Assembly: GCA_016787085.1 (NCBI GenBank)
Contig: JAEUVJ010000018.1
Coordinates: 1-64,000 of the forward strand
Source: Chitinophagaceae bacterium
GTDB lineage: Bacteria; Bacteroidota; Bacteroidia; Chitinophagales; Chitinophagaceae
DNA length: 64,000 nt
Reading direction: 5' to 3'
Each line of letters starts with the position of its first letter. Positions within the stretch are counted from its first letter, which is position 1. Made by a program: the position numbers and the translations under genes. Under the pieces are notes generated by a model. It was not told where the DNA came from, made no database searches, and was given only the letters and a program-made list of their open reading frames with translations. This document shows positions 1 to 64,000 of the stretch, piece after piece.

Positions 1-10
1 CGTACAGGGC

Positions 11-175
11 TTGCTGCTGTGCTGGTATTTATAACGTCCAGCCCGGAACTGCAGCCCAATAAAATTACTGATGATGAAGATAAGAACTAAAGCCGAATAG
101 AATTACGTCTGCCGAAACAGCTGCTGATAGCGAACAAAAAGATGAGGATTTATTCGTCAGCCAGCATAGCAGCAA
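11..175. repeat. Long palindromic site at left edge (recombination-site-like)
   Basis: Arms 11-25 and 161-175 are inverted repeats matching at 14 of 15 bases (TTGCTGCTGTGCTGG against CCAGCATAGCAGCAA), separated by 135 nt with no gene. Just right of the second arm come CCGTTATA and then the cassette-end repeat at 182-197. TATAACG also occurs at 30-36, facing CGTTATA at 192-198. Such folded, imperfectly palindromic sequence next to a cassette is the general layout of attC-like sites. The identity as a recombination site is inference, and part of the structure may lie left of the window. Confidence 0.4.
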
Positions 176-181
176 ACCCAA

Positions 182-197
182 TGTTGCCTGCCGTTAT
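182..197 (+). repeat. Cassette-boundary inverted repeat, left copy
   Basis: TGTTGCCTGCCGTTAT here is the reverse complement of 1730-1745 at 15 of 16 positions. The two copies bracket the DGQHR and GIY-YIG genes. The CCGTTAT core resembles the end of integron attC sites, but no consensus search was possible. Confidence 0.5.
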
Positions 198-224
198 ATG
201 TCGCAGGTTGCTTGAATAATTGTG

Positions 225-566
225 TCACCCAACTGGAGAGTCCACTTTATTTAGAATGGGTCGTCTGCCATGTCGTGTTACAAATTGGTTTAGCCATGTC
301 CGCTCAAGTTGCTCTAAATTCTTCGGGTTATAAGGCTGGAAGTAAAACCAAATGGCTTTGCCTTCTTTTGTTGGTTTTGTTTTTTCAGGGTTGTCAAGAT
401 GCTGCTTGAAGCGTTCGTGTAAATTGTCTGAAAGACCGATATAAAGAATGTGATTGTCAAAAGTTGTAAGAACGTAACAACCGAAGTCTTTCGGAACTAA
501 TTTAAAAGAAGCAAGAGCAAAAAGAACTTTGTCTTTTGGCAATGGTGTTAATTCTTCAATTGTCAT
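225..566 (-). CDS. GIY-YIG domain nuclease-like protein
   Basis: This 113-residue protein is one compact GIY-YIG domain. The first strand carries G-C-Y (residues 29-31) in place of GIY, followed by the YIG motif at 42-44. Arg52 and His56 sit on the next helix, acidic residues lie around 85-88, and Asn106 occupies the usual C-terminal metal-site position. Family members cut DNA by a single-metal mechanism, so a DNA nuclease is the natural guess, but standalone domains of this size also serve repair or regulatory roles. Its ATG overlaps the stop of the upstream DGQHR gene by four bases (ATGA), so the two are translationally coupled and probably act together. The pair sits in a repeat-bounded segment beside a tyrosine recombinase, which suggests a mobile accessory or defence function. 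The family call is firm; the function is not. Confidence 0.8.
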   Translation of the reverse strand: MTIEELTPLPKDKVLFALASFKLVPKDFGCYVLTTFDNHILYIGLSDNLHERFKQHLDNPEKTKPTKEGKAIWFYFQPYNPKNLEQLERTWLNQFVTRHGRRPILNKVDSPVG

Positions 567-1690
567 ACATCAATGTCTTTTACAAAATTTGATTGATGAA
601 GAGCCTTTACCATTTCTGTATTGATGACATTTATTGCACCTGAATTCAGAAAACTTGCTTTGCCACCTTTAACCCAAAATTCTGTGTGTCCGACCCCTGC
701 ATAATCACCTTCCATGTTATCAAATGTCTGGTTCAGTATTGGTTCCATTGTCGCCACTTTGAAGTCGCCAATATTTATTAACTTATTGAAAAAGGGAACA
801 CAAAATTTACAGAACAATTCAACACCATTGTATTTAAACAATACAGTTGGCTCGTCTGTGCCTATGATATTTGTGATTGCTTTCCAGTAGTTTAAAAATA
901 TTTTATGCTGCTTTTCCGCAGGATAAATTGTCAATGGATTGTTTGCAACCAATACATATTTTTTTATTGACTTCACAAAACTCTTTTGATTTACTGTTGC
1001 GTCTTTGTTGTCTTCATTAGCCATTTCAATTCTGTTGTACCATGGACTTTCTTTATCGTTATTTAAAAAGTCAACATATTGGAGAGCTTTTTCGTCTTCA
1101 CCTTTTTGAACTGAATTTGAAATCCATTTTGGTAAGTTTGGAATATCCTCAATTTCTAAGGCGTTCGTAAGCCTTGCATAAATTCTTTGTTCAACTCCCT
1201 TCTCAACACTTTTTTGTGTTGTATTTACAATCAGAAAGTGGCACATCTGTGCAATCTTAGAAAGGTTGATTGCAATGTTTACCGGAACTTCAAAGTCTAA
1301 TACTCTGTTATCTTTTTCAGCCGCCATCTTTAAGCCTTCAACACGGTGCTGTCCATCAACAACACTGAAAGGACCAACCTCATCAATATCAATTTCAATC
1401 GTGTTGTTTGCAGGATTAAAAGCAATGTCTTTATGTGTCGCCATAAAAATACTGGTTGGCAAGAAAGCGTCTTTAGTTTCTTGTCCAGCAACAATGTAAT
1501 CCGCAAGTTTTTTTGCTCTTGCTCTATTTAGTAGTCTTTGATAGCCTTTGTCGGCTTGGTCGTCTGGGTCAAGTGTCTCAACGCTATAAAAGTTTGGAAT
1601 TAGTAAGTCTGATACTTTTAGTGAAGTAGCATAAAGTGTAAGTCCACCTTGTTTTACTAACGAGGCTGGTCGGGAAATTTTTCTATTCAT
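563..1690 (-). CDS. DGQHR-domain protein (DndB-like)
   Basis: This 375-residue protein has the signature DGQHR at residues 112-116. It is preceded by the family's helix rich in Arg and Lys (about 51-66) and followed by the NTTQKSV segment (156-162), which matches the conserved Asn-containing loop of the family. DGQHR proteins include DndB, the regulator of DNA phosphorothioation. Many others occur alone in defence islands, with an ATPase or DNA-binding role proposed but not settled. No dndCDE genes are visible here, so this is a solitary DGQHR gene paired with a GIY-YIG nuclease. The ATG at 1688-1690 opens the longest frame. A 16-bp repeat, inverted relative to the one beyond the partner gene, lies 40 bp upstream. 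Family membership is confident; the biological role is inferred. Confidence 0.82.
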   Translation of the reverse strand: MNRKISRPASLVKQGGLTLYATSLKVSDLLIPNFYSVETLDPDDQADKGYQRLLNRARAKKLADYIVAGQETKDAFLPTSIFMATHKDIAFNPANNTIEIDIDEVGPFSVVDGQHRVEGLKMAAEKDNRVLDFEVPVNIAINLSKIAQMCHFLIVNTTQKSVEKGVEQRIYARLTNALEIEDIPNLPKWISNSVQKGEDEKALQYVDFLNNDKESPWYNRIEMANEDNKDATVNQKSFVKSIKKYVLVANNPLTIYPAEKQHKIFLNYWKAITNIIGTDEPTVLFKYNGVELFCKFCVPFFNKLINIGDFKVATMEPILNQTFDNMEGDYAGVGHTEFWVKGGKASFLNSGAINVINTEMVKALHQSNFVKDIDV

Positions 1691-1729
1691 GTTTTATGTC
1701 AACTGGTTTGATGATTAGGGTGCTCCAAA

Positions 1730-1745
1730 ATAATGGCAGGCAACA
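1730..1745 (-). repeat. Cassette-boundary inverted repeat, right copy
   Basis: ATAATGGCAGGCAACA is the near-perfect inverse of 182-197. It lies 40 bp upstream of the DGQHR start and 111 bp beyond the end of the recombinase gene. A repeated, inverted end at each side of a promoter-poor two-gene unit is what a cassette excised by a tyrosine recombinase would leave. Confidence 0.5.
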
Positions 1746-1855
1746 ATTAAATATACAGCACTCGAGTCAGATTCGCAAAAATTGAAAGGTTGAAATTCAA
1801 CATTTTAGTATTCGCTTTTTTATATTGTCGGTGCTGGCAATGACACCGGCTTGTT

Positions 1856-3046
1856 TTATATTTCATCTTTTGAGATCAATGCATCAAGCGGACTTTCAAT
1901 AGAGATCAATTGCTCTTTTTTTACATGCAGATACCTGGTCGTGGTTTTAATGTCAAAATGGCCCAGCAAATCCTTTATATATTTGATATCAATTCCTTTC
2001 TCCAGCAAGTGAGTGGCAAAGCTATGCCGGAGACTGTGAAAACTAACTTGTTTGGATATACCCGCCTGCTTTCTGGCAAGTTGAAAAACCCGCTGCATAC
2101 TTGACGCACTGTAAGGAGTACCCGGCACCGGTCCCTCAAACAGGTATTTGCTGGGCCTTGGTTCAGTCGTTTTATAATAGTTCGTTAGAATATCAAGAAG
2201 TACAGGACTGAGCATAACATATCTGTCTTTTTTCCCTTTTGCATCTTTTATGAGTAATTGCATTCTGCTCCTGTCAATATGATTCAATTTAAGGTTTACT
2301 ACCTCACTGACCCTTAGCCCGGCACTGTAGGCGGTAAATAAGATAGCTTTATGCTTTTTGTTTTTATGAGCATTGAACAGCCTTTTTAGTTCACTTTCAC
2401 CCATTACTTTGGGCAGGATGATTCTCTTCTTCGGTCTCGGTATCTCCCAGAAAAATTTCTCCCGGTGCAACACCTGTTCAAAGTAAAACTTCAGCGCATT
2501 CAACCGGCTGTGCGCAGTATTTTCTTTAATACCTTCCTTCTCCATGGCATACACCATATACCGCCGCAGATCGTCCGGTTTCAGTTCATTCACTGGTTTA
2601 TTATTTAATAGCTGCAGCAACTGCATAAATTCATTCCGGTAGGTTTTGATCGTTGAAGGGCTATAGGCTTTTAGTTTTAACTGCTCCACAAATTTTTCCA
2701 GCGCCTGCAGGTTTTCCTGGCTCAACTTCCAGGCTGCAGATATACTCACCGGTTTTACTAATGTATTCTTTGCGGCAACAGGCAGGATGGCGGTTACTTT
2801 TTTCTTTTTCTCCAGGTAAGCTTTTAATGCTGTAGTATCCAGCGCCCCCTTTTCTTTCAACGCTTTTACAATATGCTTATACGATTCTTCGCTAAGCGGA
2901 ACATACCAGCACTTATTGCTTTGGCTCCATTTTGCTTTCGGCAGCATCCGCACCTGCCGGTTCAGCGCCGGATCACTTTTATAATGCAGCGCTATGCTTT
3001 CCTGCCCCCGGTGATGCATGGGTTGCAAGGTTATTAATGTATCCAT
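1856..3046 (-). CDS. Tyrosine recombinase / integron-integrase-like XerD family
   Basis: This is a 396-residue site-specific recombinase. The C-terminal catalytic domain shows Arg245 (in SAGLR), Lys270, His337-x-x-Arg340 (HSLR), His363 (LLGH) and the nucleophile Tyr372. It ends in SPLDAL, a tail shared with integron integrases and related XerD enzymes. The SAM-like core-binding domain covers about 105-200. The first 85 residues are an extra module with a KWSQSNKCWYVPL stretch, which I associate with Bacteroidota recombinases. I see no insertion equivalent to the extra helix of true IntI between the second conserved patch and the HxxR box. The start at 3046 (MDTL) is preferred because the longer frame to 3127 adds a non-conserved basic tail. 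It reads toward the DGQHR cassette on the same strand. Confidence 0.85.
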   Translation of the reverse strand: MDTLITLQPMHHRGQESIALHYKSDPALNRQVRMLPKAKWSQSNKCWYVPLSEESYKHIVKALKEKGALDTTALKAYLEKKKKVTAILPVAAKNTLVKPVSISAAWKLSQENLQALEKFVEQLKLKAYSPSTIKTYRNEFMQLLQLLNNKPVNELKPDDLRRYMVYAMEKEGIKENTAHSRLNALKFYFEQVLHREKFFWEIPRPKKRIILPKVMGESELKRLFNAHKNKKHKAILFTAYSAGLRVSEVVNLKLNHIDRSRMQLLIKDAKGKKDRYVMLSPVLLDILTNYYKTTEPRPSKYLFEGPVPGTPYSASSMQRVFQLARKQAGISKQVSFHSLRHSFATHLLEKGIDIKYIKDLLGHFDIKTTTRYLHVKKEQLISIESPLDALISKDEI

Positions 3047-3287
3047 ACCTGTACGTTTTTTCCGCACTTCGTGCCCCTCAGTCACACCGGTGTATATGTA
3101 CATAGCGGTGCCTGTAGTGAAACGCATACTAATGAAGGGAGCTGAACCTAACCCGGAAGATGTTTTCTGCGGGGCGGAAAGTGGAGCTACTGTAAGTTAT
3201 CACAATCCGGCGGATACTGGATACCGGCCTGAAATTTTTTTTGATTCGATGACGGATCATTCGTAATTTGCAACGTCGTAACAAAAA

Positions 3288-3626
3288 TTGAAAGCCAGTC
3301 AACTTATACGATCCCTCGCCGCAGGGCTTATGCTCCTGCTTTTTGCCGTCAGCATAGCGCCTAAGCTTTGGCTGCATGATGCCTTCTCGGGTCACAAACA
3401 CAGCTACACGCAAAATTCCCCCGACCCTGATGTCAGGGATTCAAAAAGCAGCATTCAGTGTAACTGGGAGCGGCAACTGATAGATCCCCCCTTTACGTAT
3501 CAGCCCGCAACCACTATTGAACCGCCACCCGTTGTTCATTTTTCTCCGGCTACTCATTATACATTCAGCGTTCATACCTCCGAACTGCTGCTTACTTCAT
3601 TACGCGGGCCGCCTGCTAAGGCCTGA
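3288..3626 (+). CDS. Small secreted histidine-containing protein upstream of TonB receptor
   Basis: A 112-residue protein with an N-terminal hydrophobic segment (about 8-25) followed by a short His-rich stretch (HDAFSGHKHS) and a Pro/Thr-rich tail. I do not recognise a named family. Small exported proteins of this build, with His clusters just after the signal anchor, often precede TonB receptors for metals or haem in Bacteroidota, and a TonB receptor begins 94 bp downstream on the same strand. The only start that keeps the whole hydrophobic segment is TTG at 3288; an ATG at 3330 would shorten it. Existence as a gene is likely; a metal-related role is inference from the neighbour and the His cluster. 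Confidence 0.55.
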   Translation: MKASQLIRSLAAGLMLLLFAVSIAPKLWLHDAFSGHKHSYTQNSPDPDVRDSKSSIQCNWERQLIDPPFTYQPATTIEPPPVVHFSPATHYTFSVHTSELLLTSLRGPPAKA

Positions 3627-3719
3627 CAGGTCTTATCCGGCCTTATCTTTTCTTCTATTCAACGTAATTAAAGATCACTGGTGCATCTGCATCAGCCCGT
3701 ATCGTAAAAAATCAATGTA

Positions 3720-6149
3720 ATGAAGCGTTTATTCAATATATCCCTGTTCACGTTTATATACTTGTCCGGCATAGGGCAGACAACCCATTTTTCGGAAAGC
3801 CGTTCACCTTCAGCCAATGGTGTGCTGAGCGGTAAAGTAATGGATGCACAAACCAAAGAACCGCTGGCCGGCGCTACTATCTATGTGCATGAAGCAAAGG
3901 CCGGTGTTATTGCAGATAAGAACGGAGCCTATAGCATCCGGAACCTGCCCGATGGAAAATTCCTGGTGGAGATCAGCTATGCAGGATATGGTTCGCATAT
4001 TGAGACCGTAGAGATCGCCGGCGATGTGCAGAAAGATTTTTTGCTCAGCCCTGAAGTGGTGGAGAACCAGGGCGTGACCGTGACCGGTGTGGCCGGAGCA
4101 GTACAGATCAAAAAAGCGCCTGTACCCGTAACGATACTGAAGAAAGAGAATTTTTTGAAAGAAGCTTCTACTAACCTGGTGGATGCACTCAGCAAGACAC
4201 CCGGTGTATCGCAAATCTCGACCGGTCCGGCTATCTCTAAACCTTCTATCCGCGGCTTAGGCTACAACCGGGTGGTGGTGATCAATGACGGCGTACGGCA
4301 GGAGGGACAGCAGTGGGGCGATGAACATGGAATAGAAGTGGATGAGTACGGCGTCAGCAAAGCTGAGATACTGAAAGGCCCCGCTTCTATTATGTACGGC
4401 AGCGATGCCCTGGCGGGTGTGGTGAACTTTATCTCCGTAGTGCCGCCACCACAGGGAATGATCAAAGGGAACCTTTTATCCAATTATCAAACCAATAACC
4501 GGTTGCGGGGTTTTCATGGCGATATAGGCGGCAATCACAATGGTTTTATCTGGGGCTTGAACGGCACCTATAAAGCGGCGGCTGATTATAAGAATAAATA
4601 TGACGGCAATGTGTTCAATTCCAAATTCAGGGAAAAGGATGTCAGCGGCCATATCGGGTTTAATAAAAGCTGGGGGTTTACCCATTTACTCATCAGTCAT
4701 TTTGACCAGGTACCCGGCCTGGTAGAAGGCGATCGGGATGATGCAACGGGTAAGTTTTTGAAACTGGTGAACAATGCAGGCAATGAGGAAGAAGAGATCG
4801 CCACCGGTGATGATGCCCGGTCAACCGATGCTTTTTTTCCAAAACAGCGCATCCGTCATTTCAAAGTAACGGCGGATAATAGTTTCAATCTTGGTAAAGA
4901 CCGGCTGACATGGATAACCGGCTACCAGCGTAACCAGCGGGAAGAGTTTGGCAACGTAGTAGAACCGGAAGAAAGAGAATTGCATTTTGATCTTCGTACC
5001 GTTAACTATAATGTCCAATATCATTTTGCGGAGAAGAACCGCTGGAAGACCAGCATCGGCATCAATGGTATGCAGCAAACCAATACCAATAAGGGCGAAG
5101 AGCAACTGATACCGGAGTATAGCTTGTTTGACATAGGCGGTTTTGTTTACACCAAAAAATCGCTGGATAAACTGGCACTGAGCGGCGGCCTGCGTTTTGA
5201 TAACCGTTCTATTGATTCAAAAGAATTGCTGGATGGTGCGGAGGTAAAATTTGAAGGATTCAAAAAGGATTTTTCCAATGTCTCAGCCAGCGCCGGGTTA
5301 AGTTATGAAGTGTCGGGTAATGTTGTGCTTAAGCTGAATATGGCCCGTGGTTTCCGTGCTCCTTCCATTCCTGAATTGTCCAGCAATGGTGCCCATGAAG
5401 GCACCAACCGGTATGAGTATGGCGAACAGGACCTGCGGTCAGAAAAGAGTTTCCAGGTGGATGCAGGGCTTGATGTGAACAGCGAACACATTTCATTTTC
5501 CGCCAGTCTTTTTTATAATGCAATAAAAGATTTTATCTACTACAGCAAGTTGTCTTCCGTGGTTGGCGGCGATTCGATCATTACAGATGGCGGTGAAGAT
5601 CTCTTTGCATTTCAGTTTCGCCAGAACAATGCCCGCCTGTATGGGGCGGAAATGAACGTTGATATCCATCCGCACCCGCTCGACTGGCTGCATTTTGAAA
5701 GTACTTTCTCGTATGTGCGGGGTGTATTGAGTGAAGAACAGGATGGTAGTAAGAACCTGCCTTTTATCCCTGCACCGAGACTGATCAATGAACTAAGGGC
5801 CGATCTTCTTCGAAAAGGTAAAGTGGCTAAGAATGTATATGCAAAGATCGAACTGGATAATACGTTTGCACAGAACGATCCGTTCACCGGGTATAACACA
5901 GAGACAAGAACCCCAGGTTACTCCCTGCTGAATGTCGGGCTGGGCGGCGACATCACCGGTAAAGGCAAAACACTGTTCAGTCTTTACCTGGCTGCGAATA
6001 ATATAACGGATGTAGCGTATCAGAATCATCTTAGTCGTTTGAAGTACACGGCAGCCAACCTCGTCACCGGGCGCATGGGTGTATTTAATATGGGAAGAAA
6101 TTTTTCTGTCAAACTCAACATTCCGCTGGGATTTGCGTTAAAAAATTGA
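3720..6149 (+). CDS. TonB-dependent receptor with carboxypeptidase-regulatory domain
   Basis: An 809-residue outer-membrane receptor. It has a signal peptide (1-19), a CarboxypepD-regulatory-like domain (about 35-112) typical of Bacteroidota, a plug domain (about 125-240, with IRGLGYNRVVVINDGVR and the LKGPASIMYGSDALAGVVNF signature), and a 22-strand barrel ending in aromatic-rich strands. It imports a substrate across the outer membrane using TonB energy. The plug's DGVRQEGQQWGDEHG stretch, the absence of a SusD partner and the small His-rich exported protein upstream point to a metal or metal complex rather than a glycan. The substrate cannot be read from sequence. A strong hairpin terminator follows at 6218. 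Confidence 0.92.
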   Translation: MKRLFNISLFTFIYLSGIGQTTHFSESRSPSANGVLSGKVMDAQTKEPLAGATIYVHEAKAGVIADKNGAYSIRNLPDGKFLVEISYAGYGSHIETVEIAGDVQKDFLLSPEVVENQGVTVTGVAGAVQIKKAPVPVTILKKENFLKEASTNLVDALSKTPGVSQISTGPAISKPSIRGLGYNRVVVINDGVRQEGQQWGDEHGIEVDEYGVSKAEILKGPASIMYGSDALAGVVNFISVVPPPQGMIKGNLLSNYQTNNRLRGFHGDIGGNHNGFIWGLNGTYKAAADYKNKYDGNVFNSKFREKDVSGHIGFNKSWGFTHLLISHFDQVPGLVEGDRDDATGKFLKLVNNAGNEEEEIATGDDARSTDAFFPKQRIRHFKVTADNSFNLGKDRLTWITGYQRNQREEFGNVVEPEERELHFDLRTVNYNVQYHFAEKNRWKTSIGINGMQQTNTNKGEEQLIPEYSLFDIGGFVYTKKSLDKLALSGGLRFDNRSIDSKELLDGAEVKFEGFKKDFSNVSASAGLSYEVSGNVVLKLNMARGFRAPSIPELSSNGAHEGTNRYEYGEQDLRSEKSFQVDAGLDVNSEHISFSASLFYNAIKDFIYYSKLSSVVGGDSIITDGGEDLFAFQFRQNNARLYGAEMNVDIHPHPLDWLHFESTFSYVRGVLSEEQDGSKNLPFIPAPRLINELRADLLRKGKVAKNVYAKIELDNTFAQNDPFTGYNTETRTPGYSLLNVGLGGDITGKGKTLFSLYLAANNITDVAYQNHLSRLKYTAANLVTGRMGVFNMGRNFSVKLNIPLGFALKN

Positions 6150-6217
6150 GTGGTCAGTTAAACCCTGATGAAAATCGGCATGATCAATTTTATCAGGGTA
6201 AAGGTGACAGTAACGGA

Positions 6218-6253
6218 ATGCCGGATCATTTAATGTATGATCCGGCATTTTTT
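6218..6253 (+). terminator. Rho-independent terminator after TonB receptor
   Basis: Perfect 12-bp stem ATGCCGGATCAT / ATGATCCGGCAT with a 7-nt loop, followed directly by a run of T. A second stem (CCCTGAT / ATCAGGG, about 6161-6198) lies just before it. Confidence 0.8.
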
Positions 6254-6358
6254 ATGCAGCAGGTTCCGGGCAGTATATAACAACACAGGCAAAAACAAAC
6301 GGGATAAAAAATAAGTCTTACCCGTCTTGCCGCCTTCCCGCCATAAATCTGTAACCCT

Positions 6359-6366
6359 TACTTTTG
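6359..6366 (+). promoter_or_regulatory. Bacteroidota -7 element for DUF2721 gene, leaderless
   Basis: TACTTTTG matches the TAnnTTTG consensus exactly and ends only 3 bp before the ATG at 6370. The transcript should therefore start at or next to the start codon. No good TTTG is seen at the usual upstream spacing. Confidence 0.45.
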
Positions 6367-6369
6367 GTT

Positions 6370-6831
6370 ATGGAAATCACTTTTAATACGCCGGCTCTAT
6401 TATTTCCGGCTATCAGCCTGTTGCTGCTGGCCTATACCAACCGGTACCTCGCCCTGGCCAACCTGATACGCAAACTGCACGATGAGTATATGAGGGGTGA
6501 AAAGACACACCACCTGCTGCAGCAGATAAAAATATTGCGCATACGCATCAACATGGTGCGGCAGATGCAGGCGCTGGGTGTGTTCAGTTTCTTGTGTTGC
6601 GTGGTAACAATGTATGGCGTATATCAGCAATGGGCTGTTGTTACCAGCTATGTATTTGCGGTCAGCCTGCTTAGCCTGCTGGCTTCGCTGGTGATCTCGT
6701 TGCTGGAAATATCACAAAGCACCAAAGCGCTGGAGTGGGAGCTAAGCGATATGGAAGAACTGGAAAAGACCAATTTCTTCAGCGATCTCTGGGGCAAAGG
6801 AGGAGAGAAAGGAGAGAAGAAAGAACCTTAA
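6370..6831 (+). CDS. DUF2721 family membrane protein
   Basis: A 153-residue protein with three hydrophobic segments (about 6-25, 65-85 and 92-115). A charged helical hairpin after the first carries the DUF2721-like LANLIRKLHDEYMRGE and ILRIRINMVRQMQALG stretches. The C-terminus is an acidic, then Lys/Glu-rich cytoplasmic tail. The family is widespread and of unknown function. I choose ATG at 6370 over the in-frame TTG two codons earlier because an exact TAnnTTTG promoter element overlaps that TTG. The lipoprotein gene starts 9 bp after its stop, so the two are probably co-transcribed. Confidence 0.8.
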   Translation: MEITFNTPALLFPAISLLLLAYTNRYLALANLIRKLHDEYMRGEKTHHLLQQIKILRIRINMVRQMQALGVFSFLCCVVTMYGVYQQWAVVTSYVFAVSLLSLLASLVISLLEISQSTKALEWELSDMEELEKTNFFSDLWGKGGEKGEKKEP

Positions 6832-6840
6832 TTTTAACGA

Positions 6841-7296
6841 ATGAGAACAAGGCTTTACTACGGATGCTTTATTGCGCTGTTTGTGTGCATGGTCGTATCC
6901 TGCAGTAAAGGAGGGAATACCGGCGGCGATGATGGCAGTGGCGGAGGGAACGGCAATCCGCATATCGTCAACGCTCAGGATAGCATTCCGCCGGTGATAG
7001 AGATCACTACACCAACAGCCAACCAGGTATTTACTTCAGGCAGCACGATCAATGTAACGGGAAAAGTAACAGACGGTGACGGATTGTACCAGGGCAGTAT
7101 CCGCATTACCAATGATGCAACCGGCAGCCTGCTGAAAGAACAGTTATACGTGATACATGGTGTACCGCAATACAACTTCAATGTTTCACATAGTGTTGCC
7201 GTTGGCTCTGTGGCTGACTATACCATTACTGTTACATTCGAAGATCATGGACTGAACAATACATCGAAAGCGGTAAAAGTAAAAGTCACTCCGTGA
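6841..7296 (+). CDS. Lipoprotein with Ig-like / DUF4625-type domain
   Basis: A 151-residue lipoprotein. The signal peptide ends in a lipobox at Cys21 (VVSC). A Gly/Asp/Asn-rich linker to about residue 40 follows, then one beta-sandwich domain beginning PPVIEITTPTANQVFTSG and containing GKVTDGDGLY. This pattern is typical of bacterial Ig-like domains and of DUF4625 lipoproteins. After cleavage it should sit in the outer membrane, exposed to the periplasm or surface. No catalytic motif is visible, so a binding or structural role is likely. It follows the DUF2721 gene closely and is closed by a terminator shared with the convergent rplI. Confidence 0.75.
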   Translation: MRTRLYYGCFIALFVCMVVSCSKGGNTGGDDGSGGGNGNPHIVNAQDSIPPVIEITTPTANQVFTSGSTINVTGKVTDGDGLYQGSIRITNDATGSLLKEQLYVIHGVPQYNFNVSHSVAVGSVADYTITVTFEDHGLNNTSKAVKVKVTP

Positions 7297-7307
7297 GCAT
7301 TCTATAA

Positions 7308-7340
7308 AAAGAAAGCCCTCCGGTAAGGAAGGGCTTTTAA
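7308..7340. terminator. Bidirectional terminator between lipoprotein gene and rplI
   Basis: AAAGCCCTC and GAAGGGCTTTT form a stem with A-tract and T-tract flanks on both sides. The genes on either side converge on it, so it can stop both transcripts. Confidence 0.75.
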
Positions 7341-7360
7341 CTTTTTAAAGACCGGTTGTC

Positions 7361-7807
7361 TTACTCAGCTACTACTTCGAATTCTACTTCAGCCGCATGG
7401 CCGCCGCCGAAATCAATATTGGCTTTGTAAGTGCCCAGTTCTTTTATCTCATCAGAGATCGAGATCTTCCTGCGGTCAATCTCAAATCCTTTTTGTTCAC
7501 GGATAGCACGGCTGATCTGCAGTGAGGTCACGCTGCCGAATATCTTGCCGCTGGTGCCGGTCTTGGCGCCGAGTTTCAGGGCAGATTCTTTCAGCTTAGC
7601 CACCACGCTGTTGATCTCAGCCAGCATCTTGTCTTCTTTCTTTTTCACCTGTTTCAGCCTTTCTTCCAGTTGCTTCAGGTTGCTGGGGCTGTTTTCCACG
7701 GCGAGTTTGCGGGGCAGCAAAAAGTTACGGGCATAGCCGTTCCTTACTTTTACTACCTCGTTTCTTGCGCCGAGATTATCTACATCTTGAATTAAAATGA
7801 CTTCCAT
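7361..7807 (-). CDS. rplI: 50S ribosomal protein L9
   Basis: A 148-residue protein starting MEVILIQDVDNLG, the canonical L9 N-terminus, with the RNGYARNFLLPRKLA signature at about 20-34. A long charged connecting helix (about 40-75) follows, and then the C-terminal rRNA-binding domain. The start at 7807 is fixed by the family N-terminus; the longer frame adds eight Lys-rich codons. It is the last gene of rpsF-rpsR-rplI and is separated from rpsR by 116 bp that contain a nested palindromic repeat. Confidence 0.97.
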   Translation of the reverse strand: MEVILIQDVDNLGARNEVVKVRNGYARNFLLPRKLAVENSPSNLKQLEERLKQVKKKEDKMLAEINSVVAKLKESALKLGAKTGTSGKIFGSVTSLQISRAIREQKGFEIDRRKISISDEIKELGTYKANIDFGGGHAAEVEFEVVAE

Positions 7808-7858
7808 TTTTTTCTTTTTAATCACCGTCACTTTTCCCAGTTCTGATTAAAAGAACTG

Positions 7859-7916
7859 TCCCCTCTCCTTCAGAGCCCGTCATTGCGAGCATAGCGAAGC
7901 AAGGGTTAGGGTGAGG
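7859..7916. repeat. GC-rich dispersed palindrome with a second repeat nested in it
   Basis: Outer parts TCCCCTCTCCTT and GGGTTAGGGTGAGG match the repeat at 44901-44937 read on the other strand. The centre (7878-7902) is GTCATTGCGAGC ATA GCGAAGCAA, a different and widely seen bacterial repeat, inserted where the 44901 copy has its short GC loop. It lies between rpsR and rplI. Confidence 0.6.
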
Positions 7917-7923
7917 TGTGAGG

Positions 7924-8187
7924 TTATTTTAAAAGATCTGTTACGTAAGGCAATAGTGCCATCTGGCGGGCTTTTTTCACCGCATCGGAAACTTTGCGCT
8001 GGTATTTCAGGCTGTTACCGCTCAGGCGGCGGGGTAATAATTTACCCTGCTCGTTCAGGAATTTTTTCAGGAACTCTACATCTTTATAATCAATGTAGCG
8101 GATGCCGTACTTTTTGAAACGGCAGAATTTCTTTACCCGTTTATCGCTTTTGATCGCGGTGAGGTATTTGATCTCGTTCTTTGCCAT
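7924..8187 (-). CDS. rpsR: 30S ribosomal protein S18
   Basis: An 87-residue protein with the S18 core: [25 protein letters not shown] and the signature around [17 protein letters not shown], ending in a basic helix. It binds the 30S platform next to S6. It is encoded 4 bp after rpsF, the usual order. The 116-bp gap before rplI is longer than normal because of an inserted repeat. Confidence 0.97.
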
Positions 8188-8191
8188 AGTA

Positions 8192-8548
8192 TTAAACCTC
8201 CACTGCTTTTTCGGTTCCTGTTTTTACACCACTTCTCTTTCTGGCATTGTACTCGACGGCGTATTTATCGAGTTTAGTGCATAAGTGACGGAGTACTGAC
8301 TCGTCACGCAGAAGCTGGATCTTCAGCTTCTCATTGAAGTCGGATGGCGCAGTGTATTCCAAAACCCAGTAGAGACCGGTTGTCTTTTTCTGGATCGGGT
8401 ACGCCAGTGATTTTAATCCCCATGCATTTTCGGCTACAATAGTTCCTTTGCTGTCAGTCACCAGTTTGGCGTACTTCTTTTGTTCAGCTTTGAACTCTTC
8501 GTCGCTCAGAACAGGGGTAAAGATCACCATCAATTCGTAGTTGTTCAT
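8192..8548 (-). CDS. rpsF: 30S ribosomal protein S6
   Basis: A 118-residue protein beginning [18 protein letters not shown], with the S6 ferredoxin-like fold and the [21 protein letters not shown] core. The C-terminal tail carries the Lys/Arg-rich extension. It is the first gene of rpsF-rpsR-rplI. A TAnnTTTG element at 8641-8648 implies a leader of about 90 nt. Such leaders in many bacteria carry an S6:S18 binding structure, but I could not establish one here. Confidence 0.97.
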
Positions 8549-8640
8549 TTACCTGTTTTTTGTTTTTAAAATTCGATTTCTCCCATTGGACATCAATCTT
8601 GTTACAGACCGAAGAATCTGCGAATACAGATTTGGGGCGG

Positions 8641-8648
8641 CAAAGATA
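8641..8648 (-). promoter_or_regulatory. -7 element for rpsF operon
   Basis: The minus strand reads TATCTTTG, an exact TAnnTTTG. It lies about 93 bp upstream of the rpsF ATG, in the 223-bp gap between rpsF and the nuclease gene. No other feature was seen in that gap. Confidence 0.45.
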
Positions 8649-8771
8649 GGGTGTTGAGGCCAGAAAAGGGAGGCGGGGGAAGTGTTTTTTTGATATGCAG
8701 CTTCCGTACTTTATAAGGTAGGATTTTCGGGTGGCCGATACCCGGCCCATACTGCTAATCAGTTCTTTAAA

Positions 8772-9830
8772 TCAGAATGCTTTCAGGCCGGGTTGCAATT
8801 TTTTCAGGAAAACAATATAGGTCGGAAAGTGGTCGCTGTAACCGCCGCGGTAGGTATTACCATCCCAGGTACGCATCGGGTATCCTTTATACTGTCCTTT
8901 ATTTTCTACCATATACTCTTTCCGGAAAATGTGCTGCTGGTAAAAAAAGAGGCCATTCTGCTCCTTATCTAAAAATGGCGAGGATATGATGATCTGGTCA
9001 AACAGCCCCCAGGCATCCCGGTAGGCCAGTGTACCATAGCCTTTCCGGTACATTTCCGTCCAGGGATTGAAAAGACCGCCGGCCCTTACATCTTTTTGCC
9101 TGCCTTTGGCGTTCAATATGGCTGATACGCTGGCATTGGTGGGATCATCATTCAGATCGCCCATCACGATGATCCGGGCATTGGGCTCTTGTTTCAAAAT
9201 GGAATCAATATGATTGCGGCAAACCTGTGCGGCCGCTTCCCGGGCCGGGGCGCTTCTTTCCTCACCACCGCTGCGGCTGGGCCAGTGATTGACATATACA
9301 TGGATCGTCTCGCCATCCAGTTGTCCTTTTACCCATAAAATATCCCTTGTATAATAAGCATCTTTTGAACCGCCGGGTAACTGTACAAAAAGTTTGTCGC
9401 TGGCTTCCGGTTTGAAGTATTTCGGATTATACAATAAGCCAACATCCACACCTCTTATATCTTTGGAATCGTAGTGAACGATCTTATAATTTCTCTTTGC
9501 GATCAGCTTCTGGCGAACAAGGTCATTCAGCACCGTATCGTTTTCTACTTCGGCCACACCCAGCAGCGCCGGTCCGTCAGGACTAATATCAGCACCGATT
9601 TGTGAAATGACGGTGGCCAGCTTGTTCAGTTTATCGAGATAGATGTCTGTTTTGTAATTGCGGGGACCATCCGGAAGGAACTCTTCGTCATCTTTTATGG
9701 GATTGTTAACTGTATCGTATAGATTTTCAAGATTATAAAAACTAATGATCACCGGTTTAAACTCTTTTTTCTGCGCTAAGGCAGAGAAAAAACAGGCGAT
9801 AAGAAAAACTACGATAACTGATTTTTTCAT
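8772..9830 (-). CDS. Secreted endonuclease/exonuclease/phosphatase family protein
   Basis: A 352-residue EEP-fold hydrolase with a signal peptide (1-20, ending ALAQ). Catalytic landmarks are in order: Asn33 in FYNLENLYD, Glu94 in GVAEVEND, Asn181-His182 in NHWPSR, Asp225-Asn227 in GDLNDDP, and the C-terminal SDH. The substrate is some phosphodiester or phosphate ester; with export and context, extracellular or periplasmic nucleic acid is the best guess. The start at 9830 gives a clean signal peptide; the longer frame does not. It diverges from the TonB receptor that begins at 9986, and a second EEP protein closes the same locus at 18061. Confidence 0.87.
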   Translation of the reverse strand: MKKSVIVVFLIACFFSALAQKKEFKPVIISFYNLENLYDTVNNPIKDDEEFLPDGPRNYKTDIYLDKLNKLATVISQIGADISPDGPALLGVAEVENDTVLNDLVRQKLIAKRNYKIVHYDSKDIRGVDVGLLYNPKYFKPEASDKLFVQLPGGSKDAYYTRDILWVKGQLDGETIHVYVNHWPSRSGGEERSAPAREAAAQVCRNHIDSILKQEPNARIIVMGDLNDDPTNASVSAILNAKGRQKDVRAGGLFNPWTEMYRKGYGTLAYRDAWGLFDQIIISSPFLDKEQNGLFFYQQHIFRKEYMVENKGQYKGYPMRTWDGNTYRGGYSDHFPTYIVFLKKLQPGLKAF

Positions 9831-9985
9831 ATTAAAAAGATCAATGAGCGGCAAACTTACAGAAACAAAAGACGATAAATAAGTGAAAAGGATGTACACC
9901 GGTTAATAAAATATTATGTGGCTATTTTTTTTACGGACGTATGTCCCTGCGCAGTACATTTGCTGCTTGTCCAAAACTTTTTTGC

Positions 9986-12580
9986 ATGCTACGAACTACA
10001 CTGCTGCTGCTCTGCCTTTGTGCGGGATTGATTGCTACGACTCAAAACACTACAGATACCCTTCCTAAAAAGGATACATTGCTGGAAGAGATCAAAGAAG
10101 GAGTGCTCGATAATATTCCTACCGTCTCATTGGATGAGAATGATCTTGGCGATGGAGGTTCCCAGAACATTTCCTCCCTGCTGAGCGCCGGCAGGGACCC
10201 GTTCCATTCTGCTGCATCGTTTAATTTCAGCGCAGTACGTTTCCGTATAAGGGGTTATGACAATGACCACTTCAGTACGTTCATGAACGGAATTCCCATG
10301 GATAATCTTGATAATGGATTTACGCCCTACGGTCTATGGGGCGGATTGAATGACGTGATGCGTAACCGGGATATATCCTGGGGTTTGAATAATAATACAT
10401 TCACGTTCGGCGATATCGGCAGTAATACCCATATTGACTCCAGGGCCAGCAGACAAAGAGCACAGACAAGTATCAGTTATGCGGCGTCCAACCGCAGTTA
10501 TGATAACCGTATCATGATCACTCACTCGACAGGGTTAAGCAAGAAAGGATGGGCCTTTACAGTAAGCGGCAGCCGCCGCTGGGCAGGTGAAGGATATGTG
10601 CCCGGAACCTATTATGACGGCTGGGGTTATTTTGCCGCCGTGGATAAACGCCTGGGACAAAACCACCTGCTTTCCTTGACAGCATTTGGCGCACCCACTG
10701 AGAATGGAAGACAGGGCGCTGCCGTACAGGAAATGATGGACCTGGCGGGTACAAATTATTATAATCCCAACTGGGGATACCAGAACGGGAAAAAACGCAA
10801 TGCCAGTATCGGCAGAACCAATCAGCCCGTTTTTATCCTTACCCATGACTTCAGGATCAATAACAACACCACTTTGACCACGGCTGCCGGTTATTCTTTT
10901 GGCGACCGGAGCATTACGGCACTGGACTGGTACAATGCGGCTGATCCAAGGCCTGATTACTATCGTTACCTGCCCAGTTATACTACTACCTGGGCCAGTG
11001 TACCCGATCCTGTACAGGGTCAGCAGTTGTATGACCTGATGAAGAATGATATAACCTATCGCCAGATCAACTGGCAAAGGCTGTATGACGTGAACAGGGC
11101 AAGCTATATGACCATTCGCAATGCAAACGGAATACCGGGCAATGATGTAAGCGGCCTTCGCTCCCGGTATATCATTGAAGAAAGGGTGATCAATACCAAA
11201 CGGCTAAATGCCAATTCTGTCCTCAACACAAAATTTGCTGACAATATAGATTTCACGGCAGGCGCTTCTTACCAGGTACAGGATAATCATTATTATAAAA
11301 AAGTAGATGACCTGCTGGGTGGTCACTTTTATGTTGACCTGAACCAGTTTGCAGAAAGGGATTACCCTACAGATAATGATGCTATCCAGAACGACCTGGA
11401 CAATCCCAACAGGATATTGCATGAAGGCGATAAGTTCGGCTACAACTATAATATTAATATCAGCAGGATATCGGGATGGGCACAGGGTGTATTTAAGTTC
11501 AATAAAGTTGATTTCTTCCTGGCCGGCCAGGTCTCTTATACAGAATTCTGGAGAACAGGTAATGTGAGAAGCGGGTTATTCCCCACCAACTCCGCCGGCA
11601 AAGGAACGGTGAACCAGTTTACCAATTATGCCGGTAAAGGAGGCATAACGTATAAGATTGACGGACGCAACTATCTCTACGCAAACGGATCCTATATGAC
11701 AAGGGCGCCTTATTTTGAAAATGTATATATATCTCCCAGGACCAGGAACAGCCAGCAGGATGATATCAAAAGCGAGACGATCTATACGGCGGAAGGCGGC
11801 TATATCATGAATGCACCGGGATTGAAGGTCCGCATCGGCGGTTATTACACCCGCTTTGAAGATGGGATGGATGTAATGTCTTTTTACCATGATTCCTACC
11901 AGAATTTTGTGAACTATTCCCTCAGTGGTATTGATAAACTGCATTTCGGCGGCGAGTTTGGCGTGGAAGCAAAACTGACCACTTCGCTGACATTGAATGC
12001 AGCGGCATCTATCGGCCGTTATTATTATGACAGCCGGCAGAAGGCGATCATTACAGTTGATAATAATGCTTCCGTGCTGGGTGAACAGATCGTATATGCA
12101 CAGGATTTCCGGGTGCCTTCCACGCCGCAGGAGGCCTATAGCCTGGGGCTTACTTACCGCTCACCTAAATTCTGGTTTGTGAGTCTTACCGGCAATTATT
12201 TTGATCAGTCATGGCTCAGCTTCAACCCGCTTCGCCGCACCTATGATGCGCTGAGGTTTGTTGACAAAGGGAGTGAAGGATATAAAGAAATATTTGAACA
12301 GACAAAATTCGATCCGCAAAATACACTTGACTTCTTTGGTGGTTATTCCTGGAAAGCGCCAAAGGCTTTTGAGATCAATCACAAGCCTACCTTCATTGTA
12401 TTCAATCTCGGCGTAAATAATATCCTGGATAATAAAAAAATACTAACAGGAGGTTTCGAGCAACTTCGCTTCGATGCGCAGACGGCTGCTTCCGATCCGG
12501 TAAGCACCGGCAAGTTCCCGCCCAGGTTGTTTTATGCCTACGGCCTGAACTTTTTTGCCAGTGTAACACTTCGTTTCTGA
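9986..12580 (+). CDS. TonB-dependent receptor, putative nucleic-acid/phosphate locus
   Basis: An 864-residue outer-membrane receptor. After a signal peptide (1-20) it lacks the usual carboxypeptidase-regulatory domain. It goes straight into a plug whose core (VRFRIRGYDNDHFSTFMNG) is recognisable, followed by a large aromatic-rich beta barrel with C-terminal NNILDNKK and a final strand ending in ASVTLRF. There is no SusD gene. Instead two DUF5689 lipoproteins and a type IX cargo follow on the same strand, and secreted nucleases flank the set. I infer uptake of nucleic-acid-derived material, but the substrate is not proven. ATG at 9986 is preferred because it directly precedes the hydrophobic segment; ATG at 9941 would add 15 residues. 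Confidence 0.87.
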   Translation: MLRTTLLLLCLCAGLIATTQNTTDTLPKKDTLLEEIKEGVLDNIPTVSLDENDLGDGGSQNISSLLSAGRDPFHSAASFNFSAVRFRIRGYDNDHFSTFMNGIPMDNLDNGFTPYGLWGGLNDVMRNRDISWGLNNNTFTFGDIGSNTHIDSRASRQRAQTSISYAASNRSYDNRIMITHSTGLSKKGWAFTVSGSRRWAGEGYVPGTYYDGWGYFAAVDKRLGQNHLLSLTAFGAPTENGRQGAAVQEMMDLAGTNYYNPNWGYQNGKKRNASIGRTNQPVFILTHDFRINNNTTLTTAAGYSFGDRSITALDWYNAADPRPDYYRYLPSYTTTWASVPDPVQGQQLYDLMKNDITYRQINWQRLYDVNRASYMTIRNANGIPGNDVSGLRSRYIIEERVINTKRLNANSVLNTKFADNIDFTAGASYQVQDNHYYKKVDDLLGGHFYVDLNQFAERDYPTDNDAIQNDLDNPNRILHEGDKFGYNYNINISRISGWAQGVFKFNKVDFFLAGQVSYTEFWRTGNVRSGLFPTNSAGKGTVNQFTNYAGKGGITYKIDGRNYLYANGSYMTRAPYFENVYISPRTRNSQQDDIKSETIYTAEGGYIMNAPGLKVRIGGYYTRFEDGMDVMSFYHDSYQNFVNYSLSGIDKLHFGGEFGVEAKLTTSLTLNAAASIGRYYYDSRQKAIITVDNNASVLGEQIVYAQDFRVPSTPQEAYSLGLTYRSPKFWFVSLTGNYFDQSWLSFNPLRRTYDALRFVDKGSEGYKEIFEQTKFDPQNTLDFFGGYSWKAPKAFEINHKPTFIVFNLGVNNILDNKKILTGGFEQLRFDAQTAASDPVSTGKFPPRLFYAYGLNFFASVTLRF

Positions 12581-12616
12581 TAACAAAATTTGCTGATCGT
12601 TTATAAATCAAGACTT

Positions 12617-13345
12617 ATGCGATTAAAAAATACCAGGATATGGCAAATGGCTTTGCTCGTTGCAGCAATACCGGCTGTCATGATCTCATGCGATAAACAG
12701 CCTGTCGGACCTACCGAACCCGATCCGGTGCCGCCACCGGCACCGGGAACGTATATGACCTTTACTGATTTCAGGGCATTGCATGGTGGTACGGGTGATG
12801 TAACGGTTCCGGCAGGTACCAAAAAGATCCGTGGCGTGGTGATCTCCAACAGCGCCAATGAAGCAGCAGGCAACTACAGGTTGCAGGATGAAAGCGGTTC
12901 GGGTCTGTACCTGTATTCAGTAGTGGGCTCTCCTATTTATTCTCTGGGCAGTGTACTCGAAATTGATGCTGCCGGTGCGGGCATCCTTACTTTATATAAT
13001 GGCGACCTTGAGTTAAAAAGTGTGCCGCAGGCAAAGGTGGTACCCATTGCCGGTAGCCTTACCGTTTCACCAAGAGAAACAACCATTGCACAGATCATTG
13101 CTAACCGGAGTACATGGGCTTCTTCATTGGTAAAAGTGAATAATCTCACTTCTATCGTGCAGGGAACTACCAATTCTACGGGAACAAACTATACTGTGAC
13201 GGATGCTACAGGTTCCTTATCCTTATTTGTCCGCACCGTTTCGGGTATCACGGTTAATACGGCGGGAACTTCCATTACCGGCTATGTTTCGATATTTAAT
13301 TCGACGACGCAGATCGGTATCCGCAGCGCAGCCGATATACAATGA
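12617..13345 (+). CDS. DUF5689-type lipoprotein (OB-fold-like)
   Basis: A 242-residue lipoprotein with its lipobox at about Cys25 (MISC), then a Pro-rich linker (PDPVPPPAPG). The globular part carries the DUF5689 landmarks: an initial MTFTDFRALHGG helix, IRGVVISN, NYRLQDESGSGLYLY and GYVSIFNSTTQIGIRSAADI. DUF5689 resembles the OB-like domains attached to extracellular nucleases, which fits a nucleic-acid or phosphodiester-handling locus. It starts 37 bp after the receptor gene, so it should be on the same transcript. ATG at 12617 is chosen over an upstream in-frame TTG. The domain call is fairly confident; its ligand is unknown. Confidence 0.75.
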   Translation: MRLKNTRIWQMALLVAAIPAVMISCDKQPVGPTEPDPVPPPAPGTYMTFTDFRALHGGTGDVTVPAGTKKIRGVVISNSANEAAGNYRLQDESGSGLYLYSVVGSPIYSLGSVLEIDAAGAGILTLYNGDLELKSVPQAKVVPIAGSLTVSPRETTIAQIIANRSTWASSLVKVNNLTSIVQGTTNSTGTNYTVTDATGSLSLFVRTVSGITVNTAGTSITGYVSIFNSTTQIGIRSAADIQ

Positions 13346-13390
13346 TGTAAAATTATCCGACCAATTTTTTTGAATTTACAATCAAGAGAT

Positions 13391-14881
13391 ATGATAATAA
13401 AGAGTACGAGAACCTGGTTGAGTATAGTGATGATAGTAATAGCCGGCTGCCTGCTGGCAGGTTCATGTAAGAAAAAGTTTGACGATCCGCCCGGCACCGG
13501 CGACCCGGGCATTGTTGCCAATACAACGATCAAAGCGTTGAAGGCAAGATATACCACCCTGGGAACAGAAGTCGCTATTGAAGATGACGTGGTGATCGAG
13601 GGCATCGTTTCCTGTGATGACAGGAGCGGTAATTTTTACCAGCAGATCGCTATTCAGGATAGCACCGGTGGTATACTGCTGCGCCTGGCGGGTAATAACT
13701 TATTCAACAATTATCCTGTAGGCCGCAAAATATTTGTAAAATGCAAAGGTTTATATCTTGGCGATTATGGCCGCATGATACAATTGGGAGGCGGTATTGA
13801 TGCCGTAGGCGGTGGGGTGACATTGCTCGCAGTTAACCTGCAGGATCAGCATATCATTAAAGGAGCAGTGGGTCATACTATTATACCAAAAGTTGTGACG
13901 GTGGCACAGCTTTCTACTAACTCACAGGATCCCTATATCAATACAGTGATCAGGCTGGTAGGGTTTGAATTTTCCGGCAGTGATTTAAGCAAGAATTATG
14001 CGGATGATGATCAGTCTGGTAATCGGATCATTAAAGATTGTTCCAATAACCAGATCACATTGCGGACGAGCAATTACAGCAATTTTGCCACTTTGCCTGT
14101 TGCCCAGGGTAACGGAGAGATCACCGGGGTTTACTCTATTTTCAGTTCAACCAAACAATTTACTATCCGGGATACTACAGATGTCAGATTTTATGGTGCC
14201 CGCTGCCCCACACCCGCGGGCGGGGGCTCTATTGCATTGACCACTTCCCCGGTCACATTGAATTTTGATGCGATCGGTACAGGTGGTTTACCTGCAGGAG
14301 TATATATTAAACAAGATGCCAATGCCGGCGCATTAGGCAATGAGGCCACCGTTTACCAGGGAAGTTTTACTACACAAACAGTCTGGAACCAAACCAGCTT
14401 AGGATTCAAAAATTTTGCCTCTGCAACAGGATTAACTTCCACGGCTACCAGTACAACTCAGAATGCATCCACCAACAGGGCATTAGGCGCACGTCAAACC
14501 GGTACGGCCAATACCGGCGGCGATCCGGGTTATGCATTTGCTTTTCAGCTGGCCAATACGACAGGTAAAACGAACCTGAAACTGGAGTTCCTGCTGCAAT
14601 CGCTGGATGGTATTTCCGCAGCGGGCAGAACCACGACGTGGAAAGTGGATTATGGATTTGGCGATGATCCCGGTTTGTTTACTGCAGCTACTACTATTCC
14701 GGCCACATTGACAACGGCATTCGGCACATTCGCCAGTACACCGGTGACAGTGAATTTCGGAACTGCGCTGAATAATATCAGCCAGCGTATCTGGATCAGG
14801 ATCGTAGCGCTGACAAATACTACCGGCGGAGGTAACCGTGCTTCCACAGGGATTGATGATGTGAGGTTTTCATGGAATTAA
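13391..14881 (+). CDS. DUF5689 lipoprotein with C-terminal jelly-roll domain
   Basis: A 496-residue lipoprotein with lipobox Cys (LLAGSC, about residue 26). The N-terminal half has the DUF5689 pattern: IKALKARYTTLGTEVAIEDD, VIEGIVSCDDRSGNFYQQ and a closing GVYSIFSSTKQFTIRDTTDV. The C-terminal half (about 290-496) begins TSPVTLNFDAIG and ends GIDDVRFSW, which is the typical ending of a choice-of-anchor or carbohydrate-binding beta sandwich. It is 45 bp downstream of the shorter paralogue, and the two were probably made by duplication with domain gain. It is likely surface-exposed through its lipid anchor and works with the receptor at 9986. Confidence 0.75.
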   Translation: MIIKSTRTWLSIVMIVIAGCLLAGSCKKKFDDPPGTGDPGIVANTTIKALKARYTTLGTEVAIEDDVVIEGIVSCDDRSGNFYQQIAIQDSTGGILLRLAGNNLFNNYPVGRKIFVKCKGLYLGDYGRMIQLGGGIDAVGGGVTLLAVNLQDQHIIKGAVGHTIIPKVVTVAQLSTNSQDPYINTVIRLVGFEFSGSDLSKNYADDDQSGNRIIKDCSNNQITLRTSNYSNFATLPVAQGNGEITGVYSIFSSTKQFTIRDTTDVRFYGARCPTPAGGGSIALTTSPVTLNFDAIGTGGLPAGVYIKQDANAGALGNEATVYQGSFTTQTVWNQTSLGFKNFASATGLTSTATSTTQNASTNRALGARQTGTANTGGDPGYAFAFQLANTTGKTNLKLEFLLQSLDGISAAGRTTTWKVDYGFGDDPGLFTAATTIPATLTTAFGTFASTPVTVNFGTALNNISQRIWIRIVALTNTTGGGNRASTGIDDVRFSWN

Positions 14882-14962
14882 AAAATACCGGAAGGATAAG
14901 CAACATGTTTATTCTTTCTTAGAATACAGAAATTATTACCCGGCCCTTTAATTAATTGCGTT

Positions 14963-17881
14963 ATGAAAAAAATCTTCCTTTTGATGTGTGTAAGCTTCCT
15001 GGTGATGAGTAGCCGGGGGCAATTGTTATATGAGCCTTTTAATTATACACCGCATGCCACTTCAGGCTTGTCTGCGCAAAGCGGGGTGAATTGGTTAACG
15101 GTTAACACCGGGGATTCGATTCTTGTTACCAGCGGTAATCTTTCCTATCCGGGTCTGGCTGCATCTGCTGGTAACAAAGTTTCCTTTGCAGGAGCGGGTA
15201 CAGATTATTATCGTCTTTTCACAGCGCAAACGGCAGGTACGGTTTATTTTTCATTTATCTTAAACACAACGTCATTAGGATCACTTGATGGAACAGGTGG
15301 GTATTTTATTGGGCTTGTGCAGACCGGTTCCACTACTGCATTTGGCGCTACTGTTTGGACAAGGCTTAGCACGACTCCGGGAAAATATAATATTGGTATA
15401 TCTACCCGTAGCAACTCTGCGGTTGTCTGGTTGCCAAATCAACTTGACCCGGCGACAAACTATTTTGTTGTTGCCGCTTACCAGATCATCGCCGGAACAG
15501 CTAACGATGTGTCTAAAATATGGTTGAATACTTCTGCAATCGGAGGAAGCGAGCCGGCGGCAGATGCGACGTCGGTAGCGGGTACAGATCTAACGACTGC
15601 AGGCGTTGAAAGAATATTTTTAAGACAGGATAGCGACCTTGAAACGGCGCCTGTAGATATTGATGAAATAAGAGTGGGTATAGCATGGGCGGATGTAACA
15701 CCCGGAGGGGCTCCGGTCCCGGCGTTATCCATTTCCTCTCCTTTAACTGCTTTTGGAAACGTATGTATTAATACCACGGCAGGCCCGAATTCATTTACTA
15801 TAAGTGGTTCTAATCTTACGACCGCTGATGTTAATGTAGCGGCATTGGCTGGTTATACCTACAGCACCACTTCCGGGGGAACCTATACTTCAACATTGGC
15901 TATTCCACAAACTGGTGGTACTTTCTCTCAGCAGGTGTTTGTAAGGTTTAATCCTGTTGCTGTACAATCATATAATGGCAATATTGTCGTAAGTGGAGGC
16001 GGTGCATCTTCATCTGTCAATGCAGCAGCGGCAGGATCAGGTATCAATTCTGCTCCTTCTGTTACTACAGGTGCTGCCAGCGCCATTACCACCACTACCG
16101 CAACATTGGCAGGAAATATTACTGCTACCGGCTGTACGCCGGTTACGGTATATGGTATCGAGTATAGTACCACCAATGGTTTTGCCAACGGCTCCGGAAC
16201 GCAGGTAGCTTCCACCAATCTTGCCGGCGGCAGTTTCAGTGCTGATCTTTCGTTATTGTCACCTGCCACCACTTATTATTACAAAGCGTATGCGACCAAT
16301 GGTGCAGGCACTGTATGGGGTGCTCAGCAATCATTCACTACGGCAAATCTGAGCCCTTCCATCAACACTACTGCACTCACTTCGTTTGGGAATGTATGTG
16401 TCAATACAACTGCAGGGCCTAATTCATTTACGATAACCGGCTCGAATCTCACTACAGAAGATGTTGCAGTGGCAGCTTTACCGGGTTATACTTATTCTGC
16501 TACAGCAGGGGGTACCTATACTGCCACACTTAGCTTTATACAACCGGGCGGTACATTTTCACAACAGGTATTTGTAAGGTTTGATCCCACAGCTATTCAA
16601 TCTTACAATGGTAATATTGCGATCACCGGAGGCGGCATATCTGCTGCCGTGAATGTGGCAGCGACAGGAAGCGGTGTCAACTCAGCACCCACTATAACTA
16701 CCGGAGCGGCAAGCAGCGTTACAACGGTGGCTGCTACCACGGCAGGAACGATTACTGCTACGGGTTGCACAGGGGTTACTGCATACGGAATTGAATACAG
16801 CACTACGAATGGTTTTGCCAATGGTTCTGGCACACAGGTTGCATCCACGAATCTTTCAGGCGGTAACTATACATCAGGATTGAGCGGGTTAACTCCGGGA
16901 ACTGTGTATTATTATAAAGCGTATGCAACAAATGGCGGGGGTACTGCATATGGAGCACAGCAGTCATTTACTACAGCTTCTCCTTCACTGGCGGCAACCA
17001 CGCTGACAGCTTTTGGCGGAGTATGTGTGAATGCGACAGCAGGGCCTAATTCATTTACGTTAAGCAGCACCAATCTCACCAATGCCAATGTGGTAGTAGG
17101 AGCGCTGAATGGATATACTTATTCCACTACAGCGGGAGGCACTTACACTGCTACATTAACTATCACTCAGCCCGGCGGAAATTTTTCACAGCAGGTGTTT
17201 GTGAAATTGACACCGGTTGCAGTGCAATCATACAATGGTAATATTCCTGTGACAGGTGGCGGCACACCAGGCACCCTGAATGTAGCAGCTTCAGGTAACG
17301 GAGTAAATACACCTGCTACAGTAACAACGGTTACTGCTTCTGAAATAACAGCTACTTCGGCCGTAGCATCAGGTAATATAGGAACTGCTGGTTGCTCGAG
17401 TACAACAGCTTCAGGAGTTGAGTACAGCACTATCAGAACTTTCGGAGCTGGTTCAGGTATCCAGGTAGCTTCGACAACATCCGCCGGTACCGGGTTTTCA
17501 TCACTGCTGACAGGATTGGTACCGGGATCTAAATATTATTACAGGGCTTATGCTACCAATAGCGGAGGCACATCCTATGGCGCACTGGATTCTTTTACGG
17601 TACACACGATAGCCGGTGAACTTACTTTATCACCCGTACCGGTGAAAAGCGGCGATATGCTGAAAGTTAGTATAGGTAACCTGGCTCCCGGCTACTACGG
17701 GGTATTAATCTTTGACAGTAATGGCCGGCTTGTGCTCCAGGAGAACATGAATACCCAGTCCAGTTTCATCAACAGGTCTGTTTATATACCGGCGGGCCTG
17801 GCTACAGGGGTGTACCGGGTAGAACTGGTCAACAACTTCAGGGTGCTTACCGGAAAGAGTATCCTGATCACAGCGTATTGA
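14963..17881 (+). CDS. Repetitive type IX secreted surface protein (lectin-like, triple repeat)
   Basis: A 972-residue exported protein. It has a signal peptide (1-19), an N-terminal lectin-like beta sandwich (about 20-248, ending DIDEIRVGIAWADV) and three near-identical units of about 205 residues. Each unit pairs a 'TAFGNVCxNTTAGPNSFT' sandwich with a fibronectin-III-like module ending YYYKAYATNGxG. The type IX sorting domain (about 885-972) follows, with LSPVPVKSGD, GRLVLQENM and PAGLATGVYRVEL. SprA, the translocon for such cargo, is encoded at 52.8 kb. No catalytic residues are evident, so adhesion or substrate binding is likely. It is the last gene of the receptor/DUF5689 operon. Confidence 0.83.
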   Translation: MKKIFLLMCVSFLVMSSRGQLLYEPFNYTPHATSGLSAQSGVNWLTVNTGDSILVTSGNLSYPGLAASAGNKVSFAGAGTDYYRLFTAQTAGTVYFSFILNTTSLGSLDGTGGYFIGLVQTGSTTAFGATVWTRLSTTPGKYNIGISTRSNSAVVWLPNQLDPATNYFVVAAYQIIAGTANDVSKIWLNTSAIGGSEPAADATSVAGTDLTTAGVERIFLRQDSDLETAPVDIDEIRVGIAWADVTPGGAPVPALSISSPLTAFGNVCINTTAGPNSFTISGSNLTTADVNVAALAGYTYSTTSGGTYTSTLAIPQTGGTFSQQVFVRFNPVAVQSYNGNIVVSGGGASSSVNAAAAGSGINSAPSVTTGAASAITTTTATLAGNITATGCTPVTVYGIEYSTTNGFANGSGTQVASTNLAGGSFSADLSLLSPATTYYYKAYATNGAGTVWGAQQSFTTANLSPSINTTALTSFGNVCVNTTAGPNSFTITGSNLTTEDVAVAALPGYTYSATAGGTYTATLSFIQPGGTFSQQVFVRFDPTAIQSYNGNIAITGGGISAAVNVAATGSGVNSAPTITTGAASSVTTVAATTAGTITATGCTGVTAYGIEYSTTNGFANGSGTQVASTNLSGGNYTSGLSGLTPGTVYYYKAYATNGGGTAYGAQQSFTTASPSLAATTLTAFGGVCVNATAGPNSFTLSSTNLTNANVVVGALNGYTYSTTAGGTYTATLTITQPGGNFSQQVFVKLTPVAVQSYNGNIPVTGGGTPGTLNVAASGNGVNTPATVTTVTASEITATSAVASGNIGTAGCSSTTASGVEYSTIRTFGAGSGIQVASTTSAGTGFSSLLTGLVPGSKYYYRAYATNSGGTSYGALDSFTVHTIAGELTLSPVPVKSGDMLKVSIGNLAPGYYGVLIFDSNGRLVLQENMNTQSSFINRSVYIPAGLATGVYRVELVNNFRVLTGKSILITAY
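15738..17600 (+). repeat. Three tandem coding repeats of about 625 bp
   Basis: Units begin near 15738, 16370 and 17001, each opening with codons for T-A/S-F-G-x-V-C-V/I-N. The first two are the closest, sharing long stretches such as the YGIEYSTTNGFANGSGTQVA segment. The third has diverged in its fibronectin-like half. The DNA similarity makes the array prone to unequal recombination. Confidence 0.8.
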
Positions 17882-17907
17882 TGAGAAAGAAAAGATTTCT
17901 TCTTAAC

Positions 17908-18056
17908 AAAGGGACTGTCTCAAAAGTATTTTCAACACTGAGATACGGAGTAACAGAGAATCACTGAGCGTTGGTCTTTAAATTTCTTTTCTCTGCGTAA
18001 CTCAAAATTCTCAGTTATTCTGTGTTGAAATTTCTATCTTTTGAGATAGTCTCTTT
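17908..18056. mobile_element. MITE-like palindromic element, about 149 bp
   Basis: The ends AAAGGGACTGTCTCAAAAG and, inverted, AAAGAGACTATCTCAAAAG match at 17 of 19 positions. TTTCAACAC / GTGTTGAAA continues the arms inward. The element has no coding capacity and fills the gap between two convergent genes. Ends containing GACTGTCTCAAAA are like those of some insertion sequences, so a non-autonomous derivative is likely. Confidence 0.6.
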
Positions 18057-18060
18057 CGTT

Positions 18061-19278
18061 TTACAAACGGATCAGTTTGATCACCGTTCTGTATTGCTTC
18101 GTTTCGATACGCAGGAAATAAATACCGGCAGATAATGGCGGAAGATCCGGTTGAAAAACAGTTCCTGCGGGAATGATGCGGTAAGATCGTACAGATAAAA
18201 CCCTGCCGCTGATGTCAGATACACTTACCTGTACATCAGTTAGTGTTTTAGCGGCTTTTACAGATATATTTCCGTGGAAAGGATTTGGATAAGCAGTGAC
18301 ACCCGCTTCTGAAGGAGGGATATTCGGAACAGAGGTGATCAATCCTGCAAGACTGTAATTGGAAAATACAGGATAATGATCGGATGTGTTATCTGCCGTT
18401 ACAAAATCTGGTACTACAGCCGTTATATCTGTTCTGATCTTAGCAGAATTCAATACATAGTAAGGCGTCAGTTCGTTGGAGATAACATGGTTGTCTATCA
18501 CATTGGGAAAAGTGGTCATGGAACTTTGTCCCGCATAAGCCAGTGGCAGGGTAATGGATTTGTAGTGATCTGCATCCGTGCTGTCGGCGATGATCGGTTT
18601 ATAGGATGATTCAGGGCCGGAATTGGAAGAGATGGTCTGGTTCAGGGCATCATTGAAGTCGCCGAAAATAATGTTCATGGAATTAGGGAATTGCTGGTCC
18701 AAAGTATCTTTTAATTCCTGCGCACCCAGCCATCGCCGGTCATAGTCAGAAGAAGTACTGCCGGCTTTTCCGTGGATCACAATAAAATTGATATTTTTTG
18801 TGATGCTGCCAATGGTCACATCCGCATTCAGTAAAAAAGGAAAACGTCCGCTGGCCCAGTTCGTGTAAGCTTCGGTACTGCTTCTTAATAGTCCTCTTGT
18901 TTTTACATTGGAGAAAATATTTTTTTTATACAGGAACATCAGTTTTTGCCCGTTGCGCCAGGCAGCTGAACCGGGTGCTGTGGCATTACTGCAGAAATCA
19001 GAGATAATGTAGGCATAGTTACTACCGAGTGAATCCACCAGTCTTCTTATCTGCACGGTATCCACCATTTCTACCAGGCCATATATATCAGCATCTAAGT
19101 AGCGGATGATCTTTTTGGCATTCTCTCTTTGCAGGTTGTCGTTGGCGGGACCGTCCGTTGCCGATCCGAACCATTCGATATTCCAGCCTACTACATCTAA
19201 TGTAGCAGAACTGCTCTGAGCATGAAGATGAGTGATGGTCAGCGGGTACAATAATAAAGCTAAAAGAGATCTTTTCAT
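18061..19278 (-). CDS. Type IX secreted EEP-family nuclease
   Basis: A 405-residue exported hydrolase. The signal peptide (1-20) ends THLHAQ. The EEP catalytic series is visible: GWNIEWFG, GLVEMVDT, IVIHGKAGS, IIFGDFNDAL and the closing TSDHYPVFS. The last 85 residues are a type IX sorting domain (TAYPNPFHGNISV, SDISGRVLSV, PPLSAGIYFLRIE). It should therefore be delivered to the cell surface through SprA and act on extracellular phosphodiesters, probably DNA or RNA. It converges on the repeat protein gene. The start at 19278 gives the best signal peptide. Confidence 0.87.
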   Translation of the reverse strand: MKRSLLALLLYPLTITHLHAQSSSATLDVVGWNIEWFGSATDGPANDNLQRENAKKIIRYLDADIYGLVEMVDTVQIRRLVDSLGSNYAYIISDFCSNATAPGSAAWRNGQKLMFLYKKNIFSNVKTRGLLRSSTEAYTNWASGRFPFLLNADVTIGSITKNINFIVIHGKAGSTSSDYDRRWLGAQELKDTLDQQFPNSMNIIFGDFNDALNQTISSNSGPESSYKPIIADSTDADHYKSITLPLAYAGQSSMTTFPNVIDNHVISNELTPYYVLNSAKIRTDITAVVPDFVTADNTSDHYPVFSNYSLAGLITSVPNIPPSEAGVTAYPNPFHGNISVKAAKTLTDVQVSVSDISGRVLSVRSYRIIPAGTVFQPDLPPLSAGIYFLRIETKQYRTVIKLIRL

Positions 19279-19356
19279 TTTCCCTGTTTCAGTAAGCAAA
19301 GGTAAGCCGGAAAAAGCCCGGAAGCATATGATAGTATGCAGATGACCAGGCGCTGG

Positions 19357-21054
19357 TTATTCAGACAAGCGGAAATCTATCATACGCAGTTGCAGCGACC
19401 TTTCGCCGTTCCATTCATTCTCATCTATTTTACAAACAATATCCAGTGGTTGTTTCATTTGCAGGAGGGGAAATTTACCTGCCATATTAAAACCAATGCC
19501 GGTGATGACAGTATTATCCTGTCTCAGTGAAAACCGGATATGTTCTTCTTTTACGATCCTGGAATAACCACTGTCCATTACATTTCTTATAAGAAACACA
19601 GGACGCAGGTTGTCCGGCCCGAATGGTTCCATCTGGCAAAGGATGTTATAGAACGGCCATTTGATATCACTAAGAGTTATTGCCGCATCAATGACCACCT
19701 CAGGTACCAGCAGTGCAGGGTCAATCGTTGCGGATACGACTTCTTCAAATTTATTGCGGAAAGCATCTACCTGTTCCAGTTCGAGCGTCATACCGGCGGC
19801 GGCGAAATGGCCGCCATAACCTAATAAATGTTCACGGCAGGCATGAATAGCTTCATATAAATTAAAACCCGGAACACTCCTGGCGCTTCCGGCAGCATAC
19901 TCACCGGATTGTGTCAGAACGATCGTAGGACGATAATAGTGTTCGATAAGCCGGGAGGCAACAATACCGACCACTCCTTTATGCCAATGTGGTTTAAAGA
20001 CCAGCGTAGAGCGTCTCTCTTTCCAGCCTTCATTCTCTTCGATCAGCATCAGCGCTTCTTCTGTAATGTTGCTATCGGCTTCTTTCCGGTCGGTGTTATC
20101 GCTGTGCAGCATTTCTGCATAATGCAAAGCTTCTTCATACGACTCCGCTATGAACATTTGCACAGCTTTCCTGGCATCATCCATGCGCCCGGCCGCATTG
20201 ACCCGCGGTGCTATCATGAACACCAGGTTGTTGATGTGCAGGATACCTTTGAGACTGCTGAGCTGCATCAGCGCTTTGATGCCTTTGTTCGGATTTTCAT
20301 TGGCTTTTTTCAATCCATGAAAAGCCAGTATCCTGTTCTCGCCGGTCATAGGTACTATATCGGCAGCGATAGCTGTTGCCACAAGGTCTAAGAACTCAAA
20401 TACGTCTTCATCACTCAAGTTTAATTGCGGCGCCAGTGCACTGATCAGCTTGAACCCTACCCCGCACCCGCATAATTCTTTGAAGGGGTAGTTACAATCT
20501 TTTTGTTTGGGATTGAGTATGGCAACAGCCGGAGGTAATACTTCATCGGGTAAATGATGGTCGCAAACAATAAAATCTATCCCGGTTTCTTTTGCATACG
20601 CAATGAGTTCTGCTGATTTGATGCCGCAGTCAAGCGAAATGATGAGCGTAAATCCATTTTCTTTTGCAAAATCAATTCCTGCTTTGCTGACGCCGTATCC
20701 TTCCCGGTAGCGGTGAGGAATATAGAAATCAAGCGGGCTATGTACTTTTTTCAGGAACTGGTACATACAGGCAACAGCCGTTGTTCCGTCCACATCATAG
20801 TCGCCGAATACGAGCACTTTTTCCTGATTATGAACTGCCGCCAGAATTCTGTCAACAGCTTTGTCCATATCTTTCATTAACCAGGGGTCATGCAGATCCT
20901 GCAACTGCGGGCGGAAAAAATCCTTTGCCTCATCAAACGTACTGATACCCCGTTGTGCAAGTATCTGGCAAATGACAGGATGAACCTTTAATGCCTGCTG
21001 CAGGAAGGAGATTTTTTGAGCATCTGCCTGTAATATGTTCCATCTTTTTTCCAA
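19357..21054 (-). CDS. recJ: Single-stranded-DNA-specific exonuclease RecJ
   Basis: A 565-residue protein with the DHH-family motifs: DYDVDG at 85-90, LDCGIKS at about 141-147, DHH at 165-167, and the DHHA1 region with GSARSVPGFNLYEAI and GGHFAAAGM. A C-terminal OB fold closes the ring. RecJ degrades single-stranded DNA 5'-3' in recombination and mismatch repair. The length is normal. It starts 29 bp after the polyprenyl synthase stop, on the same strand. Confidence 0.96.
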   Translation of the reverse strand: MEKRWNILQADAQKISFLQQALKVHPVICQILAQRGISTFDEAKDFFRPQLQDLHDPWLMKDMDKAVDRILAAVHNQEKVLVFGDYDVDGTTAVACMYQFLKKVHSPLDFYIPHRYREGYGVSKAGIDFAKENGFTLIISLDCGIKSAELIAYAKETGIDFIVCDHHLPDEVLPPAVAILNPKQKDCNYPFKELCGCGVGFKLISALAPQLNLSDEDVFEFLDLVATAIAADIVPMTGENRILAFHGLKKANENPNKGIKALMQLSSLKGILHINNLVFMIAPRVNAAGRMDDARKAVQMFIAESYEEALHYAEMLHSDNTDRKEADSNITEEALMLIEENEGWKERRSTLVFKPHWHKGVVGIVASRLIEHYYRPTIVLTQSGEYAAGSARSVPGFNLYEAIHACREHLLGYGGHFAAAGMTLELEQVDAFRNKFEEVVSATIDPALLVPEVVIDAAITLSDIKWPFYNILCQMEPFGPDNLRPVFLIRNVMDSGYSRIVKEEHIRFSLRQDNTVITGIGFNMAGKFPLLQMKQPLDIVCKIDENEWNGERSLQLRMIDFRLSE

Positions 21055-21082
21055 TGGCCGGGGTTATGAAATACTTAAGTCG

Positions 21083-22045
21083 CTAATACCTGCGGTCTGT
21101 TACATAGAGTACAAGGTCTTCGAGCCCTTGCCGGGAGGGGCTTTCAGGAAACTCTTTCAGTATCGCCAGCGCTTCTGATTTATACTGGTTCATTTTTTCG
21201 GTGGCATATTTAATACCGCCTGCTTTTTCTACTTCGTTAATGACCCAGTTCACTTTTTTTCTGTCGTTATTGTTATTCTTAACGATGTAAATGATCTGCC
21301 GCCGGGTGGATCTGTCAATATTGTTTAGGGTATAGATAAGCGGAAGGGTTAGTTTCTTTTCTTTGATATCATTGCCGGTAGGTTTGCCTACATTTTCGCT
21401 GGCATAGTCGAACAGGTCATCTTTGATTTGGAAAGCGATACCCGTTTTTTCACCGAATAGTCGCATTTTTTCTGCCATAGCTTCGTCATTACCTGCCGAC
21501 CAGGCGCCTGCTGCACAGGCGGAAGCCAATAAAGAAGCGGTCTTATTCCGGATGATATCAAAATAAATATCTTCTTTCAGGTTAAGGGTTCTGGCTTTTT
21601 CGATCTGCAGCAATTCTCCTTCACTCATTTTTCGAACAGCATCAGACAGGATGTGCAGTATCTTATGATCATTGTTGTCAAGAGAAAGTAAAAGACCTTT
21701 GGCCAGCAGGTAATCGCCTATCAGCACAGATGCTTTGTTTTTCCACAACGCATATACGGAAAAGAAACCGCGTCTTTCCTGCGCATCATCTACCACATCA
21801 TCGTGTACCAACGTCGCTGTATGCAGCAATTCGACAAGCGAGGCCGCCCGGTAAGAAGATTCATTGATGCCACCGGCGAGCCTGGCACACATCAGCACAA
21901 ACATCGGCCGCAGTTGCTTGCCTTTTCTTTTTACAATATAACCCATGATGCGGTCGAGCAAAGGGGTCTGGCTTTTGACCGCTTCCCTGAAACGTGTTTC
22001 AAATTCTTTTAATTCGTCTTTTATAAGGTCAACAGGCAATGGCAT
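21083..22045 (-). CDS. Polyprenyl diphosphate synthase (trans-type)
   Basis: A 320-residue prenyltransferase. The first Asp-rich motif HDDVVDD is at 81-87, followed by RRG. The second, QIKDDLFDY, lies near 214-222, with GKPTGNDIKEKKLTLPLIY after it. KGKQLRPMFVLMCARLAGG marks the allylic/IPP-binding helices. The enzyme elongates isoprenoid chains with IPP, most likely for the menaquinone side chain in this organism, which also carries mqnB and mqnD. The small residues before the first motif suggest a long-chain product, but the exact length cannot be fixed. Confidence 0.9.
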   Translation of the reverse strand: MPLPVDLIKDELKEFETRFREAVKSQTPLLDRIMGYIVKRKGKQLRPMFVLMCARLAGGINESSYRAASLVELLHTATLVHDDVVDDAQERRGFFSVYALWKNKASVLIGDYLLAKGLLLSLDNNDHKILHILSDAVRKMSEGELLQIEKARTLNLKEDIYFDIIRNKTASLLASACAAGAWSAGNDEAMAEKMRLFGEKTGIAFQIKDDLFDYASENVGKPTGNDIKEKKLTLPLIYTLNNIDRSTRRQIIYIVKNNNNDRKKVNWVINEVEKAGGIKYATEKMNQYKSEALAILKEFPESPSRQGLEDLVLYVTDRRY

Positions 22046-22167
22046 GATCTAAAAAGCGGCAATTTACGCTGCAAATGATTAAGGATAGCGTAGCAGACCA
22101 AATCAGTTGTAAGGCCTGAAATTGACAGAATGTTAATGTTCACAAAGGCAAATAAATTTCACAAAAA

Positions 22168-22198
22168 TTTGGTAATTAAGGAGTAAGTCATATTTTTG
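22168..22198 (+). promoter_or_regulatory. Full Bacteroidota promoter of the OmpA-family gene
   Basis: TTTG at 22168-22171, a 19-bp spacer, then TATTTTTG at 22191-22198 match the -33/-7 consensus TTTG-N19-TAnnTTTG exactly. The ATG is at 22245, giving a leader of about 40 nt. Confidence 0.7.
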
Positions 22199-22244
22199 CG
22201 AATTATTAAGACACTGTTTTATCGTAAAATCTTAATCCTTAGTT

Positions 22245-23876
22245 ATGGCAAGCAAAAAGTACACTTTATTAACGGCCTTTCTCTGCCTGTTATTCTCATC
22301 CGTATTTTCCCAGGCACAGAAACGAGCCTATGAGGACTCTTCGGTGATACCCGCCAAAAGAATGCCTCAGCACACTGAATTTTTAAACGGAGCCAATAAT
22401 TTCCCTGCAAAACCACGTAATCAATGGGAAATAGGTATCAAAGCAGGCGCTTTTACCGTAAGCGGTGATGTGCCGGCTGTATTTCCGACTCCCGGATTTG
22501 GCCTGCATGTAAGAAAAGCCCTCGGTTATGTATTCTCACTTCGTCTTGAATACCTCTATGGCACCGGTAAAGGGTTACATTGGAGATGGTCAGAAAATTA
22601 TAATAAGAACACTCCCTGGATAGCGGCAGGGTATACACCCAATGCTGACCTGATTTTTTATAATTATAAAACAAAAGTTCAGGACCTTTCACTCCAGGGT
22701 ATTATCACACTGAATAATATTCGTTTTCATAAAGCCAAGACCGGCTTCAATATCTATGGTATTGTCGGATTTGGCGGTAGCGTATATGATACTAAGGTGA
22801 ATGCGCTGGACGGAAACAATCAGCCTTACAATTTTGCGTCTATTCCACAGGGCACACACAAGGATAGAAAAGATACCAAGAAAGCTATTAAAGATCTTTT
22901 GGATGATTCATATGAATCAGATGCCCAGAACCAGGGAGACAGAAGGCCCAAGTTATTTGGTAATACCTTCAAACCTTCAGGTACTGTAGGTGCTGGTATT
23001 GCTTTCAAATTGAGCAACAAACTCAACCTGGCAATAGAAGATCGTATTACGCTGATCAAAGATGATCTGCTGGATGGACAACAGTGGCAGGAGCACCCGA
23101 CCGGTGATGCTGCCCTGACCAGCGATTTTGATTCCTATAATTACCTGACTGTTGGTTTGAACCTGAACCTCGGTAAAAAATCTGTTGAGCCTCTTTGGTG
23201 GATGAACCCGCTGGATTATGCTTATTCAGAGATTCGTAACCCCAAGATCATGAAGCTGCCGAAACCGGTTCTTCCTGATGCGGATGGCGATGGCGTAACT
23301 GACCAGTTCGACCTGGAGCAAACTCCTGCCGGTGTACCGGTTGACTCCCGTGGTGTAAGCCGCGATACAGATGGCGACGGTGTTCCTGATTCTAAAGATA
23401 AAGAACTGGTGACTCCTACTTACTGCCAGCCTGTTGATGCAGATGGCGTTGGTAAGTGCCCTGTTCCTTGCCCTGATCCTTCATGCCTTGAAGGCCTTGT
23501 GAAAAAAGAAGATTGTGCTGGCAAGCTGGGCGATTTGCCAAGCATTTCTTTCAAAGCCGGCTCAAATGCACTTACTAAGGATGCTGAAGCCGTATTGGCT
23601 ACTGTAGCTGCCAGATTGCGTAATGCGCCTGAATGTAAAATAGTAGTAGTAGGCTATTGCTCTTCCGATAAGAAACAACAGCAGTTAAGCTGGGATCACG
23701 TAAATAAAGTGATCACTTACCTGGTAGAAAAAGAAGGTCTGAGCGCTGACCGCTTTATCTTCAACTATGGCCAGGAAGGTGGTGATTGCAATACTGTTGA
23801 CCTCCGCGGCGCAGCTGAAGGCGAGGACGGACCTAACACAGTAGCTCCTCCACACCCGAACCTGCGTAAGAAATAA
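22245..23876 (+). CDS. OmpA-family outer membrane protein with thrombospondin type 3 repeats
   Basis: A 543-residue protein: signal peptide (1-23), N-terminal beta barrel (about 55-320), Ca-binding DxDGDGVxD repeats (about 347-385: DADGDGVTDQFD and DTDGDGVPDSKD), a Cys-rich linker (CPVPCPDPSC), then a C-terminal OmpA-like peptidoglycan-binding domain (about 430-520, ISFKAGSNALTKDA and VVGYCSS). It should anchor the outer membrane to the wall and is probably abundant, since it has a consensus promoter and a strong terminator. Similar proteins appear among gliding and type IX accessory proteins, but I cannot assign one. Confidence 0.87.
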   Translation: MASKKYTLLTAFLCLLFSSVFSQAQKRAYEDSSVIPAKRMPQHTEFLNGANNFPAKPRNQWEIGIKAGAFTVSGDVPAVFPTPGFGLHVRKALGYVFSLRLEYLYGTGKGLHWRWSENYNKNTPWIAAGYTPNADLIFYNYKTKVQDLSLQGIITLNNIRFHKAKTGFNIYGIVGFGGSVYDTKVNALDGNNQPYNFASIPQGTHKDRKDTKKAIKDLLDDSYESDAQNQGDRRPKLFGNTFKPSGTVGAGIAFKLSNKLNLAIEDRITLIKDDLLDGQQWQEHPTGDAALTSDFDSYNYLTVGLNLNLGKKSVEPLWWMNPLDYAYSEIRNPKIMKLPKPVLPDADGDGVTDQFDLEQTPAGVPVDSRGVSRDTDGDGVPDSKDKELVTPTYCQPVDADGVGKCPVPCPDPSCLEGLVKKEDCAGKLGDLPSISFKAGSNALTKDAEAVLATVAARLRNAPECKIVVVGYCSSDKKQQQLSWDHVNKVITYLVEKEGLSADRFIFNYGQEGGDCNTVDLRGAAEGEDGPNTVAPPHPNLRKK

Positions 23877-23910
23877 TAACTATGTGATTACTTTTTGCTG
23901 ATAGATTAAG

Positions 23911-23941
23911 ACCCTCCCCGTTAGCGGGGAGGGTTTTTTTG
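23911..23941 (+). terminator. Terminator after OmpA-family gene
   Basis: ACCCTCCCCG TTA GCGGGGAGGGT stem followed by a run of seven or more T. Confidence 0.85.
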
Positions 23942-24058
23942 TGCCTGACACCGGGACTCCAGGAGGTGTCAGATATCGGCTGAGCTCTTGTTTATCAAAA
24001 TCTTAACTCACACGGCTTGGCGCATTATCTTTTTTAAGCAAGTTTTGCCGGTATCTAT

Positions 24059-24066
24059 TAACTTTG
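24059..24066 (+). promoter_or_regulatory. -7 element of bamD
   Basis: TAACTTTG fits TAnnTTTG and ends 10 bp before the ATG, so the bamD leader would be only about 5 nt. No TTTG lies at the 19-bp spacing. Confidence 0.4.
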
Positions 24067-24076
24067 CCCTCCTTTT

Positions 24077-24892
24077 ATGCGTTTTATACCGGTCTTAATA
24101 GCGGCTTTTATTATAGGCAGTTGCAGCAAGGGGATCACCAAGATCCTGAAGAATCCTGACCCTGAATACAAACTGAGGATAGCGGAGCAGTATTTCGTCA
24201 AAAAAAAGTACAATAAGGCGCAAGTCCTGTATGAGGATGTGATGCCTTATTTTAAGACAAGACCTGAATTTCAGGATATCTATTATAAATACGCTTACTG
24301 TGCCTACCACCAGGCCGATTATATGAATGCAGAGAACCTCTTTAAAAGCTTTTTGGAAATATTTCCTAATAGCCCCAAATCAGAAGAGGTAGATTATATG
24401 CGGGCCTATTCGTTTTTCAAACAATCGCCCAAGCCGGAATTAGACCAAACGAATACGATAAAGGCCATGGGAATGATGCAAACCTTTATCAATACTCACC
24501 CGGGATCAGAGAGAAATAAAGATGCATCGGCCATTATAGATGTTTGCAGAGCGAAGCTTGAAATAAAGGATTACAAAAGTGCCCGGTTATATTATGACAT
24601 GGGGCAGTTCAGGGCGGCAGGTGTAGCTTTTGCTACTTTACTTAATGCCTATCCTGAATCGCCTAAAGGAGATGAGTATAAGCTGATGATCATCCGGGCC
24701 TATTACCGGTTTGCCGAACTCAGCGTTGAAGAACGAAAGGCAGAACGGTTTGAGCAGGTGATTGATGAATGCCATGATTTTGTGGACCGTTTCCCGGAAA
24801 GCAAGCTGCGCAAGGATGCGGAGAGTTTTTTGAATCTATCACAAACACAAATAAAAAATCTGAATAATGAGCAAGTTAAGACGCCAGCTTAG
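24077..24892 (+). CDS. bamD: Outer membrane protein assembly factor BamD
   Basis: A 271-residue lipoprotein with lipobox Cys16 (IIGSC) followed by five TPR-like helical repeats. Landmarks are YKLRIAEQYFVKKKYNKAQVLYEDV, the DYMNAENLFKSFLEIFPNSPKSEE repeat and EQVIDECHDFVDRFPESKLRKDAE. BamD bridges BamA and its substrates in the outer-membrane beta-barrel insertion complex, which the many barrels in this window require. Its last 26 bp overlap the rpoZ start in another frame, so the two are translationally linked. Confidence 0.92.
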   Translation: MRFIPVLIAAFIIGSCSKGITKILKNPDPEYKLRIAEQYFVKKKYNKAQVLYEDVMPYFKTRPEFQDIYYKYAYCAYHQADYMNAENLFKSFLEIFPNSPKSEEVDYMRAYSFFKQSPKPELDQTNTIKAMGMMQTFINTHPGSERNKDASAIIDVCRAKLEIKDYKSARLYYDMGQFRAAGVAFATLLNAYPESPKGDEYKLMIIRAYYRFAELSVEERKAERFEQVIDECHDFVDRFPESKLRKDAESFLNLSQTQIKNLNNEQVKTPA

Positions 24893-25208
24893 CGCCGGTA
24901 TTACCAATAACGTAGAAACCAAAAGCCTGAATGATATCAAAAATAAAACAGGCAACATCTATGAGTCTATTGCCATTATCGGCAAAAGAGCTAACCAGAT
25001 CAATATCACTTTGAAGGAGGAGCTGCACAATAAACTGGATGAGTTTGCCAGCCATACAGACAGCCTGGAAGAGATACATGAGAATAAGGAGCAGATCGAG
25101 ATATCCCGTGCTTACGAAAGGATGCCCAACCCCGCATTGCTGGCTACGCAGGAGTTCATGGAAGAGAAAGTATATTTCCGTAAAGGAGATGACGAACTCT
25201 TCAGCTGA
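24867..25208 (+). CDS. rpoZ: DNA-directed RNA polymerase omega subunit
   Basis: A 113-residue protein with the Bacteroidota omega pattern: NNVETKSLNDIKNKTGNIYESIAIIGKRANQIN, then an acidic C-terminal tail with PNPALLATQEFMEEKVYFRK. Omega helps assemble the polymerase. The ATG at 24867 lies inside bamD, an overlap of 26 bp. A terminator follows at 25232. Confidence 0.9.
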   Translation: MSKLRRQLSAGITNNVETKSLNDIKNKTGNIYESIAIIGKRANQINITLKEELHNKLDEFASHTDSLEEIHENKEQIEISRAYERMPNPALLATQEFMEEKVYFRKGDDELFS

Positions 25209-25231
25209 TCTCTTTCATTGACATAATTGCA

Positions 25232-25264
25232 AGCGGTCCCGCCTCAGGCGGGACCGCTTTTGTT
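25232..25264 (+). terminator. Terminator after bamD-rpoZ
   Basis: AGCGGTCCCGCC TCA GGCGGGACCGCT is a 12-bp perfect stem followed by TTTGTTTT. Confidence 0.85.
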
Positions 25265-25289
25265 TTACCAAAGGCTTACGACAACAGAG

Positions 25290-25320
25290 TTGCAGGCATT
25301 ATAACTAAATGGTACTTTTG
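25290..25320 (+). promoter_or_regulatory. Promoter of coaBC, leaderless
   Basis: TACTTTTG at 25313-25320 is an exact TAnnTTTG, with TTG at 25290-25292 near the -33 spacing. The GTG start follows 5 bp later, so transcription should begin at the start codon. Confidence 0.5.
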
Positions 25321-25325
25321 ACCTC

Positions 25326-26522
25326 GTGTTACAGGGAAAGAAAATATTACTGGGCATTACAGGTAGTATTGCTGCCTATAAGGCAATTTACCTGGTAAGG
25401 TTGCTGGTAAAATCAGGGGCCGAAGTAAGAGTGATCATGACCCCTTCCGCCAAAGATTTTGCGCCTTCCCTTACACTTTCTACGCTAAGCCATCATCCTG
25501 TTTTGACAGATATGTTTGATGAGCAAAGCTGGTCGAACCATGTAGCACTCGGGCGATGGGCCGATGTGATGGTGATCGCCCCGCTAAGCTGCAATACATT
25601 GGCAAAGATGGCGCAGGGCCAGTGCGATAATTTATTGCTGGCTGTGTATTTATCGGCTACCTGTCCTGTTGTAGTGGCGCCAGCTATGGATGAGGACATG
25701 TGGCATCATCCTGCCACAAAAGACAACCTGCGTAAACTGGAGTCATTTGGGAATAGAATAATTCCGGTTGGCAAGGGAGAGCTCGCCAGCGGGTTGTATG
25801 GCGATGGCCGCATGGCTGAACCGGAAGAGATCATTCAGTTCCTGACCGGTAATTTTTTTTTGACCCGCCCGCTGACAGGTAAAAAAGCCATAGTAACCGC
25901 CGGGCCAACATACGAAGCACTAGACCCGGTTCGTTTTATCGGCAATCATTCTTCGGGTAAAATGGGGATCGCTATAGCCAGAGAATTATACCGCCGCGGG
26001 GCAGATGTAACGCTCATACTGGGGCCTTCCAAAGCCGATGTAACAGATAATGGCATCCGGGTCGTAAGAGTAGTGTCGGCTGAAGAGATGTACCAGGCTG
26101 CCGGTAAAGCGTTTGAAAAAGCCGATATAGCTGTGATGTCGGCAGCAGTGGCAGATTATACGCCGGTAGTCAAAGCAGACCAGAAGATCAAAAAGACGGA
26201 AGAACATTTTTCCATAGAACTGGCAAAGACAAAAGATATCCTGAAAAGCCTTGGAGAAAAAAAGAAAGCGGGGCAGGTATTGGTAGGCTTTGCGCTGGAA
26301 ACAAACAACGAGAAAGCCAATGCGCTTGACAAACTGAACCGGAAGAATGCCGATATGATCGTTTTGAATTCATTGAATGATGCAGGCGCCGGCTTCGGAC
26401 ATGATACCAATAAGATCACCATTTTCCGGAAGGGGGGAGAGGAAATACATTTTGATACTAAACCAAAAGAGGACGTAGCCAGGGATATTGTTGACACTAT
26501 CATCCGTGTTCATTATGCATAA
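25326..26522 (+). CDS. coaBC: Bifunctional phosphopantothenoylcysteine decarboxylase / phosphopantothenate-cysteine ligase
   Basis: A 398-residue CoA-biosynthesis enzyme. The N-terminal flavin-dependent decarboxylase domain (about 1-180) has GITGSIAAYK, NHVALGRWADVMVIAPLSCNT and PAMDEDMW. The C-terminal synthetase domain (about 185-398) has VTAGPTYEALDPVRFIGNHSSGKMG and the AAVADYTP loop. Both halves are complete. The start is GTG: no ATG precedes the GKKILLGITGSIAAYK segment, and an exact -7 element lies 5 bp upstream. Its last 8 bp overlap the DUF4835 gene. Confidence 0.95.
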   Translation: MLQGKKILLGITGSIAAYKAIYLVRLLVKSGAEVRVIMTPSAKDFAPSLTLSTLSHHPVLTDMFDEQSWSNHVALGRWADVMVIAPLSCNTLAKMAQGQCDNLLLAVYLSATCPVVVAPAMDEDMWHHPATKDNLRKLESFGNRIIPVGKGELASGLYGDGRMAEPEEIIQFLTGNFFLTRPLTGKKAIVTAGPTYEALDPVRFIGNHSSGKMGIAIARELYRRGADVTLILGPSKADVTDNGIRVVRVVSAEEMYQAAGKAFEKADIAVMSAAVADYTPVVKADQKIKKTEEHFSIELAKTKDILKSLGEKKKAGQVLVGFALETNNEKANALDKLNRKNADMIVLNSLNDAGAGFGHDTNKITIFRKGGEEIHFDTKPKEDVARDIVDTIIRVHYA

Positions 26523-27432
26523 AAAATTTTTGTTTGCTTTTTTATTGGCCGGCCTGCTGTCGTCGGCCAGGGCACAGGAGCTGAAGGCCCGGCTGACGGT
26601 CATCACCAGCAAGATCAGCACGCAGGTCAACAGGAATGTATTCCAGACGTTGCAGACAAGCCTTACCAATTTTCTGAATAACCGGAAATGGACCAATGAT
26701 GCCTTCCAGCAAAATGAGAAAATACAATGTAATTTTCTGCTGAATATAGAACAGGACCTTGGCAATTTTGTGTTCAGGGCCAAACTGACGGTGCAGGCTG
26801 CCAGGCCGGTTTATAGCAGCACGTACGATTCGCCGCTGATCAATTTCATAGATGACGATGTTGTGTTCCGCTACCAGGAATTCCAGGCCATTGAGTTCAA
26901 TGAGAACAAAATACAGGGTAATGACCCGCTGGCTGCCAATCTCATGGCTGTATTGGCGTACTATGTCAATATCATTCTTGGGTTTGACTATGGCTCTTTT
27001 TCACTCCGCGGCGGCGATACCTATTTTCAAAAAGCCTGGAATATTGTGAACAATGCTCCCGAAGCCAGAGATATTACCGGGTGGAAATCATTTGAAAGCC
27101 TGCGTAACCGCTATTGGCTCGCCGAAAACCTGAATAATAACCGCTTTGCCTTGATACACGATGCGCTGTATGCCTATTACCGGTCAGGTATGGATATTTT
27201 TTATGAGAACGAAGACCAGGCCCGAAACGGCATCCTCAGTTGTTTGAATTCCCTCAATACCCTGAATACGGATAATCCTAATTCCATGATCCTGCAGTTC
27301 TTCTTCCAGGGCAAAAGCACTGAACTGGTAAAGGTATTCAGCAAAGCAAAAGCGGATGTAAAGAATAAAGCCAGGGACATGCTGACCAAACTGGATATTA
27401 CCAATACGGCCGCTTATAAAGAACTGAAATGA
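26515..27432 (+). CDS. DUF4835 family exported protein
   Basis: A 305-residue exported protein with a signal peptide (1-19, ending SARAQ). The first conserved block is ELKARLTVITSKISTQVNRNVFQTLQTSLTNFLNNRKWT, which is characteristic of DUF4835. GFDYGSFSLRGGDTYFQKAWNIVNNA and a helical C-terminus follow. The family is found next to coaBC in Bacteroidota and has no established function. ATG at 26515 overlaps the coaBC stop by 8 bp, and its own stop overlaps the next gene by 4 bp, so the three genes form one tightly coupled unit. Confidence 0.85.
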   Translation: MHKKFLFAFLLAGLLSSARAQELKARLTVITSKISTQVNRNVFQTLQTSLTNFLNNRKWTNDAFQQNEKIQCNFLLNIEQDLGNFVFRAKLTVQAARPVYSSTYDSPLINFIDDDVVFRYQEFQAIEFNENKIQGNDPLAANLMAVLAYYVNIILGFDYGSFSLRGGDTYFQKAWNIVNNAPEARDITGWKSFESLRNRYWLAENLNNNRFALIHDALYAYYRSGMDIFYENEDQARNGILSCLNSLNTLNTDNPNSMILQFFFQGKSTELVKVFSKAKADVKNKARDMLTKLDITNTAAYKELK

Positions 27433-27887
27433 GAAAACTTGTTCCACTGTTTCTTTTAACAGGAGTTATGATAGCCTGTACAGATAGAAAGGAAGTGCCA
27501 AAGGACATATTGAAAAAAGAAAAAATGCAGGAAGTAATGTGGGATATGGTCAGCGCCGGTGAATTTCTCAACGGCTATATACTGAATAAGGACTCGGTAG
27601 ACCGCTTTTCTGAAAGCGCTAAAGTATATGCGCAGGTGCTGCAGTTTCACCAGGTCACCCGGGAGCAGTTTGAAAAAAGCTACCTGTATTACCGGCAGCA
27701 CCCTGACCTGATGAAAGTGATAATGGACAGCCTGGCCACCCGGCAAGTACAGCCCGATGAAATATATAAACCGAAAGAGGACTCTGTAAAAGCCGATACC
27801 GCGATAAAGCTGGCAGATACAATAGCCAGAGCTGCTGATGCTGATAGTGCACGAAGGAGGATCCCCAAAAAAGTTCCGCTTAACTAA
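27429..27887 (+). CDS. DUF4296 family lipoprotein
   Basis: A 152-residue lipoprotein with lipobox Cys17 (MIAC). The DUF4296 core follows: KKEKMQEVMWDMVSAGEFLNGYIL, then VLQFHQVTREQFEKSYLYYRQHPDLMKVIMDSL. The tail is charged. The function is unknown. ATG overlaps the DUF4835 stop by four bases. Confidence 0.82.
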   Translation: MRKLVPLFLLTGVMIACTDRKEVPKDILKKEKMQEVMWDMVSAGEFLNGYILNKDSVDRFSESAKVYAQVLQFHQVTREQFEKSYLYYRQHPDLMKVIMDSLATRQVQPDEIYKPKEDSVKADTAIKLADTIARAADADSARRRIPKKVPLN

Positions 27888-27945
27888 AGCCCCTTTGTGA
27901 ACCTGGAACAAACAACTTCCCTAATTTTATCTCATAAACATTTAT

Positions 27946-28662
27946 ATGAATAAAGCCGTAAGGGATGCCGGTGAAGCCATCCGTGATATACATGACGGGG
28001 CTGTATTGATGCTGGGAGGATTTGGCCTATGCGGAATTCCTGAGAATTGTATCGCTGCATTGGTGAAGAAAGGAGTGAAGGCACTTACCTGCATCTCCAA
28101 TAACGCCGGCGTGGATGATTTTGGGATCGGGCTGATGCTGCGTCAAAAACAGGTGAGGAAGATGATATCTTCCTATGTAGGAGAGAATGCAGAATTTGAA
28201 CGGCAACTGCTCAGCGGGGAACTGGAAGTAGAACTCATACCACAGGGAACACTGGCTACCCGTTGCCTGGCGGCCGGGTATGGCATGCCGGCCATTTTTA
28301 CCCCTGCCGGCGTGGGTACTGAAATAGCCGACGGAAAGGAAATAAGAAACTTCAATGGCAAAGAATATTTGCTGGAGTATGCCTTTGATGCGGATTATGC
28401 TATCGTAAAAGCATGGAAAGGCGATACAGATGGTAATCTTATTTATAAAGAAACGGCAAGGAATTTTAACCCGCTCATGGCGATGGCCGGTAAAATAACA
28501 ATTGCAGAAGTAGAAGAACTGGTGCCGGCCGGGGAGCTTGATCCGAATATGATCCATACACCGGGCATTTATGTTCACCGCATCTTCCAGGGAAAGGATT
28601 ATCAGAAACGCATCGAGCAGCGAACGGTAAACCCCCGGCCCCTCCCGCTTTTAGCGGGATAA
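27946..28662 (+). CDS. scoA: 3-oxoacid CoA-transferase subunit A
   Basis: A 238-residue subunit with the family-1 CoA-transferase signature GGFGLCGIPEN at 25-35, NNAGVDDFGIGLM, and the GVGTEIADGKEIRNFNGKEYLLEYA block. With subunit B it moves CoA from succinyl-CoA to acetoacetate or a similar oxoacid. The last residues, after IEQRTV, read NPRPLPLLAG. They are encoded by a palindromic repeat (28629-28677) that appears to have replaced the normal C-terminus. Confidence 0.9.
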   Translation: MNKAVRDAGEAIRDIHDGAVLMLGGFGLCGIPENCIAALVKKGVKALTCISNNAGVDDFGIGLMLRQKQVRKMISSYVGENAEFERQLLSGELEVELIPQGTLATRCLAAGYGMPAIFTPAGVGTEIADGKEIRNFNGKEYLLEYAFDADYAIVKAWKGDTDGNLIYKETARNFNPLMAMAGKITIAEVEELVPAGELDPNMIHTPGIYVHRIFQGKDYQKRIEQRTVNPRPLPLLAG

Positions 28663-28677
28663 ATTCCGGGGAGTTAG
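28629..28677. repeat. GC-rich dispersed palindrome at the scoA 3' end
   Basis: ACCCCCGGCCCCTCCCGC TTTT AGCGGGA, followed by TTCCGGGGAGTTAGG, resembles the 7859 and 44901 repeats in its CCCC(N)CCCCTCCC layout. It encodes the last ten residues and stop of scoA. Confidence 0.5.
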
Positions 28678-28784
28678 GAAAAATCACAGAATAGCGGAAA
28701 TTTCAAAGAGTGCATTGTGTAAGGTGAGCTCTGATTGTTTAAGGATATTAAAAAGAAAAAACTATTCGATAACAGTAAATAAAA

Positions 28785-28804
28785 GTCCCTTTAGGGATTT
28801 AGGG
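28785..28804. repeat. GC-rich dispersed palindrome at the scoB start
   Basis: GTCCCTTTAGGGATTTAGGG ends 4 bp before the scoB ATG, in the place where a ribosome site would be. It resembles 34540-34562. The 146-bp gap between scoA and scoB is bounded by repeats at both ends. Confidence 0.45.
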
Positions 28805-28808
28805 TTTT

Positions 28809-29465
28809 ATGGCATTGACAAAAGAACAAATAGCGCAACGGATAGCCCGGGAATTGAGAGACGGGTATTATGTGAATCTGGGCATTGGTATCCCCACGCT
28901 GGTGGCTAATTATATACCTGAAGGGATCAATGTAGTGCTCCAGAGCGAGAACGGTTTACTCGGCATGGGGCCTTTCCCCTTTGAAGGAGAGGAAGATCCC
29001 GACCTGATCAATGCGGGAAAGCAAACTATTACCACAGTGCCGGGCTCAGCCTTTTTTGATTCCGCCATGAGTTTTGGCATGATCAGGGCCGGTAAAGTTG
29101 ATCTGACCGTTCTTGGCGCTATGGAAGTAAGTGAGAATGGTGATATAGCCAACTGGAAGATACCGGGCAAGATGGTAAAAGGCATGGGCGGGGCGATGGA
29201 CCTGGTGGCCAGTGCCAGGAATATCATTGTGGCCATGATGCATACCAACCCCAAAGGAGAATCAAAACTATTGCCGCAATGCGCTCTGCCGTTGACCGGT
29301 GTTAAATGTGTGAAGAAGATCGTATCCGATCTGGCTGTGTTAGATATAACCCCGCAGGGATTTAAACTGATTGAACGGGCGCCCGGTATTTCTGTAGAAG
29401 AAATAAAAGCGAAAACAGCAGGGAAACTTATAGTGGAGGGAGAAATACCAGAAATGCAGTTTTAA
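28809..29465 (+). CDS. scoB: 3-oxoacid CoA-transferase subunit B
   Basis: A 218-residue subunit with the catalytic SENG motif; Glu47 forms the glutamyl-CoA thioester. NLGIGIPTLVANYIPEG precedes it, and GAMEVSENGDIANWKIPGKMVKGMGGAMDLV follows. It is complete and matches subunit A. The gap to scoA is 146 bp, unusually long for subunits of one enzyme, and carries palindromic repeats. No Shine-Dalgarno-like sequence is obvious before the ATG. Confidence 0.93.
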   Translation: MALTKEQIAQRIARELRDGYYVNLGIGIPTLVANYIPEGINVVLQSENGLLGMGPFPFEGEEDPDLINAGKQTITTVPGSAFFDSAMSFGMIRAGKVDLTVLGAMEVSENGDIANWKIPGKMVKGMGGAMDLVASARNIIVAMMHTNPKGESKLLPQCALPLTGVKCVKKIVSDLAVLDITPQGFKLIERAPGISVEEIKAKTAGKLIVEGEIPEMQF

Positions 29466-29479
29466 TGACAAGCAGAATC

Positions 29480-30151
29480 TTACAATATTTGTTTTTTCTT
29501 CAGGGCGATAGTGTATCCGATTTTTATTTCTGGAAGCAATAATTGTCCCTCGTCATTGAATTGGTGATTCATTGTTATTCTATTCAGCAGTTCAAAGTTA
29601 AACTGGCCAACCTGGTAGCCGAATTTGATATCAAATGATTGATATGAAAAATCAGAATTCGAGTAAATAAGCAAGGTATCACCAATGGGCGTAATATACT
29701 CCTGGCTATAAGCATAGGTTGTTCCATTATTCATAAAAGAATATCCTGCTCCAATATATAATTGATTTTTTCGAAGGGGAATAAATTTGCAAACAGCTAA
29801 GTGGACATCCGAAATTAATCCTTTTTTATCTTGAATTCCACCTGAAGGATCGTTTTTAAAGTAAATATGATCGTATCTGAAAGAACTCGAGATTCCAAAA
29901 GATATTCTTGGTTTTGCCAGCAAGTAAAATCCTCCGATAGAAACGCCGACACCTGACAATTGTTTGTCACGTTCAAAATATACAGGAACTGTTGGAATAG
30001 ATGATGAACTCGATTTTAGATTGATAGGAGTAATTCTGTAGGATATACTGCCATTTAAATAAAAACCATTTTTGTTATCATTTGATTGAGAAGAAGCGTA
30101 AAAGACATTTAGCAAGCAAATTCCTACAAGAACAGGAGCTAATATTTTCAT
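29480..30151 (-). CDS. Predicted outer-membrane beta-barrel protein, unknown
   Basis: A 223-residue exported protein not recognised by family. The signal peptide (1-21) is followed by alternating hydrophobic and polar strands with frequent Tyr/Phe/Gly (FYLNGSISYRI, GVGVSIGGFYLLAKP, LYIGAGYSFMNNG, EIKIGYTIAL), as in a small 8-stranded barrel. It is AT-rich compared with the genes on either side, as is the lipoprotein gene upstream. The two are co-oriented, separated by 59 bp that hold a hairpin (30175-30200). They look like a recently acquired pair. Confidence 0.6.
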   Translation of the reverse strand: MKILAPVLVGICLLNVFYASSQSNDNKNGFYLNGSISYRITPINLKSSSSSIPTVPVYFERDKQLSGVGVSIGGFYLLAKPRISFGISSSFRYDHIYFKNDPSGGIQDKKGLISDVHLAVCKFIPLRKNQLYIGAGYSFMNNGTTYAYSQEYITPIGDTLLIYSNSDFSYQSFDIKFGYQVGQFNFELLNRITMNHQFNDEGQLLLPEIKIGYTIALKKKQIL

Positions 30152-30174
30152 ATAAACAGTTTTAAATAGAATTC

Positions 30175-30200
30175 AAAGGGTTCCACTAAAGGAACCCTTT
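30175..30200. terminator. Hairpin between two AT-rich genes
   Basis: AAAGGGTTCC ACTAAA GGAACCCTTT is a perfect 10-bp stem. There is no long T run after it on either strand, so it could attenuate rather than stop transcription. Confidence 0.4.
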
Positions 30201-30210
30201 GCAACAAATC

Positions 30211-31509
30211 TTAATATTCTTGGGCATTAAATTTTATCCCCGCTCTGTCGGCCAAGAAGTTGTTGGATTGTCCCACATCCTGCCAACCACCGACAGAGTT
30301 AATTGTTATTAAGGGCATATTGTAAATTGTGCCAACTGAGTAATTATCATCTTTAGACCTATATGTGAGATAGTGAGCATGTTGATCAGCTGCTGACGGG
30401 AGGTTCACATAATGTGTTTTAAGTCCGGTTGGCCAATTGTCTCTTTCAAATATTACATATCCGAAGCAGATCGGGTCCGAATAATAATTATCCTTTTTCC
30501 AATTTCTATGCAAATTATAGTTGATAGTTTTTTCTACCTCGTTTTTGACATCCTTCCTTTTAAATTCCTTTATCAATTTTCCTCTATTTTCGTATGTAGA
30601 ATTATCTGAGGTATAATCAACAATTGGGCCACTGGTGTTACCATTCCAGCGACCACTCCAAGTCCATAGATAACCTTTTATTGCAATCTCAGATTTTCCC
30701 CCTATCCAGCTTTCTTTATGTTGTTTGACAGTCATATTGTTTATTCGACAATTCACTGTAGCAGTTGTTTTATTTCCAGGTGAGAAGCTGCTAATAGACG
30801 AAATACTCCGGCTATAATACGGGTATTCATCATCAAAATTTGAAGCAATAATATCCAACTCGCCGCTATTATCAACGCTTTCATTCAGGGATAGCACCCA
30901 TATTTCATGGCTGCTTGCGAATGCACTGTCTATTTGTTCAGGGTATTCTTCTAACTCACCTTGTAGATTGACAAAGTATCCTGTATAACCATCATCTTCA
31001 TTTAGTGTGGCCTGTCCGCAAAATGGAACAATTATAGGCGGATCATTGCCAATGAGACTTGCTTCCTTTAGATCGTCATAGTTTGGGATAAAAATCTGCG
31101 GATAAAGAGTGTCGCCATAAATGCCCATAAATGCGGCTAAGGCATTATCTAACTCTGCGCTAGAAGGTAGATTTCCATGTCCGGGGTCTATGAGAGTTTT
31201 TATCAGAACGTTATACTCCTGATCAAATTGCTGCTCAATATAGTAGTAAACTAATTCACGGTAATCCATGAAGTTAATTACAGATTCCTTTCCGGCGATT
31301 GTAAGGTGGCACAATGTGTAACCAATAGAATCAACCGTATAATCTATATTACAATCATTGCTGGAAGAGGGGGGGGGGGAGGACATAGTAGTTGGCGAAT
31401 CATCTGTTTCTAAGTTGATTTCCTTTTTACAAGAAACCATTACAATAAAGATGGAAGCAAAAATCAAGACGAACTTTATTTCTGCTTTAGGGAATGAAAC
31501 TTTTTTCAT
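30211..31509 (-). CDS. Lipoprotein of unknown function with coding poly-C tract
   Basis: A 432-residue lipoprotein with lipobox Cys27 (VMVSC). A Ser/Pro/Thr spacer (TTMSSPPPSSS) follows, and then a globular region with several Asp/Asn/Glu-rich segments that I do not recognise. A central stretch (about 255-300) is rich in Trp and Gly (WIGGKSEIAIKGYLWTWSGRWNG). Eleven consecutive C on the coding strand (31369-31379) encode the Pro run; a one-base slip would cut the protein at about residue 45. The gene is AT-rich compared with the neighbouring housekeeping genes, suggesting acquisition. Confidence 0.65.
   Translation of the reverse strand: MKKVSFPKAEIKFVLIFASIFIVMVSCKKEINLETDDSPTTMSSPPPSSSNDCNIDYTVDSIGYTLCHLTIAGKESVINFMDYRELVYYYIEQQFDQEYNVLIKTLIDPGHGNLPSSAELDNALAAFMGIYGDTLYPQIFIPNYDDLKEASLIGNDPPIIVPFCGQATLNEDDGYTGYFVNLQGELEEYPEQIDSAFASSHEIWVLSLNESVDNSGELDIIASNFDDEYPYYSRSISSISSFSPGNKTTATVNCRINNMTVKQHKESWIGGKSEIAIKGYLWTWSGRWNGNTSGPIVDYTSDNSTYENRGKLIKEFKRKDVKNEVEKTINYNLHRNWKKDNYYSDPICFGYVIFERDNWPTGLKTHYVNLPSAADQHAHYLTYRSKDDNYSVGTIYNMPLITINSVGGWQDVGQSNNFLADRAGIKFNAQEY
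31369..31379. repeat. Homopolymer tract of 11 G in coding sequence
   Basis: Eleven consecutive G on the plus strand lie about 45 codons into the lipoprotein gene. Tracts of this length slip readily during replication, so the gene may be phase variable. Confidence 0.6.
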
Positions 31510-31714
31510 GGGGTTTAGTTTTTGGATTGGAAAATTATTTACTAAACCAATTTAGGAATGAATTTTACTATAGCAAATTTTATTTATGCAAGAAAACACT
31601 TAGTTCTGGTGATATCGTCATCAATGCAACATTTTCAATGCGTTTGAGTACTTGATTGACATACGCATCAATTTGTCATTATTACCGAATCGGCATGAAG
31701 TTTTTCGTGAATTA

Positions 31715-32365
31715 TTACTCGATCAGATTATTCTTCACCGCAAAGAACACCAGGCCGGCCGTGTTCTTGCTGCCAAAGCGTTCCATCAGCCTGTCTTTGA
31801 TCGCTTCCACTGTCCTGGGACTGATCTCCATTTTTTTGGCTATTTCCTGCGCGGTAAATTCCATGCAGATAAAACGAAGTACATCTCTTTCTTTATCACT
31901 CAGGGTGATCTCGCTGTTAAGGGAAGGCACTACTTTCTGGCGGGAATGTGATTTTTTCAGCAGAATGCGGTTCACAAAGTTATTCAGGTAATAGCCTTTT
32001 TCATATACTTCCATGATGGCCCGGCGGATCTCCTGTGGTTCTGCATTCTTGAGCAGGTAGCCGTTGGCGCCATTTTCCATCAGGTGGTAAACAAAACGTT
32101 CATCCTCGTACATGCTTAACACAAGTACTTTAATATTTGGAAATTGTTTACTGACCAGTTTGGTGGCTTCGATGCCGTCTTTGCCCGGCATGCGCAGGTC
32201 CATCAGTATCACATCGGGGTGCGATTCAGCCAGACCGCCGATCAGGTCATCACCGTTCTCCGCTTCCTGAACAAACTTGATATTGGTAAAGGGCCGCAGG
32301 GAAAGGATAACCCCCTTGCGGAATATTTTGTGATCGTCAGCAATAGCCACTTTGATAATTCCCAT
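31715..32365 (-). CDS. NarL/LuxR-family response regulator (partner of adjacent kinase)
   Basis: A 216-residue regulator. The receiver domain (1-120) has Asp10-Asp11, phospho-acceptor Asp56 (ILMDLRMP) and the Lys of YLLKNAEP. The LuxR-type HTH (about 150-215) has TAQEIAKKMEISPRTVEAIKDRL. The start at 32365 is fixed by MGIIKVAIADDH; the longer frame runs into a stretch of GTTCC-like imperfect repeats. It has its own -7 element (32383-32390). It lies 127 bp downstream of the histidine kinase and is its likely target. Confidence 0.92.
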   Translation of the reverse strand: MGIIKVAIADDHKIFRKGVILSLRPFTNIKFVQEAENGDDLIGGLAESHPDVILMDLRMPGKDGIEATKLVSKQFPNIKVLVLSMYEDERFVYHLMENGANGYLLKNAEPQEIRRAIMEVYEKGYYLNNFVNRILLKKSHSRQKVVPSLNSEITLSDKERDVLRFICMEFTAQEIAKKMEISPRTVEAIKDRLMERFGSKNTAGLVFFAVKNNLIE

Positions 32366-32382
32366 AGTTATCAGATATCGCT

Positions 32383-32390
32383 CAAAGGTA
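32383..32390 (-). promoter_or_regulatory. -7 element of the response regulator
   Basis: The minus strand reads TACCTTTG, an exact TAnnTTTG, ending 17 bp before the ATG at 32365. The 32391-32480 stretch behind it is made of imperfect GTTCC/GTTCAAGAG repeats. Confidence 0.45.
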
Positions 32391-32492
32391 ATGGTTTTGT
32401 TAACGTTCAGGAAGTTCAAGAGTTCCAGAGGTTCCAAAAAGTTCCGGAGGTTTTTGCCAACTTGTGTAACTGGTGAACTGTTCAACTTCCTC

Positions 32493-33320
32493 TTACTGGT
32501 ACCGCTCGTCTTTTGGTAATTCGATCGTCACTTTATAATAGGTCTGTGAAATGTCTTTTTCGAACACTATGCTGCCCTGCACTACCCGGAGGCGGCTGCT
32601 GATGTTCTTCAGCCCGAGGCCTACATTGCTTTTGTTCAGTTTATCAAAATCGGCCTGTACGATGCCACGGCCGTCGTGATGGATACGCAGGTAGAATTTA
32701 TCGCCATGTACATTCTGCGTGAGATGGATAAAACTGGAATTACTGTGCTTAAGGATATTGTTTACCAGCTCCTGAACAATACGGAACACCACTAATTCCT
32801 TTTCCGGTTTCAGGCGGTCCTTGTATTCATGAAAACGGCTGCTGGCATTCATGCTGCCCGATCCGCTGATCTTCTGGAAAAGGTCGTTGATAGCGGACTC
32901 CAGCCCGAAATTCTTCAGGGTGGGCGGCATCAGGCTATGGCTGATATTGCGGATCAGCTGGATGGTATCGTCAATGATCTGCCGGGCCTGGAAAATAGAT
33001 TGTAACTGGGTAGCCTTATCCTGGTTCACGAGGTTTTCATTCAGGTACAGCCGGGCGGTGGCTAATAAAGGCCCTGCATCATCATGCAGGTCGGCAGCGA
33101 GACGCTGACGTTCTTCTTCCTGCAGTTTGATAGAGGCGGTGAGTAATATCTTTTGCTGCTCCTGCTCCATCTTCTGCAGGGTTTGCTGGTAGCGGGATAC
33201 CCTGCGCTGGTGAAAGATAATGAACAGCACCAGCCCGATAGTGAGAATAAGCATACCAATAGTGCCGATAAAGAGCACTAAAGATACGCTGGATGGGTTG
33301 GTGGTTTGGAGAAAGAACAT
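32493..33320 (-). CDS. Sensor histidine kinase, HisKA_3 (NarX-like) type
   Basis: A 275-residue kinase with a short N-terminal periplasmic part, one membrane helix (about 13-36), a coiled coil (about 40-72), and the HisKA_3 dimer domain with phospho-acceptor His79 (LAADLHDDAGPLL). The HATPase domain has FRIVQELVNNILKHS (N box) and DGRGI plus GLGLKNISSRL (G boxes). It has no evident extracellular sensor domain, so the membrane protein encoded just upstream could supply signal input. It pairs with the response regulator at 31715. Confidence 0.92.
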   Translation of the reverse strand: MFFLQTTNPSSVSLVLFIGTIGMLILTIGLVLFIIFHQRRVSRYQQTLQKMEQEQQKILLTASIKLQEEERQRLAADLHDDAGPLLATARLYLNENLVNQDKATQLQSIFQARQIIDDTIQLIRNISHSLMPPTLKNFGLESAINDLFQKISGSGSMNASSRFHEYKDRLKPEKELVVFRIVQELVNNILKHSNSSFIHLTQNVHGDKFYLRIHHDGRGIVQADFDKLNKSNVGLGLKNISSRLRVVQGSIVFEKDISQTYYKVTIELPKDERYQ

Positions 33321-33341
33321 TGGTGCTAAGGGGTTTTGGAT

Positions 33342-33821
33342 TTAAACCATATCTAAGTAAGGGACTGAAGGTGTTTTTTGATTTATTGTTACATGGGGTG
33401 GATGTTTAACATATATAATTACAGCAACAGCTATAAAAATATTTTTAATTATATCTCCAAGAAAAGTTAGGTACCATATACTCTCAATGTGGGAAGAGCT
33501 TATCTCATCTGCCAGGATATTAAAGAAAAAGGTACTTCCAAGATATACTAGTATGCCCGTTATAAGCCAAAAGGCACTGCTAGTAAAAATGGGGACTGTT
33601 GAATTCTTAAAATACTGGTAAAAGAAATAGAATATGTAAATAAATAGTAGGATTGTTTCTAACCCGATTGGAATCGAATCCACCTTAATTATTTTAACAA
33701 AGGAGAAGAAAATGATTAAAAAGAGAGTATAGAGAACTGAACAGGTAAAAATGATTTTTCTAAATTTCTTATCTAAGATCGAATTCCATAGCACATATGA
33801 GAAGGTCAGGTATTCAAACAA
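33342..33821 (-). CDS. Multi-pass membrane protein upstream of kinase (start unclear)
   Basis: From the only standard start codon (TTG, 33819-33821) the protein has 159 residues and four or five hydrophobic segments. The frame stays open a further 71 codons to the stop at 34035, and the extra part is clearly membrane-like (LIYSYLLPLLFLILLF and SLIAVITLYLFTFFLLNYFF). No ATG, GTG or TTG lies in that extension. The real protein is therefore probably about 225 residues with about seven helices, starting at a non-standard codon such as ATA or ATT near 34020-34034, or the gene has lost its start. It is 21 bp from the kinase gene. I do not recognise a family. Confidence 0.6.
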   Translation of the reverse strand: MFEYLTFSYVLWNSILDKKFRKIIFTCSVLYTLFLIIFFSFVKIIKVDSIPIGLETILLFIYIFYFFYQYFKNSTVPIFTSSAFWLITGILVYLGSTFFFNILADEISSSHIESIWYLTFLGDIIKNIFIAVAVIIYVKHPPHVTINQKTPSVPYLDMV

Positions 33822-34093
33822 AGTATAAAAAAAGTAGTATCCCTTTTTTCCAATTATTATCTTAATATCGGAAAAGAAATAATTTAAAAGAAAAAATGTA
33901 AATAGGTAAAGGGTAATTACTGCAATAAGTGAAGTAATCTTAACTTTTTTAAATAGTAGTATTAAAAAAAGTAAAGGAAGGAGGTAGGAGTATATTAGAA
34001 TATCAGTAAAAAGCTTTTCTATAAAATTGGATATTTAGTCCAAATATAGAAAAGCTTTCCAGTAATTAAAATACTTAAAAAGAAGAAAACTGA

Positions 34094-34165
34094 TTAGTCC
34101 TCCCAAACAAATATGGAAATGTCATCCCAATCAATTCTTCTTTTAACTAAAACTACTTTTTTCAT
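34094..34165 (-). CDS. Tiny ORF, 23 residues, candidate peptide
   Basis: ATG to TAA encodes a 23-residue peptide: MKKVVLVKRR, then IDWDDISIFVWED. The N-terminal half is basic and the C-terminal half is acidic and aromatic, with Trp at 13 and 21. The 11 bases before the ATG and the first two codons are identical to those of another tiny ORF at 37001 (ACGTTACTGTTATGAAA in both). It precedes the membrane protein, histidine kinase and response regulator on the same strand, with 59 bp to the membrane-protein frame. I do not recognise it. A signalling peptide is one possibility; the shared leader is the main reason to take it seriously. Confidence 0.35.
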   Translation of the reverse strand: MKKVVLVKRRIDWDDISIFVWED

Positions 34166-34539
34166 AACAGTAACGTTTTTGAGCCTTGATCAAATCGATT
34201 TGTGGGATAAAAATTGCCTTTCCGGACGGCTATTTCCACGGCCTTAAATAGGACTTTAAAGTATGAAATCAATGAAATGCAGTGCAGTAGGGCGTTTTGT
34301 GGGATTTTACCTGAAAATATACCCCTTAAAAAAGAGTGTTTTTTCTAAGTAAAAAACGTATTTTTACGAAAACAAAATTGGGATATTTACCGGGAAAATT
34401 CACGGTAAAGAAGGGGTTGTTAACAGGTGTGGAAAGAAAGATGAGATAGGAAGTATGAAGTCTGAATTCAGCAATCTGAAGTTAGGTTGATGTATAAGAA
34501 CTGGATTTCCTTTTCTCTTTTAGAACCGGATATATTCTT

Positions 34540-34562
34540 AACCCCCCTTTAGGGGCTGGGGT
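34540..34562. repeat. GC-rich dispersed palindrome
   Basis: AACCCCCCTTTAGGGG followed by CTGGGGT; CCCC TTTA GGGG forms a short stem. It is like the repeat at 28785 and lies just before the structured element. Confidence 0.4.
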
Positions 34563-34570
34563 ATAAAAAG

Positions 34571-34738
34571 AAGTTGATTGACACCGGACTTTGCTATGGC
34601 CTTCATTGGATTTGGAAATCAGGTTTTGGACGGTTTTTCCCGCTTACACGGGAGCAGGATATTGGATGTTTGAGGGGCTGATCCTCGTCAATCAACTTGA
34701 GCCAAAAATATATGCACAGTCCGGTGTGCACAAGAGCA
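34571..34738 (+). ncRNA. Structured element, copy 1 (candidate RNA)
   Basis: A closing stem of 12 perfect pairs (AAGTTGATTGAC 34571-34582 with GTCAATCAACTT 34687-34698) encloses 104 nt. Inside are TGGACGGTTT, an extra stem CCCG/CGGG (34639-34652), TTGGATGT, and a stem GAGG/CCTC (34672-34686). Outside follow AAAAATATATGCACA, a stem TGCACA/TGTGCA and ACAAGAGCA. Copy 2 at 37146 keeps these blocks and their spacing, while its corresponding stem differs in sequence yet still pairs. That is the mark of a conserved RNA fold. The strand is inferred from the regulator gene 243 nt downstream. Confidence 0.45.
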
Positions 34739-34981
34739 GTAATGCGTAGTGTTTGGCACATGGTTTTTACGGAAGAGAAGGTAAATTTTCAGCGGCGGAT
34801 ATGAAACAACAGACCTTGGCGGCTGAAGCCGGATTTCCTGATAAAGATCAATGAAGCGCTTACAGAAATGCAGAGAATAACCCCTAAAAAAAACTACTTT
34901 TGGCCTCGCAAAACTACGTATCGTATTTACTGCCACCGGCAGATCACATAAAATAACCGTAAACCTAAACCTGCTTAATAC

Positions 34982-35638
34982 ATGAATGACCAGCAGATCA
35001 AAGTAGCGATTGCCGACGATCATAAGATCTTTCGTGATGGAATCCGTATGGCCCTGAGGGATAAAGAGTACCTGAAAATATTATGGGAAGCCGAGGACGG
35101 AAAAGACCTGATGCATAAACTGAAGCTGAAACTTCCCGATGTGATCCTGATGGATATCCGCATGCCCGAGATAGACGGCATCAATGCCATCAGCATGATC
35201 CGCAAGGAATACGAGGAGCTTAAGATCATTGTACTTACTATGTATGATGACCAGGAGATGATCACCAAAATGATGGAGATGGGCGCCAATGCCTATTTGA
35301 CCAAGACCACTGACCCCGAAGAGATCTACCAGGCCATCCTTACCTGTATGAACGATGATTTCTACTTCAATGAATTGGTCAATAAGGCGGTTTTGCTGAA
35401 ACTGCAGCATAAGAAAACGGTCAGGCAGTTCTATCCCAATCCCGTCAAGCTGTCGGAAAAGGAACTGCGTATCCTGAAACTGATCGCCGAAGACAAGACC
35501 ACGGAAGAGATTTCCAAAGAGGTTTTTCTGAGCCCCCGCACCATCGAGACCATCCGCCAGAACATGAAACAAAAAGTAGGGGCAAAGACCATCGCCGGGC
35601 TGGTGATGTATGCAATGCGTAACAAACTGCTGGAATAA
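34982..35638 (+). CDS. Orphan NarL/LuxR-family response regulator
   Basis: A 218-residue regulator with a receiver domain (Asp12-Asp13, phospho-acceptor Asp58 in ILMDIRMP, Lys in YLTKTTDPEE). A LuxR HTH is at about 150-217, with TTEEISKEVFLSPRTIETIRQNM. No kinase gene is adjacent on this strand; the closest is at 32493, facing the other way. It is a paralogue of the regulators at 31715 and 37545. Its upstream region carries a TACGTAT/GTATTTACTGCC block and, 243 nt away, the structured element. It is followed 58 bp later by a methyltransferase gene. Confidence 0.92.
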   Translation: MNDQQIKVAIADDHKIFRDGIRMALRDKEYLKILWEAEDGKDLMHKLKLKLPDVILMDIRMPEIDGINAISMIRKEYEELKIIVLTMYDDQEMITKMMEMGANAYLTKTTDPEEIYQAILTCMNDDFYFNELVNKAVLLKLQHKKTVRQFYPNPVKLSEKELRILKLIAEDKTTEEISKEVFLSPRTIETIRQNMKQKVGAKTIAGLVMYAMRNKLLE

Positions 35639-35696
35639 ACCCCGGATTTTCGCTTCAGACAAAGCTTTCAATATCTATTCTTACTTTGATTGATCA

Positions 35697-36443
35697 ATGA
35701 GTAATATCAACGACACTTATTTTGACGGCCATTATAAGGATATATGGCGTACGATGATCCCCGCGGAGCTGACCGTCAAAGAAGTGGACTTCATGCTTTC
35801 ATATTTTTCGCTCGGACCCGGCAGTAAAGTCCTCGACCTGATGTGTGGTTATGGCCGTCATGCTATTGCCCTGGCACAAAAAGGAATTGCTGTAACTGCT
35901 GTTGATAATCTCGATGAATATATCCGGGAAATAAAAGAAGTTGTTATAAAGGAATCCCTGCCTGTAGAAGTGGTACAGCAAGATGCGATCCGATTCACAA
36001 GTACTGTACAATACGACCTGGCCTTATGCATGGGTAACAGCCTGAATTTTTTCAATGCAGAAGATGCTTCTTTGTTTTTGCATAATACCTGTTCCATGCT
36101 GAAGCCCGGAGGCTGCCTGTTGATCAATAGCTGGTCATTAACGGAGATCGCTGTTAAGAGCTTTACGCCCAGATCATGGAGCGAAATAGGTAACCTGAAG
36201 TTCCTTTCTGCCTGCGAATATCTTTTTCATCCTACCAGGATGGAGTTTACTTCTACCATCCTGTCGCCTGATGGAAAGACAGAGGTGAAGAATGGGATTG
36301 ATTATATTTATTCTGTTTCGGAAATGGAAACAATGCTGAATAAGGCCGGGTTTAAGATGAAAGAGATTTACAGTATCCCGGGCCGTAAAAAATTTACTTT
36401 AGGCGAACCGAGGGCTTACATTGTAGCGGAGAAGCTAAGTTGA
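35697..36443 (+). CDS. Class I SAM-dependent methyltransferase
   Basis: A 248-residue methyltransferase with motif I VLDLMCGYGRHAIALAQKG (about 40-58), the acidic end of strand 2 (VTAVDNLDEYI), QQDAIRF, and the post-II block DLALCMGNSLNFF. A typical C-terminal half has MLKPGGCLLINSW and ends with substrate-cover strands. The substrate is not identifiable. It probably shares a transcript with the regulator upstream. Confidence 0.82.
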   Translation: MSNINDTYFDGHYKDIWRTMIPAELTVKEVDFMLSYFSLGPGSKVLDLMCGYGRHAIALAQKGIAVTAVDNLDEYIREIKEVVIKESLPVEVVQQDAIRFTSTVQYDLALCMGNSLNFFNAEDASLFLHNTCSMLKPGGCLLINSWSLTEIAVKSFTPRSWSEIGNLKFLSACEYLFHPTRMEFTSTILSPDGKTEVKNGIDYIYSVSEMETMLNKAGFKMKEIYSIPGRKKFTLGEPRAYIVAEKLS

Positions 36444-36456
36444 GTTTACTAACTAT

Positions 36457-36684
36457 TTATAAAAAATCATTCTCCCTTCCTTTAAGATATCCTTCTTCCT
36501 GTTTCGGAATATTCCATTTATCAAAAGGTAGAGGATCGGGATCCGGCTTTGTTTCTTTTTTAGGCAGAAATCTATTTTGGGCAAGTATAACCCGACGGGT
36601 TTGCTTTTTTGCTGCAGGGAGAACTGGTTCGTCAGCAGCCACAGTTAAAGGGGAAACGGGCAATCGTTTTTTAGCAACTAACAT
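36457..36684 (-). CDS. Small Lys/Pro-rich protein, hypothetical
   Basis: A 75-residue frame starting MLVAKKRLPVSPLTVAADE. It is Lys-, Pro- and Glu-rich without hydrophobic segments (PKKETKPDPDPLPFDKWNIP). A purine-rich AGGAAAAA lies about 15 bp before the ATG. It converges on the methyltransferase gene. The opposite strand also has an open frame of 90 codons, but its composition is less protein-like. I do not recognise it; it may be a chance ORF. Confidence 0.3.
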   Translation of the reverse strand: MLVAKKRLPVSPLTVAADEPVLPAAKKQTRRVILAQNRFLPKKETKPDPDPLPFDKWNIPKQEEGYLKGRENDFL

Positions 36685-36956
36685 AGGCCGGTTTTTCCTG
36701 GTTCAGATTTGATTTGGCTGGCAAATTCACCTTAAGTTATTACTTCAATATGAACACAGCATTATTTTATTAAGAATGTTATGTACAGGATATTCCCACC
36801 TCCTGCCTGCCCGGTATCACAATGGTTAATTACAGGACTGGAAGGAGGGCATAAAAACAATGCAGCCTGCCTCATCCTTCGACCCCACCCAGGTCTTTGT
36901 ATGTGGTAAGCTGCATGTTGTCCGGCGTCGTAGCCTTTCGCCTTTGTCCCTAAACA

Positions 36957-36990
36957 AAAAAAGCCCCACCATAAATAGGGCGGAGGCTTA
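36957..36990 (-). terminator. Terminator-like hairpin reading leftward
   Basis: On the minus strand AAGCCTCCGCCC pairs imperfectly with GGTGGGGCTT across a TATTTAT loop and is followed by a seven-T run. It could end a minus-strand transcript coming from the right. On the plus strand it is the hairpin just before the tiny ORF at 37001. Confidence 0.4.
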
Positions 36991-37000
36991 CGTTACTGTT

Positions 37001-37060
37001 ATGAAAGAAAAATTTTATCTCTGGGTCGGTAATTTCAAAGGAACAAGGCTTAACGGTTAA
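37001..37060 (+). CDS. Tiny ORF, 19 residues, candidate peptide
   Basis: ATG to TAA encodes MKEKFYLWVG followed by NFKGTRLNG. It is basic and aromatic with a Gly-rich end. The 11 bases before the ATG and the first two codons are the same as at the 23-codon ORF 34094-34165 (ACGTTACTGTTATGAAA), although the rest differs. It lies 85 bp before the second structured element and on the same strand as the regulator at 37545. Coding is not proven. Confidence 0.3.
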   Translation: MKEKFYLWVGNFKGTRLNG

Positions 37061-37145
37061 TCATCAACAAGGGCCGGTCATTAGGTTTAAGTTCTTCATA
37101 CGATCCCCGGATTTAAAAAACGGTTGCCAGGAAAAGAAAAAAGAG

Positions 37146-37305
37146 AAAGTTGATTGGGTGCGGAGAGTGTCGTCTGGTTTTTCAAGGGAATTGGAAATTA
37201 TTTTCTGGACGGTTTGGACATTGGATGTGTAGGATAAACGAGTCATCCTTAGCAATCAACTTTCTGGAGCAAAAATATATGCACACCCCTCTGTGGACAA
37301 GAGCA
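37146..37305 (+). ncRNA. Structured element, copy 2 (candidate RNA)
   Basis: The closing stem AAAGTTGATTG (37146-37156) / CAATCAACTTT (37253-37263) encloses 96 nt. It contains TGGACGGTTT, GGACATTGGATGT and a stem AGGAT/ATCCT (37231-37249). Then AAAAATATATGCACA (37271-37285), exactly 11 nt, and ACAAGAGCA (37297-37305), the same block order and 11-nt spacing as copy 1. The extra CCCG/CGGG stem of copy 1 is missing here. It ends 239 nt before the regulator's ATG; copy 1 ends 243 nt before its regulator. Confidence 0.45.
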
Positions 37306-37544
37306 TTACTGCCCGATTTCTTTTATTCGGTATTTACTGCCTGCTACGTATTTCTTCACTCCGGTATGTGCGTAGAAGTTCTTTTTTTATTGAGAAACTC
37401 TTACCAAAGAGTCAGCGGTACTTTCCGCAAAAGTGAAATCAAGTACTTCTACTATGGGATATATAACAGGATTTTTTCAATTTGCATCCGCAACAAACAC
37501 TAACGAACAATTTAAAACCACCCGTAATACCAATATCAAACCCC

Positions 37545-38219
37545 ATGAAAAATCCCGAAACCAACACTGTTATTAAAGTAGCTATTGCAGACGATCACAC
37601 TCTCTTCCGTACCGGCGTTAAAACATCCCTTTCCAGCCGCAAAGACATTCAAATGGTAGCTGAAGCCGAGAACGGTATGCAGTTGCTGAACCTTTTGCGT
37701 CATATCCAGCCGGATGTAGTGTTGCTGGATATACAGATGCCGATCATGGATGGACTGGCTACATTGCCGGAGATCAAAAAGCTGTATCCCAATGTAAAAG
37801 TGATCATGCTGTCCATGCACAATGACCATTCGGTCATTTCCCGTATGATGGAAATAGGCGCCAATTCCTACCTGACCAAAGAATCAGGTTCGGAAATGAT
37901 CTATGAAGCCATCCGCGGGGTGTTTGAGCAGGATTTCTACTTCAACGATCTTACCAACAAAGCGTTGCTGAGCGGCCTTCGTACCAAGCGTACAGTAGAA
38001 TCATCAGCTCCTGCCGATGTGCAGCTCACTGACAAAGAGATCACCATCCTGAAACTGATGTGTGACGAGAAAAGCACCAAGGAAATAGCTGATATCGTGG
38101 ACCTGAGCCCCCGTACGGTGGAAGCGATCCGCGATAAGCTCAAAACAAAGACCGGTACCAAATCTATGGCGGGCCTTGTCATGTATGCTGTAAAAGCAGG
38201 CTTGGTTGAAAGCCATTAA
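37545..38219 (+). CDS. Orphan NarL/LuxR-family response regulator
   Basis: A 224-residue regulator with a receiver domain (Asp16-Asp17, phospho-acceptor Asp62 in LLDIQMP, Lys in YLTKESGSE). A LuxR HTH follows, with STKEIADIVDLSPRTVEAIRDKL. ATG at 37545 (MKNPETN) is chosen because the longer TTG frame has no receiver-like sequence. No kinase gene is adjacent. It is a paralogue of the regulator at 34982 and shares its upstream structured element. A CACCGGT/ACCGGTG hairpin lies 27 bp after the stop. Confidence 0.92.
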   Translation: MKNPETNTVIKVAIADDHTLFRTGVKTSLSSRKDIQMVAEAENGMQLLNLLRHIQPDVVLLDIQMPIMDGLATLPEIKKLYPNVKVIMLSMHNDHSVISRMMEIGANSYLTKESGSEMIYEAIRGVFEQDFYFNDLTNKALLSGLRTKRTVESSAPADVQLTDKEITILKLMCDEKSTKEIADIVDLSPRTVEAIRDKLKTKTGTKSMAGLVMYAVKAGLVESH

Positions 38220-38368
38220 TAGTCCGGATCTGCCCGTTTGCCCATACACCGGTTGGGAGACCGGTGAGAAGTATGTGTATGCGTCCGTCCAGGGTGATCT
38301 GTTACAAATAAGTATCGTTCGTGAATTGATATAGGTAATTATCGCCGTTACTAACCCAACAGAATACA

Positions 38369-38404
38369 ATGCCATCCCGCCAGAGGCGGGATGGCATTTT
38401 TATT
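38369..38404 (+). terminator. Terminator between regulator and class IV aminotransferase
   Basis: AATGCCATCCCGCC AGA GGCGGGATGGCATT is a perfect 14-bp stem followed by TTTATTTT. Confidence 0.85.
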
Positions 38405-38417
38405 TTACTTTCAGCAA

Positions 38418-39260
38418 ATGTTTCATGTTTACTTCAATGGTAAAATGATCCCTGCCGGTAAACCGGTATTTATGGCGGATAACAGGGGCTACCGCTATGG
38501 TGATGGTTTGTTCGAAACGATGAAAGCGATCAGGGGAAAAGTCATCCTGGAGAAATATCACTTTGAAAGACTGTTTGGCGGGTTAGACTTGCTGAAATTC
38601 CGGGTACCTTCTTTATTTACAGCTGCAAAACTCAGGAAAGAGATAGCCGCTTTGTGCCGGAAAAATAAATGTACCGGTATTGCCCGTGTAAGATTATCTG
38701 TATTTCGCGGGAACGGAGGCCTGTATGATGTAGTCAAAGGGCTTCAATATCTCATTGAATGCTGGCCCGCTGAGCCATCCGTCAACGAGTGGAATAAGAA
38801 CGGGCTGGATATTGACATCTACCCGGATGCTGAAAAGAGCTGCGATAAGTTTTGCAACCTTAAATCGGCGAATTACCTGCCTTATGTAATGGCGGTACAG
38901 TTTGCCAAAGAACATAAACTGAATGATTGCCTTATACTGAATACAAAAGGACATATTGCTGATGCTACCATTGCCAACATTTTCCTGCTGAAACATAGCC
39001 TGCTGATCACGCCTGCCTTACCGGAAGGATGTGTGGCCGGGGTAATGAGAAGATACCTTGTAGAAAAATTATCATCTTCTTCAAACTTTGAGGTGCGTGA
39101 AGGTGTTGTACGCCGTAATGACCTGGAGAACTTTGACGAGGTATTCCTGACCAATGCGATGTATGGCATCAGGTGGGTAAAGCGTTTTGGCGATAAAAAA
39201 TACGTGAATACACACACCGCAAGTATCTACCGGGAGCATATTGCACCGCTTTATTCATGA
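38418..39260 (+). CDS. Class IV PLP aminotransferase / 4-amino-4-deoxychorismate lyase-like
   Basis: A 280-residue fold-type IV PLP enzyme. MFHVYFNGKMIP and NRGYRYGDGLFETMKAIRGK form the N-terminal domain. The Schiff-base Lys is in NLKSANYLPYVMA, and HIADATIANIFLLK is the cofactor-phosphate loop, with Asp in place of the common Glu. The family includes branched-chain and D-amino-acid transaminases and PabC; sequence alone does not choose among them. The start at 38418 is preferred, since an earlier in-frame ATG at 38391 lies inside the terminator stem. Its stop overlaps the photolyase start by four bases. Confidence 0.8.
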   Translation: MFHVYFNGKMIPAGKPVFMADNRGYRYGDGLFETMKAIRGKVILEKYHFERLFGGLDLLKFRVPSLFTAAKLRKEIAALCRKNKCTGIARVRLSVFRGNGGLYDVVKGLQYLIECWPAEPSVNEWNKNGLDIDIYPDAEKSCDKFCNLKSANYLPYVMAVQFAKEHKLNDCLILNTKGHIADATIANIFLLKHSLLITPALPEGCVAGVMRRYLVEKLSSSSNFEVREGVVRRNDLENFDEVFLTNAMYGIRWVKRFGDKKYVNTHTASIYREHIAPLYS

Positions 39261-40561
39261 GACCTGCCGTCAATATTTTCTGGTTTCGCCGCGACCTGCG
39301 GTTGGAGGATAATGCCGGTCTGTACCACGCTTTAAAAGAAGGCAAACCTGTTGTGCCTGTTTTCATTTTCGACCGGAATATATTAGATGAGTTAGAAGAC
39401 AAGCAGGACAGGAGAGTGGAATTCATTCACCTGGCCCTGGAGAATATACAGCAGAAGCTGGTAAAAATGGGCTCAACCCTGGATGTACGGTATGGTTTTC
39501 CTGAAGATGTTTACCGGCAAATGCAGCAGGAGTATGCTATTGAAAAGGTGTTTACCAATCATGACTACGAACCCTATGCCCGGAAAAGGGACAAAGCCAT
39601 TGGCGACAGGTTAAAGGCAAATGGCATTTCCTTTCATACATACAAAGACCAGGTGATCTTTGAGAAAGAAGAAGTGGTAAAGGACGACGGGAGGCCTTAT
39701 ACGGTATTTACTCCTTATTCAAGACGATGGAAAGCCGTATTGAATGATTTTTACCTCCGTTCCTATCCCGTCAAAAAATATTTTTCGAATTTTTACCAGC
39801 AGCAGGTAAAGGGTATTCCTTCACTGCAGTCAATGGGTTTCAAACCGGCAAGAGAAAGTTTTCCTCCTGGCAAATGGAAAGAAGATATCATCAAAAGATA
39901 CAGTACGCAACGTGACCTGCCTGCTGTAAATGGTACTTCACGGCTGGGAGTTCATCTTCGTTTCGGCACCATCAGTATCCGTGAACTTGCCAGGGAAGCG
40001 GGCGCTTTGAATGAAACCTATCTCAATGAACTGATCTGGCGGGATTTTTATCATGCGATACTCTGGCATTTTCCATATGTGGTAGGTCATGCTTTCAAAA
40101 AAGAATATGATGCGATCCGGTGGAGGAATAATGAAAAAGAGTTTGAAGCCTGGTGTAATGGCATGACGGGTTACCCGATCGTGGATGCCGGCATGCGGGA
40201 GTTAAATGCCACGGGTTACATGCATAATCGTGTACGTATGATCGTGGCTTCTTTTCTTACCAAGCATCTGCTGATAGACTGGCGATGGGGTGAGGCGTAC
40301 TTTGCAAAAAAGCTCCTCGACTTTGACCTCTCTGCGAATAATGGCGGCTGGCAATGGGCGGCGGGCAGTGGCTGTGATGCGGCGCCTTATTTCAGGATAT
40401 TTAACCCCTATTTACAGACAAAAAAGTTTGATCCTGATTTGAAATATGTTCGTAAATGGGTGCCGGAGTTTGAGGAATTAGCTTATCCTTTACCAATAGT
40501 GGAGCATGAATTTGCAAGAAAGCGATGTTTAGAAGTGTACACTAAAGGGTTGAAGAAATGA
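39257..40561 (+). CDS. phrB: Deoxyribodipyrimidine photolyase / cryptochrome
   Basis: A 434-residue flavoprotein. The N-terminal antenna domain starts NIFWFRRDLRLEDNAGLYHAL (about 5-25). The FAD-binding helical domain has RLGVHLRFGTISIRELA, ELIWRDFYHAILWHFP, and the signature block with MRELNATGYMHNRVRMIVASFLTK and NNGGWQWAAGSGCDAAPYFRIFNP. The Trp residues for electron transfer are present. It most likely repairs cyclobutane pyrimidine dimers with blue light. It overlaps the aminotransferase gene by four bases. Confidence 0.93.
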   Translation: MRPAVNIFWFRRDLRLEDNAGLYHALKEGKPVVPVFIFDRNILDELEDKQDRRVEFIHLALENIQQKLVKMGSTLDVRYGFPEDVYRQMQQEYAIEKVFTNHDYEPYARKRDKAIGDRLKANGISFHTYKDQVIFEKEEVVKDDGRPYTVFTPYSRRWKAVLNDFYLRSYPVKKYFSNFYQQQVKGIPSLQSMGFKPARESFPPGKWKEDIIKRYSTQRDLPAVNGTSRLGVHLRFGTISIRELAREAGALNETYLNELIWRDFYHAILWHFPYVVGHAFKKEYDAIRWRNNEKEFEAWCNGMTGYPIVDAGMRELNATGYMHNRVRMIVASFLTKHLLIDWRWGEAYFAKKLLDFDLSANNGGWQWAAGSGCDAAPYFRIFNPYLQTKKFDPDLKYVRKWVPEFEELAYPLPIVEHEFARKRCLEVYTKGLKK

Positions 40562-40601
40562 GTTGTTGATTTTGGGTCACAAGACATGCAAGGCTGGAAG
40601 A

Positions 40602-41429
40602 TCAAAGGAAGATACCTTTTTTCAAATCATGATAATTATAAGTCAGACCCCTGTCCAAAAACTCCAGGATTGCGTCTTTACCATCACTACCGAGGTCCAG
40701 TGAATAAGTGGTTACATAAAGATCGATATGTTGCTTCATTACCTTTTCATTCATTTCCTGTGAGTGCCGGCGAACATAGTCTGTGATCCTGGGATAGTTT
40801 GCAAAAGCATACTGAATACTTTCCTTTATCAACTGATCGAGCTGCCTGCTGAGGCCTTCATCAATCTTTCTTTTGATGACTATTCCGCCTAATGGAATTG
40901 GCTTTTTTACATGTGTTTCCCAATACTCGCCAAGATCAGCGAGTTTTATAAGTCCCTTTTGCTGGTAAGTAAACCTGTTTTCATGGATGATCACACCACA
41001 ACGAATCTCATCATTAAGAATCGCATTTTCAATCTCGGAAAACAACATGAATTTTTTATTCTTCATCCAGGGATATGCAAGAGAAAACAAAGCGTTGGCC
41101 GTTGTGTTCTCTCCAGGAATTCCGACAGGCTGATGTTGTATTTTTGCCCAGTCTTTCACCTCTTCTTTGGCAACGAACAAGGGGCCGACTCCTTTGCCTA
41201 ACGCCCCACCCGCATTTAATACAATATACTTATCTATAAAGAGTGGAAGGGCGCCGTAACTGATTTTTGTGATATCCAGTTTTTCTTCCTGTGCCCAGCT
41301 ATTAAGTTGCTGCACATCAGCAAGAACTACTTCAAACTCAAATCCACGGGTATCAATTTTTTTATTGACCAATGCGTCAAAAATGAAAGTGTCGTTGGGA
41401 CAGGGAGAAAAGCCTAAAGAAAATTTCAA
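40602..41429 (-). CDS. mqnD: 1,4-dihydroxy-6-naphthoate synthase (futalosine pathway)
   Basis: A 275-residue periplasmic-binding-protein-fold enzyme. It has the MqnD N-terminus LGFSPCPNDTFIFDALVNKKID, KISYGALPLFIDKYIVLNAGGALGKGVGPLFVA, IPGENTTANALFSLAYP, and the catalytic-His region CGVIIHENRFTYQQKGL. It converts cyclic dehypoxanthine futalosine to dihydroxynaphthoate in menaquinone synthesis. It follows mqnB by 4 bp, which supports the assignment. Confidence 0.93.
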   Translation of the reverse strand: MKFSLGFSPCPNDTFIFDALVNKKIDTRGFEFEVVLADVQQLNSWAQEEKLDITKISYGALPLFIDKYIVLNAGGALGKGVGPLFVAKEEVKDWAKIQHQPVGIPGENTTANALFSLAYPWMKNKKFMLFSEIENAILNDEIRCGVIIHENRFTYQQKGLIKLADLGEYWETHVKKPIPLGGIVIKRKIDEGLSRQLDQLIKESIQYAFANYPRITDYVRRHSQEMNEKVMKQHIDLYVTTYSLDLGSDGKDAILEFLDRGLTYNYHDLKKGIFL

Positions 41430-41433
41430 AAGT

Positions 41434-42090
41434 TTACGATTTAAAGTTTAAAGTTGTTATGATCCCGGCGATTTCTTTATTAAGGTTGATAACGGCCTCT
41501 TTAATATTCCATTCCTTTTTGTCCCGCTGACCAACAAAATTCGATATGCTTCTTATTTGCAGAAACGGAATTTTCTCCATCAGGCAGACATAGTGAAGGG
41601 CTGCGCCTTCCATGGATTCAGCCACCGGGTTAAACTTCTCTTTGTACAGTTTTATCATCATTTTTGAAGTGGTGATATGATTGACGGTGACCGCTTTTAC
41701 CGCTTTCAGCCGGATTCTTTTCACCAATTCTTTATCTGGGTTTACCAGCCAGCCTTTGGAATAGGGAGGTTGTGTGGCTTTTACCAGCCCTGTGTCGAAC
41801 ATTGTCAGCAATTGATTGTTCTCCATTACACTTAAGTCGGCTATCAGGTCCTGCTTAATGATAACAACTGACCCCAAAGGAATGTTCTTATCAAAACAAC
41901 CGGCGATCCCGGCCTGTATGACAAGCATTGGTTTTTTGATGCTGACCTGTTTTGCCAGCGCATACGTGGCAGACACAAGCCCGATGCCGGTGGCCAGTAC
42001 ATCAATGTCCTGCGCACTGTCGCTTCGGCGATAGTGATCAAGGAAGGGTTGTATTTCTTTTGCTGTGGCGGCGGCCAGGAGGATGCTCAT
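41434..42090 (-). CDS. mqnB: Futalosine hydrolase
   Basis: A 218-residue nucleoside phosphorylase-fold hydrolase. It has ILLAAATAKEIQPFL at the start, VLATGIGLVSATYALA, QAGIAGCFDKNIPLGSVVIIKQDLIADLSV, and the active-site AESMEGAALHYVCL. It cleaves the purine from futalosine in the alternative menaquinone route. It is the first gene of mqnB-mqnD and diverges from the PTPS pair. Confidence 0.92.
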   Translation of the reverse strand: MSILLAAATAKEIQPFLDHYRRSDSAQDIDVLATGIGLVSATYALAKQVSIKKPMLVIQAGIAGCFDKNIPLGSVVIIKQDLIADLSVMENNQLLTMFDTGLVKATQPPYSKGWLVNPDKELVKRIRLKAVKAVTVNHITTSKMMIKLYKEKFNPVAESMEGAALHYVCLMEKIPFLQIRSISNFVGQRDKKEWNIKEAVINLNKEIAGIITTLNFKS

Positions 42091-42166
42091 CTGTAGATAT
42101 TATCGGCGCAAATGTCGCAATTCTGCAGTAAAGAGCGATATGTTAACTTTACGGCACATTTGATAT

Positions 42167-42577
42167 ATGGTGTACCTGACAAGACTGGAACATTTTAATG
42201 CTGCCCACAAATTGTTCAACCCTTCCTGGAGTATTGAACAGAATGAGCAGGCGTTTGGTAAATGTGCCAATGAGAACTGGCATGGTCATAATTATGAGCT
42301 GTATGTTACTGTAAAAGGCCAGCCTGACCCGGGTACAGGCTTTGTTTTTGATGTCAAACAACTGAGCCTGCTGATCAGGGAACAGGTGGTAGAAAAAGTG
42401 GATCATATGAACCTGAACGTAGACGTGGATTTTATGAAAGGAAAAATGTGCAGTACGGAAAACCTGGCTGTAGGCATCTGGAATGAGTTGATGAAGCACC
42501 TGCCTGCCGGTGTTCAGTTGCATTGTGTTAAATTGTACGAGACGCCGAGGATCTATGTCGAGTATTATGGAGAATAA
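42167..42577 (+). CDS. 6-pyruvoyltetrahydropterin synthase / QueD family, paralogue 1
   Basis: A 136-residue T-fold enzyme with the zinc His set in HFNAAH (9-14) and WHGHNYE, catalytic Cys in FGKCAN, DHMNLN, and the Glu of STENLA and LYETP. The GKC-x(n)-HGHNYE pattern is closer to PTPS than to classic QueD. It turns dihydroneopterin triphosphate into a pyruvoyl- or carboxy-tetrahydropterin. It is followed by a paralogue 8 bp later and by folE, whose product makes its substrate. Confidence 0.87.
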   Translation: MVYLTRLEHFNAAHKLFNPSWSIEQNEQAFGKCANENWHGHNYELYVTVKGQPDPGTGFVFDVKQLSLLIREQVVEKVDHMNLNVDVDFMKGKMCSTENLAVGIWNELMKHLPAGVQLHCVKLYETPRIYVEYYGE

Positions 42578-42585
42578 AGGAAACA

Positions 42586-42999
42586 ATGAGTAAAAAGGTA
42601 GCGGTTATAAGGAAAGAACATTTCAATGCAGCCCACCGGTTATTCAACCCGGAGTGGGATGATGTGACCAATGAAAAAGTGTTTGGCAAATGTGCTTTAC
42701 CACACTATCACGGCCATAATTATGAACTGGAAGTAAAAGTGACCGGTAAGCCGGATAAGAGAACCGGCTACGTGATGGATATGAAAGAGCTGAGCGAACT
42801 TGTAAAACGGGAGATACATTCCCGCTTCGATCATAAAAACCTGAACCTGGATACAAAAGAGTTTAAAAAACTGAACCCTACAGCGGAAAATATTGTTATT
42901 GTCATTTATGACCTGTTACGTCCGCATATTGATAAAAAAATGGACCTGCATATCAGGTTGTATGAGACACCAAGAAACTTTGTTGAATATCCCGGTTGA
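42586..42999 (+). CDS. 6-pyruvoyltetrahydropterin synthase / QueD family, paralogue 2
   Basis: A 137-residue paralogue of the gene before it, with all catalytic residues: [33 protein letters not shown] and LYETPRNF. Both copies are intact, so this is not decay. They may make different products, or form mixed oligomers. Its stop is 38 bp before the folE ATG chosen here. Confidence 0.87.
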
Positions 43000-43037
43000 A
43001 GACCATTAACCAGCAACTAATAACCAGTAACGAGCAT

Positions 43038-43637
43038 ATGGCGTATAAAAAAACCGAACAATTTGACGAACAGGCGACCTCAGGACTGATAAAAAATTAT
43101 CATGAGGCTTTGAAATGGCTGGGCGAAGACCCTGACCGGGAAGGATTGAAGAAAACGCCCGAACGATTAGCCAAGGCGATGCAATATATCACGCAGGGTT
43201 ATCACCTGGATGCGCATGCTATATTGAACTCCGCCAAGTTCCACGAACCGGTCAGTGAGATGATAGTCGTAAAGGATATTGAACTATACAGTATGTGCGA
43301 GCACCATATCCTGCCTTTTTTTGGCAAGGCTCATATTGCGTATATCCCCAATGGCTGGATCACGGGTTTGAGTAAGGTGGCCAGGGTAGTGGATGTATAT
43401 GCCCGTCGCCTGCAGGTACAGGAAAGGCTGACAGTACAGATCATGAATGCTATTAAAGAGACGTTGAACCCACTGGGAGTCGCGGTGGTGATCGAGGCCC
43501 AGCATCTTTGCATGATGATGCGGGGTGTGCAGAAGCAGAACTCGGTGACCACGACCTCGGCATTTGACGGGGAATTCCATAAAAACTCTACACGCAGTGA
43601 GTTTTTAAAGCTGATATCGTCGAATCTCAGCCATTAA
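43038..43637 (+). CDS. folE: GTP cyclohydrolase I
   Basis: A 199-residue enzyme with the FolE motifs: [38 protein letters not shown] (zinc Cys and catalytic His), [22 protein letters not shown], and [26 protein letters not shown]. It makes dihydroneopterin triphosphate from GTP for folate or tetrahydropterin. ATG at 43038 is preferred over a TTG at 42996 that overlaps the previous gene. Confidence 0.95.
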
Positions 43638-43653
43638 AACTATTTTCACCGGA

Positions 43654-43697
43654 TGGCCACAAAGATTTTTTTAGATTAAGTCTTTGTGGCATTTTTG
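43654..43697 (+). terminator. Terminator after folE
   Basis: TGGCCACAAAGA and TCTTTGTGGCA form a stem around an AT-rich loop, followed by TTTTTGTTTTTG. Confidence 0.75.
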
Positions 43698-43717
43698 TTT
43701 TTGCTAACGAACCGCTC

Positions 43718-44623
43718 ATGAAACATGCATACGTTTTCCCCGGTCAGGGCTCACAGTTCCCGGGAATGGGGAAAGAACATTATACGAACAGCGCTTTTGC
43801 TAAAAAATTATTTGAACAGGCCAATGAAATATTAGGCTTTCGTATTTCCGATATTATGTTTGAGGGAAGCGAAGAAGACCTGAAGCAAACCAAGGTCACA
43901 CAACCTGCCGTTTTCCTGCATTCGGTGATCGCTTTCAGAAGTATTGACCCTTCATCAGGTTCAGGATCCAAACCGGATATGGTGGCTGGCCATTCATTGG
44001 GCGAATTTTCTGCCCTGGTGGCAAACGGAACATTGAGTTTTGAAAGTGCATTATCGCTTGTAGCTGTTCGTGCCAATGCCATGCAAAAGGCTTGCGAAAT
44101 GAACCCTTCTACTATGGCTGCGGTACTGGCGCTGGCAGATGATAAAGTGGAATCCATTTGTAAAGAAGTACAGGATGAGACCGGCGAGATCGTAGTACCG
44201 GCGAATTATAATTGCCCCGGACAGTTAGTGATCAGCGGATCCGTCAGGGGAATAGATATTGCCTGCGAGAGAATGAAAGCCGCCGGAGCCAAAAGGGCAT
44301 TGGTGCTCCCGGTTGGCGGGGCTTTTCATTCACCTTTAATGGAGCCGGCCAAAGAAGAATTACAAGCAGCTATTGAAGCCACTACTTTTCATACCCCAGC
44401 CAGTGCGGTGTACCAGAATGTAGCTGCAAAAGCCATCATGGATAAAGAAGAGATCAAACAGAACCTCATAGATCAACTCACCGGTGCCGTTCGCTGGACG
44501 CAAAGCGTACAGGCGATGATCGCCGATGGGGCTTCCAAATTTACGGAGGCCGGTCCGGGTAAAGTATTGCAGGGGCTCGTATTAAAGATTGATAAGACGA
44601 TGCAAACAGAAGGAGTCAGTTAA
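43718..44623 (+). CDS. fabD: Malonyl-CoA:ACP transacylase
   Basis: A 301-residue enzyme with FPGQGSQFPGMGKE at 7-20, the nucleophile Ser93 in GHSLGE, Arg in AVRANAMQKA, and the catalytic His in GGAFHSPLM (about 204). It loads malonate onto acyl carrier protein in fatty-acid synthesis. The length and motifs are normal. It sits alone, away from fabH (51033). Confidence 0.96.
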   Translation: MKHAYVFPGQGSQFPGMGKEHYTNSAFAKKLFEQANEILGFRISDIMFEGSEEDLKQTKVTQPAVFLHSVIAFRSIDPSSGSGSKPDMVAGHSLGEFSALVANGTLSFESALSLVAVRANAMQKACEMNPSTMAAVLALADDKVESICKEVQDETGEIVVPANYNCPGQLVISGSVRGIDIACERMKAAGAKRALVLPVGGAFHSPLMEPAKEELQAAIEATTFHTPASAVYQNVAAKAIMDKEEIKQNLIDQLTGAVRWTQSVQAMIADGASKFTEAGPGKVLQGLVLKIDKTMQTEGVS

Positions 44624-44634
44624 GTAACTTTTTC

Positions 44635-45108
44635 CTAAACATACAGGCTGCAGTTCACCCACTCAGGATCGAAATCAGCATTATATTTCTTGTAGAAATT
44701 GATCGCCGGTTGATTCCACTCCAGCACCTGCCAGATGATGCGGTTGAATTTCTTTTCCTTTGCTTCTTTGATAAGGCGGTCAAATAATAACCTGCCTAAC
44801 TTTTTGCCCCTCATGGATTCGGTCACAATGATATCTTCCAGGTACATGGCCTGACCTTTCCAGGTAGAATAGCGGATGTAGTACAATGCGAAACCAACGA
44901 CCTCACCCCCAACCCCCTCTCCGGCGGGAGAGGGGACTGCTGCTACAAAGGCCCACCATACCGGTTTTTCACCAAAACCGCTTTCCTCGAAATGCTCCAA
45001 TGTTACCGTTACTTCATTGGGCGCTTTTTCATATACGGCAAGCTCATGTACCAGTTCCAATAATCTTGGGCAATCTTCTTTGACAGCCCGCCGGATGTTT
45101 ATATCCAT
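44635..45108 (-). CDS. GNAT acetyltransferase with repeat-encoded insertion
   Basis: A 157-residue GNAT enzyme: IRRAVKEDCPRLLELVHELAVYEKAP, then VVGFALYYIRYSTWKGQAMYLEDIIV, the acetyl-CoA loop RGKKLGRLLFDRL, and NQPAINFYKKYNA. It resembles the diamine N-acetyltransferase group, but the substrate is uncertain. Between the VAA strand and VVGFALYY there is an 11-12-residue insert PSPAGEGVGGE, encoded exactly by the palindromic repeat 44901-44937. The insert keeps the frame and falls in a loop. The start at 45108 (MDINIRRA) fits the family. Confidence 0.85.
   Translation of the reverse strand: MDINIRRAVKEDCPRLLELVHELAVYEKAPNEVTVTLEHFEESGFGEKPVWWAFVAAVPSPAGEGVGGEVVGFALYYIRYSTWKGQAMYLEDIIVTESMRGKKLGRLLFDRLIKEAKEKKFNRIIWQVLEWNQPAINFYKKYNADFDPEWVNCSLYV
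44901..44937. repeat. GC-rich dispersed palindrome inside GNAT coding sequence
   Basis: CCTCACCCCCAACCCCCTCT, CC GG, CGGGAGAGGGGAC: CCCCTCTCC pairs with GGGAGAGGGG. The outer sequence matches both ends of the 7859-7916 repeat on the opposite strand. It encodes P-S-P-A-G-E-G-V-G-G-E within the acetyltransferase. Confidence 0.65.
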
Positions 45109-45115
45109 GACCTGT

Positions 45116-46930
45116 TTATTTTTTCCGGGTTGCTTTAAAGGTGCCGTTCGGCTGAATGAAACTGGCGGAAATAATTTCCCCCTTTTCGGTTTCTTCAAAT
45201 TTTACACTGTAACCGGTCAATACCTTTAGTGAAAATTTATTTTTTTCGACAGGCACCAGTTCATACTCCGGCTGGCCTTCAATAAAAGCGTACAGTGTTT
45301 TTTCGCCTTTGATGTAAAATTTAGCTTCTGCTCCCGGGGCAAACTCATACGTGCCCGCATATTTCTCCAGTTCATCTTTCGTAACTTCTTTAGGTTTAGG
45401 CTTGCGGGTAAATTCAAGGTCTTTCAGGCCGGGTTGCAGCGGCATGGTTATATGGGTGATCTCGCCGGTGGGACTCATGTGAAACTGTATATTCAGTGAA
45501 CTGCCGTTGGTGGTATCAATTCCCTCTTTCTTATCAACACCAAACGTTTCGAACACATCATAATGATAATGGCGCAGCCATACATCGCCATTGGGGGTGA
45601 TCATAAAAAGTGAATCCTTTCTCAATACCGCGTCTACAGTTCCATAGCCCGGATGGTTATACAATCCTTCATACTCTTTCAGGTCATGCGATGGTTTGGT
45701 GCCCGTTTTTTTGTTGCTGGTCTTATTCTTATCAGCATCTTTTTGTGCAGCTTTGGCTTTTGCTTCTGAGGCATTGGTGCGGCCATTCCAGTCAATCCGG
45801 TTCAATCCAAGTAAGCGGTCAGCGATCATATTCCTTACGATAGAGGGTACACCCGATGCATTCTGGTTACTCAATACGATGATGCCGATACTATCAGAAG
45901 GGAAGAAACAGGTATTGGCGGAGAAACCATCAATATTACCGCCATGCTCTACACGATAATGACCGCGGTAGGACGACATGAACCATCCGAAACCATACGT
46001 GCCGAAATGTGCATCCGGGATCTCCTTATCAGGTAGGCCTGCCCTGGCTATCATTTGTGAACTCATCGCTTCTGTCACATATGTTGCCGGTAAAATTTCT
46101 TTACCATTGAACTTGCCCCCATTGATCCAGGTGATCACCCAGTTGGCCATTTCGGTCACACTGCTGTTGATACTGCCGGCAGGGCCCATACCGTCAATGT
46201 TGTAGTAATCGGTCTTTTTGATCACACTATCCTTATGTACGATATAGCCGATAGCAGCATCGCTGCTTTTTTGCAGGTCTTTAATGGTAAAATTGGAAGC
46301 TGTCATTCCAAGTGGAGTAAATAGCTTCTCTTTTACATTCTGTTCCCAGCTTTTGCCACTCAGCTTTTCTGCGATCATACCCTGCGCCAGGAACATGAAG
46401 TTGTTATATTGCCAGGTTTGCCTTAACGGGGCAGTAGGTTCCTGGTACTTTATGCGTTGCAATAAGCTGTCTCTTGACGAAGTGTTGAAAAGGTACCAGG
46501 AATAATCGTGACGGGGTAAGCCGGTACGGTGGCACATCATATCCCTTACTGTTATCTGGTTATCCAGTTCCTTATTGAAGAAATGAAGTGCAGGCAGGTA
46601 TTCCCTTGCAGGTTTATCATACTCAAGCTGGTCCTCTTTATTCAGCAGACCCATCAGCGAGGACGTAAATGCCTTGGAACAGGACCCGATGGCAAAAAGG
46701 GTATTGGATGTAGCGGGTAATTTCTTTTCGTAGTCACGATAACCAAACCCCTTTGCATAGATCACCTTATTCTTACTCACCACGGCTACGGCAAAGCCGG
46801 CCGCCTTACGGTCCTTCAATACACGTTGAAATGCGGTATCAAGTCCCGCAAATGGGTCTGTGCTTTTTTTCTGGGTAAAAGCGGAAGTGGTTATCATTGC
46901 CAGCAGCAAAATGGTGAAGACGTGTCTCAT
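45116..46930 (-). CDS. Serine hydrolase of the beta-lactamase / penicillin-binding family
   Basis: A 604-residue exported protein. The signal peptide (1-19) is followed by a class C beta-lactamase-like domain (about 25-365) with the nucleophile motif S-x-x-K as SCSK (about 83-86), YNN as the second motif (WQYNNF) and EHGG as the third. The C-terminal part (about 400-604) holds two lipocalin-like DUF3471-type segments (LKEYEGLYNHPGYGTV and LEKYAGTYEFAPGAEAKF). Relatives are esterases, D-aminopeptidases or peptidases rather than antibiotic-resistance enzymes. It follows the direction of the GNAT gene with 7 bp between. Confidence 0.88.
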   Translation of the reverse strand: MRHVFTILLLAMITTSAFTQKKSTDPFAGLDTAFQRVLKDRKAAGFAVAVVSKNKVIYAKGFGYRDYEKKLPATSNTLFAIGSCSKAFTSSLMGLLNKEDQLEYDKPAREYLPALHFFNKELDNQITVRDMMCHRTGLPRHDYSWYLFNTSSRDSLLQRIKYQEPTAPLRQTWQYNNFMFLAQGMIAEKLSGKSWEQNVKEKLFTPLGMTASNFTIKDLQKSSDAAIGYIVHKDSVIKKTDYYNIDGMGPAGSINSSVTEMANWVITWINGGKFNGKEILPATYVTEAMSSQMIARAGLPDKEIPDAHFGTYGFGWFMSSYRGHYRVEHGGNIDGFSANTCFFPSDSIGIIVLSNQNASGVPSIVRNMIADRLLGLNRIDWNGRTNASEAKAKAAQKDADKNKTSNKKTGTKPSHDLKEYEGLYNHPGYGTVDAVLRKDSLFMITPNGDVWLRHYHYDVFETFGVDKKEGIDTTNGSSLNIQFHMSPTGEITHITMPLQPGLKDLEFTRKPKPKEVTKDELEKYAGTYEFAPGAEAKFYIKGEKTLYAFIEGQPEYELVPVEKNKFSLKVLTGYSVKFEETEKGEIISASFIQPNGTFKATRKK

Positions 46931-46964
46931 GTGTGAGGTTTTATTAATGGTGTCAAGATCTGTT

Positions 46965-48185
46965 TTAGTTCAATGCCTGTTCAAGGTCTGCTATGATGTC
47001 CTGTATGTTTTCTATTCCCACATTCATTCTTATCAGCCCGTCTGTTATACCGTATTTTATTTTTTCTTCTTTAGGTACGCTATAGTGCGTCATGGAGGCG
47101 GGGTGGGAGAGCAGTGTATCGCAGGTGCCCAGTGAAACCGTTCTGACACACATCTTCAGTTTATTCATGAAATCAATTCCTCCCTGTAACCCGCTTTTTA
47201 ATTCAAAACTCAGCATAGCTCCCGGATGCCGCATCTGTTTCATCGCTGTTGAATGATCAGGGTGTTCAGGTAACCCTGTATAATTTACTTTGGCTATGGC
47301 AATATGTGCTGATAAATATTTTGCCACTTCCATCGCATTGTGACAATGACGGTCCATTCTCAATTCCAGTGTTTTCATACCATTGATCAGGAGGAATGCA
47401 TCAAAGGGATTGGCATTGCCTCCGAGTGTTTTGGCCATGGTATAGGCCTTTGTCTTCATAAACTCCACATCCCTCCCTAATAAAATTCCGCCGATAGCCG
47501 TACCATGTCCGTTCAGGAATTTGGTGGTGGAGTGAATAATAAAATCAATTCCGAAACGGAAAGGTTGCTGTAAATAAGGAGTAGCGAAGGTATTATCAGC
47601 TGCGGCGATCAGTCCATATTGTTTGGCCAGTTTGCTCAATGCTTCTATATCCACGCATTGAATAGTAGGATTGGCCGGTGTTTCGATATACAGCATCCGG
47701 ATCGCCTTATCCTTTTTGATCGCTTCTTCTGCTTTGTTAAGGTCACGCAGGTCAGTGATGATGGCAGTGATACCTAATGGCGGAAGTACTTTGGTGATGA
47801 TCTCTTCTGTGCCGCCGTATAATGAATAGTGAGTAAGGATCTTGTCACCTGCTTTCAGGTTGGACAATAGTAGTGTAGTAATGGCCGCCATACCCGAGGC
47901 ATGAAGAATACCTTTTACCTGCAGCGGTGAGCTATTTTCCATGATCCCAAAACTTTCCAGGGCCGCTATTTTATTTTCTGCTTCGGTAAAAGTAGGGTTA
48001 CCCCAACGGGAGTAGATATACCCTTCTTCCTTACCGCTGAACCGGCGCATACCTTGTTCCGCTTCATCGAATACAAAGGTGCTGCTGGCATAGATGGGTA
48101 CGAGGTGTGCATACTTTGGGTCCTGCTGGTGACCTGCATGTACAGCTACCGATCCCCAGCCGGAGGGTAAGAAATCTTTGTCCAT
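46965..48185 (-). CDS. PLP-dependent trans-sulfuration enzyme (cystathionine gamma-synthase / methionine gamma-lyase family)
   Basis: A 406-residue Cys/Met-metabolism PLP enzyme. YIYSRWGNPT (Tyr58, Arg60) contacts the cofactor phosphate of the neighbouring subunit. HASGMAAITTLLL, ETPANPTIQCVDI, DNTFATPY and the Schiff-base Lys222 in HSTTKFLNGHG complete the site. MetB, MetC, MetZ and MegL share all of these, so the exact reaction is open; DNTFATPYLQQP and SHPASMTHY fit a gamma-lyase or gamma-synthase. It diverges from the VWA gene. Confidence 0.88.
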   Translation of the reverse strand: MDKDFLPSGWGSVAVHAGHQQDPKYAHLVPIYASSTFVFDEAEQGMRRFSGKEEGYIYSRWGNPTFTEAENKIAALESFGIMENSSPLQVKGILHASGMAAITTLLLSNLKAGDKILTHYSLYGGTEEIITKVLPPLGITAIITDLRDLNKAEEAIKKDKAIRMLYIETPANPTIQCVDIEALSKLAKQYGLIAAADNTFATPYLQQPFRFGIDFIIHSTTKFLNGHGTAIGGILLGRDVEFMKTKAYTMAKTLGGNANPFDAFLLINGMKTLELRMDRHCHNAMEVAKYLSAHIAIAKVNYTGLPEHPDHSTAMKQMRHPGAMLSFELKSGLQGGIDFMNKLKMCVRTVSLGTCDTLLSHPASMTHYSVPKEEKIKYGITDGLIRMNVGIENIQDIIADLEQALN

Positions 48186-48338
48186 TAGTATTGATCGTAT
48201 TGAGTGGTCAAAAGTAACTGATTTTGCAGCAACAACGTTAACGTGATCCTTAGATCGTTATGTATGAACTTTAAGAAAATACGGGCCGGGTTTGTGTAAA
48301 AGGCTTCCCGGTTTCATCAGGTATTCAAATCAGTTGCC

Positions 48339-50213
48339 ATGAGAAAAGTTCTACACACTGTTTTTCTTCTTTTCCTTTTGCTGCCCTTAATTGGTTTTTC
48401 ACAGATGCTGAAAGGCCGTGTTTTGAATGAGACGGGCAGTTCTGCTGCCGGTGTGACGGTTCAGTTCAGGAATAAAGCCAATATCATTACGACGAATAGC
48501 GATGGAACGTTCAGGATCATGGCGACCAAATTGCCTGACACATTGATGTTTTCTGCAGTTGGGTATGAACCATATTCAGTGGTGATCACAGAAAAAAATA
48601 TAAAGGACCCGGATTTTGAAGTGGTGTTGCTGAGTAAAAGAGCAGAACTGAGCGAAGTGGTCGTGGTGGGTTATGGCGCGGCAAAGAAAAGAGATGTAAC
48701 CGGTGCTGTAAGTTCTGTAAGCAGTGAGGGGTATTTAAAAGGCAGAGTAGCAGGCGTGGATGCAAAAGCAGAAAAATCCAGTTCATCAGTAAGAATAAGA
48801 GGCGCTTCTTCTCTGGCAAAAAGCGCTTATAAGGAAATGCCCGGTAAACCTCTTTATATTGGCGATACCGGTATCTATACACGGGCCAATAATCCTGCCC
48901 GGTCAAAAGTGCTGACAGCAGGGGAAGTGAATGATTTCAACAAATGGAAAATGTGGGAGGACTATACGGAGAATGAGTTTAAGGCCATGAGTGTGCAGTG
49001 GGGATTGAAATCCAGGAACCGGTACAGTGTGCAATTGACCGATAAGCAAAAAAATGCGCTGATCAATGAAGCTGTTTACCTTATTGATAAGACTATCGGG
49101 GATACCATCTGGAAGGCATTTACAGATAATACAGGCAAAGCAGAGTTATGGTCAGAGTTCTTTTCGGATAGCATAAAGGATAAGAATGTTTTCATTGCAG
49201 ATGGTCGTGGTAACAGGATCTATAATCCTTTAGTATTTACCAATGGTATTAACCTGCTTGTGACAGACAAGTCGTGTAATGTTTCTGCCGATGTGGACAT
49301 AGCTTTTGTGGTAGATGCTACCGGCAGTATGGGTGATGAGATCGAGTTCCTGAAACTGGAACTGGAAGATGTGATCCGCAGCACGATGGAAAAATACCAG
49401 TCACTTTCACTGAAAGCCGCTTCTGTTTTTTATAGGGATAAGGGAGATGAATACCTCGCAAAACATGTTGCTTTTAATGATGACCTTTTAAAGACACTCA
49501 ACTTCATTAAACTGCAAAGTGCGGGAGGTGGAGGCGATGGCCCCGAAGCAGTGGATGATGCATTGACGATGGCACTGGATAGTTTGCAATGGAACAGTAA
49601 CGCCAGGACAAGGCTGCTTTTCCTGGTATTGGATGCGCCGCCGCATAATGACGCCAAAGAAAGAATGCAGCAACTGATAGTCAAAGCTGCTGCCAAAGGC
49701 ATCCGCATTGTGCCGGTGGCCTGCAGTGGTACCGATAAATCAACAGAATTCCTGATGCGTTCTATGGCGTTGGCGACAAATGGTACCTACGCTTTCCTGA
49801 CCGATCACAGTGGAGTGGGGGGAAGTCATATCAAACCTACCACCGATAAATATGATGTAGAATTGCTGAACGGTCTTTTGCAAAGACTGATCGGACAGTT
49901 CCTGTATGCAAAAGATTGCAGTGTTGCAGATATGAGGCAATTTCCTGTTGATACAAAACAACCGGAAAATGTGTATGCTGTTAAGTTATATCCTAATCCA
50001 ACCAATGGCAGGTTTACTATTGAAAGCAAAAGGGATATCAAAGAAATGTTCATCACAGATTTCACAGGCAAGATACTGATGCGCCTTGGCGATGCAGGTA
50101 AAAAGGGAAGATGGCAGGTGGATATCAGTAACTATCCATCCGGTGTTTACCAGGTTAAGTATATTACTGCTGATAATAGATGGGGGGCGGAAAAAATTGT
50201 CCTTTTAAGATAA
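48339..50213 (+). CDS. Type IX secreted VWA protein with SusC-like N-terminal segment
   Basis: A 624-residue exported protein made of parts normally seen apart. Signal peptide (1-21). Carboxypeptidase-regulatory domain (about 23-97). A segment with VVVVGYGAAKKRDVTGAVSSV (about 105-125) and GRVAGVDA then VRIRGASSL (about 135-160), which copies the TonB box and plug start of SusC receptors but without a barrel. A spacer follows. The von Willebrand A domain (about 320-505) has the MIDAS sequence DATGSMGDE and GGGGDGPEAVDDAL. The type IX sorting domain is at about 545-624 (LYPNPTNGRFTIES). It is probably a metal-dependent surface adhesin or scaffold. Confidence 0.82.
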   Translation: MRKVLHTVFLLFLLLPLIGFSQMLKGRVLNETGSSAAGVTVQFRNKANIITTNSDGTFRIMATKLPDTLMFSAVGYEPYSVVITEKNIKDPDFEVVLLSKRAELSEVVVVGYGAAKKRDVTGAVSSVSSEGYLKGRVAGVDAKAEKSSSSVRIRGASSLAKSAYKEMPGKPLYIGDTGIYTRANNPARSKVLTAGEVNDFNKWKMWEDYTENEFKAMSVQWGLKSRNRYSVQLTDKQKNALINEAVYLIDKTIGDTIWKAFTDNTGKAELWSEFFSDSIKDKNVFIADGRGNRIYNPLVFTNGINLLVTDKSCNVSADVDIAFVVDATGSMGDEIEFLKLELEDVIRSTMEKYQSLSLKAASVFYRDKGDEYLAKHVAFNDDLLKTLNFIKLQSAGGGGDGPEAVDDALTMALDSLQWNSNARTRLLFLVLDAPPHNDAKERMQQLIVKAAAKGIRIVPVACSGTDKSTEFLMRSMALATNGTYAFLTDHSGVGGSHIKPTTDKYDVELLNGLLQRLIGQFLYAKDCSVADMRQFPVDTKQPENVYAVKLYPNPTNGRFTIESKRDIKEMFITDFTGKILMRLGDAGKKGRWQVDISNYPSGVYQVKYITADNRWGAEKIVLLR

Positions 50214-50239
50214 TATCAGAAAAACAAAGTCAGGGTTGA

Positions 50240-50974
50240 TCAGTAATGTATGATATAGTCAGTCGTGTTTCCCGGTGAAACGTTGAGCGTCTCGTTTTTG
50301 AAAAGGATAGTATCTGCTCTCTTGTACAGCCATTTTACAGGTATTTGTGGTTCTGATTCGGCGGGAACTGTATCAATTAATACCCGGTCTACATTGGTAC
50401 CGGCAAATACCCAATTATATTCCCCGAAAGCAGGAACAAATCCATTGGCGCCTTGCCTTATCCATTTTAATTTGTAAGGTGTTAACGTAAAAAGCGTGTC
50501 ATTGTTATAAATATCGTTTATGTTTTTAACATGATACCGGATGTAGCCCGGTCTTTCAGCAAAAAAAGTGTCATAAGTTTCTCTTGCTAATGTAAGGCTG
50601 GGAAGGTAGCTGGGAAGGCCAAATAAAGAAACGACAGCAAGATTTTTAGCCGGTATTTTCTGCTCATATTCCCCCGTAGCAAGCTCTGCTTTAAAAATCC
50701 ATGTGCCATCTACTTTAAAATCGAAATGATATTTCCCTGTATTGTCTGTTATTGCAGAATAGTTTTTGGTAGTATAGACAGGTCTTCCGTCAGGGAATTC
50801 ATCATCCTTTTTTCCTTTTTTATAAGTGGTAACGGTCAGGATGACTCTTTGGCCGACCAGAGGTGTTTTGGTTACAGTGTGAAAAACAAAGCCAGAAACC
50901 GATTCATCATGGAAGCTGTCCTTTTTGCAGGAATATAAGGACAAAATAATAAGCAAGTAACAAACGATTTTCAT
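50240..50974 (-). CDS. Lipoprotein with carboxypeptidase-regulatory-like fold
   Basis: A 244-residue lipoprotein with lipobox Cys16 (LYSC). A beta-sandwich segment follows (SVSGFVFHTVTKTPLVGQRVILTV ... TDNTGKYHFDFKV), typical of carboxypeptidase-regulatory-like domains, and then a second all-beta half of unknown type ending in GNTTDYIIHY. No enzymatic motif is seen. It converges on the VWA gene; nothing shows they work together. Confidence 0.6.
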   Translation of the reverse strand: MKIVCYLLIILSLYSCKKDSFHDESVSGFVFHTVTKTPLVGQRVILTVTTYKKGKKDDEFPDGRPVYTTKNYSAITDNTGKYHFDFKVDGTWIFKAELATGEYEQKIPAKNLAVVSLFGLPSYLPSLTLARETYDTFFAERPGYIRYHVKNINDIYNNDTLFTLTPYKLKWIRQGANGFVPAFGEYNWVFAGTNVDRVLIDTVPAESEPQIPVKWLYKRADTILFKNETLNVSPGNTTDYIIHY

Positions 50975-51032
50975 AATTAAGGTCTGCTTGTTCTGAAGTC
51001 AAGGTACGAAACTTTTTAACAGGCGAATAGCC

Positions 51033-52034
51033 TTAGATGGGATCATACGCCCACTTCAGCAGTGTAGCACCCCAGGTAAACCCCCCTCCAAAGGCAGCCA
51101 ATACGATATTGTCGCCTTTCTTTAATTGCTTTTCCCAGTCCCAGAGGCAAAGCGGTAATGTACCGGCGGTAGTATTACCATACTTCTGAATATTGATCAT
51201 TACTTTTTCTCTTGATAGCCCCATCCTGTTGGCTGTGGCATCAATGATGCGGAGGTTGGCCTGGTGAGGAACCAACCAGGCTATATCATCCCCGGTAAGC
51301 TGGTTTCTTTCCAATAGTTCAGCGCTTACGTCTGCCATTCCTTTCACGGCAAATTTGAAAACAGGTTGGCCGTCCTGGTAAATATAATGTTGTTTGGCCA
51401 TCACTGTTTCGACTGTTGCCGGTCTTAGAGAACCGCCAGCTTTCATGTGCAGATACTGGCAACCGCTTCCATCACTTCTTAAGATACTATCCTGTACGCC
51501 GAGACCTTCTTCATTCGGTTCCAGCAGAAGAGCCCCTGCGCCATCGCCAAAAATGATACAGGTGGTCCTGTCGCTGTAGTCAATGATGGCACTCATTTTA
51601 TCCGCTCCCACTACCACCACTTTCTTGTAACGGCCGCTTTCAATCAACGAAGCGCCAAGGGTCAATGAATACAAAAAACCTGAGCAGGCTGCACTGACAT
51701 CAAATCCCCAGGCATTCTTTGCGCCCAGTTTATCACAGGCAATATTCGCAGTAGCCGGGAAAACCATATCCGGGGTGACCGTAGCCACGATCATACATTC
51801 GATCTCTGAAGGATCAATACCTCTTTTCCGGCAAAGCTCTTTTACTGCGGGCACCACCATATCAGATGTAGCTTTTCCTTCACCTCTCAAAATTCTTCTT
51901 TCTTCTATGCCTGTCCTGGTGCGGATCCACTCATCATTGGTGTCCACCATTTTTTCCAGGTCAAAATTGGTTAGTTTGTCTTCGGGAACATATCCACCAA
52001 CGGCGGTGATAGCAGCGGTGATCTTTTTGCTCAT
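51033..52034 (-). CDS. fabH: 3-oxoacyl-ACP synthase III
   Basis: A 333-residue ketosynthase III. The catalytic triad is visible: Cys in [13 protein letters not shown] (about 113), His in VPHQANLRI, and Asn in [20 protein letters not shown] and [11 protein letters not shown] are family signatures. It starts fatty-acid synthesis by condensing an acyl-CoA with malonyl-ACP. The start at 52034 (MSKKITAAI) is chosen; the longer frame runs into the promoter and repeat region. It diverges from ruvA. Confidence 0.95.
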
Positions 52035-52060
52035 CTGTGAATGGTTAAAAATGTTGCGGG

Positions 52061-52091
52061 CAAAGGTACGGGGCAACAGGCAATCGGCAAT
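52061..52091 (-). promoter_or_regulatory. fabH promoter
   Basis: The minus strand has TACCTTTG at 52061-52068 (exact TAnnTTTG) and TTG at the 19-bp spacing (near 52088-52091). The inverted repeat arm at 52073 falls in its spacer. Confidence 0.5.
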
Positions 52092-52146
52092 AGGCAAGCC
52101 ATCAGCCGGACTTATGCTTTATAGCTCATTGTCAATTGCCTGTTGC
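52073..52146. repeat. Inverted repeat in the fabH-ruvA divergent promoter region
   Basis: GCAACAGGCAAT (52073-52084) and ATTGCCTGTTGC (52135-52146) are perfect 12-bp arms separated by 50 bp. Shorter GGCAA repeats follow the left arm. The arms lie within or beside the two -33 regions. Confidence 0.6.
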
Positions 52147-52160
52147 TTATTGCATTTCCT

Positions 52161-52168
52161 TATTTTCG
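52161..52168 (+). promoter_or_regulatory. -7 element of ruvA
   Basis: TATTTTCG differs from TAnnTTTG at one base and ends 5 bp before the ruvA ATG, again implying a leaderless or nearly leaderless message. Confidence 0.35.
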
Positions 52169-52173
52169 CAGCC

Positions 52174-52755
52174 ATGATCGCATACCTGAAAGGTGATTTT
52201 GTGCATAAGACCCCGGCTTCGGTACAGGTAGAAGTAAATGGCGTGGGCTATGATGTGCAGGTAAGCCTGAATACCTATTCCAGGATTCAAAGCCTCGAAA
52301 AAGGGCTCTTACATACCCATCTCATCATCCGGGAGGACGCCCATATCCTGTATGGTTTTTTTGATATGGCCGAAAAGGAAATGTTCCTGCACCTGATCAA
52401 TGTGTCAGGCATAGGGGCTTCCACAGCCAGGGTCATGTTGTCCTATATGAAACCGGAGGAGCTGGTAAAAGCTATTGTTCAGCAGGATATACGGACATTG
52501 GAAGGGATAAAAGGCATCGGGAAAAAGACAGCAGAACGGATCGTGCTGGAACTGCGTGACAAATTGGCTAAACACCCCCTCGATACAAATATTTTACCTA
52601 TGAAAAACAATACTTTGCAGCAAGATGCGTTATATGCCCTGACGGCTTTAGGCATCAACAGGTCAGCGGCTGAACAGGCCCTGAATAAGGTACTCGTTAG
52701 CGAGCCAGACCTCCCGGTCGAAGAGCTGATCAAAAAAACACTCCGTATCCTCTGA
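52174..52755 (+). CDS. ruvA: Holliday junction branch migration protein RuvA
   Basis: A 193-residue protein: the N-terminal OB fold starts MIAYLKGDFVHKTPASVQVEVNGVGYDV. Two helix-hairpin-helix motifs follow (FLHLINVSGIGASTARVMLSYM and LEGIKGIGKKTAERIVLELRDKL), then the C-terminal RuvB-binding three-helix domain (DALYALTALGINRSAAEQALNKV). It binds four-way junctions. The open frame extends far upstream, but the family N-terminus fixes the ATG at 52174. It ends 37 bp before sprA. Confidence 0.96.
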   Translation: MIAYLKGDFVHKTPASVQVEVNGVGYDVQVSLNTYSRIQSLEKGLLHTHLIIREDAHILYGFFDMAEKEMFLHLINVSGIGASTARVMLSYMKPEELVKAIVQQDIRTLEGIKGIGKKTAERIVLELRDKLAKHPLDTNILPMKNNTLQQDALYALTALGINRSAAEQALNKVLVSEPDLPVEELIKKTLRIL

Positions 52756-52792
52756 CCTGATTTTTACCAGACTTAACTTATTGTGAGAACCA

Positions 52793-55700
52793 TTGAACTT
52801 TAGGACTGCCCATATATTCCGTACGGTGGTAGCCATCACCTTCCTTCTTGCCATTATTTCGCTGGCTAATGCCCGCCATTCCGGCAAGCCTTCCCGCTAT
52901 TCCTATAATTATTCTAATCATTTTGCGCCAACGGATTCGGTGCCGAAGCTGGAAGATCGCCGCGGAGACCCTTACAGCAATCCAAACAAGAACACCTTTG
53001 ACTTCAGGGATACCGGTTATATTAAAAGAAGCATTGAATACGATCCGAAGACAAAGCAGTATTACATTGTCGAAAAGATCGGTAATAAATATTATCGTAC
53101 TCCTACTGCTTTTACCATGGAAGAGTTCCTTCGTCTACAGGGCAAGAAAGACGAAGAAGAATACTTCCGCAGAAGGGCAGCGATGCTCGCCGACATGAAC
53201 CGCCGCATGTTCAAACCCAAGTTCAAGGTGTCCAATGACTGGTTCAACCGCATCATGGGAGTGGATTCAAGCGGTAAAGTAAAAGTGGATATCCGGCCTT
53301 CAGGATATGTGGACATCCTGGCCGGCTACCAGGGACAGAATATCAAGAACCCTACGATACCAGAAAGAGCGAGAAGAAATGGCGGACTGGACTTCAACAT
53401 GAACTCGCAGTTACAAGTGGACGCCAATATCGGCAGCAAGCTGAAACTGCCGATCAATTACAATACGCTTGCTAATTTTGAATTCGAGAACCAGCTCAAC
53501 CTGAACTACCTCGGTGATGCAGACCAGATATTAAAACAGTTCCAGCTTGGTAATGTCAACTTTACGACGAAGAGTACATTGATGCCAGGTGCTCAATCTT
53601 TGTTTGGTATCAAAACACAGTTGCAGTTTGGTAAATTATTTATTACAGGTGTACTGGCCAATCAAAGGGCACAACGCCAATCACTGGGTCTGGAAGGCGG
53701 ATCAGCTACGCAAACATTCTCCCTGAAATCAGATGAGTACGAAGAGAACCGCCACTTCCTGCTGGGCCAGTATTTCCGCAATAATTATAACACGGCGATG
53801 CGTGAACTGCCGATCGTGAACTCACCGGTACAGATACTGCGTGTGGAAGTGTGGGTAACGAACCGGAATGTGGCAGCTACTACCGATACCAGGGATATCG
53901 TGGCCATGATGGACCTCGGGGAAAATAACCCTTACAATGCAACATGGAATACCGGTAATACCGATCCCAAACCATTTAATAATGCCAACAACCTGTACCC
54001 AACTTTATTCAACGATCCGGATGCACGCAATTCTGCATTGGTGCAAAGCAAACTCGTTGGCCTTGGTATGGCGCCGGTGCAGGAGTTTGAAAAAGTATAT
54101 GCCCGCAAGCTTCAATCCTCTGAATACTTCTTCAACCCACAGATCGGCTTTCTTTCATTGAACCAGCCATTACAACCGGAAGAAGTACTGGGTGTCGCTT
54201 ATCAATACACCTATAATGGCCGTGTTTTCCAGGTGGGAGAGTTCTCGCAGGATGTGCCGCCTGATACAAGCGGTACGTCGCAACGGGTTTTATTCCTGAA
54301 ATTATTAAAAGCGACTTCGCAACGTACCAATCTCCCGATCTGGAACCTGATGATGAAGAATGTGTATTCAGTAGGTTTTGGACAACTGGACAGAACAGAT
54401 TTCAAGCTGGACATTCTCTATGAAGAACCAAGTCTTGGAGAAAAGAGATACCTGCCGCCGGATGATGTGATACCACAATACCAGGGACAGCCGCTTATCT
54501 CATTGGTCAACCTCGACCGGCTGAATAACCAGAACGACCCCCAACCGGATGGGGTATTCGACTTCATTGAAGGGTATACGATGATCTCTTCCATGAGCCG
54601 TGTCATCTTCCCGGTATTGGAACCCTTTGGTCATGACCTGGATTATGTATATCCCGATCAGACGACAAGGGACAAGTATTTGTATTACCCGTTGTATGAT
54701 ACGATCAAGGCCATTGCACAAACCTTTGCCAACCTGAACCGGTTTAAATTATCGGGTAAATCCAAGTCTTCGTCAGGTGGCAATACCGATTACCAGCTTG
54801 GTTTTAATATTCCGAGAGGATCTGTCACTGTTACTGCCGGCGGACAAACCCTGCAGGAGAACGTGGACTATGAAATAAACTATGATCTCGGCACACTGCG
54901 TGTCACCAACCAGGCGATCATTAACTCCGGCGTGCCGGTGAATATCCAGTACGAGAACCAGGCTGCCTTTGCCATCCAGCAGCGAAATTTCATGGGGTTA
55001 CGGTTAGATTATATCGCCAGTAAAAAACTGACACTCGGAGGTACGATCACCCGTATAGGCGAACGGCCTTTCTTTATCAAACAATCTTATGGCGACGATC
55101 CTATACGCAATACCATGTATGGTGTGGATGCGGATTACCGCAGTGATTGGCCAAGGCTGACCAAATGGTTAGATAAACTTCCTTTTTATTCTACCAGGGA
55201 GATGTCGTCCATCAATGCGTATGCAGAAGCTGCAATGCTGAGACCCGGCCATGCGCCGCAGATCGGACGCGGAGGTGAAGGGTTAGTGTATATTGACGAC
55301 TTTGAAGGCACACGTGCCTCAATTGATCTCCGCTTTCCGCTCATTAACTGGACGCTGGCTTCCACACCAAGTTTGTTTCCGGAATCAAATCTTAATAATG
55401 ATCTGTCGTATGGGTACAACAGGGCTAAAATTGCCTGGTATAATATTGAGCCGGTATTGCAGGAAAGAAATAACCAGAATAATCCATTGCGCACTGACCT
55501 GGCTGAATTATCCAGGCCGGAAACAAGACAGGTACTGCAAAGAGAAATATTCCCACAGCGTACCAACGATTTCGGGCAGGGGTTGCTGACCACCTTTGAC
55601 CTTGCCTTTTATCCAAAAGATAAAGGTCCTTATAATTACCGGACCACCGGGGTTACACCCAATGGCCAATTATCCACTCCTGCCCAGGCATGGGGAGGCA

Positions 55701-58700
55701 TCATGCGCAATATTGACCAAATAGATTTTGAAACGGGCAATATCGAGTACATCGAGTTCTGGTTAATGGACCCCTTTATCAGGAATACAGCCAACCCCAC
55801 CGGGGGACAGCTGTATTTCAATCTTGGTAATATTTCAGAAGATATATTGAAAGACGGCAAACGGCAATACGAAAATGGATTAAGGACACTTACCAACAAT
55901 GCACCTGTTGACAATAGTTCCGTGTGGGGTACTACGCCGGCCAATCCGCTGCAGGTGACCAATGCATTCAGCAATGACCCGAATGACCGCCAGTTCCAGG
56001 ATCTTGGGCTCGATGGATTGACGGATGCTGATGAGAGGATCAGGTTTGCTGCTTACCTTGTTGGCTTACCACCGGTCGCCGCTGCTGCCGCACAAAATGA
56101 CCCGTCAGGCGATAACTTTAAACCCTACCGTGATGCGAGCTTTGACCAGGCCGGTACCGGTATTTTAGGCAGGTATAAAAATATTAATAACCCTCACGGT
56201 AACTCGCCGGTGGCCGATGCCAACAGCCAGTTCGTAAATGCCTTTACCCAATATCCTGATGCTGAAGACCTGAACCGTGACAATACATTGAACGAAGTAG
56301 AAGAATACTTCCAGTACAAGGTGGACATCCAGCCGAATATGATGCCCGGCACCAATTTTATTACCGACAGAAGGGTGGTGAATTATACTCCTCTTGACGG
56401 TTCCGGCACAAGGGCAGAAACATGGTACCTGTTCCGTATCCCGGTCAAGAATTTTGAAAGCAAAGTGGGGAATATTCCTGATTTCAAGTCCATCCGCTTT
56501 ATCCGCATGTTCATGACGGGGTTTGAAGATTCGGTAGTGATGCGCTTTGGAAAATTGGAACTGGTGCGTAACCAATGGAGAAAATTCCAGTATGATATAG
56601 ATACCAGCGGTAATTATGTCAATCTGCCCACCATTGACCCTGTAGAGGTCAATACCCTGGCCGTAAACCTGGAAGAGAATGATCAGCGCCAGCCGGTTCG
56701 TTATGTTATTCCTCCCGGAATCGAAAGACAACAGCAGCTCAGTAATAATAATGTCCAGTTGTTCCTGAACGAGCAGTCGCTTAGTATGCAGCTTTGCGGA
56801 CTCGAAAGAGGGCAAAGCCGCGGCGTATTCAAGACCATGAATCTCGATATGCGGCAATATGGAAAGCTACGTATGTTCATCCATGCGGAGAGCCGAGGTA
56901 CTGATCCGGAGGCCATCAAAGATTATACGTTGACGGCGGTGGTGCGCATCGGTAATGATTTCCAGGGTAACTATTATGAAGTAAGGGTACCATTAAAAAG
57001 AACGAATTGGGGTGAGACGGATAGCTTGAAGATATGGCCCGAGGAAAATAATCTTGACTTTGACCTGGAAGAACTGACACGGTTAAAGACCCGCCGGAAT
57101 AATGCCGGTCTGTCTCCTTCGTTGTACTACAAAGAGACCTTACCGAATGGAAGATCGTATGCGATCCTCGGTAACCCTAATCTCGGTGAAGTAAGAGGTA
57201 TGATGCTTGCCGTAGAGAATACGGCTATTGAAGCCGCCTGTGCGGAAGTATGGTTCAACGAACTTCGGTTTTCCAATATAGATGAAGAAGGCGGCTGGGC
57301 CGCACTCGGCCGGGTAGACGTAAAACTCGCCGATCTGGGTGTGATCACCCTGGCAGGTACTGCCAAAAGCAAGGGATGGGGTACACTGGAGCAACGTGCT
57401 AATGAAAGAAGCCGGGAAGATGTCCGCACCTTCGATCTCTCTGCGAATATTGATGCAGGAAAACTACTGCCCAAAAAATTCGGCATACAGATACCGGTTT
57501 ATGCAGGGATCAGCCGTATTGCTATCACCCCGGAATACGATCCGTATGATCTGGATCTGAAATTAAAAGATAAATTAGATGCGGCCGGCAGTAAGCCGAT
57601 CCGTGATTCTATCCGCAATGATGCGCAGGACATCACGACCATCAAAACACTGAACTTTACCAATGTCAAAAAACTGAAGACAGATGGTAAGCGGCCGAAG
57701 ATATGGAGTGTATCCAATTTTGACCTGAACTATTCATTTATCCTGACGGAAAAACATAACCCGTTGATCGAGCATGATGAACTACGCAGAACAAGGGCCG
57801 CCGTTGGATATAACTATGCACCTCAGCCAAAATTCATCGAGCCGTTCAAAAAACTGATCAAGTCCAAATCAAAATGGCTGACGATCTTCAAGGATATTAA
57901 TTTCAATCCTGTTCCGTCACAACTGTCATTCAGAGCCGATGTGTTCAGGCAGTTTGGCGCTACCCGTCCGAGAAATGTAGGCGGAGGACCTTATAAGATA
58001 CCGGAGACATACAATAAATATTTTACGTTTGACCGGTATTACATTCTGCAGTGGAACCTTACCCGTTCTTTGTCGCTTGATTTTACTGCAACGAACAATG
58101 CCCGTATTGATGAACCTTTTGGGCGGATTGATACCAAAGAGAAAAAGGATTCTGTCCGCAAAAATCTTTTCAAAGGCGGCCGTAATACCCAATACCAGCA
58201 GCAGGCCACATTTACCTATACGGTGCCTACCCAGAAAATTCCTTTGCTTGACTGGACAACTGTACGGGCGTCTTATGCTACCCGGTATAACTGGCTGGCC
58301 GCTTCATTGCTCGCCCGTAGTTTAGGTAATACTTTATCCAACACACAGACAAGAACGATCAATGGTGAATTCAACTTTGATCAGTTGTATAATAAGTCAA
58401 GGTTCCTGAGAGCAGTAGGCAGTGCTCCTGCCGATGGAGGAAAAAAAGACGATAAGAAAGATGATAAGAAGGACGACAAAAAAACACCGGGAGGTAAAGA
58501 CAGCAAGACAGCGGATGTAAAAGGACCGGATAAAAAAGCGGAAGCTGATTCGCTGAAGGCCAGCTTCGCCAAAATGACACCAAAAGAGAGAAGAAAAGCA
58601 AAGAAAGCTTTACGGAAAAAGAAAAGAGAAGAACGTCGGAAAGCAAGAGAGCTGAAGAAAAATACACCGATGGAAGTAGGCGGCGCTGTAAGAATGATAG

Positions 58701-60094
58701 CAGGCCTCGCCACTTCATTGAAGAGAGTGGGCGTACAATACACCGAAGATTATGGTACCACGCTGCCCGGCTACATGGATAGCACCCGTGTACTGGGATC
58801 TAATATCAAGAGCGGTAATCCCGGTTTCGATTTCATTTTCGGTTACCAGCCCGACACCTCCTGGATTAACAACTTTGGAGCAAAAAACCTGTTCTCTAAT
58901 GATTCCCGTGTGTCTGCTATGATACAGCAGCGCTTCAACCAACGGTTGAATATCACGGCTCAACTGAATCCGTTCCGCGATTTCAATATTGATGTAAATT
59001 TTGACAAGACATTCGATAAGCAATATTCAGAACTGTACAAAGACACGACGGGGTCGGCGGGTTTAACAAGATTGAACCCGTATGCACTTGGCAGTTTCAG
59101 CATCAGTTATATTTCATATCAAACTCTGTTCACTAAGTTCGATCCTAATGTAGTATCAGAAACATTCAACCAGTTTGAAGCGAACCGGGTAACACTATCA
59201 CAACGTCTTGGTGCCAAGAATCCTTACCAGAACGGGAACGTAGATGCAGATGGTTATTATGAAGGTTACGGCCGCTATGCGCAGGATGTAGTGATACCCG
59301 CTTTCCTGGCTGCTTATACAAAAAAAGATCCTAATAGTATAAAGCTGATAAAGAACAACAACCCTAAACTGAATTCTAACCCGTTCTCCGGTTTGATACC
59401 CAAACCGAACTGGACCATTACTTACAACGGCTTGTCAAGAATACCAGGCCTGGAAAAAATCTTTACCAATGTTTCGATCCGTCACGGGTATCACAGTACG
59501 CTTAGTATGAACAGCTTTAATACAGCTTTGCTGTTCCAGGATCCGCTGCGTGTCAGTTATCCTTCTTTCCGTGATACGCTTACCGGCAATTTCATTCCTT
59601 ATTTCTTAGTGCCTAATATCACTATCCAGGAGCAGTTCGATCCGCTCATCGAAGTGGACATGACCTTTACCAACCAGTTGACCACGCGGTTTGAGTTCAG
59701 GAAGAGCCGTACGCTGAGCCTGAGTTTGATAGATTACCAGTTGTCGGAGAACCGCTCAACCGAAGTGACCTTTGGGTTTAATTACCGGAAAAAAGGAATG
59801 CCGCTGATTAAAAAGATCGGTAAGATGAAACTGGATAACGATGTGACCTTCCGGTTTGATTTCAGCCTGCGGGATGATGCTACGGCCAACAGTAAACTGG
59901 ACCAGGGAACATCATTTGGTACATCAGGGCAAAAAGTGATACGCATAGCCCCTTCCATTGATTATATCCTGAACAAGCGGGTCAGCCTGAAGCTCTATTT
60001 TGAGCAGAACAGGAATATACCCAAGATCAGTAATGCCTTCCCGATCACCAACACAAGAGGTGGTGTACAGATCAGGATATCGCTGGCACAGTAA
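52793..60094 (+). CDS. sprA: Type IX secretion outer-membrane translocon SprA
   Basis: A 2433-residue protein, the size expected of SprA, which forms the giant beta-barrel channel through which sorting-domain cargo leaves the cell. It has a hydrophobic export segment (about 9-27), a KRSIEYDPKTKQYYIVEKIG start, an early LDFNMNSQLQVDANIG barrel block, GGEGLVYIDDFEGTRASIDLR near the middle, and a run of amphipathic strands to a final VQIRISLAQ. Between about 1883 and 1957 there is a very charged insert (KKDDKKDDKKDDKK, then KKALRKKKREERRKAREL). The start is TTG at 52793; no ATG or GTG fits. It follows ruvA by 37 bp. Three sorting-domain cargos are encoded in this window. Confidence 0.95.
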   Translation: MNFRTAHIFRTVVAITFLLAIISLANARHSGKPSRYSYNYSNHFAPTDSVPKLEDRRGDPYSNPNKNTFDFRDTGYIKRSIEYDPKTKQYYIVEKIGNKYYRTPTAFTMEEFLRLQGKKDEEEYFRRRAAMLADMNRRMFKPKFKVSNDWFNRIMGVDSSGKVKVDIRPSGYVDILAGYQGQNIKNPTIPERARRNGGLDFNMNSQLQVDANIGSKLKLPINYNTLANFEFENQLNLNYLGDADQILKQFQLGNVNFTTKSTLMPGAQSLFGIKTQLQFGKLFITGVLANQRAQRQSLGLEGGSATQTFSLKSDEYEENRHFLLGQYFRNNYNTAMRELPIVNSPVQILRVEVWVTNRNVAATTDTRDIVAMMDLGENNPYNATWNTGNTDPKPFNNANNLYPTLFNDPDARNSALVQSKLVGLGMAPVQEFEKVYARKLQSSEYFFNPQIGFLSLNQPLQPEEVLGVAYQYTYNGRVFQVGEFSQDVPPDTSGTSQRVLFLKLLKATSQRTNLPIWNLMMKNVYSVGFGQLDRTDFKLDILYEEPSLGEKRYLPPDDVIPQYQGQPLISLVNLDRLNNQNDPQPDGVFDFIEGYTMISSMSRVIFPVLEPFGHDLDYVYPDQTTRDKYLYYPLYDTIKAIAQTFANLNRFKLSGKSKSSSGGNTDYQLGFNIPRGSVTVTAGGQTLQENVDYEINYDLGTLRVTNQAIINSGVPVNIQYENQAAFAIQQRNFMGLRLDYIASKKLTLGGTITRIGERPFFIKQSYGDDPIRNTMYGVDADYRSDWPRLTKWLDKLPFYSTREMSSINAYAEAAMLRPGHAPQIGRGGEGLVYIDDFEGTRASIDLRFPLINWTLASTPSLFPESNLNNDLSYGYNRAKIAWYNIEPVLQERNNQNNPLRTDLAELSRPETRQVLQREIFPQRTNDFGQGLLTTFDLAFYPKDKGPYNYRTTGVTPNGQLSTPAQAWGGIMRNIDQIDFETGNIEYIEFWLMDPFIRNTANPTGGQLYFNLGNISEDILKDGKRQYENGLRTLTNNAPVDNSSVWGTTPANPLQVTNAFSNDPNDRQFQDLGLDGLTDADERIRFAAYLVGLPPVAAAAAQNDPSGDNFKPYRDASFDQAGTGILGRYKNINNPHGNSPVADANSQFVNAFTQYPDAEDLNRDNTLNEVEEYFQYKVDIQPNMMPGTNFITDRRVVNYTPLDGSGTRAETWYLFRIPVKNFESKVGNIPDFKSIRFIRMFMTGFEDSVVMRFGKLELVRNQWRKFQYDIDTSGNYVNLPTIDPVEVNTLAVNLEENDQRQPVRYVIPPGIERQQQLSNNNVQLFLNEQSLSMQLCGLERGQSRGVFKTMNLDMRQYGKLRMFIHAESRGTDPEAIKDYTLTAVVRIGNDFQGNYYEVRVPLKRTNWGETDSLKIWPEENNLDFDLEELTRLKTRRNNAGLSPSLYYKETLPNGRSYAILGNPNLGEVRGMMLAVENTAIEAACAEVWFNELRFSNIDEEGGWAALGRVDVKLADLGVITLAGTAKSKGWGTLEQRANERSREDVRTFDLSANIDAGKLLPKKFGIQIPVYAGISRIAITPEYDPYDLDLKLKDKLDAAGSKPIRDSIRNDAQDITTIKTLNFTNVKKLKTDGKRPKIWSVSNFDLNYSFILTEKHNPLIEHDELRRTRAAVGYNYAPQPKFIEPFKKLIKSKSKWLTIFKDINFNPVPSQLSFRADVFRQFGATRPRNVGGGPYKIPETYNKYFTFDRYYILQWNLTRSLSLDFTATNNARIDEPFGRIDTKEKKDSVRKNLFKGGRNTQYQQQATFTYTVPTQKIPLLDWTTVRASYATRYNWLAASLLARSLGNTLSNTQTRTINGEFNFDQLYNKSRFLRAVGSAPADGGKKDDKKDDKKDDKKTPGGKDSKTADVKGPDKKAEADSLKASFAKMTPKERRKAKKALRKKKREERRKARELKKNTPMEVGGAVRMIAGLATSLKRVGVQYTEDYGTTLPGYMDSTRVLGSNIKSGNPGFDFIFGYQPDTSWINNFGAKNLFSNDSRVSAMIQQRFNQRLNITAQLNPFRDFNIDVNFDKTFDKQYSELYKDTTGSAGLTRLNPYALGSFSISYISYQTLFTKFDPNVVSETFNQFEANRVTLSQRLGAKNPYQNGNVDADGYYEGYGRYAQDVVIPAFLAAYTKKDPNSIKLIKNNNPKLNSNPFSGLIPKPNWTITYNGLSRIPGLEKIFTNVSIRHGYHSTLSMNSFNTALLFQDPLRVSYPSFRDTLTGNFIPYFLVPNITIQEQFDPLIEVDMTFTNQLTTRFEFRKSRTLSLSLIDYQLSENRSTEVTFGFNYRKKGMPLIKKIGKMKLDNDVTFRFDFSLRDDATANSKLDQGTSFGTSGQKVIRIAPSIDYILNKRVSLKLYFEQNRNIPKISNAFPITNTRGGVQIRISLAQ
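58441..58660 (+). repeat. Low-complexity Lys/Asp/Arg-coding stretch in sprA
   Basis: Repeated GATAAGAA(A/G)GAT codons for K-K-D-D precede an AAG/AGA-rich run. They encode a charged insert of about 75 residues between barrel segments. Confidence 0.75.
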
Positions 60095-60102
60095 AAAGCA
60101 GG

Positions 60103-60876
60103 TTATTTATTTTTCTCTGCCTCTTTTGAAGCGAGGTATTCTGTGGGAGTCATTCCGAACTGTTTGTGAAAGCTCCGACCGAAATGGGTTTGTGAACCGA
60201 AGCCTGCCATGTCAGCAACCTCATAGATCTTATATTTTCCCTCTGCCAGTAGTTCAGCGGCTTTTTTCAGGCGGGTGATATTAATGAGTTCGTTGGGAGA
60301 AAGATCAGAAAGGGATTTTATTTTCCGGTACAGTGTGGGCTTACTCATATTCATGAATTTTGCCAGCTTCTCTACATCCAGGTCGGCATCTTCCATATTC
60401 TTTACTATACAATCATTGATCTTTTCAAGGAAGAGTTCATCTGCTTTTGAATAGGCAATGCTTTTGATATGCACCAAAGGGGAGCTGGCGAAGTATTCTT
60501 TGATCTTATTCCGGTTGGAAAGGAGGTTAGCGATCTGTACCTGCAGGTATTCAGGGGAGAATGGTTTTTCAATATATGCGTCAGCACCAAGCTCCAGGCC
60601 TTCTATCTTTGATTGTAGTGTATTTTTCGCCGTCAGTAATATTACAGGTATATGACTGTATTCAAAATTTGTTTTGATAAGCCGGCAAAGCTCAAAACCA
60701 TCCATCACCGGCATCATCACGTCAGATATAAGCAGTTGTACTGCATGGATATTGAGCAGTTCCAGTGCTTCCCGGCCATTCAATGCTTTGATCACCGTAT
60801 ATTTTTCGTTGAGCTCATGCTCAAGAAACTCCAGTATCTCCTCATTGTCGTCGGCTAATAAGATCAGCGGCTTCAT
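60103..60876 (-). CDS. Response regulator with AraC-type DNA-binding domain
   Basis: A 257-residue regulator. The receiver domain (1-120) has Asp9-Asp10, phospho-acceptor Asp52 (LLISDVMMP) and Lys in EKPFSPEYL. The AraC-type double HTH (about 150-250) has LAKFMNMSKPTLYRKIKSLSDLSPNELI and VADMAGFGSQTHFGRSFHKQFGMTPTEYL. In hybrid two-component systems this whole unit is the C-terminus of the kinase; here it is a separate gene 6 bp after the kinase stop. It converges on sprA. Confidence 0.93.
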   Translation of the reverse strand: MKPLILLADDNEEILEFLEHELNEKYTVIKALNGREALELLNIHAVQLLISDVMMPVMDGFELCRLIKTNFEYSHIPVILLTAKNTLQSKIEGLELGADAYIEKPFSPEYLQVQIANLLSNRNKIKEYFASSPLVHIKSIAYSKADELFLEKINDCIVKNMEDADLDVEKLAKFMNMSKPTLYRKIKSLSDLSPNELINITRLKKAAELLAEGKYKIYEVADMAGFGSQTHFGRSFHKQFGMTPTEYLASKEAEKNK

Positions 60877-60882
60877 GGTATC

Positions 60883-63800
60883 TTAGTTGTCCTGCCTTAA
60901 AGGTATGGATAATGAAAAAACATTCATGTTGTCTTCCGGCTCTTCAAGGCGGAGAATTCCTTTATGAAGTTCCGTCAGCGAAAGCGACAAAGCCAGCCCG
61001 ATCCCTGTTCCCTTTTGTTTTTCCGTTTCCTTCAGCCTGAAAAAAGGTTCAAATATTTTTTCTTTCATTTCCATAGGCACCAGGTACCCATCATTTTTTA
61101 CTTTAATGGTAAAGACAGTATGACCGGGCGCCGGGGCAAGAATATGAAGTGCTGCTTTTTCACTTGCGTATTTGACCGCATTACTCAGCAGGTTGGTCAG
61201 TATTTTAGTAAATGCATCAATATCAATATATGCGTATATCTCATCGGATGGAGCTTTCATAGTGAATGTTAAACCCTTTTGCTCAGCCAGTGGCTTGAAA
61301 CTGTTAAAAATATCTGCTGCGATTTCTGTGACGTTTGCCTCTGTAAAATTCAGGCTGAAACCTTTTATTTCTGTTTGCCTGAAGTCAAGCAACTGGTTGG
61401 TCAGGTCAACCAACCGTCCTGTATTTTTTTCCATGATGCGCAGGCTGTCTTTTATCTCCGGCATGTCGCCTGCTTTTCTGACTACCTTTTCCAGAGGGCC
61501 TTTGATAAGGGTCAGCGGGGTTTTTATTTCATGGGCCACGTTTGTGAAGAATTTCATTTTGGCCTCATACAGTTCTTTCTCTTTGGCTATCTCGAGCTGT
61601 TCCAGTTTTCTCCTGTTCTTTTCTTTCAGCCGCAGATGATAAGCCCTGGCAAAATACCATATGAGGAACAGTATAAATGCTGCATAGAAAGTATAGGCCC
61701 ATTTGCTGACCCACCACGGGGGTAATATCTCAATTACCAGGCTTGTTTCTTTAACGTTCCATTCCCTGTTATTGCCCGCAGCTTTCACTTTAAATACATA
61801 AGTACCGGGCGAAAGATCAGTAAAATAAACCTTCCGGTTAGTCTTCAGGTAGATCCAGTCCGCATCAAGGCCTTCCATTTTATACGCATATTCTGACATT
61901 TCCGGGGCGGTATAGCTCAGAGAAGCAAAATCAATACTAAAAGTGGACTGGCTATGCGTTAATGTGATCTTATCGGTGAAAGTAACAGATTTTTTAAGCG
62001 GGGATCCATTTTTATTGATCACTAATTCCCGGTTGTTTACCTGGAAACCGGTGATATAAACGGGGGGAGAAAAATTCTTTTTATCTAGTTTGCCGGGATG
62101 AAAACTGATCAGCCCTTTTACACTTCCGAAGTACATGATACCGCTGTTGTCTTTGAATGCTGAACTGAAGTTGAACTGGTCGTTCAGCAGGCCGTTCGCC
62201 TTTGCATAGACCGTTACCTGTGCGGTGGAAGGATGGAAACTGACCAGTCCTTTCGTGGTGCTGACCCAGAGTTTTTTAGTGTCATCTTCGGCAATGCTTA
62301 ATATAAAGTTGGAGGGAAAGCCATCAGCGATCGTATATCTTTTAAAAGAATTCGTTGAAGGCTCATACCTGCAAAGTCCTCCTTCTGTGGCAAACCATAG
62401 GTTACCCCGGGAGTCTTCGAATACCTTATTTACCCGGTCATGGCTAAGTGAAGTTTTATCCTGAACGTTATAGAGCAGGTTACCGCTTGTTTTATTCTGC
62501 GCATTGTAATAATACACGCCATTGCCATAAGTGGCCGCCCACACTGTACCGCTCCTGTCTTTCAGTATGGAGGTATACCAGATGTGTAATGGCATATCCG
62601 GAAGAATGGAAAAATCATCTGTTTCCCGGTTGTATAAGTAAGCCCCGATAGTGGTGCCTAACATGACCTCTTTATCCGGCGATTCGTAAATACAATAAAT
62701 AAAGTTACTGCGAAGGGCATTACTGTCATTGCCTTTGGAATAATGCCGGATCACTTTACCCGACCTGATATCCATTACATCAAGCCCGTGTTCAAATGTT
62801 CCGATCCATAATTCATCACCCGTGGCCAGCAATCCATGGATATTGGTGTAAGCAATATCTTCTTTTGAGCCGGTAGGCATATAATTGGTGAACAGGTTAT
62901 TGGCAGAGGTTAGTTTATTTAAACCGGCATCTTCCGTACCCATCCATAAATCGCCATACCTGTCCTGGATAATCTCTCTCACTACGTTGCCACTGATGGA
63001 ATTCTTGCCTTTTTCTGGAAAGTATTTATGAAATGTGATGGTTTGTTTCGGATAATAATTGATACCACCAAAGTAGGTGCCTGCCCATATTCCTCCTTCT
63101 TTGTCCTTGCAGAATGTATAAACGGCATTATCAGATATCGAATAGGGGTTATTGTATTCTTTATGAAGATTCATATTTTTCCCGGTCGCAAGATCATAAA
63201 TATAAATGCCCGATTCGGTGGCGATCCAGCATTCTTCATTACTTACCTGCAAAAAATCCCTTGCGAATATTTCTGTTTTATCGGCATTGAACGTAAGGAT
63301 ATCTCTATAGTCTCCGGTGGATGTGTTGAAAAGTTTCACACCCTGGTTAGAAGTACCGGCCAGTATATTGCCGTCTGCTGTGGGATAGAGATTCTCGATC
63401 CAGTTAGATACCGTTTTGGGTGAGCGGTTGAAAATATCATAGCTGGAGAAGTTGTTGTCAATGGGATTATATTTTTTTAACAGGCCACCGGAAGTAGATG
63501 CCCATACTGACCCGTCGGGAAAGGTGCAGATAGCCGTGGCTTCGAAAAAATTTTCTATCGTAAACTGCTGAAGTTTTTGACCGGCAATATTGTATTTAAA
63601 CAGGTTAAAATTTGAAATGAACCATAGATTACCCTGGCTGTCCATTTTAATATCTGTTACCGGGGCCATGAAAGGGGTGGGGAGTATAATAAAACTTTCA
63701 TCTGTTTCATTGTACCTGTATAATCCTCTGTCGGTGCCTGCCCACAGCGTGTTATTTTTATCCGTGTAAAGCGAATGAATAAAATTGTTACCGATACTGG

Positions 63801-64000
63801 TACTGTCTTCCGGGTCATTTCTGAAAACCTTAAAGGTGTAACCATCAAACCTGTTGAGCCCGTCTTTGGTACCAAACCACAGGAAGCCCTTACTGTCCTG
63901 CAGGCAACAAACTACCGCATTATTGGAAAGCCCATCCTCTACCTGGTAATGCCGGAAATAATAGGGCTGGGCATACGCATACAGATTGATTGCAAGTGAG
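60883..64000 (-). CDS. Two-component propeller sensor histidine kinase (5' end beyond window)
   Basis: The frame is open to the right edge, giving at least 1039 residues. The visible N-terminus (YAYAQPYYFRHYQVEDGLSNNAVVCCL) is the end of a signal peptide and first blade. Some fourteen two-component-regulator propeller repeats follow (GFLWFGTKDGLNRFD, GNLWFATEGGLCRYE, LWVSTTKGLVSF). Then a Y_Y_Y domain (YKMEGLDADWIYLK), one membrane helix, a HisKA domain with the phospho-acceptor in NVAHEIKTPLTLIKG, and a HATPase with LTNLLSNAVKYA and KGTGIGLAL. A start at 63669 would lose the first propeller blades, so the gene should be read as truncated by the window, not as starting there. It probably senses a periplasmic oligosaccharide or similar ligand. 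Confidence 0.92.
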   Translation of the reverse strand, partial: SLAINLYAYAQPYYFRHYQVEDGLSNNAVVCCLQDSKGFLWFGTKDGLNRFDGYTFKVFRNDPEDSTSIGNNFIHSLYTDKNNTLWAGTDRGLYRYNETDESFIILPTPFMAPVTDIKMDSQGNLWFISNFNLFKYNIAGQKLQQFTIENFFEATAICTFPDGSVWASTSGGLLKKYNPIDNNFSSYDIFNRSPKTVSNWIENLYPTADGNILAGTSNQGVKLFNTSTGDYRDILTFNADKTEIFARDFLQVSNEECWIATESGIYIYDLATGKNMNLHKEYNNPYSISDNAVYTFCKDKEGGIWAGTYFGGINYYPKQTITFHKYFPEKGKNSISGNVVREIIQDRYGDLWMGTEDAGLNKLTSANNLFTNYMPTGSKEDIAYTNIHGLLATGDELWIGTFEHGLDVMDIRSGKVIRHYSKGNDSNALRSNFIYCIYESPDKEVMLGTTIGAYLYNRETDDFSILPDMPLHIWYTSILKDRSGTVWAATYGNGVYYYNAQNKTSGNLLYNVQDKTSLSHDRVNKVFEDSRGNLWFATEGGLCRYEPSTNSFKRYTIADGFPSNFILSIAEDDTKKLWVSTTKGLVSFHPSTAQVTVYAKANGLLNDQFNFSSAFKDNSGIMYFGSVKGLISFHPGKLDKKNFSPPVYITGFQVNNRELVINKNGSPLKKSVTFTDKITLTHSQSTFSIDFASLSYTAPEMSEYAYKMEGLDADWIYLKTNRKVYFTDLSPGTYVFKVKAAGNNREWNVKETSLVIEILPPWWVSKWAYTFYAAFILFLIWYFARAYHLRLKEKNRRKLEQLEIAKEKELYEAKMKFFTNVAHEIKTPLTLIKGPLEKVVRKAGDMPEIKDSLRIMEKNTGRLVDLTNQLLDFRQTEIKGFSLNFTEANVTEIAADIFNSFKPLAEQKGLTFTMKAPSDEIYAYIDIDAFTKILTNLLSNAVKYASEKAALHILAPAPGHTVFTIKVKNDGYLVPMEMKEKIFEPFFRLKETEKQKGTGIGLALSLSLTELHKGILRLEEPEDNMNVFSLSIPLRQDN

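What the first reader, a model, noticed from the sequence alone, without database searches (positions are those of the whole stretch)
34094..38219. Two units of tiny ORF, structured element and orphan NarL-type regulator
Two non-coding stretches near 34.0-35.0 and 36.7-37.5 kb each contain a tiny ORF, a structured element of about 160 nt and, about 240 nt further on, a response regulator without a kinase gene beside it. In the second unit all three lie in one direction (37001, 37146, 37545). In the first, the tiny ORF faces away and leads into a membrane protein, histidine kinase and third regulator. Duplicated non-coding parts kept with duplicated regulators suggest one functional module, perhaps a peptide- or RNA-controlled circuit. 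I know of no described system with this layout.
Basis: partly seen in the sequence, partly recalled or inferred. Interest (0 to 1): 0.82.

Follow-up and report, generated by a model that had tools for sequence, protein, structure and literature searches.

The report
Regulator-paired small RNAs facing a peptide operon
Next to two signalling-regulator genes of a Chitinophagaceae bacterium lie two copies of a predicted small-RNA gene family shared by many relatives; the regulators likely switch these RNAs on, and the predicted end of one RNA is perfectly antisense to the start of a 23-codon peptide gene, so it would likely silence a peptide, membrane-protein and kinase operon in a feedback loop.

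Summary
The two non-coding units are real but read differently. The "structured element" is a predicted small-RNA gene on the MINUS strand, pointing away from each orphan regulator, with a fixed promoter (TTG-N20-TAttTTTG), a conserved 10-bp stem and repeated UCCA in the loop. No Rfam match; 51 of 147 family genomes hold 1-10 copies (this one 4). Of 91 inspected copies, 34 lie divergent from an orthologue of a window regulator; of the other 57, 45 carry GTA-N4-TAC dyads upstream (1.8 expected), as do 31 of 69 RR2 promoters (2.0 expected). This points to regulator-controlled small RNAs. The unit-2 tiny ORF is not a gene; its DNA is the complement of the RNA's 3' end. The unit-1 tiny ORF is real (15-29 aa in 26 genomes) and precedes a hypervariable membrane protein and a conserved kinase. 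RNA-2's predicted 3' end matches its start codon over 17 nt; 19 of 394 genomes hold both exact partners. In 25 genomes read at both loci, 12 have seed and site, 13 neither (only one of these 13 has a recognised peptide gene). Seed and site do not covary. Transcription, pairing and signalling are untested.

The parts
37133..37268 (-). small RNA 2 (sRNA2), conserved 5' domain: 10-bp closing stem AAGUUGAUUG/CAAUCAACUU around a loop with repeated UCCA
   Evidence: CM R1 108 bits; stem pair counts; UCCA enrichment
37270..37300 (-). sRNA2 core promoter TTG-N20-TATTTTTG
   Evidence: consensus of Bacteroidota promoters recalled
37301..37337 (-). upstream promoter element GTAAATACCGAA...AAAT..GGGCA..TGC
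   Evidence: conserved columns; 0-mismatch match 37270-37337
36955..37132 (-). sRNA2 3' extension (predicted) up to the intrinsic terminator
   Evidence: conserved blocks in Terrimonas-like relatives; boundaries inferred
36990..37006 (-). sRNA2 seed UUUCAUAACAGUAACGU, 17 nt perfectly complementary to the tiny-ORF-1 start region
   Evidence: (I1); unpaired in the centroid fold
36963..36985 (-). intrinsic terminator of sRNA2 (pattern match)
   Evidence: ORF lengths 5-50 in 26 loci; ACG instead of ATG in L011
34557..34704 (-). small RNA 1 (sRNA1), same family
   Evidence: CM R1 96.7 bits
34703..34733 (-). sRNA1 core promoter
   Evidence: 1 mismatch to the long pattern
34094..34165 (-). tiny ORF 1, 23-aa peptide MKKVVLVKRRIDWDDISIFVWED
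   Evidence: 26 genomes with 15-29 aa, alignment
34160..34176 (-). ACGTTACTGTTATGAAA, predicted sRNA2 target site over the start codon of tiny ORF 1
33342..34034 (-). hypervariable membrane protein, eight predicted helices (start codon uncertain)
   Evidence: no Pfam/NCBIfam hit; AlphaFold pLDDT 90; 25-60% identity among homologues
32493..33320 (-). histidine kinase (HisKA_3, HATPase_c)
   Evidence: 73-96% identity where the membrane protein is 25-60%
31715..32485 (-). third response regulator RR3
34982..35638 (+). response regulator RR1
35697..36443 (+). methyltransferase gene between the two units
37545..38219 (+). response regulator RR2
37443..37452 (.). GTACTTCTAC, dyad of the GTA-N4-TAC type upstream of RR2

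Best explanation
The two elements are two copies of a multi-copy family of predicted small-RNA genes whose promoters point away from the neighbouring NarL/GacA-like regulator genes; the regulators likely activate them, and the RNA of unit 2 would base-pair with the start codon of the 23-codon peptide gene of unit 1 and so likely repress the peptide, membrane-protein, kinase and regulator operon. Shown by sequence: the conserved family, its promoter, its copies inside and outside regulator loci, the dyad shared by RR2 promoters and RNA promoters, the conserved peptide gene, and the complementarity of at least 15 nt kept in relatives. Inferred: that the RNAs are made; that RR1/RR2 bind the dyad; that sRNA2 runs to the terminator at 36963-36985; that pairing blocks translation; that the loop's repeated UCCA motifs are further pairing sites or bind an RNA-binding protein; that the peptide acts on the membrane protein and the kinase feeds RR1/RR2. 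Net picture: a two-component island whose output RNAs feed back on its own input operon.
For: RNA gene: 46 distinct copies with an invariant CCGUCC in the loop and nearly invariant stem arms; promoter in 81 of 92 CM hits, and in 47 of the 57 copies away from RR1/RR2 (40 strict, 7 by a looser branch), which were found by the CM and not by promoter; stem 99.7% paired, 5 of 10 pairs with double changes, 0 of 500 shuffles reach this. Regulator link: 34 of 91 copies divergent from RR1/RR2 orthologues (L172_3114 dropped); GTA-N4-TAC in 45 of 57 unlinked RNA promoters (shuffled mean 1.8), mostly near -126, -103 and -80, and in 31 of 69 RR2 promoters (mean 2.0); RR2 and RNA co-occur in 49 of 147 genomes, RNA alone in 2, RR2 alone in 7. 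Antisense: 17-nt perfect match; the 15-mer occurs twice in this genome; 19 of 394 genomes hold both an RNA-antisense copy and a peptide-start copy; of 25 genomes read at both loci (39 tabulated), 12 have both, 13 neither, 0 one only. Peptide gene: 15-29 aa in 26 genomes against 5-50 for unit 2.
Against: No covariation of seed and site: pairing is as long across genomes as within them (18.1 against 18.3 nt). Of the 13 genomes with neither, a peptide gene of this type was recognised only in G088, so the concordance is largely one of lineages. In RR-linked copies the exact dyad is found in only 6 of 34 (mean 1.2); GTA-N2-TAC is also raised, 8 of 69 at RR2 promoters and 4 of 34 linked. All counts ignore shared ancestry. 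Codon positions of differences in the peptide gene (18, 17, 26 over 4 pairs) show only a weak third-position excess. A T-run right after the closing stem could end the RNA before the seed. The whole 320-nt RNA folds no better than shuffles (z 0.24); the plus strand of element 2 folds as well as the minus strand. No transcript data.
Confidence: 0.5

Rival explanations
1. The RNA family is real and regulator-controlled, but the shared 15-mer is a binding site of a DNA- or RNA-binding protein present at both loci, not an antisense pair.
For: The core is invariant and its flanks do not covary; both copies would be bound alike.
Against: The two copies are in opposite sense relative to the predicted transcripts: one over a start codon, one just before an RNA terminator on the complementary strand. 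In G131 the seed differs by one base that still allows a G-U pair while the start codon stays ATG (a single case).
Confidence: 0.25
2. The RNA works as a protein sponge: the repeated UCCA motifs in the closed loop titrate an RNA-binding protein, as GGA motifs do in Rsm/Csr RNAs; the antisense match is a side branch of one paralogue.
For: UCCA 3.8 per loop against 1.2 in shuffles, UCCAA 2.6 against 0.6, over 86 of 92 loops; many copies per genome; the seed was seen in a minority of genomes (15-mer in 36 of 394).
Against: No protein identified; CsrA not found in this genome; GGA not enriched.
Confidence: 0.3
3. One reading: two peptide-element-regulator units, each encoding a tiny peptide.
For: Both tiny ORFs share GTTACTGTTATGAAA at the start.
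Against: The unit-2 ORF is 5-50 codons long with early stops and once lacks the start codon; DNA differences fall on all codon positions about alike (86, 103, 107).
Confidence: 0.04
4. The element is a cis-regulatory leader or a repeat without function.
For: It lies upstream of regulator genes; copies are dispersed; the plus strand of element 2 folds well (z -4.2).
Against: The promoter faces away from the regulator; 57 of 91 copies have no RR1/RR2 neighbour, and most of them keep the promoter.
Confidence: 0.05

Closest known systems
Gac/Rsm (GacA-controlled RsmX/Y/Z small RNAs, Pseudomonas)
   Same: LuxR-type response regulator, several small-RNA genes, palindromic element upstream of each, repeated short motif in the RNA (passages of PMC2375449)
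   Different: Repeat is UCCA, not GGA; no CsrA/RsmA found; some RNAs sit back to back with the regulators; dyad GTA-N4-TAC; regulators score far below the GacA cut-off
FopS/GibS small RNAs of Bacteroides thetaiotaomicron
   Same: Multi-copy small-RNA family of Bacteroidota with own promoters; seed pairs near a start codon; the printed R1' consensus also holds UUUCAUA (passages of PMC11697453)
   Different: 65-70 nt, 5' seed, targets SusC mRNAs; no regulator-linked copies mentioned in the passages read; no alignment of the two families was run
Peptide quorum-sensing cassettes such as agr or com (recalled)
   Same: Short variable peptide gene beside a variable membrane protein and a conserved kinase/regulator pair
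   Different: No export or processing gene recognised in the operon; membrane protein and kinase are separate proteins; peptide never shown to leave the cell
6S RNA / 6S-Flavo (RF01685)
   Same: Small RNA closed by a terminal stem, in Bacteroidota
   Different: No Rfam match at gathering threshold; large open loop, several copies per genome

Membership tests
Gac/Rsm system | regulator of the UvrY/SirA/GacA family | tested here: not met
   RR1 127.5 and RR2 121.5 bits against a cut-off of 280; MctR scores higher (146.6, 145.8 against 300)
Gac/Rsm system | CsrA/RsmA protein in the genome | tested here: not met
   PF02599: 0 matches in this genome, 98% complete; found in 3 of 14 controls
Gac/Rsm system | multiple unpaired GGA motifs | tested here: not met
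   0.55 per loop against 0.67 shuffled
Gac/Rsm system | several small RNAs with a palindromic upstream element | tested here: met
   GTA-N4-TAC in 45 of 57 unlinked copies, 6 of 34 linked; binding by the regulator not tested
FopS/GibS | 65-70 nt RNA | tested here: not met
   closed 5' domain alone is 116 and 128 nt in the window
FopS/GibS | association with RbpB | not testable with these tools
   needs CLIP or a binding assay
6S RNA | match to Rfam 6S models | tested here: not met
   no match at gathering threshold over the window or 9 relative loci
peptide quorum sensing | variable peptide next to a variable membrane protein | tested here: met
   membrane protein 25-60% while kinase 73-96% identical; of the peptide only M1, K2 and a Trp are invariant or nearly so among 30
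peptide quorum sensing | peptide exported and sensed outside | not tested
   no experiment; no export gene recognised in the operon
peptide quorum sensing | membrane protein of a known receptor fold | tested here: inconclusive

The most novel reading that the evidence does not exclude
A peptide-signalling circuit of Bacteroidota closed by RNA: a tiny Trp-and-acid-tailed peptide and a fast-evolving multi-helix membrane receptor drive a kinase and three LuxR-type regulators, the regulators switch on a dispersed family of UCCA-repeat small RNAs, and one of these RNAs, encoded back to back with a regulator, shuts off the peptide's own start codon.
Probability: 0.3. Interest if true: 0.88.

Novelty: new variant of a known kind. 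Interest (0 to 1): 0.74.

Why it matters
Regulator-controlled small-RNA families of the Rsm or Qrr type are known mainly from Proteobacteria (recalled), and this genome lacks CsrA. A Chitinophagaceae family with a shared operator-like dyad, a repeated loop motif and one defined, testable mRNA partner would give this large, little-studied group a model two-component-to-RNA circuit, and possibly a peptide-sensing system.

Tried and rejected
Rfam gave nothing at gathering threshold for the window or 9 relative loci, and one chance-level miRNA match elsewhere in 33.4-38.5 kb at E up to 5, so 6S, riboswitch and leader families were dropped. Reading the element on the plus strand as a regulator leader was dropped because of the minus-strand promoter. 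The dyad TGCACA-N6-TGTGCA between the -33 and -7 boxes was first taken for the regulator's operator; it is absent or different in other genera and was dropped for GTA-N4-TAC. The 16-mer holding that dyad's right half also hit G013, where the CM finds no RNA. The motif GTTACTGTTATGAAA was considered as terminal repeat of a mobile element and dropped: its two copies can lie 26 kb apart (G473) and serve different transcripts. Covariation of seed and site was looked for and not found. Complementarity between the RNAs and the operon leader in genera without the seed gave 9-13 nt scattered matches. From I left out of the 68-locus counts the distant regulators (L073, L075-L084) and a fragment (L068). 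The weak second hit L172_3114 was dropped (92 to 91). Of the 57 places of the 15-mer, six (G131:C26, G164, G262, G297, G412, G483) look like chance matches in other genes. Of the 145 hits, 91 lay in the regions that I fetched; the rest were not inspected for neighbours. Order level: 119 genomes, 6 with hits, one of them outside the family and weak (G194, E 0.0018). Paper searches listed no description of this RNA family; they cover open-licence PMC papers alone and were searched by words. Papers: PMC11697453, PMC2375449, PMC2864571 and PMC9723704 seen as passages; all others as search listings. Recalled, from no call: Bacteroidota promoter consensus, DnaA box, Qrr, agr/com. Gene names given to neighbours in L131-L133 are my reading of the translations, without a family search. 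On checking, I lowered the antisense odds from 0.6 to 0.55 and the whole from 0.55 to 0.5, because 12 of the 13 'neither' genomes have no recognised peptide gene.
Full report
WHAT IS THERE. The window lies in a 5.0-Mb genome (G000) whose nearest relatives with named records are Chitinophagaceae, Terrimonas among them. Between 31.7 and 38.2 kb it holds, from left to right: RR3, kinase, membrane protein and tiny ORF 1 (all minus), sRNA1 (minus), RR1 and a methyltransferase (plus), sRNA2 (minus), RR2 (plus). Pfam calls the regulators Response_reg + GerE and the kinase HisKA_3 + HATPase_c.

THE ELEMENT IS A PREDICTED SMALL-RNA GENE ON THE OTHER STRAND. Both copies have, immediately outside the closing stem and towards the regulator, TTG-N20-TATTTTTG on the minus strand, the Bacteroidota promoter type (recalled). 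A promoter-plus-stem pattern in the loci then held gave 46 distinct copies; CCGUCC is invariant, the stem arms nearly so, and UCCAAUGUCC is common. A covariance model (R1), which contains no promoter, finds four copies in this genome and copies in 51 of 147 family genomes, 145 places in all, up to ten per genome (E <= 0.01). A second model (R2) gives again 51 of 147 (E <= 0.001), with G112 in and G173 out. At order level 6 of 119 genomes have hits, one of them outside the family and weak. Of 92 hits in 80 fetched regions, 81 have a matching promoter, 74 in the strict TTG-N18-21-TAnnTTTG form and 7 by a looser branch; for the 57 away from RR1/RR2 it is 47 (40 strict). The closing stem is paired in 99.7% of cells, five of ten pairs show double changes, 0 of 500 shuffles reach this, and slid versions fall to 1.5-54%; most pairs hardly vary, so this supports a stem of nearly fixed sequence. 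Single-sequence folds give z -3.1 and -3.7 on the minus strand and -4.2 and -2.0 on the plus strand, so folding alone does not choose the strand. The loop is rich in UCCA (3.8 against 1.2 per loop in shuffles, 86 loops) and not in GGA. Rfam has no match at gathering threshold.

LINK TO THE REGULATORS. Among 68 loci with an RR2 homologue (of 80), the RNA is divergent from RR2 in 33. Of 91 inspected CM hits, 34 lie divergent from an RR1 or RR2 orthologue and 57 elsewhere, for example beside what read as a cysteine-synthase/CBS gene or a short-chain dehydrogenase gene (own-genome loci L131, L132). The promoters share a long consensus, sharper in linked copies: GTAAAT at -60, AAA at -42, GCA-N4-TGCTCTTG at -35 to -21, counted from the T of TAttTTTG. 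That pattern with up to two mismatches gave 37 places over 29 genomes against 3 for the reversed pattern; in this genome it found the two window copies and missed the two outlying ones. Further upstream, 45 of 57 unlinked copies hold GTA-N4-TAC (shuffled mean 1.8, largest 6), mostly near -126, -103 and -80; spacings of 2, 3, 5 and 6 give 1 or 2. Linked copies hold it in 6 of 34 (mean 1.2), with degenerate sites near -80. Upstream of RR2 it is found in 31 of 69 genes (mean 2.0), often near -100 from the start codon; there GTA-N2-TAC is also raised (8 of 69). The exact form CGTA-N4-TACG is found in 5 of the 35 RR2 loci without a divergent RNA. The simplest reading is an operator of the RR2 family shared by the regulator's own promoter and the RNA genes. 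RR2 orthologues (E <= 1e-70) and the RNA co-occur in 49 of 147 genomes, RNA alone in 2 (G077, G110), RR2 alone in 7, neither in 89 (Fisher p 8e-29, shared ancestry not corrected). This includes G010 and G132, where none of the RNA copies found lies beside RR2.

ANTISENSE MATCH. Read on its own strand, the predicted 3' end of sRNA2 is ..CUUUCAUAACAGUAACG.., followed by an intrinsic-terminator pattern. This is the exact complement of the tiny-ORF-1 leader and start codon, 17 nt in the window. The 15-mer occurs in 36 of 394 family genomes at 57 places, against 14 places for the reversed control, and twice in this genome. In 19 of the 394 genomes one exact copy is a peptide start and another the antisense of an RNA 3' end, on separate contigs in some and 26 kb apart in G473. 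Four more (G003, G004, G018, G113) have one member with a single mismatch, and G131 has a seed with a possible G-U pair. In a table of 39 genomes, 25 could be read at both loci: 12 have seed and site within one mismatch, 13 have neither, none has one alone. Of those 13, only G088 has a recognised peptide gene of this type, and it lacks both seed and site; the other 12 say little. Pairing is no better within than across genomes, 18.3 against 18.1 nt over 21 pairs, so conservation, not covariation, carries the argument. The seed is unpaired in the centroid fold; the whole RNA folds no better than shuffles.

HOW IT LIKELY WORKS. RR1/RR2, on phosphorylation, would bind GTA-N4-TAC and activate the RNA genes and RR2 itself. 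sRNA2 would cover the start codon of the peptide mRNA and lower expression of the peptide, membrane protein, kinase and RR3, giving negative feedback. The UCCA loop, common to the family, would serve the wider function, by pairing or by binding a protein. The variable peptide plus variable membrane protein plus conserved kinase suggests ligand sensing. Every step in this paragraph is inferred.

COMPARISON. It works like Gac/Rsm (regulator to several small RNAs with a repeated motif) but fails three membership tests: regulator score, CsrA, GGA. It resembles FopS in being a multi-copy family with a UUUCAUA-type seed over a start codon, yet length and layout differ.

VERDICT. Small-RNA family: about 0.93 likely. 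Control by RR1/RR2: about 0.65. Antisense action on the peptide operon: about 0.55. Peptide signalling: about 0.35.

Noticed in passing
L037, L038, L042 (sRNA2 promoters), window 34703-34733 and 37270-37300: Between the -33 and -7 boxes many promoters hold TTGTNCACA/TTATCCACA repeats that look like DnaA boxes (consensus recalled); other genera lack them. Possible link to replication or growth phase.
   Followed up: no
L131 3032-3194 and L132 3016-3143 (own genome C8, C74): Two further RNA copies outside regulator loci; neighbours of similar lengths and directions recur in other genomes.
   Followed up: partly
L133, L134 (G074): A genome with ten RNA copies, some in clusters; by eye one cluster lies near a small RRM-type RNA-binding protein and a cold-shock-like gene.
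   Followed up: no
window 33342-34034: The membrane protein's conserved frame starts at about 34034 without an ATG start there; the start codon is unclear.
   Followed up: no
sRNA2 3' region, window about 37108-37124, and the same place in L021, L042, L110, L115: A second conserved block CCGTTTTTAAATCC follows the first domain in several genera, hinting that the transcript runs past the first T-run.
   Followed up: no
upstream of tiny ORF 1, window about 34190-34217: A species-variable palindrome (AAATCGATTT, GAATCGATTC, GGAATATTCC) after a conserved CAATTTTTAC-like stretch; perhaps the operon's promoter or operator.
   Followed up: no
L152, L155, L158, L194 between RNA1 and the membrane protein: In some genomes of other genera an extra ORF containing IGEEIG lies before the membrane protein.
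   Followed up: no
window 38368-38398: Perfect 14-bp hairpin just after RR2, terminator-like on the minus strand.
   Followed up: no
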